Assembly: GCA_018398765.1 (NCBI GenBank)
Contig: JAHBMJ010000209.1
Span: forward strand, 1 to 53,957
Source of the DNA: Chromera velia
Lineage: Eukaryota; Sar; Chromeraceae
DNA length: 53,957 nucleotides
Reading direction: 5' to 3'
Below the pieces are notes generated by a model, which was not told where the DNA came from, did not search any database, and saw nothing but the letters and a program-made list of their open reading frames with translations. The position numbers and the translations under genes are program-made. Shown piece after piece: positions 1 to 53,957 of this stretch (position 1 is its first letter; every line of letters begins with the position of its first letter).

Positions 1-2
1 CC

Positions 3-311
3 GAGCGTGCCCTCCTCCCCATTATCCGGGAGATGCAGGACAAGGCTTGTGTCGTTCCCCTCCAGGCCGCCACTGACTTGGTCGAACAACATAGGATTGG
101 CATCTTCAAGATCCCCACCGATTCCAACCTCTCTGACCTCCTCACGAAGGCGCTCAACCTTGGCGCTCTGACTCGTCTCATGAGTCCCTCTCCCTCTCTT
201 TCTCCGGTGTTTGGGAGCGAAATTGTGTCTTCTCTTCCTCCTCTTGCTTTGCGTGACCGCCCGACGATGGAGAAGGAAAGAAGGGGGGATGGGGAGGAGC
301 TGACCACATGA
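3..311 (+). mobile_element. Ty1/copia retrotransposon polyprotein, C-terminal RNase H fragment
   Basis: The reading frame is open from the window edge to the TGA at 309-311. It contains the typical end of a copia RNase H domain: a basic/aliphatic stretch, then IGIFKIPTDSNLSDLLTKAL. The IPTxxNLxDLLTKAL block corresponds to the conserved 'VPTxxNxADxLTK' signature that closes copia RNase H. About 45 low-complexity Ser/Pro-rich and polar residues follow before the stop. Only the end of the element is inside the window; the rest lies upstream. No long terminal repeat could be delimited in the downstream 1 kb. The fragment may be a live element's tail or a relic. Confidence 0.8.
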
Positions 312-1353
312 GAGCGTTTTGTTTGTTTCCCGGTTTTGTCAGCTACTGCTGTAGAAAGAAGAAGCCACATAATGTTCCAGAAGCATGCTGCTCCTGTTTT
401 TTTGCTTGTCGATGCGCACTTCTTTTCTCTCTTTCCATTTGGTAAGGGGCGCATGCCGAGCGAATTGATTTTTAAGTGCGTAAGTCCCCATCCGGATCCT
501 TAAATACTGCGCGCGCCATCATTGTTTCGGCTCGCTTCACGCATGATATTCATCTTTCCATGCGCTTCTCTCTCTTTGACTAATCCCGGCTCGCCTCTCC
601 TGTCAGTGATTGCACATTGAGTGATGCACGCTGAGTCCCGATTGTTTATGCAAATGATTGCCATCCCTGGAACTCTTTCACTTCTCGTTTGGGGCTTTCC
701 GGGGTTCTCGCACGCAGGGACTCCGTCAGGCGTCTCCTCTCGCATGCATTTTTGACTCACAAAATTTCTCATTGTTTCGTCTTGATCGATTGCTAGAATT
801 GAACGTTTTTTCCTCTGGGAGTGGCTCTCTGCTGGCCACTCAGTTACGACTTTCTCTGGAATAAGGACCTACGGATCGATTTCATCGTGAGTCTTTATTT
901 CTGTCTTCGTGTGTAGCTAGATATTCGTTCTTATAGTCTAGCAAACATCTCGAAAGTCTTGAAGTTACTTCTAGTACAGTAGTAAGTACAGTAACTTGAC
1001 CTGTCTTAGGCTGTCTGGAAAAATCTAGTTACTTTTTTAAAAAAGTGACTCTTAAATGTACTATATATGTAATTAGTAAGGGCGAGGGATCACTAGCTCT
1101 AGGGATCACTATAGCACAAAGTTAGGCCCCGGCCAAAAACCTAGCGAAACATTCTTATGATCTAATGTCTTAAAATGAGTTATAGCTAATGTGTTAGGAT
1201 AAGATAGGATAGGATAGGATAGGATTTATGTTTCGGGTGCCTCCCGCGGTCCACTGCCTAGAAAAGGCTTATATCGTAATACACGCAGCAATTTAAATTC
1301 TGTCTAATTTCAAGTTAAAGCATTTAACAGCAGTGTTACAGCACAATCAAAAT
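312..1353. other. Intergenic stretch, becoming AT-rich, with GGATA repeat
   Basis: No supportable gene. From about 900 the DNA becomes AT-rich. A short GGATA/AGGAT pentanucleotide array lies at 1197-1225, followed at 1226-1258 by a block ending CGGTCCACTGCC that recurs elsewhere in the window. The first part may be 3' untranslated region or LTR of the copia fragment; no matching second LTR is visible. Confidence 0.5.
1197..1258. repeat. Dispersed repeat: AGGAT array plus CGGTCCACTGCC block
   Basis: The AGGAT pentamers run directly into TTTATGTT and then CGGTCCACTGCC (1247-1258). The same order (AGGAT repeats, TTTATGTT, CGGTCCAC) is seen at 13929-13979. CGGTCCACTGCC alone recurs at 14432-14443. 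This indicates copies of one interspersed repeat family; its ends are not defined. Confidence 0.6.
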
Positions 1354-4300
1354 TCAATCTTTTTTTTTTCGGCTTCTAGGCTTTGCTAGAGACTTTGCTA
1401 TACCTCTAGTTACTGAAACAGCAGCAGCCGCAGAAGCAGAAGAAGACGAAGACGAAGAAGGACCGGAAAGGTCTGACGTCGAATTCGAACGCATTTGAGG
1501 CCCCGGTCCCGCCTGTCCGTTTCGGCCCCCCTTTTTTGCGCCGGTTTTTGACTTCAGCCGTTCCTTTGCCACGTCCTTCTGCTTTGACTCCCTCTCGCGT
1601 TGTCTTGCTGCAAGCCGAGCTTCTGCATAAACCAGAAAGACGGTCACCAACTTACTACCTTGAGTTCGAATGTCAACGGAAGGACGTTGTTCAATAAACC
1701 AACGTTTATCCCCAAGCAGGTAGAAAACCTTTCACCTTCCTCCCTTCGCTTTCTGTGATACTAAATCCAATCAAATAAACAGGCAGACAGACACGGCCTG
1801 AGCACTCTCCCCCGCATCGCATGACCCTCTTCGATCTGTACCGTCAGTCGGTTGAGTGACTTGCATTGAACACGCTAGCTTCACACAACGAGAAATCAAC
1901 CGAGCTGAGTGACTTCCTGTAACAGCTCTGGTTGTACAAAAGCAGCTTCACGCCCTCACTTGGACCCAGTCCTTTCTCATCTCCTCTTATCTCCCTCCCT
2001 CTTTCTCTTTCCTTCATCCCTCCCTCCCTTCCCCCCTACATTCTGTCTGACCTTTCTCCAAACGAAAATGAAGAACCCTGACGTCCTCCCTGAAGAACAG
2101 GCGCATGGCCGCAAACTGCGCGCTGAACGGGTTCTCCGCAAACCCCCACGGCAACGACGCTGTACATCCATGCAACACGCACGCACCCACGCACAGACAT
2201 GTACCGTGAATTGCTTCAAATCATCCATGTGTGCGTATGCGTGTTGCACGAAGGCTTGGTTCGGAACTTGATTGTGCAAAGCCGGAGAAAGAAAGGCGTC
2301 AATGAAAGGACGGGGACAGAATAAAAGGATCAATCAAACTTTCAGGCGAACTCACACAAACGCCATCATCGGTCAGACAGTTCACATACCAGCCAAGAGA
2401 GATGCACAAGAAAACTTCACTGAACAGAGCCATGGCTGCCCAATCACCAACTGACTGGCTGACTGACTGACAATCAAGTAGGCTCTGCCTTCGCAGACCC
2501 CATTCCTCTTCTGCGTGTGCCGGGCAAATGAATATCCGTCTCTCTGCACGTGCTGCAGCTGCACTCCCGTCTGAGTATCTGGTGCTGCAGTCTGAACAGA
2601 TGGGGACCTGCAGGGAGACTCGCAGGCAGACAGACAGACAGATAGAAAGAAAGATGGATGACAGTCAGAGAGAAACAGGTGGTGTAACACAGATGCAGAG
2701 ATACAATTTGAGAGAGGCAAGCGCGGCTACACACTTCCTTGCCTCAGATCTCTGAGTGTGAAGGACATGTATATCCGTAGGAGGCACCGGTGTCTGCTCC
2801 CATATGAACATGAGCACTGAAGAAGAAAAAAGCGTCTCCAGTCGATCGAACATATTCCTTCAGTATTTTTATGCAGCAAGAAGAAGAAAGTTTTCCACAA
2901 TCTTTCTTTGTAGAGCCGCTGTGCGATGCCTCTTTGAAGAGAAGCTTCCTCGATGGATGAAACCGACAGAAAGGAGAAAGCCTTACGTACACGACACTCA
3001 CACAAGCAAGCTCCTCCTCTTTCCATTCTCTTTCAAAATGCCCCCACATTCCCACCGTCTACTGTGCAGAATGACCTTCAGCTTGTGTCCTCTCAACCGA
3101 ACAGGGTCCCCCCTCCCACACTGGTAGCAACACGATGAGACCAGAGAACGCAAGAAGGGACGAAACGGGGCACACAAACTAGTAGGCGAATCGCTGGAAT
3201 TCCGACACCGACTTCTGTCATGATCTAGTTCGCCTGCATGTCCTTCCCCTTCAGTTGTCTCTCTACCCGATGCCTTCTGTTTGCCCTCCTCTACCTCCTT
3301 CTTCTTCTGCCTCTTCCCCCTGAAACGAGAAAATCCAAAACCCGACCCCACACCCCGGCGAGTCTGTCTCATCTGTTGCGCACCGCCAGCGCCGCCTGCT
3401 GCAGCGGCACCGTGACTAAATGAACGAGCATGGGAAGGCCCGAGAGCCTCCCTACTCCCCGACGCCGCCGTCTCTTCCCCCTCTCCCTCCCCTTCTCCCT
3501 CAAATTGCCTCCTAACCCCGGGATCGTCTCCTTCCTCCACAAAGAAAATCCCCGCGCCAACCTCAATCAACTCCCTTGCCGCACCTGGGGCGGCGCTCGA
3601 CGAGGAAGACGAGGACGAGGAAGAGCTTACAGCGGGTTGGAGAGCCTGTACACCGGACGAAGATGGATCAGTGGCCAGACAGAGAGCCAGAGGTAGGGGA
3701 GGGGGGGAGAGGGGAGGAGAGAACGAACGCTGAAGATGACACACAGACTCCAACATTGGCATCTCAAATTTTCGCTTCTGTCACAAATGGGTGGGAACGG
3801 GAGCGGACTCCAATTCTAAAAAGCCAATAACCATAAATCGTGCTCACCTTTTTCGAAACACAATTCCCAATCAGGCAGCACCCTACCTACCTGAAGAAAA
3901 ATTCAAAGAAAAGGCCATGCAAGCTCAAAGAGAATATTCATATTTCTCGTTGATCGACGGACAGACTGACTGACTGACGTCCGGAAGCACCCTTCTTCTT
4001 CTCTCATGACGTTCTTCCTCCTCCTCAATCTCTTCGTTCGTCTGTCCCTCGTGTCTCTCATGTTCTTCTCCTTCTTCTCCTCCCCCTCCTCCATCCTCTG
4101 AGTCGACAGACGAGACAGTCTCCCCCTCAAAGGCTGAACGGAGGGACATCCGCTCGGGCTCCGAGAAGGTTTGACTGAGACGTTCAAAGTTGAGGCGAGG
4201 AAAACGGGTTCGGCAGAGGCTCAAAAGGAGACGCCACAGAGCTGAGCGAGCTGCGAGGAGAAAGTCGTGCAGACACACGGACAGGAGGGAGAAGTTTGGA

Positions 4301-5121
4301 CAGACGGACAGACAGGCAACCGAAAGAAGGGAGTCACCTTGCAGACTCATAGTGGAAGGCGGAGACACTCGGGGCAGACTGCTTCAGGAAGGCGCCGAGG
4401 AAGAGCAGGGGAGACACGCGGCAAGGGGCCTCTCTCCTTCCCCCCCCCCTCCTTCTCTCTGTCTTCCCTTTTCCATACTCCACATTGATGTGCTCTCTCC
4501 TCTTCTCTCAATGTAGCCTCTTCCCCTTCCCGCGGTTCGCTTCTTTCCTTTCTTTTTCCCCTTTTTTCCTTCCTTCCTCCATCTCTTCTTTCCTTCCTTC
4601 TGTGTGTCTTCACGATTGCCCGCCCACACTACGAATAAGACAAAGTCAGATGTAGTCACGAGGAACAACCTGTCGGAAGAGCCGGACGGACCTGCGTAGG
4701 CACCCAGTGCCTTGCACACCTGCATGGATGGGTGCAACACATCAATCAGTCTGGACTTCATTCAGCAGTCCCATTGATCGGAGACGGAGCAAGCGGACGG
4801 GGCTCCATCTGACTGCGGAAAGGAAAGAAAAAGAAGGGAAGGGAGACGAGAGGAGACGAAGGGAGAGAGAAGAGAGTGCATGTGCACCGGGCCCGAAAAA
4901 GTAGAATCAATCCCATCAGCTGGAGAGAGACCCCACACTTCGCTTCCCCCCCCCTCCTTACTCATCGAGAAGAAAGCCGACAGACCTGAAAGCACCGGAG
5001 GATCTCGTGAAGTTCCAGCAACGGCAGCAGGACCATGTAGGTCTGTTCGGGGGAGGAGATGGAGAAGGACACGCACACACACACACACACACACGCACAC
5101 ACACACACGCACGCACACACA

Positions 5122-5179
<58 letters not shown>

Positions 5180-6321
5180 TCATGGAAAAATCCACACACA
5201 CGTACAGGCACAGACACCGGGTGAGGCGAGGAAGGACACACAGACAAGGCAACATTAATCCAACGAGATGTACACGGACCTGAGTAAAGGGAACGAGCAG
5301 ACAACCTAGACAGGGCAACTGAAGGTCGAGAATTTCCCTCTATGAGCCACGTGCCTGTATGCCTTTCTTTTTTTACTCGAAGCCCCCCCTCCCCTCTTGT
5401 TCTCGTTTCCTCATGCACCCACCTCTTCGGGGAGGTCTGCAAACCTCAGCGGTAGCTCCCAGTCCTCGTCATCGCTTTCCACGACGACCACAGGCACACA
5501 CGCCGCAGCCCCTGTCAGTGCCGGTGCGTGGGACGAGGAGGATGAGGAGGAGGATGGGGGATTGACAGCACTACTTGACCAGACCCCCGTCACCTGCACA
5601 ATTTCGCATTCCGATCCCTCACCTTCACTTCCGTCTCCTTGCGTTGTCCCACCTTTCTCTTCCTTCTCTCCTCGCCTCTGTTTCCTCTTTGATGCCGATG
5701 ACGAGGACGAAGAGGAAAGTTTAGAGAGGAGAGCGACCCTCTCGAAGAAAAGGTGGGCGAAGTCCGTTTTCACCTTGTCCAGAGAAAGGGGGGAGAGACG
5801 GAGCCTCTTCTCGACTTCCCTCCTTGCGTCAATGATACCCACATCTCTGCATGTCAGAGGGACGATTGCAAAGAGTAGACGGCTTAAGAAACGCAGAAAA
5901 CAGTCAGAGTGTAACGTGGCGCAAGTTGAGCACGTGGGGACGCGGAACAGGCAGGCACATGGGTAACGAGCTGAGCAAGTCAGAGGAGACGGCTAAACAG
6001 GCATACAAGAACTAGGGAATTAAGATACGCAAAAAACGTGTTCGCGAACCAGACAGGAAGAGGCCAAGGTTGAAGCGGACTTACGCGAAAGTCTTTGGAG
6101 TCAAAATTTTCTCCAAGGCCTTCTGAACCTGTGAAAGGAGGACGGGGTCTTGCAGGGCCATTCTGGAAGAGCTGGTCGAGACGCCAACTTGGAATGCCAC
6201 GTGCAACCATACCACTACAACGTCGCCGTCTGTAAACTGGCAAGGAATCCAGCCGTGCGTCTCTTGCAGGATTCAGCGAAAGCCAAACAGCCCTCTGAAG
6301 TTTCGCAGATACGCGAGGCAT
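1354..6321 (-). CDS. Gene A: unrecognised multi-exon intracellular protein
   Basis: A chain of phase-compatible exons on the minus strand. A first exon at 6321-6085 ends in a perfect GTAAGT donor. Others lie at about 5875-5423 (Ser-rich and acidic tail), 5042-4986, about 4760-4613, 4250-3979 (acidic, Glu-rich end), 3645 to about 3410 (poly-Ser, then acidic), 2822-2760, 2159-2052, 1927-1901, 1735-1659 and 1622 onward. Phases agree for 5423/5042, 4613/4250 and 2052/1927/1735. Recognisable conserved-looking blocks include LLPLLELHEILRCFQ and NPFSAQFAAMRLFFRED. There is no signal peptide or clear membrane span. I do not recognise the family. The C-terminus is uncertain because the last two exons are open in two frames, stopping at about 1554 or 1354. 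The junction between the first and second exons is also unresolved. It shares its upstream region with gene B. Confidence 0.6.
5069..5177. repeat. (CA)n-(GA)n compound microsatellite
   Basis: A CA/CG-interrupted dinucleotide tract runs directly into a GA tract inside an intron of gene A. The long dinucleotide reading frames here are artefacts. Confidence 0.9.
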
Positions 6322-6720
6322 CGACAGCCATTGCACTGCCACAGTGCCACACCATGTAAACTCCTCATAACTCCTCGGAAGTCTTATGAACCAGCTCTGG
6401 AGACTGGAGCTCTGCATGCGACATATGTATGCGACCCCTGCCGAGCTAACGACGCACGCATGCATGCAGGTATGCAATGGTATGCATGGTGCATCCATCT
6501 TTCCGACATTTTCCGAGATTTTCCGACTGAGGGCCGGCTTCTTAATTCGCGATCTCTTACGACAAGCAAACTCACCTTCAGCTAGGCTACTGCCATAGAA
6601 AGTGTGTGCATCATCGCCACTCTGTGTCTTCACGTTCTCTTGTCTGATAGACGTACGGTTGTTTGACATTTGGAGCTCGCTGCCTTGTTCTCGCGAATCG
6701 AACAGCGGAACGACGTTGCG
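6322..6720. promoter_or_regulatory. Head-to-head upstream region of genes A and B
   Basis: About 400 bp separate the two divergent start codons. The region holds TGCATGCG (6413-6420), a CGCATGCATGCAG run (6457-6469) and ATGCATGG at about 6482. No clear TATA box is visible. It is the likely shared promoter; the role of the TGCATGC motifs is an inference. Confidence 0.5.
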
Positions 6721-8154
6721 ATGGTTCACGGTCAGATTCAAGACCTCAAGGGGGACACTTCCTTCGCGTCCCCCATCATCGTGCGCAGCCCAGTCAGTAC
6801 CTACATTCTCCCACAGGAGATCTTGACTTACACCCCTCCTTCCCAATGGGTCCGCAGAAAGTTCAACAACGGAGAGGTTCTCAGGCAGATTTTCATGAAC
6901 CAGCCTCTGGAAGACTTCGAGCTTGAACTGATTGAAGAGATGAAGAGAGAGTGTGAGAAGGAGGGCGTCCAGATACCAGAAGGCCTCTCTCACACTCTTC
7001 TGCGTGTCATCTCTTACAACTTCCGCAAATACAAACAGAAATTTGCGCACAAGTCCTTAGAGATGCTAGCGAATCAGATAGAATGGCGAAAGAGCTACTT
7101 CCCGATTGACGAGAATGAGGTCCTCGACCAGCTGAAGAAGGGCGTGATCTACTGCACAGGGAGGGACAACTGCCTAAGACCCACTCTGATCATTCGTCTG
7201 TCCAGAATGCCAAAAGAGTGGACGCCTCAGGTCTTCACGAGGCTCGTCATCTACTGCTTTGAGTATCTTCTCAGATACGCACGTCAGTCAATATCGCTGT
7301 AAACCTCTTTATGAGTGCCTGTGAGTTGGGAATGCAGACTGATGCCAGTCCACATACTGATGGGGAGCCAATCAACCTGTTTGTCAATAGTCAGGCAGTC
7401 ATCCAGCTAGGCAAGTAGGCTGTTTGCTTCCTTCCAGTGAATCCAGACTGTGTAGAGTGAAGTCATAAGTGACAAAAGCAAAATAGCGGATCAGTGTGCA
7501 GACTCAGTCAACGCACACGACCGGTCAATTCATCAACTGCTCGACTCTTCATCACAAGGCGGACGCATTGTCCGTGCAGCCGTCGTTCTGGTTGGAGTTT
7601 CGTGACCGTGAAGAAAGAGAGGATCCGTCCCCTCCCTCTTTGACCGTGAAGCTTCCCTCAGCAAGTTGCTTTCCTCTGCGGGATCTGTGACTCACCCCTC
7701 CTCTCTTTGTGTCATTTGACCCTGTCTTCTCTTTCGATGAGTGCAGTATTTCCCGGGAAGGTGGAGACCCTTGTGGTGCTGATAGACCTGAAGGGTGTGT
7801 CGTTGATGAAGGTGCCGGTCAACGCACTCACAGAGATGACCTCGATGCTGACGAAACAGTACCCCTTCAGACTCCACAACATGTACATCCTCAACGCACC
7901 CTCACTCATTCAGGTCTGTCTGTCGGTCGGTCGGTCGGTCGGCTGTTGACTGAAAAGTGAGTGAGCACTCTTTCGTCGTCCTCTATCCTTCAATGTGTGT
8001 GCGTGTGTGTATTTGTGTATGCGTATGTGTGTGCCCCTGTGTGTGTGTGTGTGTGTGTGTGTCTGTGTGCCCCTGTGTGTGTGTGTGTGTGTGTGTGTGC
8101 CCCTGTGTGTGCCCCTGTGTGTGTGTGTGTGTGTGTGTATGCGTATGTGTGTGC

Positions 8155-8192
<38 letters not shown>

Positions 8193-11100
8193 AGTGGATC
8201 TGGAATGCCGTCAAGGGGGCACTCTCGGAGGTCCAACAATCAAAAGTGAACTTTGTCAAGTCAGTCATTCATGACGTTGGAAGAAGAGGAAGAAAGTGCG
8301 GGCGGGTGTGCTGGCCTCCTCCTGGCGGCTTCTCCCTTCCGTCTGTCAGTGTGTCGACATCTCACTCTCTTTTTTCGTATCCGCACTGACCGTTTCGCGC
8401 ATTTGCATGCCCGTATCCACTTTCAGGAGTGCTTTCTCTATTTTTTTTCGTCCATTTTCCGATCACTGTTCTCCAATGCCCATGATTTCTTTCCCTCTTC
8501 CTTTCCCCTCCTTTCTGTTCTTTTGTCAGACCTGACTTGAAGGAGATGAAGGGCCTCTGGGCCTCTCACCAGTTAGAGGAGCAATATGGGGGGGGGCTGC
8601 CTGAGGTGGGTCTGCCTGCGAGGCCTGCAGGGTGCGTGTATGTTTTCTTGAGTGACTGCATCTCGGGGCGGTATACACACACGCTCACTCCCGCATGTGT
8701 GCGTGTTTCCTTCTTGGGCCGGGGATGTTCTTGCTGACTTTTTCAATTCCTGAGTGGAATTTTTTTACATTTTCTCTTTCGCGTCCTCCCAAAACTTTAT
8801 GCCAAGACACAGCATTGAATTGCCCTCTCTCCTGGTCCTCTTCGGTTTCTTCTCCTTTTTCCGGGTTTCCCCGTCCCAAAACAGTGTATGGTCATACTAC
8901 AGTACACTGAAAACAGAAAAGACTTGCCTCCTTCCCCTTGTTCATTTCTGCAGGTCTCAACCTTCTACCCTTTCCCCTTCCAGAAGGGTCCCTTTGAGGC
9001 AGACCATGTGGTCAGCTTGGGTTGCTGGGTGCGACACGATTAATTGAATTGCATCAGGAAAGGATCTGTCTGTCTGTCTGTCTGGTCTCCCAGAGTTCCT
9101 GAGGGCAGTCAGGCAGACGGATCGTCAGGAATTGCTTCTGTGTGTGGAAGGGCCTTGCATCCGATCTGCCTCGCTTTACTTTCCGCTTCCTCGGCTTGCC
9201 CCCCCGCCCTTCATGCGGACAGTTTAAGTCCCCTCTGATCCTGCGTTCGTTTTCTGTCCCTCTCTCTCTCTCTCTTTCCAGACGGGGCCTCGAAGAGATG
9301 CCGTCGCCGATGTGTGGAAGATCTTCGACGACGATTCCTACAAAGGGGAACTCTGGTTGACCCCCAAAGAGAGCACCCACCCTCCTCAGAAATTCTCCTC
9401 AGAGGCCCCTGGAGTCTTCAGACGTTGTGGGGTCCCTTTCACAGGCGTGGTCAGTCGGTCGGTCCCTCGGTCGGTTGGATTGGTCATCTTTTCTTCTTTC
9501 CGACTTTCTTCTTGTGGAATGCTTCTCCCTCTGTGTGTGCATGTGTGTGTGTCTGTGTGTCTGTGTGTGTATGTTTGTACTCAGCTCTCACGAGAGTTTC
9601 TGTAAGTACATCCCATTTTGTCCCTTTTCCACTCGCTCTACCCTCACGCTTCCGTGCACCCGGCCGTCATTGATTGATGTCTGCAGGCAGCAGGAGAACC
9701 GAGCGGGGAGGGGGCAGCAACGGCTGCAGCTGGGGTTGCAACGGGAGCCGGTGAGGCGGCGCCCCTCGACTTGACTGTCCCCGTGGCGGCGCTGCCAGCG
9801 GTGGCCTCTGCTTCCACTGCAGCTGCTGGAGAGGGCGTAGCGGCTGCAGGGGCTGCTGCAGCGGTAGCAGAAGGGGGAGGTGGAAGGTTGGTCTCTTTTT
9901 TTCCCCTGCTGTGTGTGCCTTGCAGCGTAGGCTGCTTCTATTTACACCTTTGCCCGCATCAGTGTGCGTTGATGCTTTCCTTCCTCTCCCAGTTAGGGGG
10001 CGGGTGAACGATTTTCCCTCTTTGCCCTTCATCATCTCTTTTCTTCTTCTTCTTTGAACAACCTCTGTCTGCAGCGTTTCCAAAAGAAGCCTGAACCTGA
10101 GCGACAGCAGAACGCCGATTCCCAAGGGGGACGTGGGAGACCCTCCTCCGTCTCCCATCGATGAGGCGGTCCGTCCTTCCGTGTGTCCGTCATTCTTTTT
10201 CTCTTTTTCTGTCCACTGTTGCCCCATCGTCTTCTTTCTTTTTCTGTTGCGTTTCTTCTTTGTGGCAAGTTCTCTTGAGTGCATTGAAATGTGCTCTGTC
10301 CCCTTCATGTTCTGTGTCTTTTCTTTCAACCTTGTGTTTTTGTCCCCTTGTACGTGCAGGCAGAGGACCTTCTTCGAGAAGTCGCAGTGTCAGCTTTTTT
10401 TTCTCTCTTGTGCTCTCTGGCGTGTTTCGAGAGGCTCTGAATGCGCGCCGAAACATACATGAACTATCCGATCCCGACGTCGCCACTTCCACCTGGGGTA
10501 GTCTTCTGTCCCTTTTCTCTCTCTCTTTCGTCTTCCCTTTGTTTGTTCGATTTCTACAAAGAGAGCCGCACTCATCCCTCCATGCACGAGGCGGCCCTTC
10601 TCACTTTTCTGATTGTGATATTTTTCGCTTCCGTCCCTGCAGGGAGGCAGGGGAAGTGCCTGCTGCCGCCGCCGCCGCCGCGGATGCCGCTGCAGCAACT
10701 GCATTGCCAGGTCTGTCTGTAGATCATCACACTTTTTTTTTGTTCCACCTTGTTCTCTCCGTGCAAGCGTGTGTCTATGTCAACAAGATCAATAAGAAAG
10801 ACTTTCAAAAGAAGAAACAAGATTTTTTCTCTGCTTGGAAGATGCGCGTTTTCCTTCGTTTCCCTCACTTGCTCACCCACTCACTCATCTTTGTTCCCCC
10901 TGTCTGGCCATATACACACCTATGCGTACCCCTTCTGGTCTTTCTGTCTTGTCTGTTTCTGTTTTTGCAGAAGTTCCGGAAGCCGGAGAAGCTCTGGAGC
11001 AGTCGGAGGCCGTCGCAGCTGCGGTTGGTTTTTTCTTTCTCTTTTTCTCTTCTTCTTCCTTTGCATGTTCTTTTCTCGTGCCTGCTGATCTCCCCCCCCC

Positions 11101-11751
11101 CCCCCCCCCNNNNNNNNNNNNNNNNNNNNNNNNNNNNNNNNNNNNNNNNNNNNNNNNNNNNNNNNNNNNNNNNNNNNNNNNNNNNCTTTTTTTTTGTTTC
11201 GTATGGGTACATGTTGGCGCGGCTGTCACTCTTTGTCCGCTTTTTGTTGTACTTCGATGAGTCCCCCTCATGTCGGCCGGGCGTAATGATCCGCTTCTTC
11301 CTTCCAGGATCGAGTCTTTTCTGCTCAACCTGCCTGCCTGCCTGTGCATCGGGGTGGTTTGGACTTTCTCTTGTTGATTCGTGCACAATCCGTGTGTGTG
11401 TGTGTGTGTGTGTTGCAGGTCCAACCCGCAGTGGCAAGGGAGGAGGCGGCGGCACAGGCAGGGGGTATGGGTGTGGGCGTGAGTGTGCCGGCAGGGAAAG
11501 AGCCGTTTGGGGAGGGGAAGGGAGAAGCGGAAGCGGGCAAGTGTGCGTGTGGGTGTGTGGTGATGTGATTGCATGCGGGCGGGCAGGCAGCGGGTGGGTG
11601 TGGCAGTGTGCACGCGTGCGTCAGCAGTCCAACGGCAGTATCCATCGAGAGAGGCCGTTTGTATGTGCCTGCAGCCTGGCTGCCCTTCCAGCAGAAGGGC
11701 ACGCCTGCAGAACCCAATTTTCTTCATGGCGGTCTTGTTGAGGAGACGTGA
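6721..11751 (+). CDS. Gene B: CRAL-TRIO (SEC14-like) lipid-binding protein with Ala-rich tail
   Basis: Exons with matching phases: 6721-7282, 7747-7913, 8195-8259, 8530-8605, 8954-9007, 9282-9446, 9687-9886, 10075-10168, then small exons near 10360-10690, about 10972-11022 and 11419-11460, and a last exon ending at TGA 11749-11751. Residues about 95-290 form a CRAL-TRIO domain: a helical N-lobe, the core strand [14 protein letters not shown], then [19 protein letters not shown], and the LEEQYGG lipid-pocket motif before [11 protein letters not shown]. This family binds phosphoinositides or other small lipids and moves them between membranes. The C-terminal third is Ala/Glu-rich low complexity. 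Start at 6721 is preferred over an upstream in-frame CTG/ATG-like position because it begins a conserved-looking segment. The three small exons around 10360-10690 are not settled, and an assembly gap lies in the intron at 11110-11185. Confidence 0.85.
7993..8190. repeat. (TG)n minisatellite with CCCCTG interruptions
   Basis: TG tracts are punctuated by GCCCCTG and ATGCGTATG units. The array fills the intron between the second and third exons of gene B and ends directly at the GCAG acceptor before 8195. Confidence 0.9.
11110..11185. other. Assembly gap (76 N) in an intron of gene B
   Basis: The run of N is bordered by poly-C on the left and CTTTTTTTTT on the right, so the gap sits in homopolymer sequence. 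Exon phases on both sides agree, so no exon need be missing. Confidence 0.95.
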
Positions 11752-13400
11752 GCCCGCTCCTCCCTTCCTTCGCCCTCTGTCATGAATCGGCAGTTACCGA
11801 GCTTGTTTGGGTGAGGCTGCCGCTTTTGTGCTTGGAAAGCCTGTGTACAGACAGAAAGAGCATAGGGCGGCAGGACGTCCATTAAGACGATCGATCGGAG
11901 AGAGGGGAAAGAGGGAGGGTGGGGTTTCGCACGCTGCTTGGACTTTTGTTCGCATGCCTACGTGCCTGTCCAGGTAGAAGTCTTTCTGCTTGGGCAGTTC
12001 TTTTTTGTTTCTCGTCTGCACCTATTCACCTCCTGCTTCTGTCGCGTCGTTTGCCTGCTTCGTTGAGTGACTGCATATAGATGTGCTTTTTCTTTGAATG
12101 TGACTGAATGCTTTCGTATTCGGGCAGGCGGGGAGGGAAGGGTTGCGTTTTTGGACATCCACAGTAAGCGTGGCAAATCGTCTGCCGTCTAACAGGACGT
12201 TTCGGTAGGAGGGGTGGAAGCGGATCCTATTTAAAAAAGAGAATGCAAATGGCTGGAAACCGAATGGCCTTCCTGTGTTGGAGAGACTTTTTATCGCAAA
12301 AGGGAATTTGAGAGACTGAAGGAAGAACCGGGAGGGAGCCTGGATGTGAAGGTTCTTGCAAAGACAGTGAAAGCATGTATGGGGGGGGGGGAGGCGTTGC
12401 GTTTGGAACTTCCTTTCTGTCACTCCCTCCTCACCCCTCCTCTTCACGAGAGAGCGCAAGAAAAGCAATCCAGGTGAGACTTTTTTGTCTCAACGTCAGT
12501 CTTTCTGTCGACTTGCTCCAATGCATCCAGAGAAGAGACAGAGAGAATGAAAATGGAACATTGAATGGAGAATTCAATAACCAATTCACCTTCCTTGTCT
12601 GCACGGACGTCTGTCTCATGTAGCACCACTTTACTGAAGAAGGAGACAACAAAGGAATGCAGGAGTCAGGCAGTGCAAACTGAGGCGCGATGATCAGAAA
12701 GAAGAGCGAGAAGGTCCCCTTTCTGCCTGCCTACCATCTTGTCGTACTCTTCTCTTCACTCTAGAGGCAGGCCTCGATCGATCGATCATGCGATCACGAC
12801 TTTCGAAAGGGACCGATTCGACGAAATCACAGAAAGAAGAATTCAGAGGCAGCTAGAGCAACAGACAGGCTGTGCGTCCTCATTTTCCTTCATGCTGTTT
12901 GTCTGCCTGCCTGTTTGTCTTTCTGCCTTTCCGTCCGTCCGTTTGTTTGTCTATGCCGTCTGCCCGTCTGTCTCCTCCTTAGGCACCTGTTTATCTGTCT
13001 CTCAGTCTGTCTCTCTTGCTGTCTCAAAAAAAATTTATTTTATATATGAGACAGAGTCCGCCTGCCAGGTGGAAGATTTTTGTGCCCGCCTTCCTCCAAG
13101 CCTGCCTGCCTGCCGACCTGCGTTGCAGCATCGCCTGGCCTCCTGCCTCCGGAATGTGAGCTTGTCTCGTCTGTCCGTGGGGGAGTGGAAGACGGGTGCA
13201 TGCGAGTCACCGTTCTTGACCCATCTTTTTGATCGCCTCAGCTGCATGGGAGACGTGGCGCGATCCTTACACAACAAACTCAGAGATAGAGGAGGAAATG
13301 AATGGAAGAGGGAAATGGGGGCAAGCCGGGGAATCAGGTGTGGGGAAAGGAGTCAAAAGACTATCGAAGTCGTTTTCATCAGTTGCGTTAATTCTGAATT
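11752..13400. other. Non-coding stretch downstream of gene B
   Basis: No gene supported. It probably contains the 3' untranslated region of gene B. The one long plus-strand frame (12739-13407) consists largely of CTGT/CTGC-type repeats translated as Cys/Val/Leu/Ser and shows no domain. Confidence 0.5.
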
Positions 13401-14859
13401 GATCTAAATTAAAATGAAGCGGTTCGAACCTATTTATTTATCAACGTTGATGTTGAAAGAGCGCGATGTATCTTGGAACGCCATCTTTTATGAAGCCTCT
13501 TCATGCAGGTTTCCTCCACTCGATCAGTCTGACTCAGAATCCCATGCTCAGTCCCTAGGCTCAGTCCATTGAATCGGCGATTTTGAGAACGCTGCCACTT
13601 CTTGTGTCAGTCTCAACTGACTCATGCCTTAATCTACGCTTTACCTGTATAAATTAAATTTTTATTAAATTTATTTAAATTGATATATTGTTAAACTTCT
13701 CATGCATACCCTCTTATTTTTCATGTTTACCAGTACGCCAGTTATCATTAATTAATTGATTTCATTCGACGAATCATCAATAATTATATGTGATTAATTC
13801 GTATTATGTATATTTATATACTAACGTTTTCATATTCGGGCCTAAGCAACTGTTGGTTCAATTATACTATATAATATCTTAAGATATATAACGTTTACCT
13901 AGTCATTTACCTAGTCATTTACTTAGAATAGGATAGGATAAGATAGGATTTTATGTTCCAGGAATCTCTGCGGTCCACCAAAGGTGTTTAATCACGGAAT
14001 ATATCTATTCACTAGTTACTCACTTCAAAAGTAATATAATCAGGAATATATTCAAGAATATATTCCTAAATTAATGAAGACCCGATTTTTGATGCAATAT
14101 GTACAATCGGCTATTCGGCTTCGAATGCATGCACTAATGGCCGCAGCCGCTAGTAGGAGCGGTGGGCCGCGCCAGCGCGTGTATGGCTGGCCCGGGCTGC
14201 ATGAGCTGGGCCATGCATGCAGTGCACTGGATATGCACAAGCCTCTAGGCTACTCCCAAAACATTTGTTTTTATAACGTAAAAAAAAAAACCACGCACCA
14301 TTAGAATGACTAAAGGTATTAAAGACTAGTAAGAATCAGACTTTGGCTAATTAATCACTTTATTCAATCATATTCAATCACTTCATGGGATAATTAAATA
14401 TATTCTAATCACAAGTGACTAAACACCTTTACGGTCCACTGCCAGGTATCGGCTTAGTCATTTACACAGTCATTCAGCCACTGTCAACATCTATCAACAT
14501 CCTACTACCTAGGTTTTTTGTGAATATTGACTAATTTAGGCACTAACAGTAAATTGGGTAGTTCACTAAGGTTCTAGCTAAGGTTATATATTCGGAACAG
14601 TCTAGGGAACAGTGAACTTTATAATGATAAAGGCTTTGTCAATTAATGATCAAATCATTCTATAGACTGAAATTAAGTACGTTGTAGAATTAATTGAGAA
14701 TTAAACTCGGATACATGCACTCTTTATCAGATTCTACGATATGTTTCCTAGTATGTTGCGCACCCTAGCCTGCATGACAGTGCATGTACCCTAGACTAGA
14801 TTGCAGTTTCACTACTACATGCAACGTCAATAATCAATTATCATCCTGGTTATCATCAA
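13401..14859. other. AT-rich repeat island
   Basis: Strongly AT-rich sequence with no supportable gene. It contains a second copy of the AGGAT/TTTATGTT/CGGTCCAC repeat (13929-13979), CGGTCCACTGCC again at 14432-14443, and a GC-rich patch flanked by ATGCATGCA motifs (about 14126-14220). It bounds the nuclease-like ORF on its 3' side. Confidence 0.6.
13929..13979. repeat. Second copy of the AGGAT/CGGTCCAC dispersed repeat
   Basis: AGGAT-type pentamers (13929-13950) are followed by TTATGTTCC and CGGTCCACC, matching the order seen at 1197-1258 but with substitutions between. Confidence 0.55.
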
Positions 14860-17800
14860 TTAGTCCTCATCAAAAAGTTTTTTCAGTTGTTTTCCAAAAC
14901 CCTGTTTGTCGGATGTGTTCAGTCTCCACTGAAGCAAACGAGCCATTCGGGTGTCTTTTTTTGCTACAGGCATCGACGAGAAGTCGAGCAGAAATCCTTT
15001 CAGTCCGCAACTTGCCTTCTCTTTTGACGCCACGACCCCTTCATCGATTAAAAATTTTTCTGGAATGACGTAAAGGTATCTTGCACTCTGCCACTTTTCT
15101 ATGATCACAAGAGGATCCTTCTCTGCGTCTGCTGGTTCTTTCGGAGGCTTCTGGGAAAGCGCACCCAGATTTTTTGGGGGGGCGACGAGGAGGAATTGGA
15201 AGTCGCCTTCCTCATAGGCTTTGACAACGCCTCGGACCTTTTTATTAAAATTCACGAATGCAACGCCGGGTCTCACGCGGCTTTGCGAAAACCAAATGGC
15301 GCTCTTGAGCTGCACCTTTTTGAAGTGGTGCGAGGCGTGTCTAAGTCGGATCTCAATGTCGTGAGGGTCGAATGGCCAAGGCGCCTCGCGTACGTCTACC
15401 CCCCCGGGTACGCTTTTGAAAAGCTCGAGACAGTTTTGCAGCATTCTCCACTCAGCAAGATGGTTGGGGCTCTGTTGGATCTGGAGGGTGTAAAGATCTC
15501 GGAGCCGACAAACACCCAATCCCTTTTTCGCTTGAAACCAAATCGAGCTCAATCGACGTCCAATGTGGGATCCTTCAAATCTCCCCTCCCCAAAGCTGCA
15601 TCTGGTTGCTTCTGTGTCATGCTTTCCATCCTCTGTGATCGCAAGCCTCCCTGGGCTACAAAAACTGTCAAAACGGCTACCAAAAAACACCCAAACCTTT
15701 GGTCTTTCAGGGACCTCTTTCTCGTGGACGGGCCTTTCCAAAGAAATGCAAACAACCACCCCCTCATAACCACGGACACCGTGAAAGTCCCAAAGAGCTG
15801 ACGTGGCTTTTTGCCATTTTGACCGGTGTGCCGTAGATTTCACCTGCACTGGCAGCCACAAGTCTTCTTTGCATCCGAAAGGTCGAACTGCAAGGTCCAC
15901 TCTCGCAAAGGGAGGGAGAGGGACAGCAGGCTCTTCCAGTCCATCAAAATGCTCTGAACGGGGGAAGCTTTGTCGGAGCAAGTGGAAAGCGGCCCTCTCT
16001 AAAGAATATCGATCACGGAGAGTGAGACCGTCAATCCCTGTACAAAGGGGGGGATCCCGAGGCGCGCTCTCTCTTGCTTCAAGCGTCAATGCGGCACTCC
16101 CTAGAGATGGCAACTGAGAATCAATTTGGGGGAGGGAGGTGCATCTCGGATTCGGCAAGAGCTTTGCTTGTGCTGGGAGGGACATTGTGATTTCAGCAAA
16201 GTTGGTGTGCTCATTTCGAATTGGAGTAGACGGCTGCGTCTCCTGACGGCCTTCACATTGAAGTGGGAGGACTCCACCGATCTTTTCGAGTTGCTGGCAT
16301 GTTGCTGACTTTCCTCTTGCTCCTCGGGACAGAAGGCGGGCAAAACGCTCCCCCGCAACTGCGGGAAACGAAGTGTCAAGTCGCCAGCGCAAGAAACGCA
16401 AGGGTCGGAATCCGCGTCTGAGAAACGATGTGTCTTGGAAGTCTAGACTGAGGCCTGTCACACCTCCGACCCGCTTCCTCTCTGATGACACGACACCAGA
16501 GTTTACTAGCTCCTCCATTTCAACAAAATAGAAATATCGCCACCGGTCCGTTGGCTCTGGGTCCAGCGGGCAGGTCGCTGTGTTATTCTTGCTTGTCGAG
16601 GGACGCATGTTCTGCGGGGGGCTCACCAAGAGGAAGTCAAAGTCAGCTTCATCATAGGGCATCGTCTGCATTGCCCTTTTCTTGCAGACTCGCACGTAAG
16701 CAAGATGACTTCTACCCGTCCAACTTGCGCTCTTCAGCTGTACCCTCTGCCAAGGCATGTCTGGACAGGCAGAGAGACGAATCTCAATGTCATACGGAAG
16801 GGACGCGTGAGGAGCGTCACGAACCTCAACCCCCCCTGGAACATGCCTGAAAAACTCTCGACACTTCTGAAGCATTTTCCACTCTGCAAGGTGATTTGGA
16901 CTTTGTTGGGTCTGAAGGGTTTGGAGGCTCTGCAACAGGTTTGGGCCCCTGCTAGCTCTTGCTTCTAACCATGCGAAAAGCAGTGCCTTCCCGATATGGC
17001 GGCCCAAGAACGAATCGTGATCAAACGTACATTGCTGCTGATCATATTTCCCCCCATCCGTGATGCGCAAGAATCCCCTGCCCTTCAGATTGTCGAAGGA
17101 GCCTCCGTGGAAGAGCCAAACCCTACTGCTCTGCATGTCTTCAGGCTCTTTTGCCAAGGACACGCACACGAGCGACATGCCTTTATAGCCGCAGACACGA
17201 TAAAATTCCCAAAACGGGGATCTTCCGGGACTGGCAGTGCACTCACGTCTCCCTCCCCTGGACTGAACCGTCGTTGACTTGACTTGGACAGGCAACCATA
17301 GATCCTCTGTACAGCCCACGGGCCTCACAGCCAGATCAGCCTTTGTGAAAGGAGAAAGGGGTATGGAGGGTTCTTCGAGACCTCCAAAGTCCGCCTTCGG
17401 CATGAAACTTTTTCGAAGTAACAATACCGCCCATCGCTCCACCTCGGCGCCTTTCGGGGGCCGTGCAGTGGTCGTCTCCCCGGTTGTGGCTGTCAAATCA
17501 ACCCCCACGGAAGAGTGTGTTTTAATTCCATCAGGTATCTGTCGTTGCGCTGCCCGGGAATGCGGAGGAAGGTAGACGGGCACTGGAACTGGAATGTCTC
17601 CCTTGCCCAGCTCTCTTTCTTGCGCCAGACGACCGAAGCTCTTTCCGTTCAAGCTCTCAGAAAAAGAAGAAAAACGCCTGTCTGTCAAAAATTGGCTCTC
17701 CCTGCAACTGTTAGCTCGGAATTGGAGCAAGCAAGACCGGCTTCCGAAGTCACGTGCAACAGACTTCAAACCGAGAGAGCGACAGCTGTAAGCAATAAAT

Positions 17801-17886
17801 TCAAATCTCCCCAAACATGCCTCGAAGGGTGAGCAATCCAAACGTAGCCCTTTTCGCCCCACCCGCCGTGCGAAGAGGCCGTACAT
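14860..17886 (-). CDS. Four-core PD-(D/E)XK-like nuclease-related protein, single uninterrupted ORF
   Basis: About 1,008 residues with no introns, from ATG at 17886 to TAA at 14860-14862. It is a tandem duplication of a module of about 480 residues (numbering from the Met two codons upstream). Each module has two cores that look like PD-(D/E)XK folds: a helix with conserved Glu, an Asp strand, then Gln-x-Lys-Ser 16-17 residues later. The pairs are D186/Q203-V-K205, D368/Q385-L-K387, D666/Q683-V-K685 and D845/Q861-L-K863. Shared blocks are DLAVRP, EDLWLPVQVKST, QSPNHLAEW and DIEIRL. A Gln in place of Asp/Glu is known in Mrr-type nucleases. The first ~90 residues are Arg/Ser-rich and contain RRFSS, resembling a mitochondrial presequence. 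Function is not known; a nuclease fold is inferred from motif order only. All neighbouring genes have many introns. Confidence 0.75.
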   Translation of the reverse strand: MYGLFARRVGRKGLRLDCSPFEACLGRFEFIAYSCRSLGLKSVARDFGSRSCLLQFRANSCRESQFLTDRRFSSFSESLNGKSFGRLAQERELGKGDIPVPVPVYLPPHSRAAQRQIPDGIKTHSSVGVDLTATTGETTTARPPKGAEVERWAVLLLRKSFMPKADFGGLEEPSIPLSPFTKADLAVRPVGCTEDLWLPVQVKSTTVQSRGGRRECTASPGRSPFWEFYRVCGYKGMSLVCVSLAKEPEDMQSSRVWLFHGGSFDNLKGRGFLRITDGGKYDQQQCTFDHDSFLGRHIGKALLFAWLEARASRGPNLLQSLQTLQTQQSPNHLAEWKMLQKCREFFRHVPGGVEVRDAPHASLPYDIEIRLSACPDMPWQRVQLKSASWTGRSHLAYVRVCKKRAMQTMPYDEADFDFLLVSPPQNMRPSTSKNNTATCPLDPEPTDRWRYFYFVEMEELVNSGVVSSERKRVGGVTGLSLDFQDTSFLRRGFRPLRFLRWRLDTSFPAVAGERFARLLSRGARGKSATCQQLEKIGGVLPLQCEGRQETQPSTPIRNEHTNFAEITMSLPAQAKLLPNPRCTSLPQIDSQLPSLGSAALTLEARESAPRDPPLCTGIDGLTLRDRYSLERAAFHLLRQSFPRSEHFDGLEEPAVPLPPFARVDLAVRPFGCKEDLWLPVQVKSTAHRSKWQKATSALWDFHGVRGYEGVVVCISLERPVHEKEVPERPKVWVFFGSRFDSFCSPGRLAITEDGKHDTEATRCSFGEGRFEGSHIGRRLSSIWFQAKKGLGVCRLRDLYTLQIQQSPNHLAEWRMLQNCLELFKSVPGGVDVREAPWPFDPHDIEIRLRHASHHFKKVQLKSAIWFSQSRVRPGVAFVNFNKKVRGVVKAYEEGDFQFLLVAPPKNLGALSQKPPKEPADAEKDPLVIIEKWQSARYLYVIPEKFLIDEGVVASKEKASCGLKGFLLDFSSMPVAKKDTRMARLLQWRLNTSDKQGFGKQLKKLFDED

Positions 17887-18172
17887 GATCAAGTTTGGAC
17901 AGAGGGTAGGTTGGTGGCTTCGATCGCAGAAAAAGAACGGTGGTTTTTCAATTGTTCCAGACTCAAGTAGTCGTGGGTTACACGGATCTCAGTTGGCGAG
18001 AGCGTATCCCAAGATTCATCAAGCCCGACCGTCTCGACAATTCTCGACATATACTGACTGTGGACGTGTTGATGCAACTTCGACTCATGCTCTGAAGCGA
18101 TCTATTAAAGACATCAAGCACATCGATATTGATGCTTCGTATGTCTTGAATCCAGATTCTTCCAGATATTGA
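17885..18172 (+). CDS. Doubtful small ORF, head-to-head with the nuclease-like ORF
   Basis: A 95-residue frame with many basic residues and a RQFSTY motif that would suit a mitochondrial presequence, ending at TGA before 18173. Its ATG shares the CATG palindrome with the start of the minus-strand ORF. On the opposite strand, 18077-17889 is also open (62 codons) and ends 2 nt before the big ORF's ATG. Only one strand can be real, and neither may be. No family recognised. Confidence 0.2.
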   Translation: MIKFGQRVGWWLRSQKKNGGFSIVPDSSSRGLHGSQLARAYPKIHQARPSRQFSTYTDCGRVDATSTHALKRSIKDIKHIDIDASYVLNPDSSRY

Positions 18173-18491
18173 GTGCAATTTGTTGACCAATCATGTCCAA
18201 TCTTCTCCCGCCAATGTGACACTTCTTGCACATTGAATTTTGTCTCAAGAGTGACAAAACAAAAAGTTTGTGTACTCCCGCCCCTATATGCAGCCCTATA
18301 TACCCGCCCTCCCTGTAATCCGAACCACGTCGGCGCGCAATGCGCGCGCCCACTCTCGTGCATGTGCATGCAATATTAATATGATGCAATTATATAACGG
18401 GATACACCCAACCAGTTGGGTGAGTGCCTCGGGGGGCCATTTAGGGGGTCGGCCATATAATTTGATTGCATGTTGGGCATGTCTTGCCTGC
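18173..18491. promoter_or_regulatory. Upstream region of the nuclease-like ORF
   Basis: Contains TGCATGTGCATGCA (18359-18372), a GCGCGCAATGCGCGCGC-type palindromic patch (about 18333-18350), and TATAT-containing stretches at about 18284 and 18297. Possible promoter of the minus-strand ORF. No gene seen. Confidence 0.35.
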
Positions 18492-18514
18492 AATGCATGC
18501 ATGGGCAAATGGCG
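18492..18514 (+). repeat. Left 23-bp direct repeat flanking the inserted gene C copy
   Basis: Begins AATGCATGCATGG and ends ATGGCG. It is identical over 23 bp to 19421-19443. Neither flank of the source copy at 24197-25102 has it, so it behaves like a target-site duplication. Confidence 0.85.
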
Positions 18515-19420
18515 ACTGTTGTCAAACGAACAATCCCCATCTGTTCCTGATTGACTGGTGGAAGAAGGAGTACATCCCCAAATTTGAAGAAGAGAGAAAA
18601 GCCAGGACAGAGGGAAACCCCCCCTCTTGTTGCGACCCAGATGACAACGTCGAGTTCTGGTTCAACTGGGCAGACGAGACCTGGAGGTCAGGCAAGTGGA
18701 CAGTCGCCCTCCTGGAGGGACTCTTCAGGCATGAGGACCCGAAGTGGGGCGGCCCGCCCCCAGTGCAGCAGGGCATCTGAGCAGCAAGGCGCCACAGGGG
18801 TCGGCCATGCTGCCCCGTCATTGGGGGGATGCCGGGTCTCCTCGATTGCCTTTGAAAGTCCGCGTCTTTCTCGAAAATGCAAAAAAAGAATATGAATTTT
18901 ATGATGCTGCAGATGGGCGCTGTTCTACACGTCTATGGACCTGTCCATCACCTGAACCGTTGCATATGTATTTGCAAACGTACGTACACCAATTCGATGG
19001 CTTGACGGTTTGTATGCCGGAAGTTTTTTGGTAGTGAGAGTGTGTATCGATTCAACGCTCGTCACTGTTTGGGTAATGAAATTTTGCTCCTCTTCATCGT
19101 TGAGTATCAAATCGCTCGATCTTGCTTTATAACAAAACGATTTGCAAATGACTCTTTAGAATATATACTAAATGCTAGTAGACTAAATACATAATAATCT
19201 GCACTTATTATTATAATCATCATCATGATTATTTGAATTATTATTGATCGGTTTATAGGCAATCATACAATGCATGAGTCTATGAGATCACCATTATTAT
19301 AATCGGTTTATAGGTTATTATGCAATCCATGAGTCTAGGACCTAGTCTAGGACAATGCTTTATTACCTGTTTGCCAGACCTGCATGATATAGCGGGGGGA
19401 GGGGGCTTCTGACCCGGCTT
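18515..19420 (+). pseudogene. Partial copy of gene C last exon and 3' flank
   Basis: These 906 bp match 24197-25102 at a constant offset of 5,682 with four substitutions that I can find (about 99.6% identity) and no indels. The copy starts inside the last exon of gene C at the codons for CCQTNNPHLFL, keeps the frame open to the same TGA at 18778-18780, and continues through about 640 bp of 3' flank. It lacks the earlier exons, start codon and any glycosyltransferase core, so it is not a functional gene. One coding substitution gives Thr where gene C has Ala. There is no poly(A) tail at the right end. Confidence 0.9.
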
Positions 19421-19443
19421 AATGCATGCATGGGCAAATGGCG
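19421..19443 (+). repeat. Right 23-bp direct repeat flanking the inserted gene C copy
   Basis: Identical to 18492-18514. Removing one repeat and the 906-bp block would restore a continuous ancestral sequence running into GGGGCCACGGCAACG. Confidence 0.85.
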
Positions 19444-19974
19444 GGGGCCACGGCAACGTGCGCAAAATATGCTTTTCGGGACCGCGCATGAACACATATA
19501 TTAATATATATGCAGTTAACTCTGTGCGAGTTATTTGAGGGACAGTATATAATATTAATATAATGCGATCGCGGCTCCGTGCGAGTTGCTTGAGGGGCAC
19601 ATTTTGGAATTTGGGCGACACCGATCGACCGTTGCGGAGACAGAACCGAATCCCCCCCAAAAAATGAAAAAATGCGTTATGCGGATGCGTGCGATCTCAG
19701 GGCCTCTCGGCTGATCTCAGCAGAGCTGAGCTGCCCCCCGAGGCGATGGTTCTGCATGCATGCATGTATACGCATGTCAGTCTGCAGCTACATTTGCTTG
19801 ATCGAACAGATAGAAAGCAACCTTCCACGAATGCTTTGGACACAAACTTATTTCGTACGGTGATCAAAGTCACAACAGTCTTCTTCGTGCTTTCTGTAAA
19901 CCGTTGGGCCTGTCGACACCGTCAGAAAGCTGCAGACACTCTCATTCAGTCTCGATCGTCCTCTGTTGTTTCCA
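19444..19974 (+). promoter_or_regulatory. Upstream region of gene C
   Basis: Contains an imperfect 55-bp-spaced repeat of GTGCGAGTTxxTTGAGGGxC (19520-19544 and 19575-19600), a TATATAATATT stretch at about 19546, and TGCATGCATGCATG (19753-19766), about 210 bp before the ATG. Likely promoter and 5' leader. Confidence 0.45.
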
Positions 19975-22900
19975 ATGAAGGTCAGACATCTTTTAGCCGG
20001 CCTGGCGATCAGCGCACTCGCAGCAGTGGCAACGGTGAACAAGGTCGGGAAAAGGGCTTCACTGTACTTTAGAAAGCTCCATCTTGCTACATGGGGTGCT
20101 CCCCAGCCGATCAAAAGTGCAAACTCCCGCGTTTTCTATACATGCTCCTATATATAAGACGATACAAACGCATGCACTTATATTTGCAGGAATGCACACC
20201 TCCCGAGTCCGAGTTCTGCGTGGCACGTTCGGGTGTTGTATCCATCTCCTCACTGCGTGCCAGTGGTGCCCTTTCTGATGAGATGACATGGGAGGAGAAG
20301 ACGAAGTTGATTGTCGACTCCAACGAGGACTTCCTTCAGAGGGCCAGGGAGAAGCCAATCACGAATGCAACACTCGTGTCTGCCCTGTTTGACTTGGGAC
20401 GGGACAAACTGGAAAGGCCTTTCGAAGAATATTTGAACCGATTCAGGAACTTCCTCACCACCCGCATCCCCACAATTCTCTTTCTCGATATCAAACACAA
20501 GACAGAGCTAGAGAAACTTGTCGACGAACTCCTCCCCCCCGAGCAAAGACAGAGAACCCTCATTCTCTGGAGGTCCTCCGACTGGGTCAAGACAAACTTC
20601 CCCTGGATGTCGGAGGTCCAAAGCCTGCAGGAGAGCCCAGAGTGGAACGGCCTGGCGGGTTGGCTTTCCGGTTCGCCCCAGGCAAAACTCCCCTTGTACA
20701 ACCCTCTAGTGATGTCCAAGATGGTCATCACGGCCATGGCAGCTGAGTGGAATCCCTTCCACACCGACTCCTTTCTGTTCGTGGATGCGGGACATGCGTG
20801 TAACGGAGGCCCGCCCCTCACACAGGAGCTTTTGATGCCCTGGTTCCGAAAACTGTTGAAAGTGCAGGTAGGTGTGTTGTGACGATGGGATTGTATCAAA
20901 GGGGCACAAAAACGAAAGAAAGGAGAATTGGCATTGAGAGAACAAGCAAACACCCGGTCCAGAGTGGATTGTTGGATGCCAGGACGACCTGAAAGTACGA
21001 ATGCAAAAAGGCATTACTTAAGAGAGACGAGAGAAACTCATTAATTTTCTGCATGAAATTCCCTGTCTCCTTCCTTCCCTTTTTCATTTCTCCACAAGGC
21101 AATTTCATTCTTCCTTTCTGCGGGGGCCCTCTCCATGCAGGGAGACTGGCACACCCCTGGAGCCCTGCCGGTCAATCTAGACTCCCACGGGAAGGACGGG
21201 CTCTTCGTCACGTTCTTCGACTATGGACCCGACCGAGAGGTGCATGGGGGGGGGGGGAAGGGGGNNNNNNNNNNNNNNNNNNNNNNNNNNNNNNNNNNNN
21301 NNNNNNNNNNNNNNNNNNNNNNNNNNNNNNNNNNNNNNNNNNNNNNNNNNNNNNNNNNNNNNNNNNNNNNNNNNNNNNNNNNNNNNNNNNNNNNNNNNNN
21401 NNNNNNNNNNNNNNNNNNNNNNNNNNNNNNNNNNNNNNNNNNNNNNNNNNNNNNNNNNNNNNNNNNNNNNNNNNNNNNNNNNNNNNNNNNNNNNNNNNNN
21501 NNNNNNNNNNNNNNNNNNNNNNNNNNNNNNNNNNNNNNNNNNNNNNNNNNNNNNNNNNNNNNNNNNNNNNNNNNNNNNNNNNNNNNNNNNNNNGGGGGGG
21601 GGGGGGAACGGGGGGTCCATCAATTGATGTTCTCAGTGGGTTGGTTGGTTGGAGTAGGTTGGCTATGTGCTGTGCAACCCCATCCGGCAGGCACGCGCTG
21701 TTTCAAAGTCATGAATGAAAGTCCTGACGTAGGGGGCAAAGGTGTCCTTCTAAAACGTCGCTTGGGGAGGCAGCTCCTCTCTCTTTCTCTTTCCTGCATA
21801 TGCAGAGTGTTACACATACACACACACACACGCGCGCGCGCAGAGGCAAAAGAAGAAAAACAAAGAACGGAGTTTATGGAAACAAGCAAATTCAGCTCCA
21901 CCTTTTCGGCATCTCATTTGTTGTACATGCAGGTACACGGGTTCAAAGCAGAAGAGTTCAAACAGTGGATAGGGGACCCTCATGCCCAGAACGTGAAGGT
22001 CGGAAGAGGGGGGGTGTTCGGAGGGCGGCGTGAGGTTCTGTCTGTGGTCTCGGAGCTCTTCAAGGTGTTTCTGCATCACACCCTCTCCGAAGGTCTGATG
22101 GGCACAGAGGAGAACCTGCTCTCCCTTCTTGCCTACAGAGTTCCGTCCCTTGTTGCCAGACACAACCTGGAGGGCCACTGCACTTTCTGGAACCTCCTTG
22201 AGAGAGTGAGTGCAGCCTTTCTTTATAACTTCGTCGAAATTTCGTTTTCTCTCTGCGTCGCAGTCCTCTGCTTCGATCAGGAACCCTTCGGTGCACACGG
22301 ATTTCCATTTTTCTCTGAGCACAGTTCACTATTTCTGGTGCCAGCGTCGCCTTTCTTCTGCACAGTTACCAGCTAGGTCCGTACATTTCTTCAGTGTGTA
22401 CCGGTAGCAGTCTGTTCGAATGCCCCACCAAAATGTTGTCTTTGCGACATTAGCAAGTGCAGACAAATTTGTGTGTTGATTTGCCTGTACTGCTTGCCCT
22501 TTGCCTCCCTTCATTCAACTTGCAGGAGGGAAAGAGGATGGGGACTCTTGACAGAGACAGTCTGCTCTCCTTCCGACAATGCCACAGAGACGCGGGGTGG
22601 CCCCGTTCCATCTTGGCGGGCCCCGACGGCGACAAGATGCACGTCCACAGCGACAGAGCCAGGCAGGCAGAGGAGATTTCGAAAGGGACAGCTGAGGAGA
22701 GTGCAAACAAGGAAGCCGAGAAAGAGACACCAGAGCTGCAGGTTGCGTTCTCCCGTCGGATGGAAGGTCGGTTGGTCAGCTGCTTGGGATGATTTCTTAT
22801 AGGTCCCAACTTTTGGTTTCTGCAAGATTCGGTGCTTGGTGGGGAGTTGCAAGAGTGAAATGAACAATCAAGCTGCGCGTGATATCTCGTCGATGGTTTC

Positions 22901-24462
22901 GCGCGAAGCTTGCAGAGATTGTAGCAATGTGTGCACCTTTCTTGTGACACAATCAGACTTTTGTTTGTGGATGTGGCTGTAACCCTTTTCTCTGCCTTCG
23001 TATCTGCAAGCCTGGATGTCCGACTGCATGGGACGACCTGAAAGTTTCCTTTCAGTGTCCCATGGGGGTTCGCTCATCCGCAGTGCGTCGTTGGTCTGAA
23101 AAGAAAACACACAACAGTAGATAAAAGCCACAAGACCCGCGTTTGCATTCGTGCACATCCGATCGATGCCTGCCCTGCGCAGCTGGGGAGACGAGCAGCC
23201 AACCGAACTTCAGGGGTCAGAGCAGATATACGACCCAGAACGGTGGCGGCATCACTGTGGGCATGCTGGTGAACGGCGAGAGGGAGATGGACATTTTCAT
23301 CGACACTCTGCAGACATACGAAGTCTGTCAGGTGGTGGAGACTGTTTTTGCTATTTGTGACTCTTCATCTTACTTTGTGAAGGACTCAGTGGCTGAGTAA
23401 GGAGATGGATATCGGATTGCAACCTGTCTGTAACCTTGATAGCCAAAGTACAATCACCCCGTTACGGTTCTTTTTCTCTGCGTGTCTTTTATGTGCATCC
23501 GCACGAGAGAGCTCGATTGGTTGGACTTGTTGATATTCAAGCCCCCTCTTGGCAAACATAAAGAGAGCATAACTGACTGATCGATCGCAGAGTCAATATA
23601 CATGCATGCATGCTTCCAGACTGTACATGCAAACACGGAAGTAAGAAAAATTCCTTCAATCTCCCCCATGCACGTGCAGGTCAACGGTCTGCTCTCCCAG
23701 ATCCCCGAGATGTTCGTCTTCTTCAACAGCCAGACTGAAGCCATGGTCGAACGCACCAACGCTTTCTTCTCAGAATACTCAAAACTCTACCCCTCGGACA
23801 CAAAGTTCAACGTTCGCCTGATGGGGTCTGACAAGAATGAGAACATTTTGAAACCGTTCAACTGGATGGTGGGTAATGCCACCAACCCCTACTTTCTCTT
23901 TCTTGAAAAAGACTTCAAGCTCATCGAACCCTGGACGTGTGTCACAGAACAGCTAGAGCTTGGTAAGACCTTGCTGTCCGAGAACAAGGCACAGGTTGTC
24001 AGATACAGACACCGACAACGACCAGGCCATCCTCTGTGGACCTACGAGACTTTGAACATGCTGGACATGAACAGACAACCGAACCTGCTCTGCACCGAAT
24101 TCTGGATGCTCCCTGACCCCGTCTCTGCCTACCCCGGAAAGTTTTGGAAGTGCGACGAGAACATTTCCCCCACCGCGCTTTGCGTGTCCTCGTTCGACTG
24201 TTGTCAAACGAACAATCCCCATCTGTTCCTGATTGACTGGTGGAAGAAGGAGTACATCCCCAAATTTGAAGAAGAGAGAAAAGCCAGGGCAGAGGGAAAC
24301 CCCCCCTCTTGTTGCGACCCAGATGACAACGTCGAGTTCTGGTTCAACTGGGCAGACGAGACCTGGAGGTCAGGCAAGTGGACAGTCGCCCTCCTGGAGG
24401 GACTCTTCAGGCATGAGGACCCGAAGTGGGGCGGCCCGCCCCCAGTGCAGCAGGGCATCTGA
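19975..24462 (+). CDS. Gene C: secretory HtrL/YibB-like protein fused to a glycosyltransferase-like domain
   Basis: Seven exons with fully consistent phases give 760 residues: 19975-20043, 20190-20867, 21141-21239, 21933-22205, 22526-22766, 23183-23322 and 23680-24462. The N-terminus (MKVRHLLAGLAISALAAVA) is a signal peptide or anchor. Residues about 50-370 resemble the HtrL/YibB family: TLVSALFDLGRDK, later SDSFLFVDAGH-type (HTDSFLFVDAG), then RGGVFGG and GTEENLLSLLAYR. After a charged linker, residues about 445-610 look like a GT-A glycosyltransferase: ITVGMLVNGE, then NATNPYFLFLEKDF with an acidic metal-site-like motif. The C-terminus is Trp-rich with a Cys-Cys pair. It probably modifies glycans in the secretory pathway; this is inferred from family resemblance. 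A 329-base assembly gap lies in the intron after 21239. The last exon is the source of the 18515-19420 copy. Confidence 0.8.
21265..21593. other. Assembly gap (329 N) in an intron of gene C
   Basis: Bordered on both sides by poly-G tracts. The exons either side join in phase and read continuously, so a missing exon is not required. Confidence 0.95.
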
Positions 24463-25569
24463 GCAGCAAGGCGCCACAGGGGTCGGCCATGCTGCCCCGT
24501 CATTGGGGGGATGCCGGGTCTCCTCGATTGCCTTTGAAAGTCCGCGTCTTTCTCGAAAATGCAAAAAAAGAATATGAATTTTATGATGCTGCAGATGGGC
24601 GCTGTTCTACACGTCTATGGACCTGTCCATCACCTGAACCGTTGCATATGTATTTGCAAACGTACGTACACCAATTCGATGGCTTGACGGTTTGTATGCC
24701 GGAAGTTTTTTGGTAGTGAGAGTGTGTATCGATTCAACGCTCGTCACTGTTTGGGTAATGAAATTTTGCTCCTCTTCATCGTTGAGTATCAAATCGCTCG
24801 ATCTTGCTTTATAACAAAACGATTTGCAAATGACTCTTTAGAATATATACTAAATGCTAGTAGACTAAATACATAATAATCTGCACTTATTATTATAATC
24901 ATCATCATGATTATTTGAATTATTATTGATCGGTTTATAGGCAATCATGCAATGCATGAGTCTAGGAGATCACCATTATTATAATCGGTCTATAGGTTAT
25001 TATGCAATCCATGAGTCTAGGACCTAGTCTAGGACAATGCTTTATTACCTGTTTGCCAGACCTGCATGATATAGCGGGGGGAGGGGGCTTCTGACCCGGC
25101 TTTATGCTAACAACTCTGAACACCCTGCACCTTGACTAGTCTTTACAGAGTAGTACTTCCTTATAGTAATGTGGAGACATAAAAAAGGAAAGTAACTAGG
25201 GCTTATAACTTAACTTCTAAGCTAGTCACAGGGTTTGTAAAACTGCTTAATTCTTATTGAAATTATCTGATAATGCCACTATATTGATTGCATTTCATAA
25301 TTATCCCATTCAGAAAAAAAAAAAAGCCACCTTCATAAAAACTTTTTAGTAGTACTGTATGTTAAAAGTCTAACATCAAATCAAATATAAAATGAACATT
25401 CATGAAACATAAAATCATTCATAAAAGTGAAATTAAGGTAAATAGTATAGTGCGTGCTCTTTCTTAATTCTCTCATTTTTAGAGTAAAACAGGATATATC
25501 TAACTGTCAAGTTCACTGCACCTTGGTGAAATCTAAAGGGCATAACTTTTTCTACCAGTATTTTCGATG
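24463..25569. other. 3' flank of gene C and AT-rich spacer between convergent genes C and D
   Basis: 24463-25102 is the source of the duplicated 3' flank. It holds two imperfect copies of CGGTTTATAGG...CATGAGTCTA spaced about 63 bp. 25103-25569 is unique AT-rich sequence with an A12 run at about 25314. No gene seen. Confidence 0.6.
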
Positions 25570-28500
25570 TCACTTTGCAACATCTGTCCTTGTCATTGCC
25601 TCAAAGATTCCTGCAGAGTCTGTGAAGAGCTCTTTCACTTCCACTTCCTCCAGCATTTTGGAGAACAGCTGGAAGTCACAAAGCATTCCGAAGCCCCGCC
25701 CCCCCCTTCTATGATTTCCGATTGCCACCACATCTTCCTTGCACCCCCCTGCCGTCTGCCCAACCAGCTCTGCGTCCACAAAGAATTTCGTTACAGCCGG
25801 ACCACCACCGGGGGGAGAACCGAAGGTAACAGCCAAATGCCGCCATCCTGCTTCGGCTGACCCAATTTCATACCCACTAGGTACGTGCTCCCAGTGTCCC
25901 TCCTCCCCCTTCTCCCACGACTTTGCCTTCTCTGCCTTCACCTTCCTACCCCACCCCAGTGACTGCCTGTCCCCTCCTACGCCTATGTGATACCCTTTAA
26001 TCCCGCTCATCAACGACCTCCAGGGCGACTCTACATCTTTCGTGCCTCCCTTCTTCTTCCCCTTTGCCTTTTCCTTTGCTTCCTCTGCCTCGCCCTCGAG
26101 GGGAAGGAGGGGAAACCGGACCCACACGGTGACTGTCCACTGCCCAAAGCGGGACAATTTGATAGGGGGGTCCAACAGCAAGGAGGCATCGAGGAAGTAA
26201 GAGGGGCCAGGGAAGTTCATCCCGACACACAAAAGAGGGCGGTCTGCAAGGTCTGCGTCTGTTTTGTCCAGCATATACTGGGCAAAGGCGCAGGAGCCGA
26301 GAATGACGGGACCAAACCGGTCGTCGAATCCCTGCTTGCGGTAGAGGCCGATATGGGCCTCTGGGAGTGGAAGTGTGTGGAGAGTTCGGAAGTCATTCAT
26401 TTGGGGGGACTCTAGAAGTACTGCGGAGGCAAAAGTACGGGTGGCCCCGTAAAGCCGTTGTGCCTCTGTTTTGATCTTGGAGACTGCCCTCTCGTACCTC
26501 TCTGGGAATTTCGGATCAAAATCGTCCTTTGAGAGGTTCTCTTCGGGACTCTTCCGACGAAAGAACACACGGTAGTCGCACCGTGCAGTTCTGCAGATAT
26601 GGGGGGTGAAGGAAGTATGCACACAAAAATGCATGCATGCCTATCCGGACATGTACGGAGGGAGACATTCAGTTCATCCGTACGGACCAAACGTCAAGCC
26701 ATCGATGCAACCATGTCTTCAAAGCAGCAATTTCCCGTCTCCTTTGACTTACGCGCCAATGCAAAAAATGCAAAAACGACGAAGAGGACACACACTGACA
26801 TTCACATGAACCTCACACATTACTAGAAAAGCAGAGATTTGGATGAGAGAAAGGCAGGCATGCAGACATACGAAAGGACGGACCTGATTTTCAAAGCGTC
26901 TCTGAATCCAAACACAAACGGCTTGAGCATTTTCTGCCAAACAGAGGCAAATTCTTTCTGCTGCACCGCCTCAAACGCCTCTCTGTATCTGATGGCCACT
27001 TCCTGAGGACGCAGCGACAACTTCCAAACGCTGAGAGATGCGAAGGCCCCCCAAGGATTGTCACCCTTTGAGAGTCTGTTGCCAATGCAAACAAGGGACC
27101 CCATGGCCATCCAGGAAATCCGCCCGACCGGTTTTCCGTCAAAGTAGAAATGCTGACGGGAATTCCGACCCACCACGACGAGGTGATGCCACCCTGGGTC
27201 CTGAGTTGAGAGGGAGAAGTTAGGAAGGAAGAGACCCTGTCGTTTCTGTAAGAGCCGTCTCTGTGTCTCGGCCTCTGCTCCTGTAGAGAACTCGGAGGAT
27301 TCGTCTGCCGGGTGTTCCTCTTCCACGTGTTCATCCTCGTATTCTCTCTTCCTCTCTGGCCTCGAGGGGGATTCTTCCAAAACGTCTCTCCAGCCTCCGA
27401 GGGACCCTCCGTCAGCGCTCGCACAGATGGGCGCGTGGTTTTTGTCAGTCCAACAAAGGAAGTGGGGCGTCTTCTCGTCTGTCATTGGAAGACGAATCCA
27501 TGTCTCCAGAGACCAACAGTCGGGGTACCTGGCGGTCTCTCTGGGGGACGGTTTCTCGAAGGGATGTGGCTCTCTGTCGGGGGGTCGGCGTGTTTCTTTT
27601 CGCGTTGACTTGCCGACTGACAAAGCAACTGGAGGCTCTATTTTGATGTGCAGGTTAGAGTTCTTTGACCGCCGCGCTTCTGCGTGACTGGAAGTGACCA
27701 GGGCAGAGTGGGGGTCTTCCTCTTCGTCTGGACCCGGACAGGTGACAATATTGCCGGAAGGGGTGACTGTGAAGTCATCGGGGGTGACCGAGAGTTTTGT
27801 GTTCATACTTGAAAGAGCAAACGCGAGACGTCCACTAAGGGAGCGCGGCTCCATAGGAGGTCTGAGAGCTCGGAAGAGGTCAAAAACCAAAGCTGTGGGC
27901 ATGAAAACGTCGCTTGTCATTCTCTCCGTGTATCTCTCGTCATCCTTTTGCACCGAACCACCGAAATGGTCTTTCATCTCATTAACCTCTGGAAAGAAGA
28001 TCCGCATCTTTCGGACCACCTCCAAAGTCCTGTCCTCCCATCTGCGTGCGTCAAGAGCCTTGTTGTCCACCTCTGCGTACTTAATCAAGTCACTCACCTC
28101 AAATTTCTTCTGGGCCCCCTCAGTGCCTTTCTTGCTCATTGCCTGCGACTCACCCTCGTCGCTCCACTCTCCACTGGGCCTACCACCCGTCCTCTCCCAT
28201 TTGTCTTCGACGCCGAGCATCGCGCGGACCTGCACACATACACCGACAGGCTGTCTCTGCTACGCCTACACCAAAAGACAACAACCTGCTTCACCAGGCT
28301 CTATGAGAGGCAAGGCTACTATTGCACTATTCATCTGTCCCCTTGTTTCCTTTCTCTCTAGTGACACCTGGGAGAACGTTCACATTCCTCGTCACTGTTT
28401 GGCAAGGATACAGCACTCTCTTTCCCCCCCCCTGAGTGTTTATCCCTCTTGCATTGCCGATTGAAAAACCTGAAACTAAAGAATCCTAGAAAATGGACTA

Positions 28501-31500
28501 TAATACCAATCTGTCACAGTCCCACAAAATTTGCTGCAAAACTATTGTGTCTCTGCAGAATGTCCCCCTCCCCTCTCGGACTGTCATGCAGATGTCCTCC
28601 TCCTCTTCCGATATACTTTCTGCGCATGCAGCCGTCTGTCCGACCTACCTTGTCCTGTTCATCTGCCACCATGGCCTCCTCCAACGCCTTCAGGAATGCT
28701 TCCTCGTCTTTCTTCTTTTTCTCCATCTCCGCAATTTCCCTCTCCATGTCGCTGTCTGCAGGAAGGACGTGGCGGTCCTCTAACCACAACTTGATGTCAA
28801 GCGAGGGAGGCGCCCCCATGTCAGTCTCTAAAACCAAAAGCAGGGCAAGGTGGATACTCCACCGAAGCGCATCCTGCATTCACGTGCATGGACAGAGAAA
28901 ATGAACACAGCTGAACGAATGCGCATGAATGGTTTCCTGGACAGCTCGAACACACTCGCGAAGACCAAATGTCACACACCCTTCTGTCTATCTCACTTGC
29001 AGACATTCTCACACACCTGTTCTGGGTCCTCTCCTCTCGGCAATGGTGTCTTCTTCAGGTCCTCTCTGTCAATTCTTAAGTAACGAAAAAAGGTCAAACG
29101 ACGACAGTCACGCGCAACCCGGTTCCCCCACCGACGATAGGCCCTCTCTACACTCCCCCCGTCTCCGTCCTCTGAGACAGAGTCCGGGGTGTGGGTCTCG
29201 TCTTCTTCTCCCTCTACGCCCCCAACAGCCATCGTCATGAGTGCACCTGCCCGCCCGGCGTCTGCAGGAGAGAGGCCCGAAATAGCGTCACTGAGAGTCT
29301 CTCCGGGATCTAGACCGAGCTGTGCCTCTCTCAACCTTCCCGCCATTCTTTCCCGCTCCTCCTTTCGTTCCTTCCGACGCAACCACCTCTCCCGCTCCTC
29401 CTGTTTCTTGAAGTCTGCTGCAATTTTGTCCTTCTTTCCTCTCACGGAGACAACTAAATTGTCACGAAAATCCACAAACGCCTCCACAAATGCATTCGAA
29501 GATCCTCCGCCAAGTCCAAAAATTGGAACTTCCTCAGTGACGGGGTAACCCGACTCTTTCAGTTCCTTCAAAGCGGTTGTAGTCGACAGAGAAAGAAAGT
29601 CGTCAGGTCGCAGAGTCAGAAGAAGGAGTGCGTGGACTGCCTGCAGAAAGACCCGTGTATGCATTTACTTTCATACAGAGAGACACACACACATACATAC
29701 ATACATACATACATACACACATACATACATACATACACACATACATACATACATACATACATACATTGAAAGGGAATTCTGTATGGAAGAAAAAGGAGTG
29801 CGTGGACTGCCTGCAGAAAGAAAGACCAGGAAGGGAAGCAGCGAAACCGAAAAGATACAGGACCGATTTCACTGTCTCTGTCAACATATACACGTACCCA
29901 CACATAGACATTATTATGGAGATTCGCGCAGATTTATGCACACATGACATGATGAAGTGTTCGCAGCCAAACACAGAAAGCTGATTGGCCTCAGAGCCAC
30001 ACAGACAGTAAATGCCTGTGCAGAAAACAACGACACGCAAATTAAGAGAGAGAGACAAAAGCCTACATGCAGGGGGGGAGCAATTGAAAAAGAAAGAGAA
30101 GAAAATCCACAGACAAACGGACCATCGTAGGGTCTTCTGAGAGGTCTACTGCCTCTCGAAGAATTGTAAAGTCCTCTTCCCCCAACACCCTCATGCTGGC
30201 CTCTAGTCTTCTCTGCACAATGTCTGCTCGGGCCTTCTCCTTCAAAGACCTTTTCAGGTTATCCCGTCGTTGCTGTGACCTGAACGTTTGGGCTGCCTTC
30301 TTGTTTTCCATCTCTCGCAACCGACTGCAGAGAGGAAAATAAAACGTGAATGAAAGGAAAGAGAAGCATACTTATAACTTCTTTTTTTCTTTTCGACTCA
30401 TGAAAGAGAACCGCGCATTCAGATTGAGCAGTCATATGCATTCCTTTAAAGGAGCCCCGACTCCCACTGCGTGACCGAAGCAACATCACGTCTCCAATAC
30501 TGCTCCACGTAGAGCATACGAAACATTCGCGAGACCCATGCTATACTAATATCTATCAAATGAAGAGAACGGTTTCTACCGAACCCTTCCGCCGTTTTCC
30601 TTCTCTTCTCTTCTTTTCTTCCCAAAGCAGCTTCCCCCTCCCCCTGGCCGCCTCTGGCTCTTTCTACCCACCTCCTGTCCTTTTCCAGTTCGACCTCCTT
30701 GTCCTCTGGGGGCTCCACCAGGCGATCAAAGTCAAGCACCTTCAAGATCTTCGAGTTCTTCACTCGCTCCCACAACAAGTCTATCCACCTGATAGATGCG
30801 AGCATTTGACAAAGGGCGTCCATTGAGAGGTATGGAAGATTGAAGAAGGGCAACGGCGAGACTGTTTCAGTTCCAAGAAAAGGGAGTCCGAGTGAGTGTG
30901 TGTCTACTTGAGTTCGTGATCGAGAGAGCTGGAAGGATGCTAAGAAAGATTCTCAAATGACTTGCTACGGACAATAACATTTTGAGCAGAGAAATATAAC
31001 GAGAGAACGACGTCAAATTATCAAACATGAGAAAGAAAAACCGAGATAGAGCAAGAGAGAGAGGAACAGATAGAGAGAAGTCCGAAAAAATGATGAGGGT
31101 GATACAACAGGACCAGACCAAAAAGACACCACGACAAAGACAAAGGGACCCACCCAGCTTCCAATGCAAAGGCCCAACCAAACGCAAAGAAGGCCCAGAC
31201 ATGACCGATGATAGCCGCTGCCGTCATCAACTGCGCGCAAGAAGAAAGAGGGGGGGGCGCGGGGAAGTTAATCCAGGGGAAGCTTCCAACTTCAATCTTC
31301 AGCAGAAAAATGGACAGACAGCTTGCAAAACTCTGAAGAGGAGTGACTCTCCATGCCTACGCTTCCCTCCCTCCCTCCCTCCCTCCCAACTGACCTACCC
31401 GTGCCAGAGGAGCATCCCCCCCGATTTGCACCAGCAGTCCTGCGTACACCTGGAGCAGAACCGCAATCAGACTCGCCCTGCAATCACACACGGAACTCCC

Positions 31501-34500
31501 CAGAGGTAGACAAGAAAACTAAGTTCTTATTCAACTTTCTCAATCACTTGTCCCTGGATACTAGTTCGTCTGGGTGAAAGAAACCATTGGACATCAACCT
31601 CCATCGACCCCTCCTCGACTGACCCCTCGAGCCATCCCAGCATTTCGTTCCTCACGTGGGCATACGGATTGATTCTGCAAACAGACAGACCGAAAGAGGC
31701 CATATGTTGGAACATCAGAAACACAAAAGCATCGTGTCGTGGTATCTGACTGATGCCACGAAGAAACAGACAATCAATCTTTTGGAAGCAGAGGGGCATG
31801 CAAGAGAAAGCCGACGGTGACAGGCTTGCAGGAAGGATCTAGGTCTGCCCGCACAAACACACTGTTCTTTTCTTTCAAGCTGTCCGATTGAACATACAAT
31901 GAGATATCCGTCCTACCTTCTCACTACTTGCTGTGTTGTAGTGCAGAAAGATCATGACAGAGCTAGCACGATTGATCTTTTCTGGAGAAAAGTAAACATA
32001 CACCAGGGGCCTCACTTAAGTGTGGCAATCCAACACAGAGCGAGCACCAGTGCAGCGCTGATGCTCTGGAAGGAGTCGTTAGTGAATTGGGAGTTGCACA
32101 CCGCCACCACTGTCAATGCTCTTCCGATCTGAGCGAAGAACCAGAAAGAGCTCCATGGACTCCGAAAACCGTCAGTCACCCACCCAATAGCAACAGACTT
32201 TTGGGGATTGCCGAGTCGAGTACGGAGTCTGAAGGCTATCAGCAGACAGTGAACGAGAGGAAGACCAAAACAAAAGATTGCGACTCCAGCTGCACCCGCC
32301 GATGCTGCGCTGCTTTGGTCACTCTCCCCACAAATCTGCATCCATGCAAGTGGCACACAGATGCTTTGGAACAATTGTGTGTATGCACTGCGTCAAAGCT
32401 CAACCAAAAGACCGTTCAGATTCCTTATCTGCACCAGCACCATGGAACAGGCCGTAATCCCAAAGTAGATCCTCAAAGTCAAAAAGAGAAAGAGCATTCG
32501 GACATGTTGGGACCAGACCGACTGACCAGTTCAAAGTCTGCCACCAGATGGGAGAGCCCTGTGGACCAGAGACTTCGACACCGAAACGTCTGGAAGAAGG
32601 TAGCTGTAAAAACGGGAAGGAAAGAGTAATAAAGGACATTTAAGGCTCCGAGAAAAGAAAAAAGAAACTTCTCGTTGTCGCTGTTCTCGGCCCATGGTTC
32701 TGGTTTGTTCAATTCGTCTCGCATTTGGATAATCTCTTCACAAACTTTTTGACGAAATTTTCTTTCCCTGTAAGTCTCTTGCATCTTCGCCCGCTGCGCC
32801 TTTTTCTCCTTTCTTCTCGTCTTTTCGTCCACCTGATTCCTCCGAAATCTTCCTCCTACTTCTTCCCCGTCCTCCTCTTCACTTGTCTCCCTTTCGTCCT
32901 TGACCGCTACCTTTCCCTTTCCCCGGCCGCCCTTTTGACGACCCCCCCCACCCCATCCTTGGTATCTGTCTGCGTTTTTTGCGTCATCTTCCCCCGCTTT
33001 GCCCCCTTTCTTCTTTCCTTTCTTGTCCTGCCCCCCCTCCTTATCTTCCTCCCCCCCCCCATTGACATCTGGCCCTGTCTCCCTGTACTTCTGCCCCTGT
33101 TCAAGATAGGCCTCTAGGGACATCCCCAGCTCCTTTCTCATGTTCGCCTCCCTCTCTTCCACAAGCTCCCTCCGCTTCTCTAGGACAGAATCGAAAGGAG
33201 CCGGCGCCCTCGCGACGACCGCCCCAATCCCAGCCGCAAGCACCACCAGCAGCACAGGCATGCCGAGGGCCATGTAAACCAGAGGGGTGAACCGAGAGCT
33301 CCAGCCTGTAGATCCGGCCTGCGTGTGAAGAGACAGAGGGGAGAAGATGAAAACTCGGTCAACGAAAAACAGAGGAGCTCAGTGAAATGAAGACCAGCAT
33401 AACTAGAAATCTGAGAGACGCGAGAATTTCCTAACAGCGCAGGAGAAGAGGACCCCAAAATCCTAACACATAGCCGCCGACACCCTCACAAAGCGTTTTT
33501 TCTGCCTCAGGAGAGGACGACTTACCGAGAAGAAGCACTGCGACGATGTGAAGGCGGCAGCCCCAAGAGAAAGGAGACGAAACCACTCGACTCCGAAAGG
33601 CCAGCTGACTGCGAGCTCGCGGATAGCGAATGTCAGCATAAAGTAGCTCAGAAGTGCACGGACGATGGCAACGGGCCTGCTGAAGTTCTGCAGCCCCCTT
33701 CCTCTCATGGATAGAGTGGCCCACCACGCACAGGCCCCCCCCATACAAATGAAAAGGGGAAGAACCACATAGTCGAACGCGGTGCAAGAAGTACAGGCGG
33801 CATCGTTCCCCTCCAGCACAGGCTTCACCCACCCATCGTCGCACTGCAAGAAGAAAAGGAAGCAAAAACGTAAAAGGCACTGAGGAAAACGCTCCATCAT
33901 TTCTGCATAGAATAGGCGTGAGCCTTTTTGTCTCTCAAATGAAAAAAAAATACAAAATCTCCCCTCTGATTTTCACTTCTGCCTTGTTGCGCTTACTACT
34001 TACTCACCTGATTACACAACACCCCCTTGCTTCCCCCAGCACATGTCCCATTGGTCTCACATGCAGAGGGAGCGATGCATTTCTCTCGAAACTCTGCATT
34101 GAAACTCGCTCCACCCTCTGTCTGAAGGCTCCGAGTAGGCACACCCTCAGATTCATCGTCCTCCTCAAAGTACTCGGCATCCAAACCCGCCACTGTCCCT
34201 CCCTCCGTTCCAGTTGTCACTGTTGTTGCTGCCACAACGTTGATGCCGAACCGCGTGCACAGAGGATGAGGATTCGTAATCACTGTGCTTTCCTTCGTTC
34301 CTGTATCCCCTCTTGCAGCGTCGCCGTAGCAGAGCCCAATGAGGGACCACGCCCCTGTGTTGGCATCTGCCCTGGAGGTGTACGTGCAGTATTCACCTGG
34401 CAGACACTCCTTGCAGACGCCCGTAGTGCTTCGACGATAACCTGCATGCATGTGTTGGGTTGGGATCGAGGTGGAAAGGACAACTGTTGCAAGGCAGAGA

Positions 34501-37500
34501 AGAGGCAACAGATGCACTGGGAGTTCACTGCAGTGACAGACAGAAAGATCGTGCCCTGCATACTTGTGGACCAAGGGTGTTCTAAAATATGAAAGAAAAA
34601 GCATCTGTCTTGTATGAAAGTTTCATTCCTGCAGGTGACCAACCATCATAGCAGTAGCAGTCGTTCTCGAAAGTCGACCCCGTCCGATCTGTCCGAGCAA
34701 AGGGGCCGCATGACGTGCACGCATCTGTAGCCTCCAAGTCGCTCCACGTGCCCAGGGGGCAGTCCTGGCACTGGAATTCCTCCTGGGCGCCTGCCTCAGA
34801 CAGACGTCCTGCCCCACAGACTGCGCAGGTTTTGCTGTCAGCCTGCAAAAAGAGAATGCGAGAAGAAAGAAATTTCCGGTTAATGCGAGAAGAAGTCTTG
34901 CTTTTGTATGGCGTGTTTGCAAAAGGACACACGCATTCGAAGTGGCTTCTACAGAAAAAAAGTACAATCGACTGGGCAAACTCCTAGCACATCTACCAAT
35001 GCGGTCATGCGTGTCCCTAGAATGACAGTCTACTGACATTATAGAAATACCCAGGTTGGCACTCCTGGCAAGTCCCGAATGCGCTCGGCACCTCTCCGTC
35101 CGGGCAGACCTGGCCGCACCCGGCTGCAAACATTATCATGAGAGTCCAAGGGGGAGCTCATGAGTGGATTGGCTTGCTTTTTCATGGGCAGTGCAGGGAG
35201 AGAGAAAGACAAGCATTTGTCTTTGTTGGAACTTGTAGACCACAGACACGTTGCTTCAAGGCGGTGTTCCTCCTGACCGTTTGTTTGGATTGAAAGCGAG
35301 ACACTTGACTCAAGAACTAGATCTCAAAGACCACGCGCAAAGAGCAAAGTACTGACCGCCACGTTCTCCACAAGCCTCACAGGAGTCACCGCCACTGCTG
35401 GCGATGTATCCCATTCCGCAGGTCTGGCAGGGCTGTCCCGCGCCTGGACCGTAGAAGGGGGATGAGCACTTCTCGCAAGTGGCGGTTCTCGGATTCCTGC
35501 ACACACACACACACGCATTGAGACGGGAAGAAGAGCGTCTGTCTCATTGGCTTTGTACCAGCAACCTGACTCACCCACACTCACACCCACCCACCCACCC
35601 CCCACCCCCCATACACACGCTCACAGACAGAGGGGGAGAGAAATGTCCGTCTGCTTACGTATCACTTCTGCTCTTGCTCCCTCTTGAATCCGAAAGAAAA
35701 AGAGAAGAGAAGAGAAGAATTCCTGGAAGTCCAACCGACCATCCATATCCAACAGCGCAGAAGCATCTCTCCAAGTTCCCCCCGCCAAAGAACGCCCGTC
35801 CCTTCCCGTCTGTGTGCAGAGCCCCCGGAAGCAGGGCAGATGAGAACAGACAGTAGTTTGGGTGGCTACTGTCCTGGAGGTTTGAGGGTTTCTCTCCAAG
35901 GAGCAAGTGAGAGAGGGCGAGTGTCAAGTTCAAATCCAGAGTTGCGTTGTTCTCCTGTGCCTCATGCTTCTTTGCGAACGTGCGGTTGTAGGCCCAGTTG
36001 GTCGGGTCCACACCCACGTGGAGGGAGGCGGGGCTGGTCGGGTCACGTCGCAGGTCTACCCAGGGAATGAACCTGGTGGCGTTGGAGACGCTTCCTGCAT
36101 GGACACAGAGACAGAGAGAAATAAAAAAGAGGGCAGAAAAGGGTCGAAAAGGAGAAAGAGAAAGGAATAAAGTGACTAGAGATCTGGTGTTCTCTGGAGA
36201 GGAAAACCTGTCATTTTTTGTTCTCAGAAGCAGAGAGGGAATGAGCGGCCTTCGGAAAGAAAGCAAAGACTTAGAAAAGCCAGCATCGAAAAAACGGAGA
36301 ACGAAAACGTCGTAATCCCTCCATAGCCTAACCGTCCCTCCCACCTTTTGCCTTTGGAAGGAAGGAGAGATCCAAAAAAGAAAGACTTGAGGGCACGACC
36401 AGAGGTTCTCTCCCCTCTGTAGATTCGAACTCTAGTCCTGGCTCCGCCACTACAGAGGGAGACCCGAAACCGCGTCGAGAAGTGGATGGCAGCTCCACCT
36501 GTGTGTCTCGGAGAGAGAACACACTCAGGGCCGGGTGGAGGGTCGAGGGAGCATCCCCCCCTGTAGGCCACGGATTGAGGTCCGGACTTTCGGGTGGGTA
36601 CACAAGGAAGGGGTCTGTCTCTAGGGTTCCGAAGAAGGCAGTGTCGTGGAGGAGAAGCACAGAGAGGTAGCTGGCAGGTTGGAGACTCGACAGAAGTGCC
36701 TGCAGAGGCAAACCAAAGTGGGTGAAAAGAAAACGATACACACTTGCGCTTCCTTCAACTTCTCATTGAATTGGAGTTGGGCAGGCCGCATGAAGACAAA
36801 TGACCGGAGAAAGTGGTCGTCTGGGAATTTAGCGATGAAGAAAGTGAACGGGACGAGAGAAATGCCCGAATCAGCAGAGAAAGAATATGGGTACGTAGAA
36901 AAACAGAAAAGGCCTTCTGGTAGAGCAAAGTCTGACGTCGGCCATAAAGACGCCCTCCTAGTGCATTCGAATGAGAAAGAAAAGTTTGCAGACGCTTTGT
37001 TCCTTCCTTCCCTCCTTCCTTCCTTCCTTCCTTCACCCCTGCCGGCTCACATTGACGTCCTCCTTCAATTCCGTGTTGTTGTACAAGGAGAGTGTCGTCA
37101 GACTGCTCAATTTCGAAGTGACTGCGGCTGCATTGACACAAATAGAAGTGCCAAAAACATCACTTCTAGTTCTGCAAATGGAACGGATGAAGGAATGCGC
37201 AGAGAGCATCACCGAAGTGAAGAAAAGGATCTCTGTAAATTTCATCGAGAACACTTTTGGCTAAACTCTGAATGAAAACCATCTTTCACCACACGAGCAA
37301 CGAGGCAGTGTGGAAAAAAACACTGCAGAGGAAAGGGACAACGACGAATATGCAGGCGGATCCTCTCTGCAACTAGATGAAAGCGCTTCTTTCTGCGCAT
37401 GGGCGAACAAGAAAATAGACAAGCAAAGTGCGCAAAGAAACACGCATGCATGCTTGCAGAACTTTCAGCTGACTTGCAGGCAGGTTGAGGGTGGTGAGCG

Positions 37501-39431
37501 AGTTGTTGGCTACATCGAGTTTGTTCAAATTGGACATCTGGATCCACTCTGCCTGCACAGACGTCAGCTGGTTCCCTGCAATCTGCACGATCTGCAAATT
37601 GCCCATCTGATCTAGGTCCACAGCAAACTCCCCCGACAGTTGGTTGTTTGCAAACACCAGAGTCGTCAGAGAGGGGGGAATCTTGAGGGGATCAAAAGAG
37701 CCAGAAAGACCGCAGTTTGAAATTTCGAGATAAGTCAAGGCAGAGCACCCGGATAAATCGGGTTGTGTCTGCAGATTGGGGGCATTCCTGACAACCAAAG
37801 ACTCCAGGGAAGACCCACAGACGGAGGTGTCGATAGAGGTGAAGTCATAGTCAGAGAAGTCGACCCTCTGCATCCAGGAAGAAAAAATGTGCGTTTGGAG
37901 TCAAGTCGAAAGAAAACAGATTCTTCCAAAGATAAACTGTCTACAATTGGAAGCACGAATTTGGAAAGCCGAATCTTTGCACGACACAGAATCCGATCGA
38001 CTGCTGCCTAGCTCACCTTAGGAGTTTCCTTTTCATCAAAAAATCAGACGAATGAATACAGTGAAAGAAGCTTCAAACACATCAAGATTGAATTCAACTC
38101 TCCTTTGAGCGAATCCACAATATTGCAATGCCACTCAAGCAGAGAAAGAGAGAAAGCAGCTTTCCCTCTGTCCAGTAATCTCTTTTCTCTCCTTTTCTTC
38201 TCCACCACTAATTTCCCCCTTCCTCTGGCCCTGTCCCACCGTCAAGGTGCTGGAGGAGAGTCCCCCCAAACTCTTCTTGCTGATCCAGTCAGAAAAGGAG
38301 CTCAGGTCTCCAAATTTGCCCCCTGAACCGTCAAAGGACTGCATTCATTCAGTCATTCATCCATTCAGTCATCCATTCCGCCATCCATTCAGTCATTCAG
38401 TCATTCATTCATCTCAACGGAGTCATGAAGAAAGAATGAAAGAGACTGACAGGCGATGCAAACAGACTGACAAAGGGAGTCTGGCATGGTGGGATGCCAG
38501 AACAGTAGACACACACACACACACCGCCCAGTCTGCAAAAAACGGAGTCTCTCTATCAGAAAAGTGACAGACTACAAAAATCATCAGCTTTACGGGAAAG
38601 GAAAAGACCCGAGCGACCCCTATTTCTGTCCTTCACTTAAGTTGCATGCCTTGCAGAAGCGAGAAGAAGAGCTTAAAGAAAGAGTTGGCCAACAGCAGTT
38701 GTGAGAGAAGGCAAAGAAAGACCATCTAGGCGAGAGAGAAGAGGGACGTCATGCAATTGCACTGACGTTCGTGGTCGAGCTCCCTGACAACGCAACACAA
38801 CGCGCTGCGTCTGCAGTACGGGAGGAAGTGGCACAATGTTCTCTCTTCACATGCCGCATGGCATAAGACGATCAGGCGAATCACGGAAAGTCTTATACCA
38901 CTGACGTCTGGGTTGCCAGATAGACAAACAGAATCGCTTCACAGGCTGAATGCAGGCTGAACGAAGAAAGATGGACACAGTTTTGTCAGAAGCGGGCAGG
39001 CAGGGGGCCTGGGGCTTGAGAATATCATCCGGGGAAGCAGAGCGGAAAGTCAAAGGCGTTGATGGAAGGGGCAGAAGGCAAAAACCAAAGGCACCGACGG
39101 ACCTGTGGCGCAGATTGTGTCCAAGTCGCTGAGAATCTGCGCATTCATGCATGCAAGAGGGTAGGGATGCATGCAATTTATTCGTCAAATATTCTTCAGA
39201 TGAGAAAGGTGTTCAGCAGTATCATTGAAGTAGACACTGACCTCTGCATTAGTCTGCCCGTAAGTTGCTGCAGATAGTACACACAGGAAGAGGATGCATA
39301 AATGGATTCACCTTTTTCTTGCAAAAACAAACAACAGCTGTTTTGGATCAATAAGGAACACACTGACTTGAAGGGAGTAGCGAGGCTGCCAGTAGGAGAC
39401 CAAGTGTAATTCGAACTACGATTCTTCCCAT
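25570..39431 (-). CDS. Gene D: large LRR / Cys-rich / multi-membrane receptor-like protein with LamG-like C-terminal domains
   Basis: More than 20 exons on the minus strand. Resolved ones include 39431-39368 (signal peptide MGRIVVRITLGLLLAASLLPS), 39267-39242, 39136-39103, 38945-38906, 38810-38767, 38338-38240, 37867-37474 and 37127-37051 (LRRs such as LTYLEISNCGLSG), 36699-36345, 36094-35740, 35496-35357, 35123-35038, 34842-34644, 34441-34008, 33843-33526, 33318 onward, 29640-29017, 28229-26884 and 26590-25570. Between 36.1 and 34.0 kb come CxxC-rich GCC2/GCC3-like repeats (CQTCGMGYIASSGGDSCEAC). From 33.8 to 31.1 kb there are about 8-11 hydrophobic spans. A charged coiled-coil-like stretch follows (30.8-28.6 kb), then two LamG/concanavalin-like domains (GWHHLVVVG; GWRHLAVTFG). 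It is probably a surface receptor or sensor. Whether the LamG part is a separate gene is not settled; some exons at 38.7-38.4 and 32.5-31.5 kb are unresolved. Confidence 0.7.
29623..29820. repeat. 28-bp direct repeat carrying a 3' splice site, flanking a (CATA)n microsatellite
   Basis: 29623-29650 and 29793-29820 are identical (28 bp, offset 170). On the minus strand each contains TTTCTGCAG followed by GCAGTCCACGCACTCCTT. Between them is a CATA/CACA tetranucleotide array (about 29685-29766). The copy at 29650-29623 is the acceptor that fits the exon starting at 29640. Confidence 0.85.
38342..38412. repeat. (CATT)n / CAGT microsatellite
   Basis: CATTCATT, CAGT and CATCCATT units directly upstream (on the minus strand) of the gene D exon at 38338-38240. 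Confidence 0.85.
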
Positions 39432-40014
39432 TTTCAAGTCTTATCGACCTACGACGGTTGGAGTAGACGGTGTGAAGTTTTGTGAAACAGTGCCTCTTAT
39501 ATAAAAACGCATGTACTTTTGAACAACAGGTATCAAATCAAAGACGACAACTGTTGTGGAAACATCTTGAGAGGCATCTGAGAGTAGACGACTCTGTCTG
39601 TACATAAGATTCAGGGGTCAATGGCTCACCGAGAAGGAGCGTTCAGTGCCAGAAAGAGTCTGCAGATTCAATCAGTGCAGATTCCTCTTTTATAGGGCAG
39701 GAATCCTGTCACATCAAAAGCCGATAACCGCGTTTTGGCTGGCGGGCTGTTGCGCGCGCGCAGACCGAGCGAGAAGTAACAAAATTCGTCGTGCATGCAT
39801 GCATGCATGCGCTTTCTGCATGATCGAGGATCGAGGGAATTATATATAAACGCGTTAAATTCTCATCACCTTTGTATAGTCATGAAAGGAGGGCGAGGAA
39901 CTTGTCCTGCATGCAAGGCGTAAGCGCGTCGCATGGTTTCCTGATGCTGTGTGCCGCTGTATTGCGAATCTTGTGACTTGGTGCAACATCAAAAACGGGA
40001 GCCTGGCACTGAGG
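39432..40014. promoter_or_regulatory. Head-to-head upstream region of genes D and E
   Basis: About 580 bp between divergent starts. On the E side: TGCATGCATGCATGCATGC (39792-39810), then TGCATGATCGAG, and a TATA-like TATATATAAA at 39841-39850, 165 bp before the E start. On the D side, minus-strand CTATAAAAGAGG (39695-39684) and TATATAAG (39503-39496), the latter about 65 bp before the D start. Likely bidirectional promoter. Confidence 0.55.
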
Positions 40015-41072
40015 ATGAAGTGGGACCGCCGTCTCCTTGGGGGGGCACTCCTGCTTCTTCTTTCGCTCTGCTTATCACTGGGATTGCAGCTCTCCGAAGA
40101 CCTACAAAGACAGTCAAAAAGGGACAAAGAAAGTCGCCTCCAACTCGGAAATTCTACTAGATTATCAACCACGAAGAGAACAAAAAACAAAACCAAAGAA
40201 TCCGATGCCGCGGTTTCGCGTGTCACTACGACTCTAGGGAAACGCCTCGCAATGGGCACTCGGGGGGCACTGAATTCTTTCAACGGACCCTCAGGAGCCT
40301 TGTCCCACGCCGTCTTTAACCCGACCCAGTTTGGACGTCATGCGATGAGCACAACTGCAGGAGGGGCCAACAACGTGTTCCACCAGTCGGTGTACGCAGC
40401 CCTGCTCAAACAGGTGGGGGTTCGTATACATATACTCCTATCTGTATACATGTGTTTGGGTTTGCATTTTTGAAGAGGGGCGACGGGAATTTGCCTCTAA
40501 TGTCTATGCATATATGTTTATGCGTATACACTTGATTCTGTCCAGAATTGGGTCTTTCCTGTCTTTTCAGCTTTCTTCTATACAAAGGCAATCTCGTTTT
40601 CCCTGTTTTTTAAAACATGCATGAATGATTGAACACGCCTGTTTGTGTCTGTGTTCAGGTGGGTCCAGAGGAGGCTGACAGGATGTTCAAAATTCTGCAA
40701 CCAGATGCCTCTCTGGAGATGGCAAAGGGAGAAGTGCCGATTCCAGACAGTCCCATAGAAACTCTGTTGAAGGAAAACATACCCGAGGATGTGCTGGAAG
40801 AAGCGAACAAGGGCATATTGAGAGGCCCCTACAAACAAGCAGCGCAGGAGGGACTGCTGAAGGAGCCGTACAAGACTGCTGCTGCCAGGGGAGTCATGCC
40901 GTTCTGGTGGCACAGACAACAGTGGGAGCAGAGAACAAAGAGAGAATTGATCAAGAATTTCCTCCTGGACGGAACGGACATCGATTCAGACCTCGCGCAG
41001 ACTGCTCTCCGAAACGCCACGTCTGACAGCGCGTGGCAAGAATACAAGCTCGAGCGATATGGGCCTGGCTGA
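40015..41072 (+). CDS. Gene E: secreted protein of unknown function with a tandem PYK repeat
   Basis: Two exons, 40015-40413 and 40659-41072, joined in phase 0, encode 270 residues. The start at 40015 is chosen because it opens a clear signal peptide (MKWDRRLLGGALLLLLSLCL). A basic, Ser/Thr-rich segment follows (residues about 35-75); in an alga with a complex plastid this could also act as a transit peptide, but that is only a possibility. The second exon has two related units, GILRGPYKQAA (185-195) and GLLKEPYKTAA (198-208), then a Trp-rich MPFWWHRQQW. No family recognised. It is divergently transcribed from gene D. Confidence 0.75.
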
Positions 41073-42787
41073 AGTCGGGGGCATTGAAGCCAGACCACAG
41101 ACTGGGCAGTGCACGAGGCTTGGAGGGGGTCCTTCAAAGTATGGCTGGCTTTTCTCGGTCAACCCGGAGGACTTTTGAAGTTTAAACCCAGACAAGTTGT
41201 GAGTTACACTGTACCTCAGCGGCTTAGAAGTTAAGGTATCCGCTGCCCTGAAGCAAGCTTTAAAGCTTACAAGGGCGGTGCCACCTTGTCAAACTCATTC
41301 TTCACAAAGCATGCATTTAGAGCTACATTTAGAGTATAACAAGAACAGATGATACCTTTGCAAGTTATTATTGACACTTTACTAAAAATCTAGCTAAAAA
41401 CCGTACAGGTTACCCCAGTAAAAACCTAGCCAAAACTTTACATAGGATCTTAACTTTTAAAAATCATTGATCGAAAGGCGATCGACCTTTCTTTTGTTTT
41501 AATTTGTTTAAAGTAGTGCAAATAGTGGTGGAAATACTATCTAGGGTTTAATGAGGCTAGTAATGAAGCTGAATACCTTTTTCTTAAAAAACGTCAGATG
41601 CCATGATTTGTCTAGTGACTTAAAATTGTATCTAATACTATAATACTATCTATCATACAAAAAAGAAATATACCTATGTGTGCCATTGGCTACAAATTGC
41701 AATGTAAGAGGTTTTAGAGTATATAGAGTGATTGTAAATGGCTAAAAATGTTTTGTTTTAAAATAGCTGGAAACAGCGTCAAACCTAGCTAGCGTCAGAC
41801 GCAGTTGAGACGCGAGATCAACTTTTCAAATGTGTTGGTCATTTTCACATACACATTTTTTTGTCATACATCAAATCATTTAAAAGAAATAAGCGCAACG
41901 AAAGTGTTTAATAGACTTGCGTAAACAGACAAGGACAGAGAGTCACAGGACTCGAACAAACAGTAAAAGCAAAACCAAAGTGAGAGCAGCGCGCGCAATG
42001 ATAAAAAGTCGATCAGTTTCATGAAAGCCTTTCTTGTGAAATCCGTTGCATGACTTCTGCACAATGTAGAGTGTGGGGGGTTCAAATAACCTTGCTGGTC
42101 GGAAGCCTGCCTACGTCTGCGCTGTCTTTTCGATGGTGATTTTGTCAAGTGAAGCCTTTCCCCCCTTCCCCCCCTCCCCCTGTGTGTGTCTGTGTGCGCG
42201 TATCTTCCACCTTCTCTGTGGGTCTTCTCTCGCCACTATCCCTCTTCCGTCCATTCTACCGACCGCTGCGGCCCTGCATGGTTCGATCACTCTGCACATG
42301 CAAACAGATCGGTCGATCGATTTGCTGTACTGCCTGCACGTGAGTGACACCTCGAACCTCTTTGGGCCCTTCCTTGGTCCTGCAGGGGAGTAAAGACTGA
42401 CTGACCTCTTGTTCTTCTTCTTCTTCTCCTTCTTCACTCATTTCTCGTGTCGGCAGCATGCATCATTTCAATCAACCAGCTAGTCAGTCAGTCAGTCAGT
42501 CAGTCACTCACTCACTCACTCAGTCAGTCAGTCAGTCAGTCAGTCAGTCATTCGGTCACGTCATCACGTACCATCTTTCTGGCGCCTGTACACTCGCACA
42601 CGCAGACGCACACATGCTGTCACTTACTCGCTTAATTAGTTCTTCAACCATTCTTTCGCTAACCCCGTGACTCCCGCATTGACTGACACATTCACTCAGC
42701 CACTCGACTCCATGTGCAACCTCTTCATTTTCAGTCTCGGTCTGTGCCTCTTCCCCCCAAGACAGTGCTCTCTTATGGCTCCTGGAC
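41073..42787. other. Intergenic: AT-rich island and (CAGT)n microsatellite
   Basis: 41200-41900 is AT-rich with no open frame of note; it includes an AAGCTTTAAAGCTT palindrome at about 41260. The part from 42060 to 42787 is richer in GC and holds a CAGT/CACT microsatellite. It may include the 3' untranslated region of gene F. No gene seen. Confidence 0.55.
42482..42548. repeat. (CAGT)n/(CACT)n microsatellite
   Basis: Near-perfect tandem GTCA units interrupted by a CACT block. Confidence 0.9.
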
Positions 42788-43279
42788 CTAGAAGGTGATG
42801 TTGATAGCCTGCCCACCCTCGTCAACCCTGAAGGCAAACTCCCAAAACCCAGCAGCACCGCAGCAGCCCTTCACCACCCAGGCAAATCCGATCTTCATGG
42901 GATTCTCGTGGGCTGCAGCGTAATCCTCGCAGAAAGAGACGGCAGCCTCCTTGGGGAAGTCGATGGTCACCAGCACGCTCTCCTCCTTGGGTCCCTTCTT
43001 CGCGTCTGAAGAGGAGACGACGATGGTGGTCACGTTCTGCACGACCTCCGCGGGGTCGAAGGGGACCTGGTCAATCGCCATGAGGGGCAGGGCTTTGTCG
43101 GGAGTGAAGAGGCAGAAGCCCTCAACCTCAATCTCGGCCTTCCTGCAGACACACAAACGGACAGGCAGGCAGCTGTGCAGGTAGCCAGGGAGGAAGACCA
43201 GATGAAGAGTATGCGTGCGTGTGTGCGTGCGTGTGTGCGTGCGTGTGTGCGTATGTGCGTGCGTGTGTGCGTGCGTGTG

Positions 43280-43338
<59 letters not shown>

Positions 43339-43341
43339 ATC

Positions 43342-43393
<52 letters not shown>

Positions 43394-44756
43394 TGAGTGA
43401 GTGGGAGAGAGAGAGAGAGAATCACTGACTCAGGGCAGCCTCCCAGGGTGAAGTTCAGTTGTCCGTCGCCAAAAAGAGGGTTCCCGTTAATGTTGGCTGC
43501 CTCCACGTCTCCCTCCAGTCTCCTTCCAGTAGTCGACAGCTGCTCCGACTTCGCAGAGAAGTCCTCGAGGATCCCTGTGTCAGCCACAAACCCGACAAGA
43601 GCCTGCAGCTAGGCAGAGAAATCAAGCGAGAGACTGAGGTCAGTCAGAGTCTGCAAGTCACAACGCGATCGAAGGGTTCAATACAAAAGGAATTCTAATG
43701 TTCGAACACGGAGGCTCCCTAAGATCCCCGTTGGGTGCAGAGACGCTTGCAGGAACGAAAGTGAGTCTACATCCAGGCAGTCCTCTGCGACTGATGCATC
43801 AATTTTTGCCATCAGACTGTCCCGGTTTTATTTGAGAAACAAGAATGCGTCAGCAGGCAGGCCCCATGTATGTCGGATTGCATACGCACCTCCTGGTCCG
43901 CCGCGATGACGAGGTTCAGTCGACGCCGGTTAGGAGCTGTCTGGACCACTCTGCCGGGGGTGAATGTGGTGAAGTAGGAGGACAGGGAGACGTCAATCTT
44001 CCCCGGGGCACCCGAGTCATTGGCCTCGTCGGTGAGAACGGTGGTGGGGATGGCCTCAGCAAGGGAGGTTTCGGCGTCTCCTTCGGGGGCGACAAGGAGA
44101 GTGGCTGCGGAAACGGAAGACTGTCCGACTGTCGGAACGACCTCGAATGGGTTCACGTCCAGGTAGGTGCCCTCGACTCCATACCCACAGTCATGGAGAG
44201 TCAGATAAGACACCACTCGGCTGTTAGAGGGGCCGAAGGGAGGGCCGGAGGGGTTGGCAGCCCTGACGACGCGAGTGAGGTCGAAATCGCAGTTGGAGGT
44301 GTCGGGGCAGATCTTCTTCAGTGGGAGTTTGGCCTTTTTGTCCTTCTTCACCAGTTCTTCCTTTCCACCTGCAGAGATAGTGCGTCAATTCGACAATCGC
44401 ATGCATTTGCAAATATGTATATAGATATTAATATCAGTACGACAAACGAATGGTGTGGATTGAAGCAAGCCCAGCGGTATGTATTGAGGCGGGCCAGACG
44501 AACTGACCGAAGAGATTCAGTCCGTTGAAATCCAAATCGAACTTGCTCACATTGAACTTCCCAAAGTCGCCGGCAAAGTTTGTCAGGTCGGGCAACTTAT
44601 CCTGCAGGCAGGAATTAGTGTATCAGCATAAAAATTAACGTGTACCTACAAGAGCCGAATCTGGACCCCTAGAGTCCAGTAAGTTTTGCCTGAGCGGTGA
44701 CTGACAAGAGCTGCGTTGGCTGAGGTCGCAGCCAGGAGGACAGCGAAGGTCTTCAT
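42788..44756 (-). CDS. Gene F: secreted protein of unknown function
   Basis: Five exons with consistent phases: 44756-44706, 44601-44508, 44368-43890, 43602-43430 and 43142-42788, encoding 383 residues. The first exon is just a signal peptide ([17 protein letters not shown]) and ends at a GTCAGT donor. The mature part has a few paired Cys ([35 protein letters not shown]) and no membrane span. The last exon ([15 protein letters not shown] and [11 protein letters not shown]) reads like a beta-rich domain. No family recognised. It is probably secreted or lumenal. Divergent from gene G. Confidence 0.8.
43204..43395. repeat. (TGCG)n/(TG)n/(GA)n compound microsatellite
   Basis: GTGCGTGC units, then TG, then GA tracts, filling most of the intron between the last two exons of gene F. 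Confidence 0.9.
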
Positions 44757-45417
44757 CGTGAGCGTTGGAATAAGTTTGCACTCTTTGGAAAACAACTGTT
44801 GTTGACTTGAGACGGTGAAGAAGCAAGCGGCTCAGAGTCAGCTGATCAAAAGGACTTCGTTCCTATACAGTGAAGTGTTCTGTACCTCAATTGACGTATA
44901 TGTCGTTCAAGGCGCTGTTGAAGTTGAAAACACACAATTTGTGACACAAACACCGGCTTTCCTTCAGGTCAGACAAACTGCACGATGAGCGATGCATGCA
45001 TGTGAACGCGCGGTGCCATGCATGCAGGCTTGCCCGCGGCGCGCCCCCCTGGCCCGCGGCCATGCAAACCCGCACGGCCCACGTACGCGCGGCCCCCGGC
45101 CAGACTGCATGCATGAGATCGATCGAGTGCTGAATTAAATCAGTGCTGATTCCTGCATGCATGTCGGACGTCAATCTGACATCCTATAGCTGCTTGATGC
45201 CATTGTTCTGAATTCAATCTTGCCTTTCTCTGTCGCAAGACGTCTTTCCCACATAGGGCCATCAGACCCTGGCTCCAATGTATATATATATACACGCACG
45301 GGACAGTCTCCTCCTGCCTTCTTCCAAAGTGCATGTAGACGGTCACTACCAGTCACGCATGTAGAACGAACTCGTTAACCGCTGTTCGACTGAACGTCAT
45401 CTACTCGATCTATCTTG
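44757..45417. promoter_or_regulatory. Head-to-head upstream region of genes F and G
   Basis: Four TGCATGC-type sites lie within about 170 bp: 44992-45002, 45018-45026, 45106-45117 and 45154-45163. They surround a very GC-rich core, and the third is followed by GATCGATCGAG. A TATATATATATA stretch at 45281-45292 is about 130 bp before the gene G start. Likely bidirectional promoter. Confidence 0.55.
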
Positions 45418-47118
45418 ATGACGTCGACGGCCAGATTGGACCACCTTCGGCGTGGTCACCAGGTGCAGGCAGAGAAGGAGGCTCTTCTTCGGACCATCAT
45501 GGAGGCAGAGAAGAGGCCCATGTGCGACCCCGTCCTGCCGTCTGATCTGAGAGAACTCAGGCAGGTACGCCCAGAAGAAAATCAAAACCATACAGCTCCA
45601 AGAGAATCATCTGAACATGGGAAGAAGTCAGGCAATGATAATTGGGGGGGAAAAGGGAATATAGACCTACGTAGTGTCTGCTACAGTTCTTGCATGCACT
45701 TTTATATCCTTTCTTCATGTTCGTACATGCATCACACCCCGCCTCCCTATGCTCATACGTCCGTCTTTCCAGTTTCTGACGTACCACAATTCAGTACAGC
45801 TTCATGCGGTAATGCTGTGCACCTGCCCGAACGAACTGAGATGACGAGAATCCAAATCTTCAGACACGCCTCTGCATGGGCATGTCGATGGAGACTGATG
45901 AGATTGGCTTTTAATCCTGATCAGTACGCGATTCATGCAGGGCATTTTGAAGATGTCTCACCTCCCTGTGTTCTTTTCCCTCCTTCTTTGATCTGCTGGG
46001 GATTGCCCTTCTTTCCACTTTGCGTCTTGCCTCCCGCTCACTCACTCACTCACTGTATCTTCCGCCACTAAAACGCAGTCCCGTCTTCGACGGAGAGACC
46101 TGGCCACCGAGTTGGAGGTGAAGGAAGGAAAGAAACCGCCAGCAGACGCTCAGGATGTGATTCGGAAAATGAACAATCTCTACGTGAAGTCAAGTAAGTC
46201 AGTCAGTCCGCCTGGACGCTCACATGCGCACGTGCGTCTTGCAAGCCGTGCATGCATGTGTCTCCGGAATTGATTGACCGGTCATCTGTTTTTCTGACTG
46301 AATACTCACCTGACTTCTTCCCCATCTGCCTCTTCAGCTTGCACGCTGACCCGCAGCCAACCATTCAGAAGGTGAAGAAGTGAACAGCTTGATGACTTAC
46401 TGACTGAGTGACTGTCACTGTGCAGAGGTTGAGGACAAACATTTTCCTCTTGGGGGAATCAATTTCAAGGGGAACTCTTCGGATGGGGTCCGGGGATGTA
46501 TGATGCCTGGGGCACCCCCGCCTCTGGTCTGCTCAAAGAAGAATTATCTCGGTCAGCCTCAGTCTCGATCTTCTCTTTTGCATGGATTGAATGATGCATG
46601 TGCTGATTTCTGGTGATGAGTATAGTGCAGCAGACTCTCTTCGTGTTGCTGTATAGATAGGAAAGAAACGAGGCAGTGAGGCCACAGTCTTCTTCTGTTC
46701 TGCCGCGCTTCAAGTTTTTACTCGAAGTTTTGCTGCAAAACCGGGGACTGATCCGGCAGCCTGTTGCGGCACTGTAAGAGACTGACGGAAAACCTTAATA
46801 CACTTTCATTTGGTGTTCGAGAAAATTCTCCCTCTTGCTCGGGCCCCTGACCCCCCTCTCTCTCTATCTATCTGTCTGTGTGCATGTCTGTTTGCAGATT
46901 TACAGGCGATGATTCTTCGGAATTCCCAGCTGGATGTGGACACAGAGAGTCTGAGAATGAAGGTCAGGAGCTCCCGTATTGGGTCGGGGCGCTTTTACCT
47001 CTCTGACAAACCCAGGGGGTACTGTCACGCAGCGCCCCTCAGGAGGCCGATGACTACTGCCGAGCTCGAGAGTCTTGCAGAAGTATCTCGAACGACAGTG
47101 CGTTCAGGGCAGCTTTAA
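45418..47118 (+). CDS. Gene G: small basic/charged protein of unknown function
   Basis: Exons at 45418-45564, 46079-46193, 46338-46371 and 46898-47118, with one more probable exon near 46427-46490 needed to reconcile reading phases. The protein is charged and mostly helical-looking at the start (AEKEALLRTIMEAEKRP, RRRDLATELEVKEGKK), then ends with RIGSGRFYLSDKPRGYCHAA and MTTAELESL. There is no signal peptide or membrane span. No family recognised. The first intron carries a snoRNA-like sequence on the sense strand. Confidence 0.65.
45835..45925 (+). ncRNA. Candidate intronic C/D-box snoRNA, copy 1
   Basis: Sense strand of gene G intron 1. Box C-like ATGACGA (45841-45847, one change from RUGAUGA), C'-like TGATGA (45896-45901), box D CTGA (45917-45920). 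ACTGA (45835-45839) pairs perfectly with TCAGT (45921-45925) to form a terminal stem. The 13 nt before box D (TTGGCTTTTAATC) would be the guide. It ends about 153 nt before the 3' splice site. The same sequence family occurs at 49272-49359 on the other strand. Confidence 0.6.
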
Positions 47119-48671
47119 GGAAATTCGCGAGGTGAATCAGAGACAAGCTGTTGATCGATGGTGTGACACTGACAGCGTACAACGACTTAGTATGCACCAT
47201 TCATTTCCGTCCATGGGCCGCTGTTGAAGTGCGGTGTGCAGTGCAGATGATTCATCATGCCTAGCATTCTGATTCACCTCATATTTCTATTCATAGGTGA
47301 ATTAGATTGTAGTATGTATTCTGTACTGATCAAACTGCTCGTCAAACTGCTGGTCAAAGTGGTTTAAAAATCTTTGAAAACGTCTTATATTCATTAATTG
47401 AAGTGGCTTTAAACCCATGTGGGGGCGCATCCAAGCTGCTCCAAAACTTAATCATAAACGCAATAAATGCGTTAAATTTTTTTATTCGATGTGTTGGGAT
47501 TTTTTTAAGGATTTTTTCTGAGATCTATTCATAAATTTAATCTAGAATTAGAGTTCAATGAGTTAGTACAGTTCATTTCTAGATTCATTAAAATAATAAA
47601 AGCAAACTAAAGCAGTGAAACAAAAAAGTATCAATCTATCTAGCAATCTATACGCATCACTTTTATCAAGTTTAAAGAAAGCTGTATAATTCTTTCTATC
47701 AGCCTAGCTATCAGCTATGTTGTAAGCTCTTTCCACATCAGATCGATAAAACCCTAGCTAAAACATACCAAAACCGCTAGCAAAACCGTCACAACTTGGT
47801 AACTTTCTAGGTAACTTTAGTTTGATAGAATTTTTAGTAGAATTTACTAATAGGGTATATTGATTGATTGATTGATTGATTGGTGCTATAATAGGGTGGA
47901 GCTTTATAGTAGTTTGTATAGTCCACTACGGATCGATTTTCTTTTGCATAAATTATATTAATGTGGGATAATAAAAGAGAATAAACTGAGTTTTACAAAA
48001 AATGTATGTGCAAGTTTAATTGCATTCATTTGAAAATTGCTGAAAAGCAACCAAACAGCATTGCATGCAATTGAGCACGCAGTAGGTACGGCATAATGAG
48101 CACAGCTCGAGCTTTGAATGGAGTCCATCGAAGCTCGAGACTCACGGACTATAAATTTCATTTGCAGGCTGACGTTGCGTGTCCATCTGTCAGGAGGAAC
48201 ACCTCTATCGATCCTCTGTGCGCATGGTGGGGCACGACGCTGATCAAGAAAGCCGAAATCGTCTGCCGGCTTCAAACAGCCAACTGGCGAGGGCCAACAC
48301 GTGCACGCAAGCCTCCGCCCCAGAGTCTCTCGGCTTGTCTCTGCTCCTCCTCTTTTCTCCAAGCCATTCACCACTCACCCCAAGCAGTTCAGGGAATGAA
48401 GTGAGCCATCTGTCTGTTATCAGGAACAGGAATTTTTGAGCATGCAAGATGGACCTCCATCTCCCGTCAAATTCATTCAATTCGGCCAGGTTGCTTTAGG
48501 TTTTCATGTGCCAGACAGACGGGCATGCATGCAAGTAAGTACACACATACATGTACAGAACGAATGAATTCCTTTCCTTCCTTCCATGCCTCAAGTGTCC
48601 AAAAAAAAGTTTTCCTCCCCCATCTCCCACTCCCTCCTTTTCCTTTCTCTCTTCCCCCCCCCAGATCAGAT
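47119..48671. other. AT-rich intergenic stretch between convergent genes G and H
   Basis: 47280-48100 is strongly AT-rich, with a (GATT)n run at about 47861-47881 followed by a diverged GTCCACTACGG block reminiscent of the dispersed repeat. 48100-48671 is mixed composition. No gene supported. Confidence 0.55.
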
Positions 48672-50527
48672 TCAGATCTTGTGGTTGAGGACCCCGGTGC
48701 TTCTGTAGAAGGTCTCTCTGATCAGGGGCTTCCTCGCGTGGGGGCTCATCACATACGTCAGGTTGGGAACTCTCCAGCCGACATCCTGTGCAGAAGTCTC
48801 GGGACTCAGGTTCCTGCATGCATTCACGCAGGCAGGCAGCAGGGGAGGGAGGGGAGGGAAATTAAGGTAAGACACGAAAGCAGAGAATCAAACCCAGATA
48901 GAAAGAGGGACACAATCCTGGGAGGGGATAGAGGAGGGAGAGAAACTCTTGAAGTCTAGGCAGATGGCAGAAAATCGCCATCTAGCGCAGTTTCATTCAG
49001 GAAAACAAATACTGGCTCTCCCTCTCCTACCCACCCACTGTTTCAGTCTCCCACTTACTTTTCTTGAGGTCCGATCGTCTTCTGATGTTTCAGGTAGGCT
49101 GCGCGTCCCTGCAGAGCGGTTGATTGGGTGCAAAGGGTGTTGCCATGTACATGAGCACGCACACACACAAAAATGTGTGTATGCGTCAAGAGAATTACCA
49201 GGTGGACAGACTAGCAAGGGCGTGTGGACATGCAGGGAGAGTAGCCATACGCTCCAACTGAGAGAAAGCGAATCGATCAGGATTAAAAGCCAATCTCATC
49301 GGTCTTCACCGACAACCCACACGGAGTCGCCTGAAGAAGTCAATTCTCGTCATCTCGATCGCTCCTATCAGCACAGAGAGATACGTTACGGTTCAAAACG
49401 AAACCACTCTATGTTTGGTTGCATGCCCTCTCTCCCTCCTTTGTCGAAACCACGAGAAAGAATCCCTTCCGTCCCCTGCACCCTATCTGTGCGTCTGACA
49501 GCATCTCTATCTCTGTTTCTCTCCACCGGCGTTCCATCTACCTGCCTGCCTGCCTGCCTGTTTGCTTTGCTCTCGCTCTATGTGTCCGTTTGCGGCTGCA
49601 GCTCATATCCAAATGTCACGCGTACAGAGGTGCGCATACATACACGGCCCGACCCACCTCCCCCTCCTTGGTAACTCCATTGTACAAGAGCTCCGTGCCT
49701 GCTGGAGAAGGGACCGAGGCATCGAGCTTGTCCAGTTCGTGGGGGTTGCGTGTCAGCTTGAGGGTCTGCAGGGAAGGGGGGGCGCAGAGGCGCAGCGGCA
49801 ATGTTCATCAATTCGGTCGGCAGTCTGGTGGGGAAAAAGAAAAAAAAACGTGTATCTATGAAAAGCCAGTAGCGGGCTGGTAGAGTCAGAGAGGCCCATT
49901 TCATGAGAGAGATCAGTGGGAGGTCGGAAAGAAAAACGAAATTTGCCTGTGCACCGTCTTTCGTTCCCCATGCAGTCAGTTGACCTGATCGAGAAAGTGG
50001 AGAGCGCAGCTCGCCTTCTTATAGTAACTGCATGGAGAGGAGGCAACAGTGAAGAGGAAGAACGCGCATATAGAGTACATTCAGAGGAAGGGGGGAGGGA
50101 ACTGCGGGGCGAGTCTGAAGAGGCGACGGTCCAGACACCTTATCACCAATCAGCTCGTGAGTCAGTCAGCTACCGAGACATGCAGGCAGTCATGTGTGGG
50201 GAGGGAGAAAGCCATGCAGAAAGACAGTGAGGCAGTCCGTCACGCAGTCGGGGGGAAAGAAGGGCATTCAGGCAGACAGACAGGCAAGCGGCTGGGCCGG
50301 TGGGCGGCCGGTGTCTACCACCTCCGAACGTTATCAACACAGGAAGATACGCGATGAACACAGTTGGGAACATGCAGTCAACTGTCTTGCACATATCCCG
50401 GAAGATCGCTCTGAAGACAGAGGGACGCACTCTGGTGATCGGGTTTTCATGCTGAGCATGGTGGGTGATTCCAGCTCATCGAAGTTGACCGTGGCCAGCT
50501 TCTTGCTCGAGTCGTTGGGGGACGACA
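48672..50527 (-). CDS. Gene H: small protein with a C-terminus resembling axonemal FAM183/CFAP144-type proteins
   Basis: Three 3' exons join in phase: 49765-49658, 49108-49059 and 48813-48672 (stop at 48674-48672). They encode about 100 residues ending in IGPQEKNLSPETSAQDVGWR and then FYRSTGVLNHKI. The pattern GPxxK...PxTxxQ(D/E)xGW is like the C-terminal part of FAM183/CFAP144 ciliary proteins; this is a motif-level resemblance only. The 5' part is unresolved. A candidate first exon starts at about 50527 (MSSPNDSSKKLATVNFDELE), but I could not join it. The intron between 49658 and 49108 carries the second snoRNA-like sequence on the sense strand. Confidence 0.5.
49272..49359 (-). ncRNA. Candidate intronic C/D-box snoRNA, copy 2
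   Basis: Sense strand of a gene H intron. Box C-like ATGACGA (49353-49347), C'-like CGATGA (49301-49296), box D CTGA (49280-49277). The terminal stem ATCGA (49359-49355) with TCGAT (49276-49272) differs in sequence from copy 1 but keeps pairing. 26 nt around C' and D are identical to copy 1, including the presumed guide. It ends about 163 nt before the next exon. Confidence 0.6.
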
Positions 50528-51096
50528 TGATGAGGAGAATTAAGAGAGGAGTGGGTCTGTTGCTTGCAGATTGGACTTCAGTATGAGAACAAAGCTTTGC
50601 AGAGACTGATTGATTTGCAGAGTCAGACAGCCTGGAATTGATGCAGTGTTTGCCAGTCGTACACAGTGTCAAATTGCTGGGCACGCCGATCATCGCGTCC
50701 TCTGATCCTTCGACACATCTCGACACTCAGTGAGTGTCTGACCTGCGTAGCTATAGCGGCCCCGGAAAGCTCACATGCGGCGCCGCGCTGCATGCATGCA
50801 TGATCGAGCACACAAATTGGGTCGTCAACAAAAAGATGCACAGATTGTGGCCTTGTGTTCTCTAATGTGTTCTCTTCGGGACTTTGAGAGCTTCTTCTGA
50901 AGACACTCTGTAGTCATTCTTGGTTCGGAAGCAAAGCCCTTTGACCTCTGAGCTGCCTTGAGTGCTTTACGCCCTTTTCAAAAACCTTACGAAATTCCTG
51001 GACGCTCTGTCACTCAAGCAACAATCGGCCTCAAGCTCTCAAGAAACTGCCATAAACCTAGGTTCGGCCTTGTGCAGTTGAAACCGACACGACGCA
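50528..51096. promoter_or_regulatory. Upstream region of RBX1 (and probably gene H)
   Basis: Contains TGCATGCATGCATGATCGAG at 50790-50809, about 290 bp before the RBX1 ATG. This matches the TGCATGCATGA-TCGAG arrangement seen upstream of genes E and G. No clear TATA box. Confidence 0.45.
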
Positions 51097-52701
<1,605 letters not shown>

Positions 52702-53957
52702 GCAGGCAGGCAGGCGAGCACAGCTAGGAAGGTGACATGCAGGCAACTCCGGGAAGGTGAAGGGTCGACTGATTGCTCGACCCAGAGAGTGTCACCCGGA
52801 GGCTCGGACAGGGATGGAGCTGGAAGAGCGGGAGAGGGTGTTTCTTCTGCTCCGCATGTGTGTTGGTGCTTGTACGTCCCAATTTGTTTGTGTGCATGTG
52901 GAGAGAGGGGCGAGGAGAAAGCCAGACGAAATCGGAATGAGATCGATTGATTTTCCGACACTCACTTACCCCTCAAAAGAAAGAAAGGGGGAATCTGGCG
53001 ATTGAGAGGGTTAGCATCATGAGAGGGTTAGCATCACAAAACGGCGCGGAACGAGCTCAAAAAGAAAAGTCCAAGCCACAGAGAGATGCTCTACCCAGTG
53101 CCCTTAATACCCAATACAGGGGGGAAAAATGGTTGAACAAAGTCATAAATTCATCAGACTGCTTGTATATAACCTCCGTATGGCATATGTGCAGCAAAAT
53201 ACACAAAGGCTATTACAACGTAGAGTACAACTTAGTACAATTTGAACTGTCAACGAGTTGACAGCAACGTATGTATACAACCCGCATAACTTTTATCAAA
53301 ATTAATGATACAGAATTCTAAATATAGAATTAATGTTCGATTCAGCTTCTTTCTTGGCTTCTTTCCGTTTTCATTAGTTTTTTAAACTATAAACTTTGTT
53401 TTTAATTTACAGTGTTGTTAAGTCTCGGTACTTTCGGTACCAGAGGGGGGGTCGGTATCAGATTTCGGATCGGATCTTTCGGTACCGAGCTAAATGACTC
53501 TCAAACTTAAAAATCATATGTAGTCTGATGTTAGAATATCATTTAAACACACTTCATAAAATAAAATACAATGATAAATTAAAATTAAAAAAGTATTTTC
53601 TAGCTTTTTTGATTATTCCGCGACTTCTGTCTTCTAGAACGGTCTATGGATATTGAGGCATAAAACTCAAAAGTTCATGCTAGTCATCTTTGAGCATTCC
53701 AGTATCCTAATAGGGCTGGGAAAAGGTTTATTGAGAAAAGGTTCAAATCTGAAAAAGTGAACCTGTTGAACCTGTTTTGAACCTGTTTTGGAGGCCAGAC
53801 GCGCGGCCACTGGTACAAAGCCGTCCAGGCCCACGCCGCCCGTGGCCGATATAAGTGAAATAAGGAGCCGGAGCTAAAGGTTGGAACAAATGCAAACCCA
53901 GATGTTTGGGTGCCACCCGCGGTAGCTGGGAGCGGTGGGGGCCATGGGGGGAGCAGG
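52702..53957. other. Intergenic, AT-rich from about 53150, with CGGTACC motifs and a GC-rich end
   Basis: No gene supported. 53424-53494 has several TTTCGGTACC / TCGGTAC motifs, some in inverted orientation. The last 80 bp are GC-rich and include GGGTGCCACCCGCGG at about 53909, close to GGGTGCCTCCCGCGG at about 1235. The edge of a further repeat copy probably lies beyond the window. Confidence 0.5.

Follow-up and report, generated by a model that had tools for sequence, protein, structure and literature searches.

PD-(D/E)xK homing endonucleases are described as tetramers in an excerpt of the review PMC3943268. I-Ssp6803I (PDB 2ost), its Pfam family PDDEXK_5 (PF11645) and the phage family PHROG 5018 have the motif order helix Glu, D, Q-x-K, W, YxxxDFDF and FYxxP, and bacterial proteins of the I-Ssp6803I type hold one core in about 140-200 residues. 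The RAP domain (PF08373) comprises about 60 residues. According to excerpts of PMC4501334 and PMC8190603, RAP-domain proteins are abundant in chromerids and apicomplexans, are associated with the mitochondrion and have a restriction-endonuclease-like fold. Here we analyzed a gene of Chromera velia that belongs to a nuclear family with cores of two kinds, A and B, the second of which has the I-Ssp6803I motif order. Compared to the bacterial proteins, the Chromera modules contain two divergent cores each, up to two complete modules stand in one chain (one locus, L033, has a further partial one), the modules are intron-free, the N-termini are presequence-like and the scores stay below the Pfam cut-off. 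Unlike RAP-domain proteins, the modules keep the full D..QxK site. We read the family, at a probability of roughly 60%, as nuclear-encoded mitochondrial endonucleases that were domesticated from a PD-(D/E)XK homing endonuclease of the I-Ssp6803I (PDDEXK_5) type and that unite several cores in a single chain.

The window, which is the whole stretch of 53,957 nucleotides analyzed, has a GC content of about 50%. The uninterrupted reading frame of about 1,000 residues claimed for 14860..17886 is indeed present. The listed frame on the minus strand, 14860..17892, starts with TTG, is free of stops and has 1,010 residues, and residues of the window protein are numbered in this frame, counted from the TTG. 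Its third codon is an ATG at 17886, yielding 1,008 residues plus stop (17886..14860, minus strand). Among the other ORFs of the window starting with ATG, GTG or TTG the longest has 526 residues. The features are as follows.

14860..17886, minus strand: intronless ORF of a predicted two-module PD-(D/E)XK nuclease with cores A-B-A-B, 1,008 residues plus stop (frame, motifs)
17656..17886, minus strand: putative mitochondrial presequence, N-terminal 77 residues, Arg-rich, with RRFSS (sequence; N-terminus composition of the family against an internal-Met control)
17020..17457, minus strand: core A of module 1, about residues 146-291, with E152, D186, Q203 and K205 (conservation; likeness to core B)
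16357..16935, minus strand: core B of module 1, I-Ssp6803I-type, residues 320-512, with E337, D368, Q385 and K387 (profile and fold comparisons)
15511..16032, minus strand: core A of module 2, about residues 621-794, with D666, Q683 and K685 (module comparison, conservation)
14899..15510, minus strand: core B of module 2, residues 795-998, with D845, Q861 and K863 (module comparison, joint alignment, conservation)

Four D-x15/16-Q-x-K-[ST] motifs start at residues 186, 368, 666 and 845, and their D-to-Q spacings of 17, 17, 17 and 16 are those of the original prediction. The order is A-B-A-B, and the proposed period of about 480 residues was recovered, with repeat distances of 480 for A and 477 for B. 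In 10,000 residue shuffles no motif was found 9,680 times, one motif 309 times and two motifs 11 times; more than two never occurred. Between modules 1 and 2, identity is 42% across 386 columns (E 1e-94, two-sequence BLASTP). The gene had also been placed next to an AT-rich repeat island. An AT-rich stretch does adjoin it (13001-15000, at 41% and 39% GC); as for repeats, Tandem Repeats Finder reported only three short arrays between 12000 and 22500, two of 12-mers and one of a 16-mer. A tRNA scan of the window gave no match, and an Rfam scan found no family at its threshold, group I introns included.

The gene is one of many. We searched the Chromera velia assembly (G000, 177.8 Mb, 4,040 contigs) with three family members. 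The window protein gave 61 matches at E<=10 on 34 contigs, the divergent member L048 gave 85 matches at E<=0.1, and the more divergent L064 gave 33 matches at E<=0.01. Merged by hand from the three match tables, these searches, whose counts are lower bounds, amount to at least 56 gene places, which are spread over 54 contigs, fall into three subfamilies and have one or two A-B modules each; C514 and C2507 hold two places each, and a weak match at the start of contig C1700 (E 0.07) is excluded. Subfamily S3 comprises six places (on C807, C3134, C2519, C2507, C1428 and C775). It is linked to the main family at E 9.6e-14, and in the window gene it matches one module at E 0.004 and the other at E 0.009. 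At 12 loci a single frame holds two complete modules (L001, L002, L003, L005, L006, L008, L016, L024, L029, L039, L041, L043). The single-module relatives whose search had been suggested exist in the same genome, as ten loci of the main set with one module (L009, L010, L011, L013, L014, L021, L030, L038, L040, L042), of which L021 also retains weak traces of a second module. In L033 a partial module accompanies two nearly complete ones. Every module used sits in a single open frame and thus has no intron within it. A search of the assembly with PF11645 for other PDDEXK_5-like genes gave three matches (best 22.8 bits); two lie on contigs already counted for the family, and the remaining one is L048, itself built of an A and a B core. 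Around two copies, frames of 3,183 and 2,910 residues were considered as fusions to big proteins and rejected, as they are runs of N. Searches of the assembly with two other domains returned 18 RAP-domain matches and 46 light-harvesting-domain matches.

We aligned 43 near-complete modules from stop-free frames; a module had to cover about 320 or more of the query's 385 positions, and pieces interrupted by stops were excluded. Mean pairwise identity in this set is 43%. L048, L063 and L064 were added later, giving 46 modules; L048 is the sole one aligned among the further places of subfamily S2 from its search, and S3 is represented by two of its six places. None of the 46 modules lacks the D, the Q or the K in either core, so the proposed catalytic positions are conserved among the homologues. 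The upstream helix Glu is present in 44/44 modules in core A (two have gaps) and in 46/46 in core B, and both cores show the PD-(D/E)XK signature, D...(D/E/Q)xK after the helix Glu. This invariant pattern of D, Q, K and Glu looks like that of selected, working nuclease sites.

A profile of the family had two matches among PDB sequences at E<=10, the better of which was 2ost (E 0.013), with the D, the Q-x-K and the YxxxDFDF block in register; the window protein alone matched no nuclease there. Using a 72-residue stretch of 2ost as query we collected 12 bacterial relatives (L051-L062), 56-90% identical over the matched 72 residues. Their records name Synechocystis, Methylomirabilota, Nitrospirae, Omnitrophota, Uhrbacteria, Gemmataceae, Muproteobacteria, Bacteroidetes, Lewinella and Saprospiraceae. 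For L051 the E value is 5.8e-90 against 2ost and 1.9e-54 against PDDEXK_5. In a profile-profile comparison with hhalign, core B aligned to the 12 relatives with a probability of 96.5% and a score of 66.2, although the bacterial alignment is shallow (Neff 1.9); 100 column shuffles reached at most 27.0 and the reversed alignment 14.6. In the joint alignment E, D, Q, K, W and Y are present in 14/14 rows. PHROG 5018, annotated as 'unknown function', matched the window protein at E 1.5e-8 and 40/43 modules at E<=0.1, and it matched two bacterial homologues at E 3.4e-19 and 3.7e-21. The two S3 members compared with PHROG 5018 had no match, nor did the one S3 member tried against Pfam. PDDEXK_5 matched 5/43 modules at E<=1 (best 0.005) and L048 at E 4.9e-4; its gathering score of 26.1 bits was reached neither by the window protein (14.9) nor by L048 (20.6). 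Judged from these alignments, core B and the I-Ssp6803I / PDDEXK_5 family are homologous, and the phage family PHROG 5018 appears to be of the same type. Matches to L051 at E<=0.1 occur in 64 phage records; in 8 of the 20 listed, the sole annotation at that place is 'hypothetical protein'.

Structure prediction had been proposed as a check on the fold. The best VIA fold match of a B-core model was 2ost, a match that is partly circular because the bacterial homologues were included in the alignment of the model (mean pLDDT 59.9). Foldseek placed MepB (4lqe) first for likeness of fold (E 2.3e-4), with 2ost at E 0.013. AlphaFold of a whole module from a two-sequence alignment gave a pLDDT of 36, and this model was not used.

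Core A resembles core B at the level of profiles. The two aligned with a probability of 87.1 and a score of 42.7 (shuffles <=21.2), with the Glu, the D and the Q-x-K in register. Without L048 and the S3 members, probability and score were 68.9 and 36.6. Compared directly with the bacterial profile, core A scored 20.1 and did not rise above the shuffles, which reached 21.4; the sub-threshold alignment, in which VWLF..LRIT.GGK.D on the core A side faces FYVFP..IHLVE.DKRQR on the bacterial side, is suggestive only. Since A matches B yet not the bacterial profile, the A-B module would most simply be a diverged duplicate pair in which A lies further from the ancestor. On that reading core A is the more distant core, yet it is the better conserved half within the family (mean identity 49% vs 41% for core B; 44 modules, S3 left out). 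Taken together, the conserved D, Q and K, the homology of core B and the likeness of core A to core B above shuffles support the original prediction of four tandem PD-(D/E)XK-like cores in the order A-B-A-B.

The Arg/Ser-rich start of the window protein with its RRFSS string had been taken as a hint of organelle import. We therefore compared 31 family N-termini, taken from the first Met of each frame and including some from broken copies, with 264 internal-Met segments of the same proteins. Over the first 40 residues the mean net charge was +4.97 in the N-termini and +0.56 in the controls. A charge of at least +3 combined with at most two acids was found in 23/31 N-termini vs 22/264 controls. 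The window protein itself has a net charge of +4 and is among the eight N-termini outside this class because it has three acids in its first 40 residues. Arg-aromatic-Ser-like strings (RRFSS, RGFST, RQFST) are present in 9/31 N-termini, a count without a control. Arg-rich, acid-poor N-termini resemble mitochondrial presequences. Import into a complex plastid would need a signal peptide with raised N-terminal hydrophobicity. The mean maximum hydrophobicity over 12 residues was 0.26 in the N-termini and 0.33 in the controls. The N-termini of the family resemble mitochondrial presequences, and this segment most likely directs the protein into the mitochondrion. A nuclear or plastid enzyme of DNA repair or recombination, resolvase-like and with an incidental N-terminal charge, appears improbable to us: the charge bias holds across N-termini that otherwise differ strongly, hydrophobicity is not raised as a plastid protein would require, and the Z of the B-core model to Hjc is far below that to 2ost (10.2).

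Some features would suit free-standing selfish homing endonuclease genes, or the nuclease of an unrecognized mobile element, spreading in the nuclear genome: the family is related to a homing endonuclease, it has many intronless copies, and on 11/54 contigs a match contains a stop (in the searches with the window protein or L048, sequencing errors being possible). The age of the copies speaks against such spread. Near-identical copies are absent among the 43 modules compared, the closest two being 79% identical in protein. In seven of nine close pairs dN was 0.13-0.25 and dS 0.68-0.97, with ratios of about 0.17-0.29 (NG86; three of these pairs share members, L030, L038 and L040). The lowest dS in the seven pairs was 0.68 by NG86 and 0.62 by YN00; in the other two pairs dN/dS was unusable, one dS being not computable and one saturated. 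The closest modules compared are old and under purifying selection, which argues for a maintained host family and not for an active mobile element.

The flanks point in the same direction. We compared 1.5 kb on each side for the loci of the window-protein search and stretches of about 10 kb for 14 others; pairs with 100% identity were filtered out because these loci overlap. Among 41 alignments at E<=1e-8 only one exceeded 1 kb (1,066 bases at 87%, on C514), and it is best read as a local duplication. The other flank alignments are short or look like dispersed repeats, for example 248 bases common to L017 and L042 at 96%.

In a tree of the 46 modules, first modules tend to group together, and so do second modules, without a clean split into two sets. 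Each requires 5 changes, compared to shuffled means of 13.6 and 10.6, and none of 500 shuffles was as low as 5; the well-supported branches require at least 4 changes. The first modules of L005, L024 and L023 adjoin second modules, and genes with a single module are placed among first as well as second modules. Sister two-module genes show the same pairing in their first and in their second modules (L003/L029, L001/L002, L041/L043), so that the tandem module is older than at least these duplications; this, too, counts against selfish spread, as do the presequence-like N-termini. A selfish or mobile origin of the present copies, which had been offered as one reading, is consequently disfavored and we regard it as unlikely. 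The family looks like a maintained, slowly duplicating host family rather than an active element. Two other readings of the original prediction, an organelle DNA-processing protein and a domesticated selfish nuclease, fit together here. A search with the family profile in viral and genome contig collections found no relatives, and the whole window protein had no match in phage DNA (tblastn).

For the domesticated mitochondrial endonuclease that we prefer, the order of duplications we infer is as follows. An ancestral core would have duplicated and diverged into cores A and B of one module; the module would then have duplicated in tandem, and one- and two-module genes would have expanded to at least 56 places. 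What we infer for import, catalysis, quaternary structure and substrate of the window protein is that the presequence would bring the protein into the mitochondrion, where A and B may pair within the chain and cut nucleic acid by means of the Lys and of metal ions bound at E, D and Q. A two-module chain would supply four cores and may replace the I-Ssp6803I homotetramer, a one-module protein being the equivalent of half. The likely substrate would be the mitochondrial genome, with site-specific cutting in scrambled, recombining mtDNA; cleavage of transcripts is the alternative.

According to an excerpt of PMC8554336, Chromera mtDNA consists of short linear molecules that carry cox1, a divergent cox3 and fragments of rRNA genes; a fusion transcript of cox1 and cox3 is apparently cleaved. 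The same nuclease family could thus act on RNA, with paralogues that trim or cleave particular transcripts, as RAP-domain proteins are thought to do; the fusion transcript and the rRNA fragments are candidates. A large set of divergent paralogues with presequence-like N-termini would suit such a task, and RAP proteins are abundant in chromerids (excerpt of PMC8190603). However, I-Ssp6803I, the nearest relative with a solved structure, is a homing endonuclease that acts on DNA, and there is no RNA-binding or repeat domain among the Pfam matches (two weak ones for the window protein, eight families for the 43 modules at E<=1); RAP is not among the eight. We consider an RNA substrate rather doubtful. 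In our view the protein is most likely a mitochondrial DNA endonuclease, with an RNA-cleaving enzyme as second choice.

A bolder reading is tentative. A bacterial tetrameric homing endonuclease would have become a set of single-chain pseudo-tetramers, encoded by more than 50 nuclear genes and sent to the mitochondrion, where the paralogues might cut different sites and thereby give rise to the scrambled, fragmented mtDNA, or process it and its transcripts. If true, a homing-endonuclease fold was taken into a host role by repeated fusion of cores, up to four catalytic cores per chain. A nuclear family of intact-looking, mitochondrion-type nucleases offers concrete candidates for the breaking and shuffling of mitochondrial genomes in chromerids, dinoflagellates and coccidians. 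The fold and its family were known already. Our literature search, which included an excerpt of PMC4501334, returned no report of this family and no mention of the A-B module, of a chain with four cores, of the nuclear expansion or of the presequence-like N-termini; absence in print is not thereby shown.

Some flanking regions deserve mention. On C514, L019 and L022 lie about 7 kb apart and have about 1.07 kb of upstream flank in common at 87% identity, and the L019 match holds a stop. Outside the family frames, the flanks of L007, L009 and L037 have stretches in common (317-512 bases, 77-82% identity), two of them in L037; these look like ordinary dispersed repeats. In the window itself, two ORFs on the minus strand, 25570-26634 and 26823-28235, match Laminin_G_3 at E 5.9e-7 (above the cut-off) and 1e-5 (just below); they are perhaps exons of one lectin-like protein.
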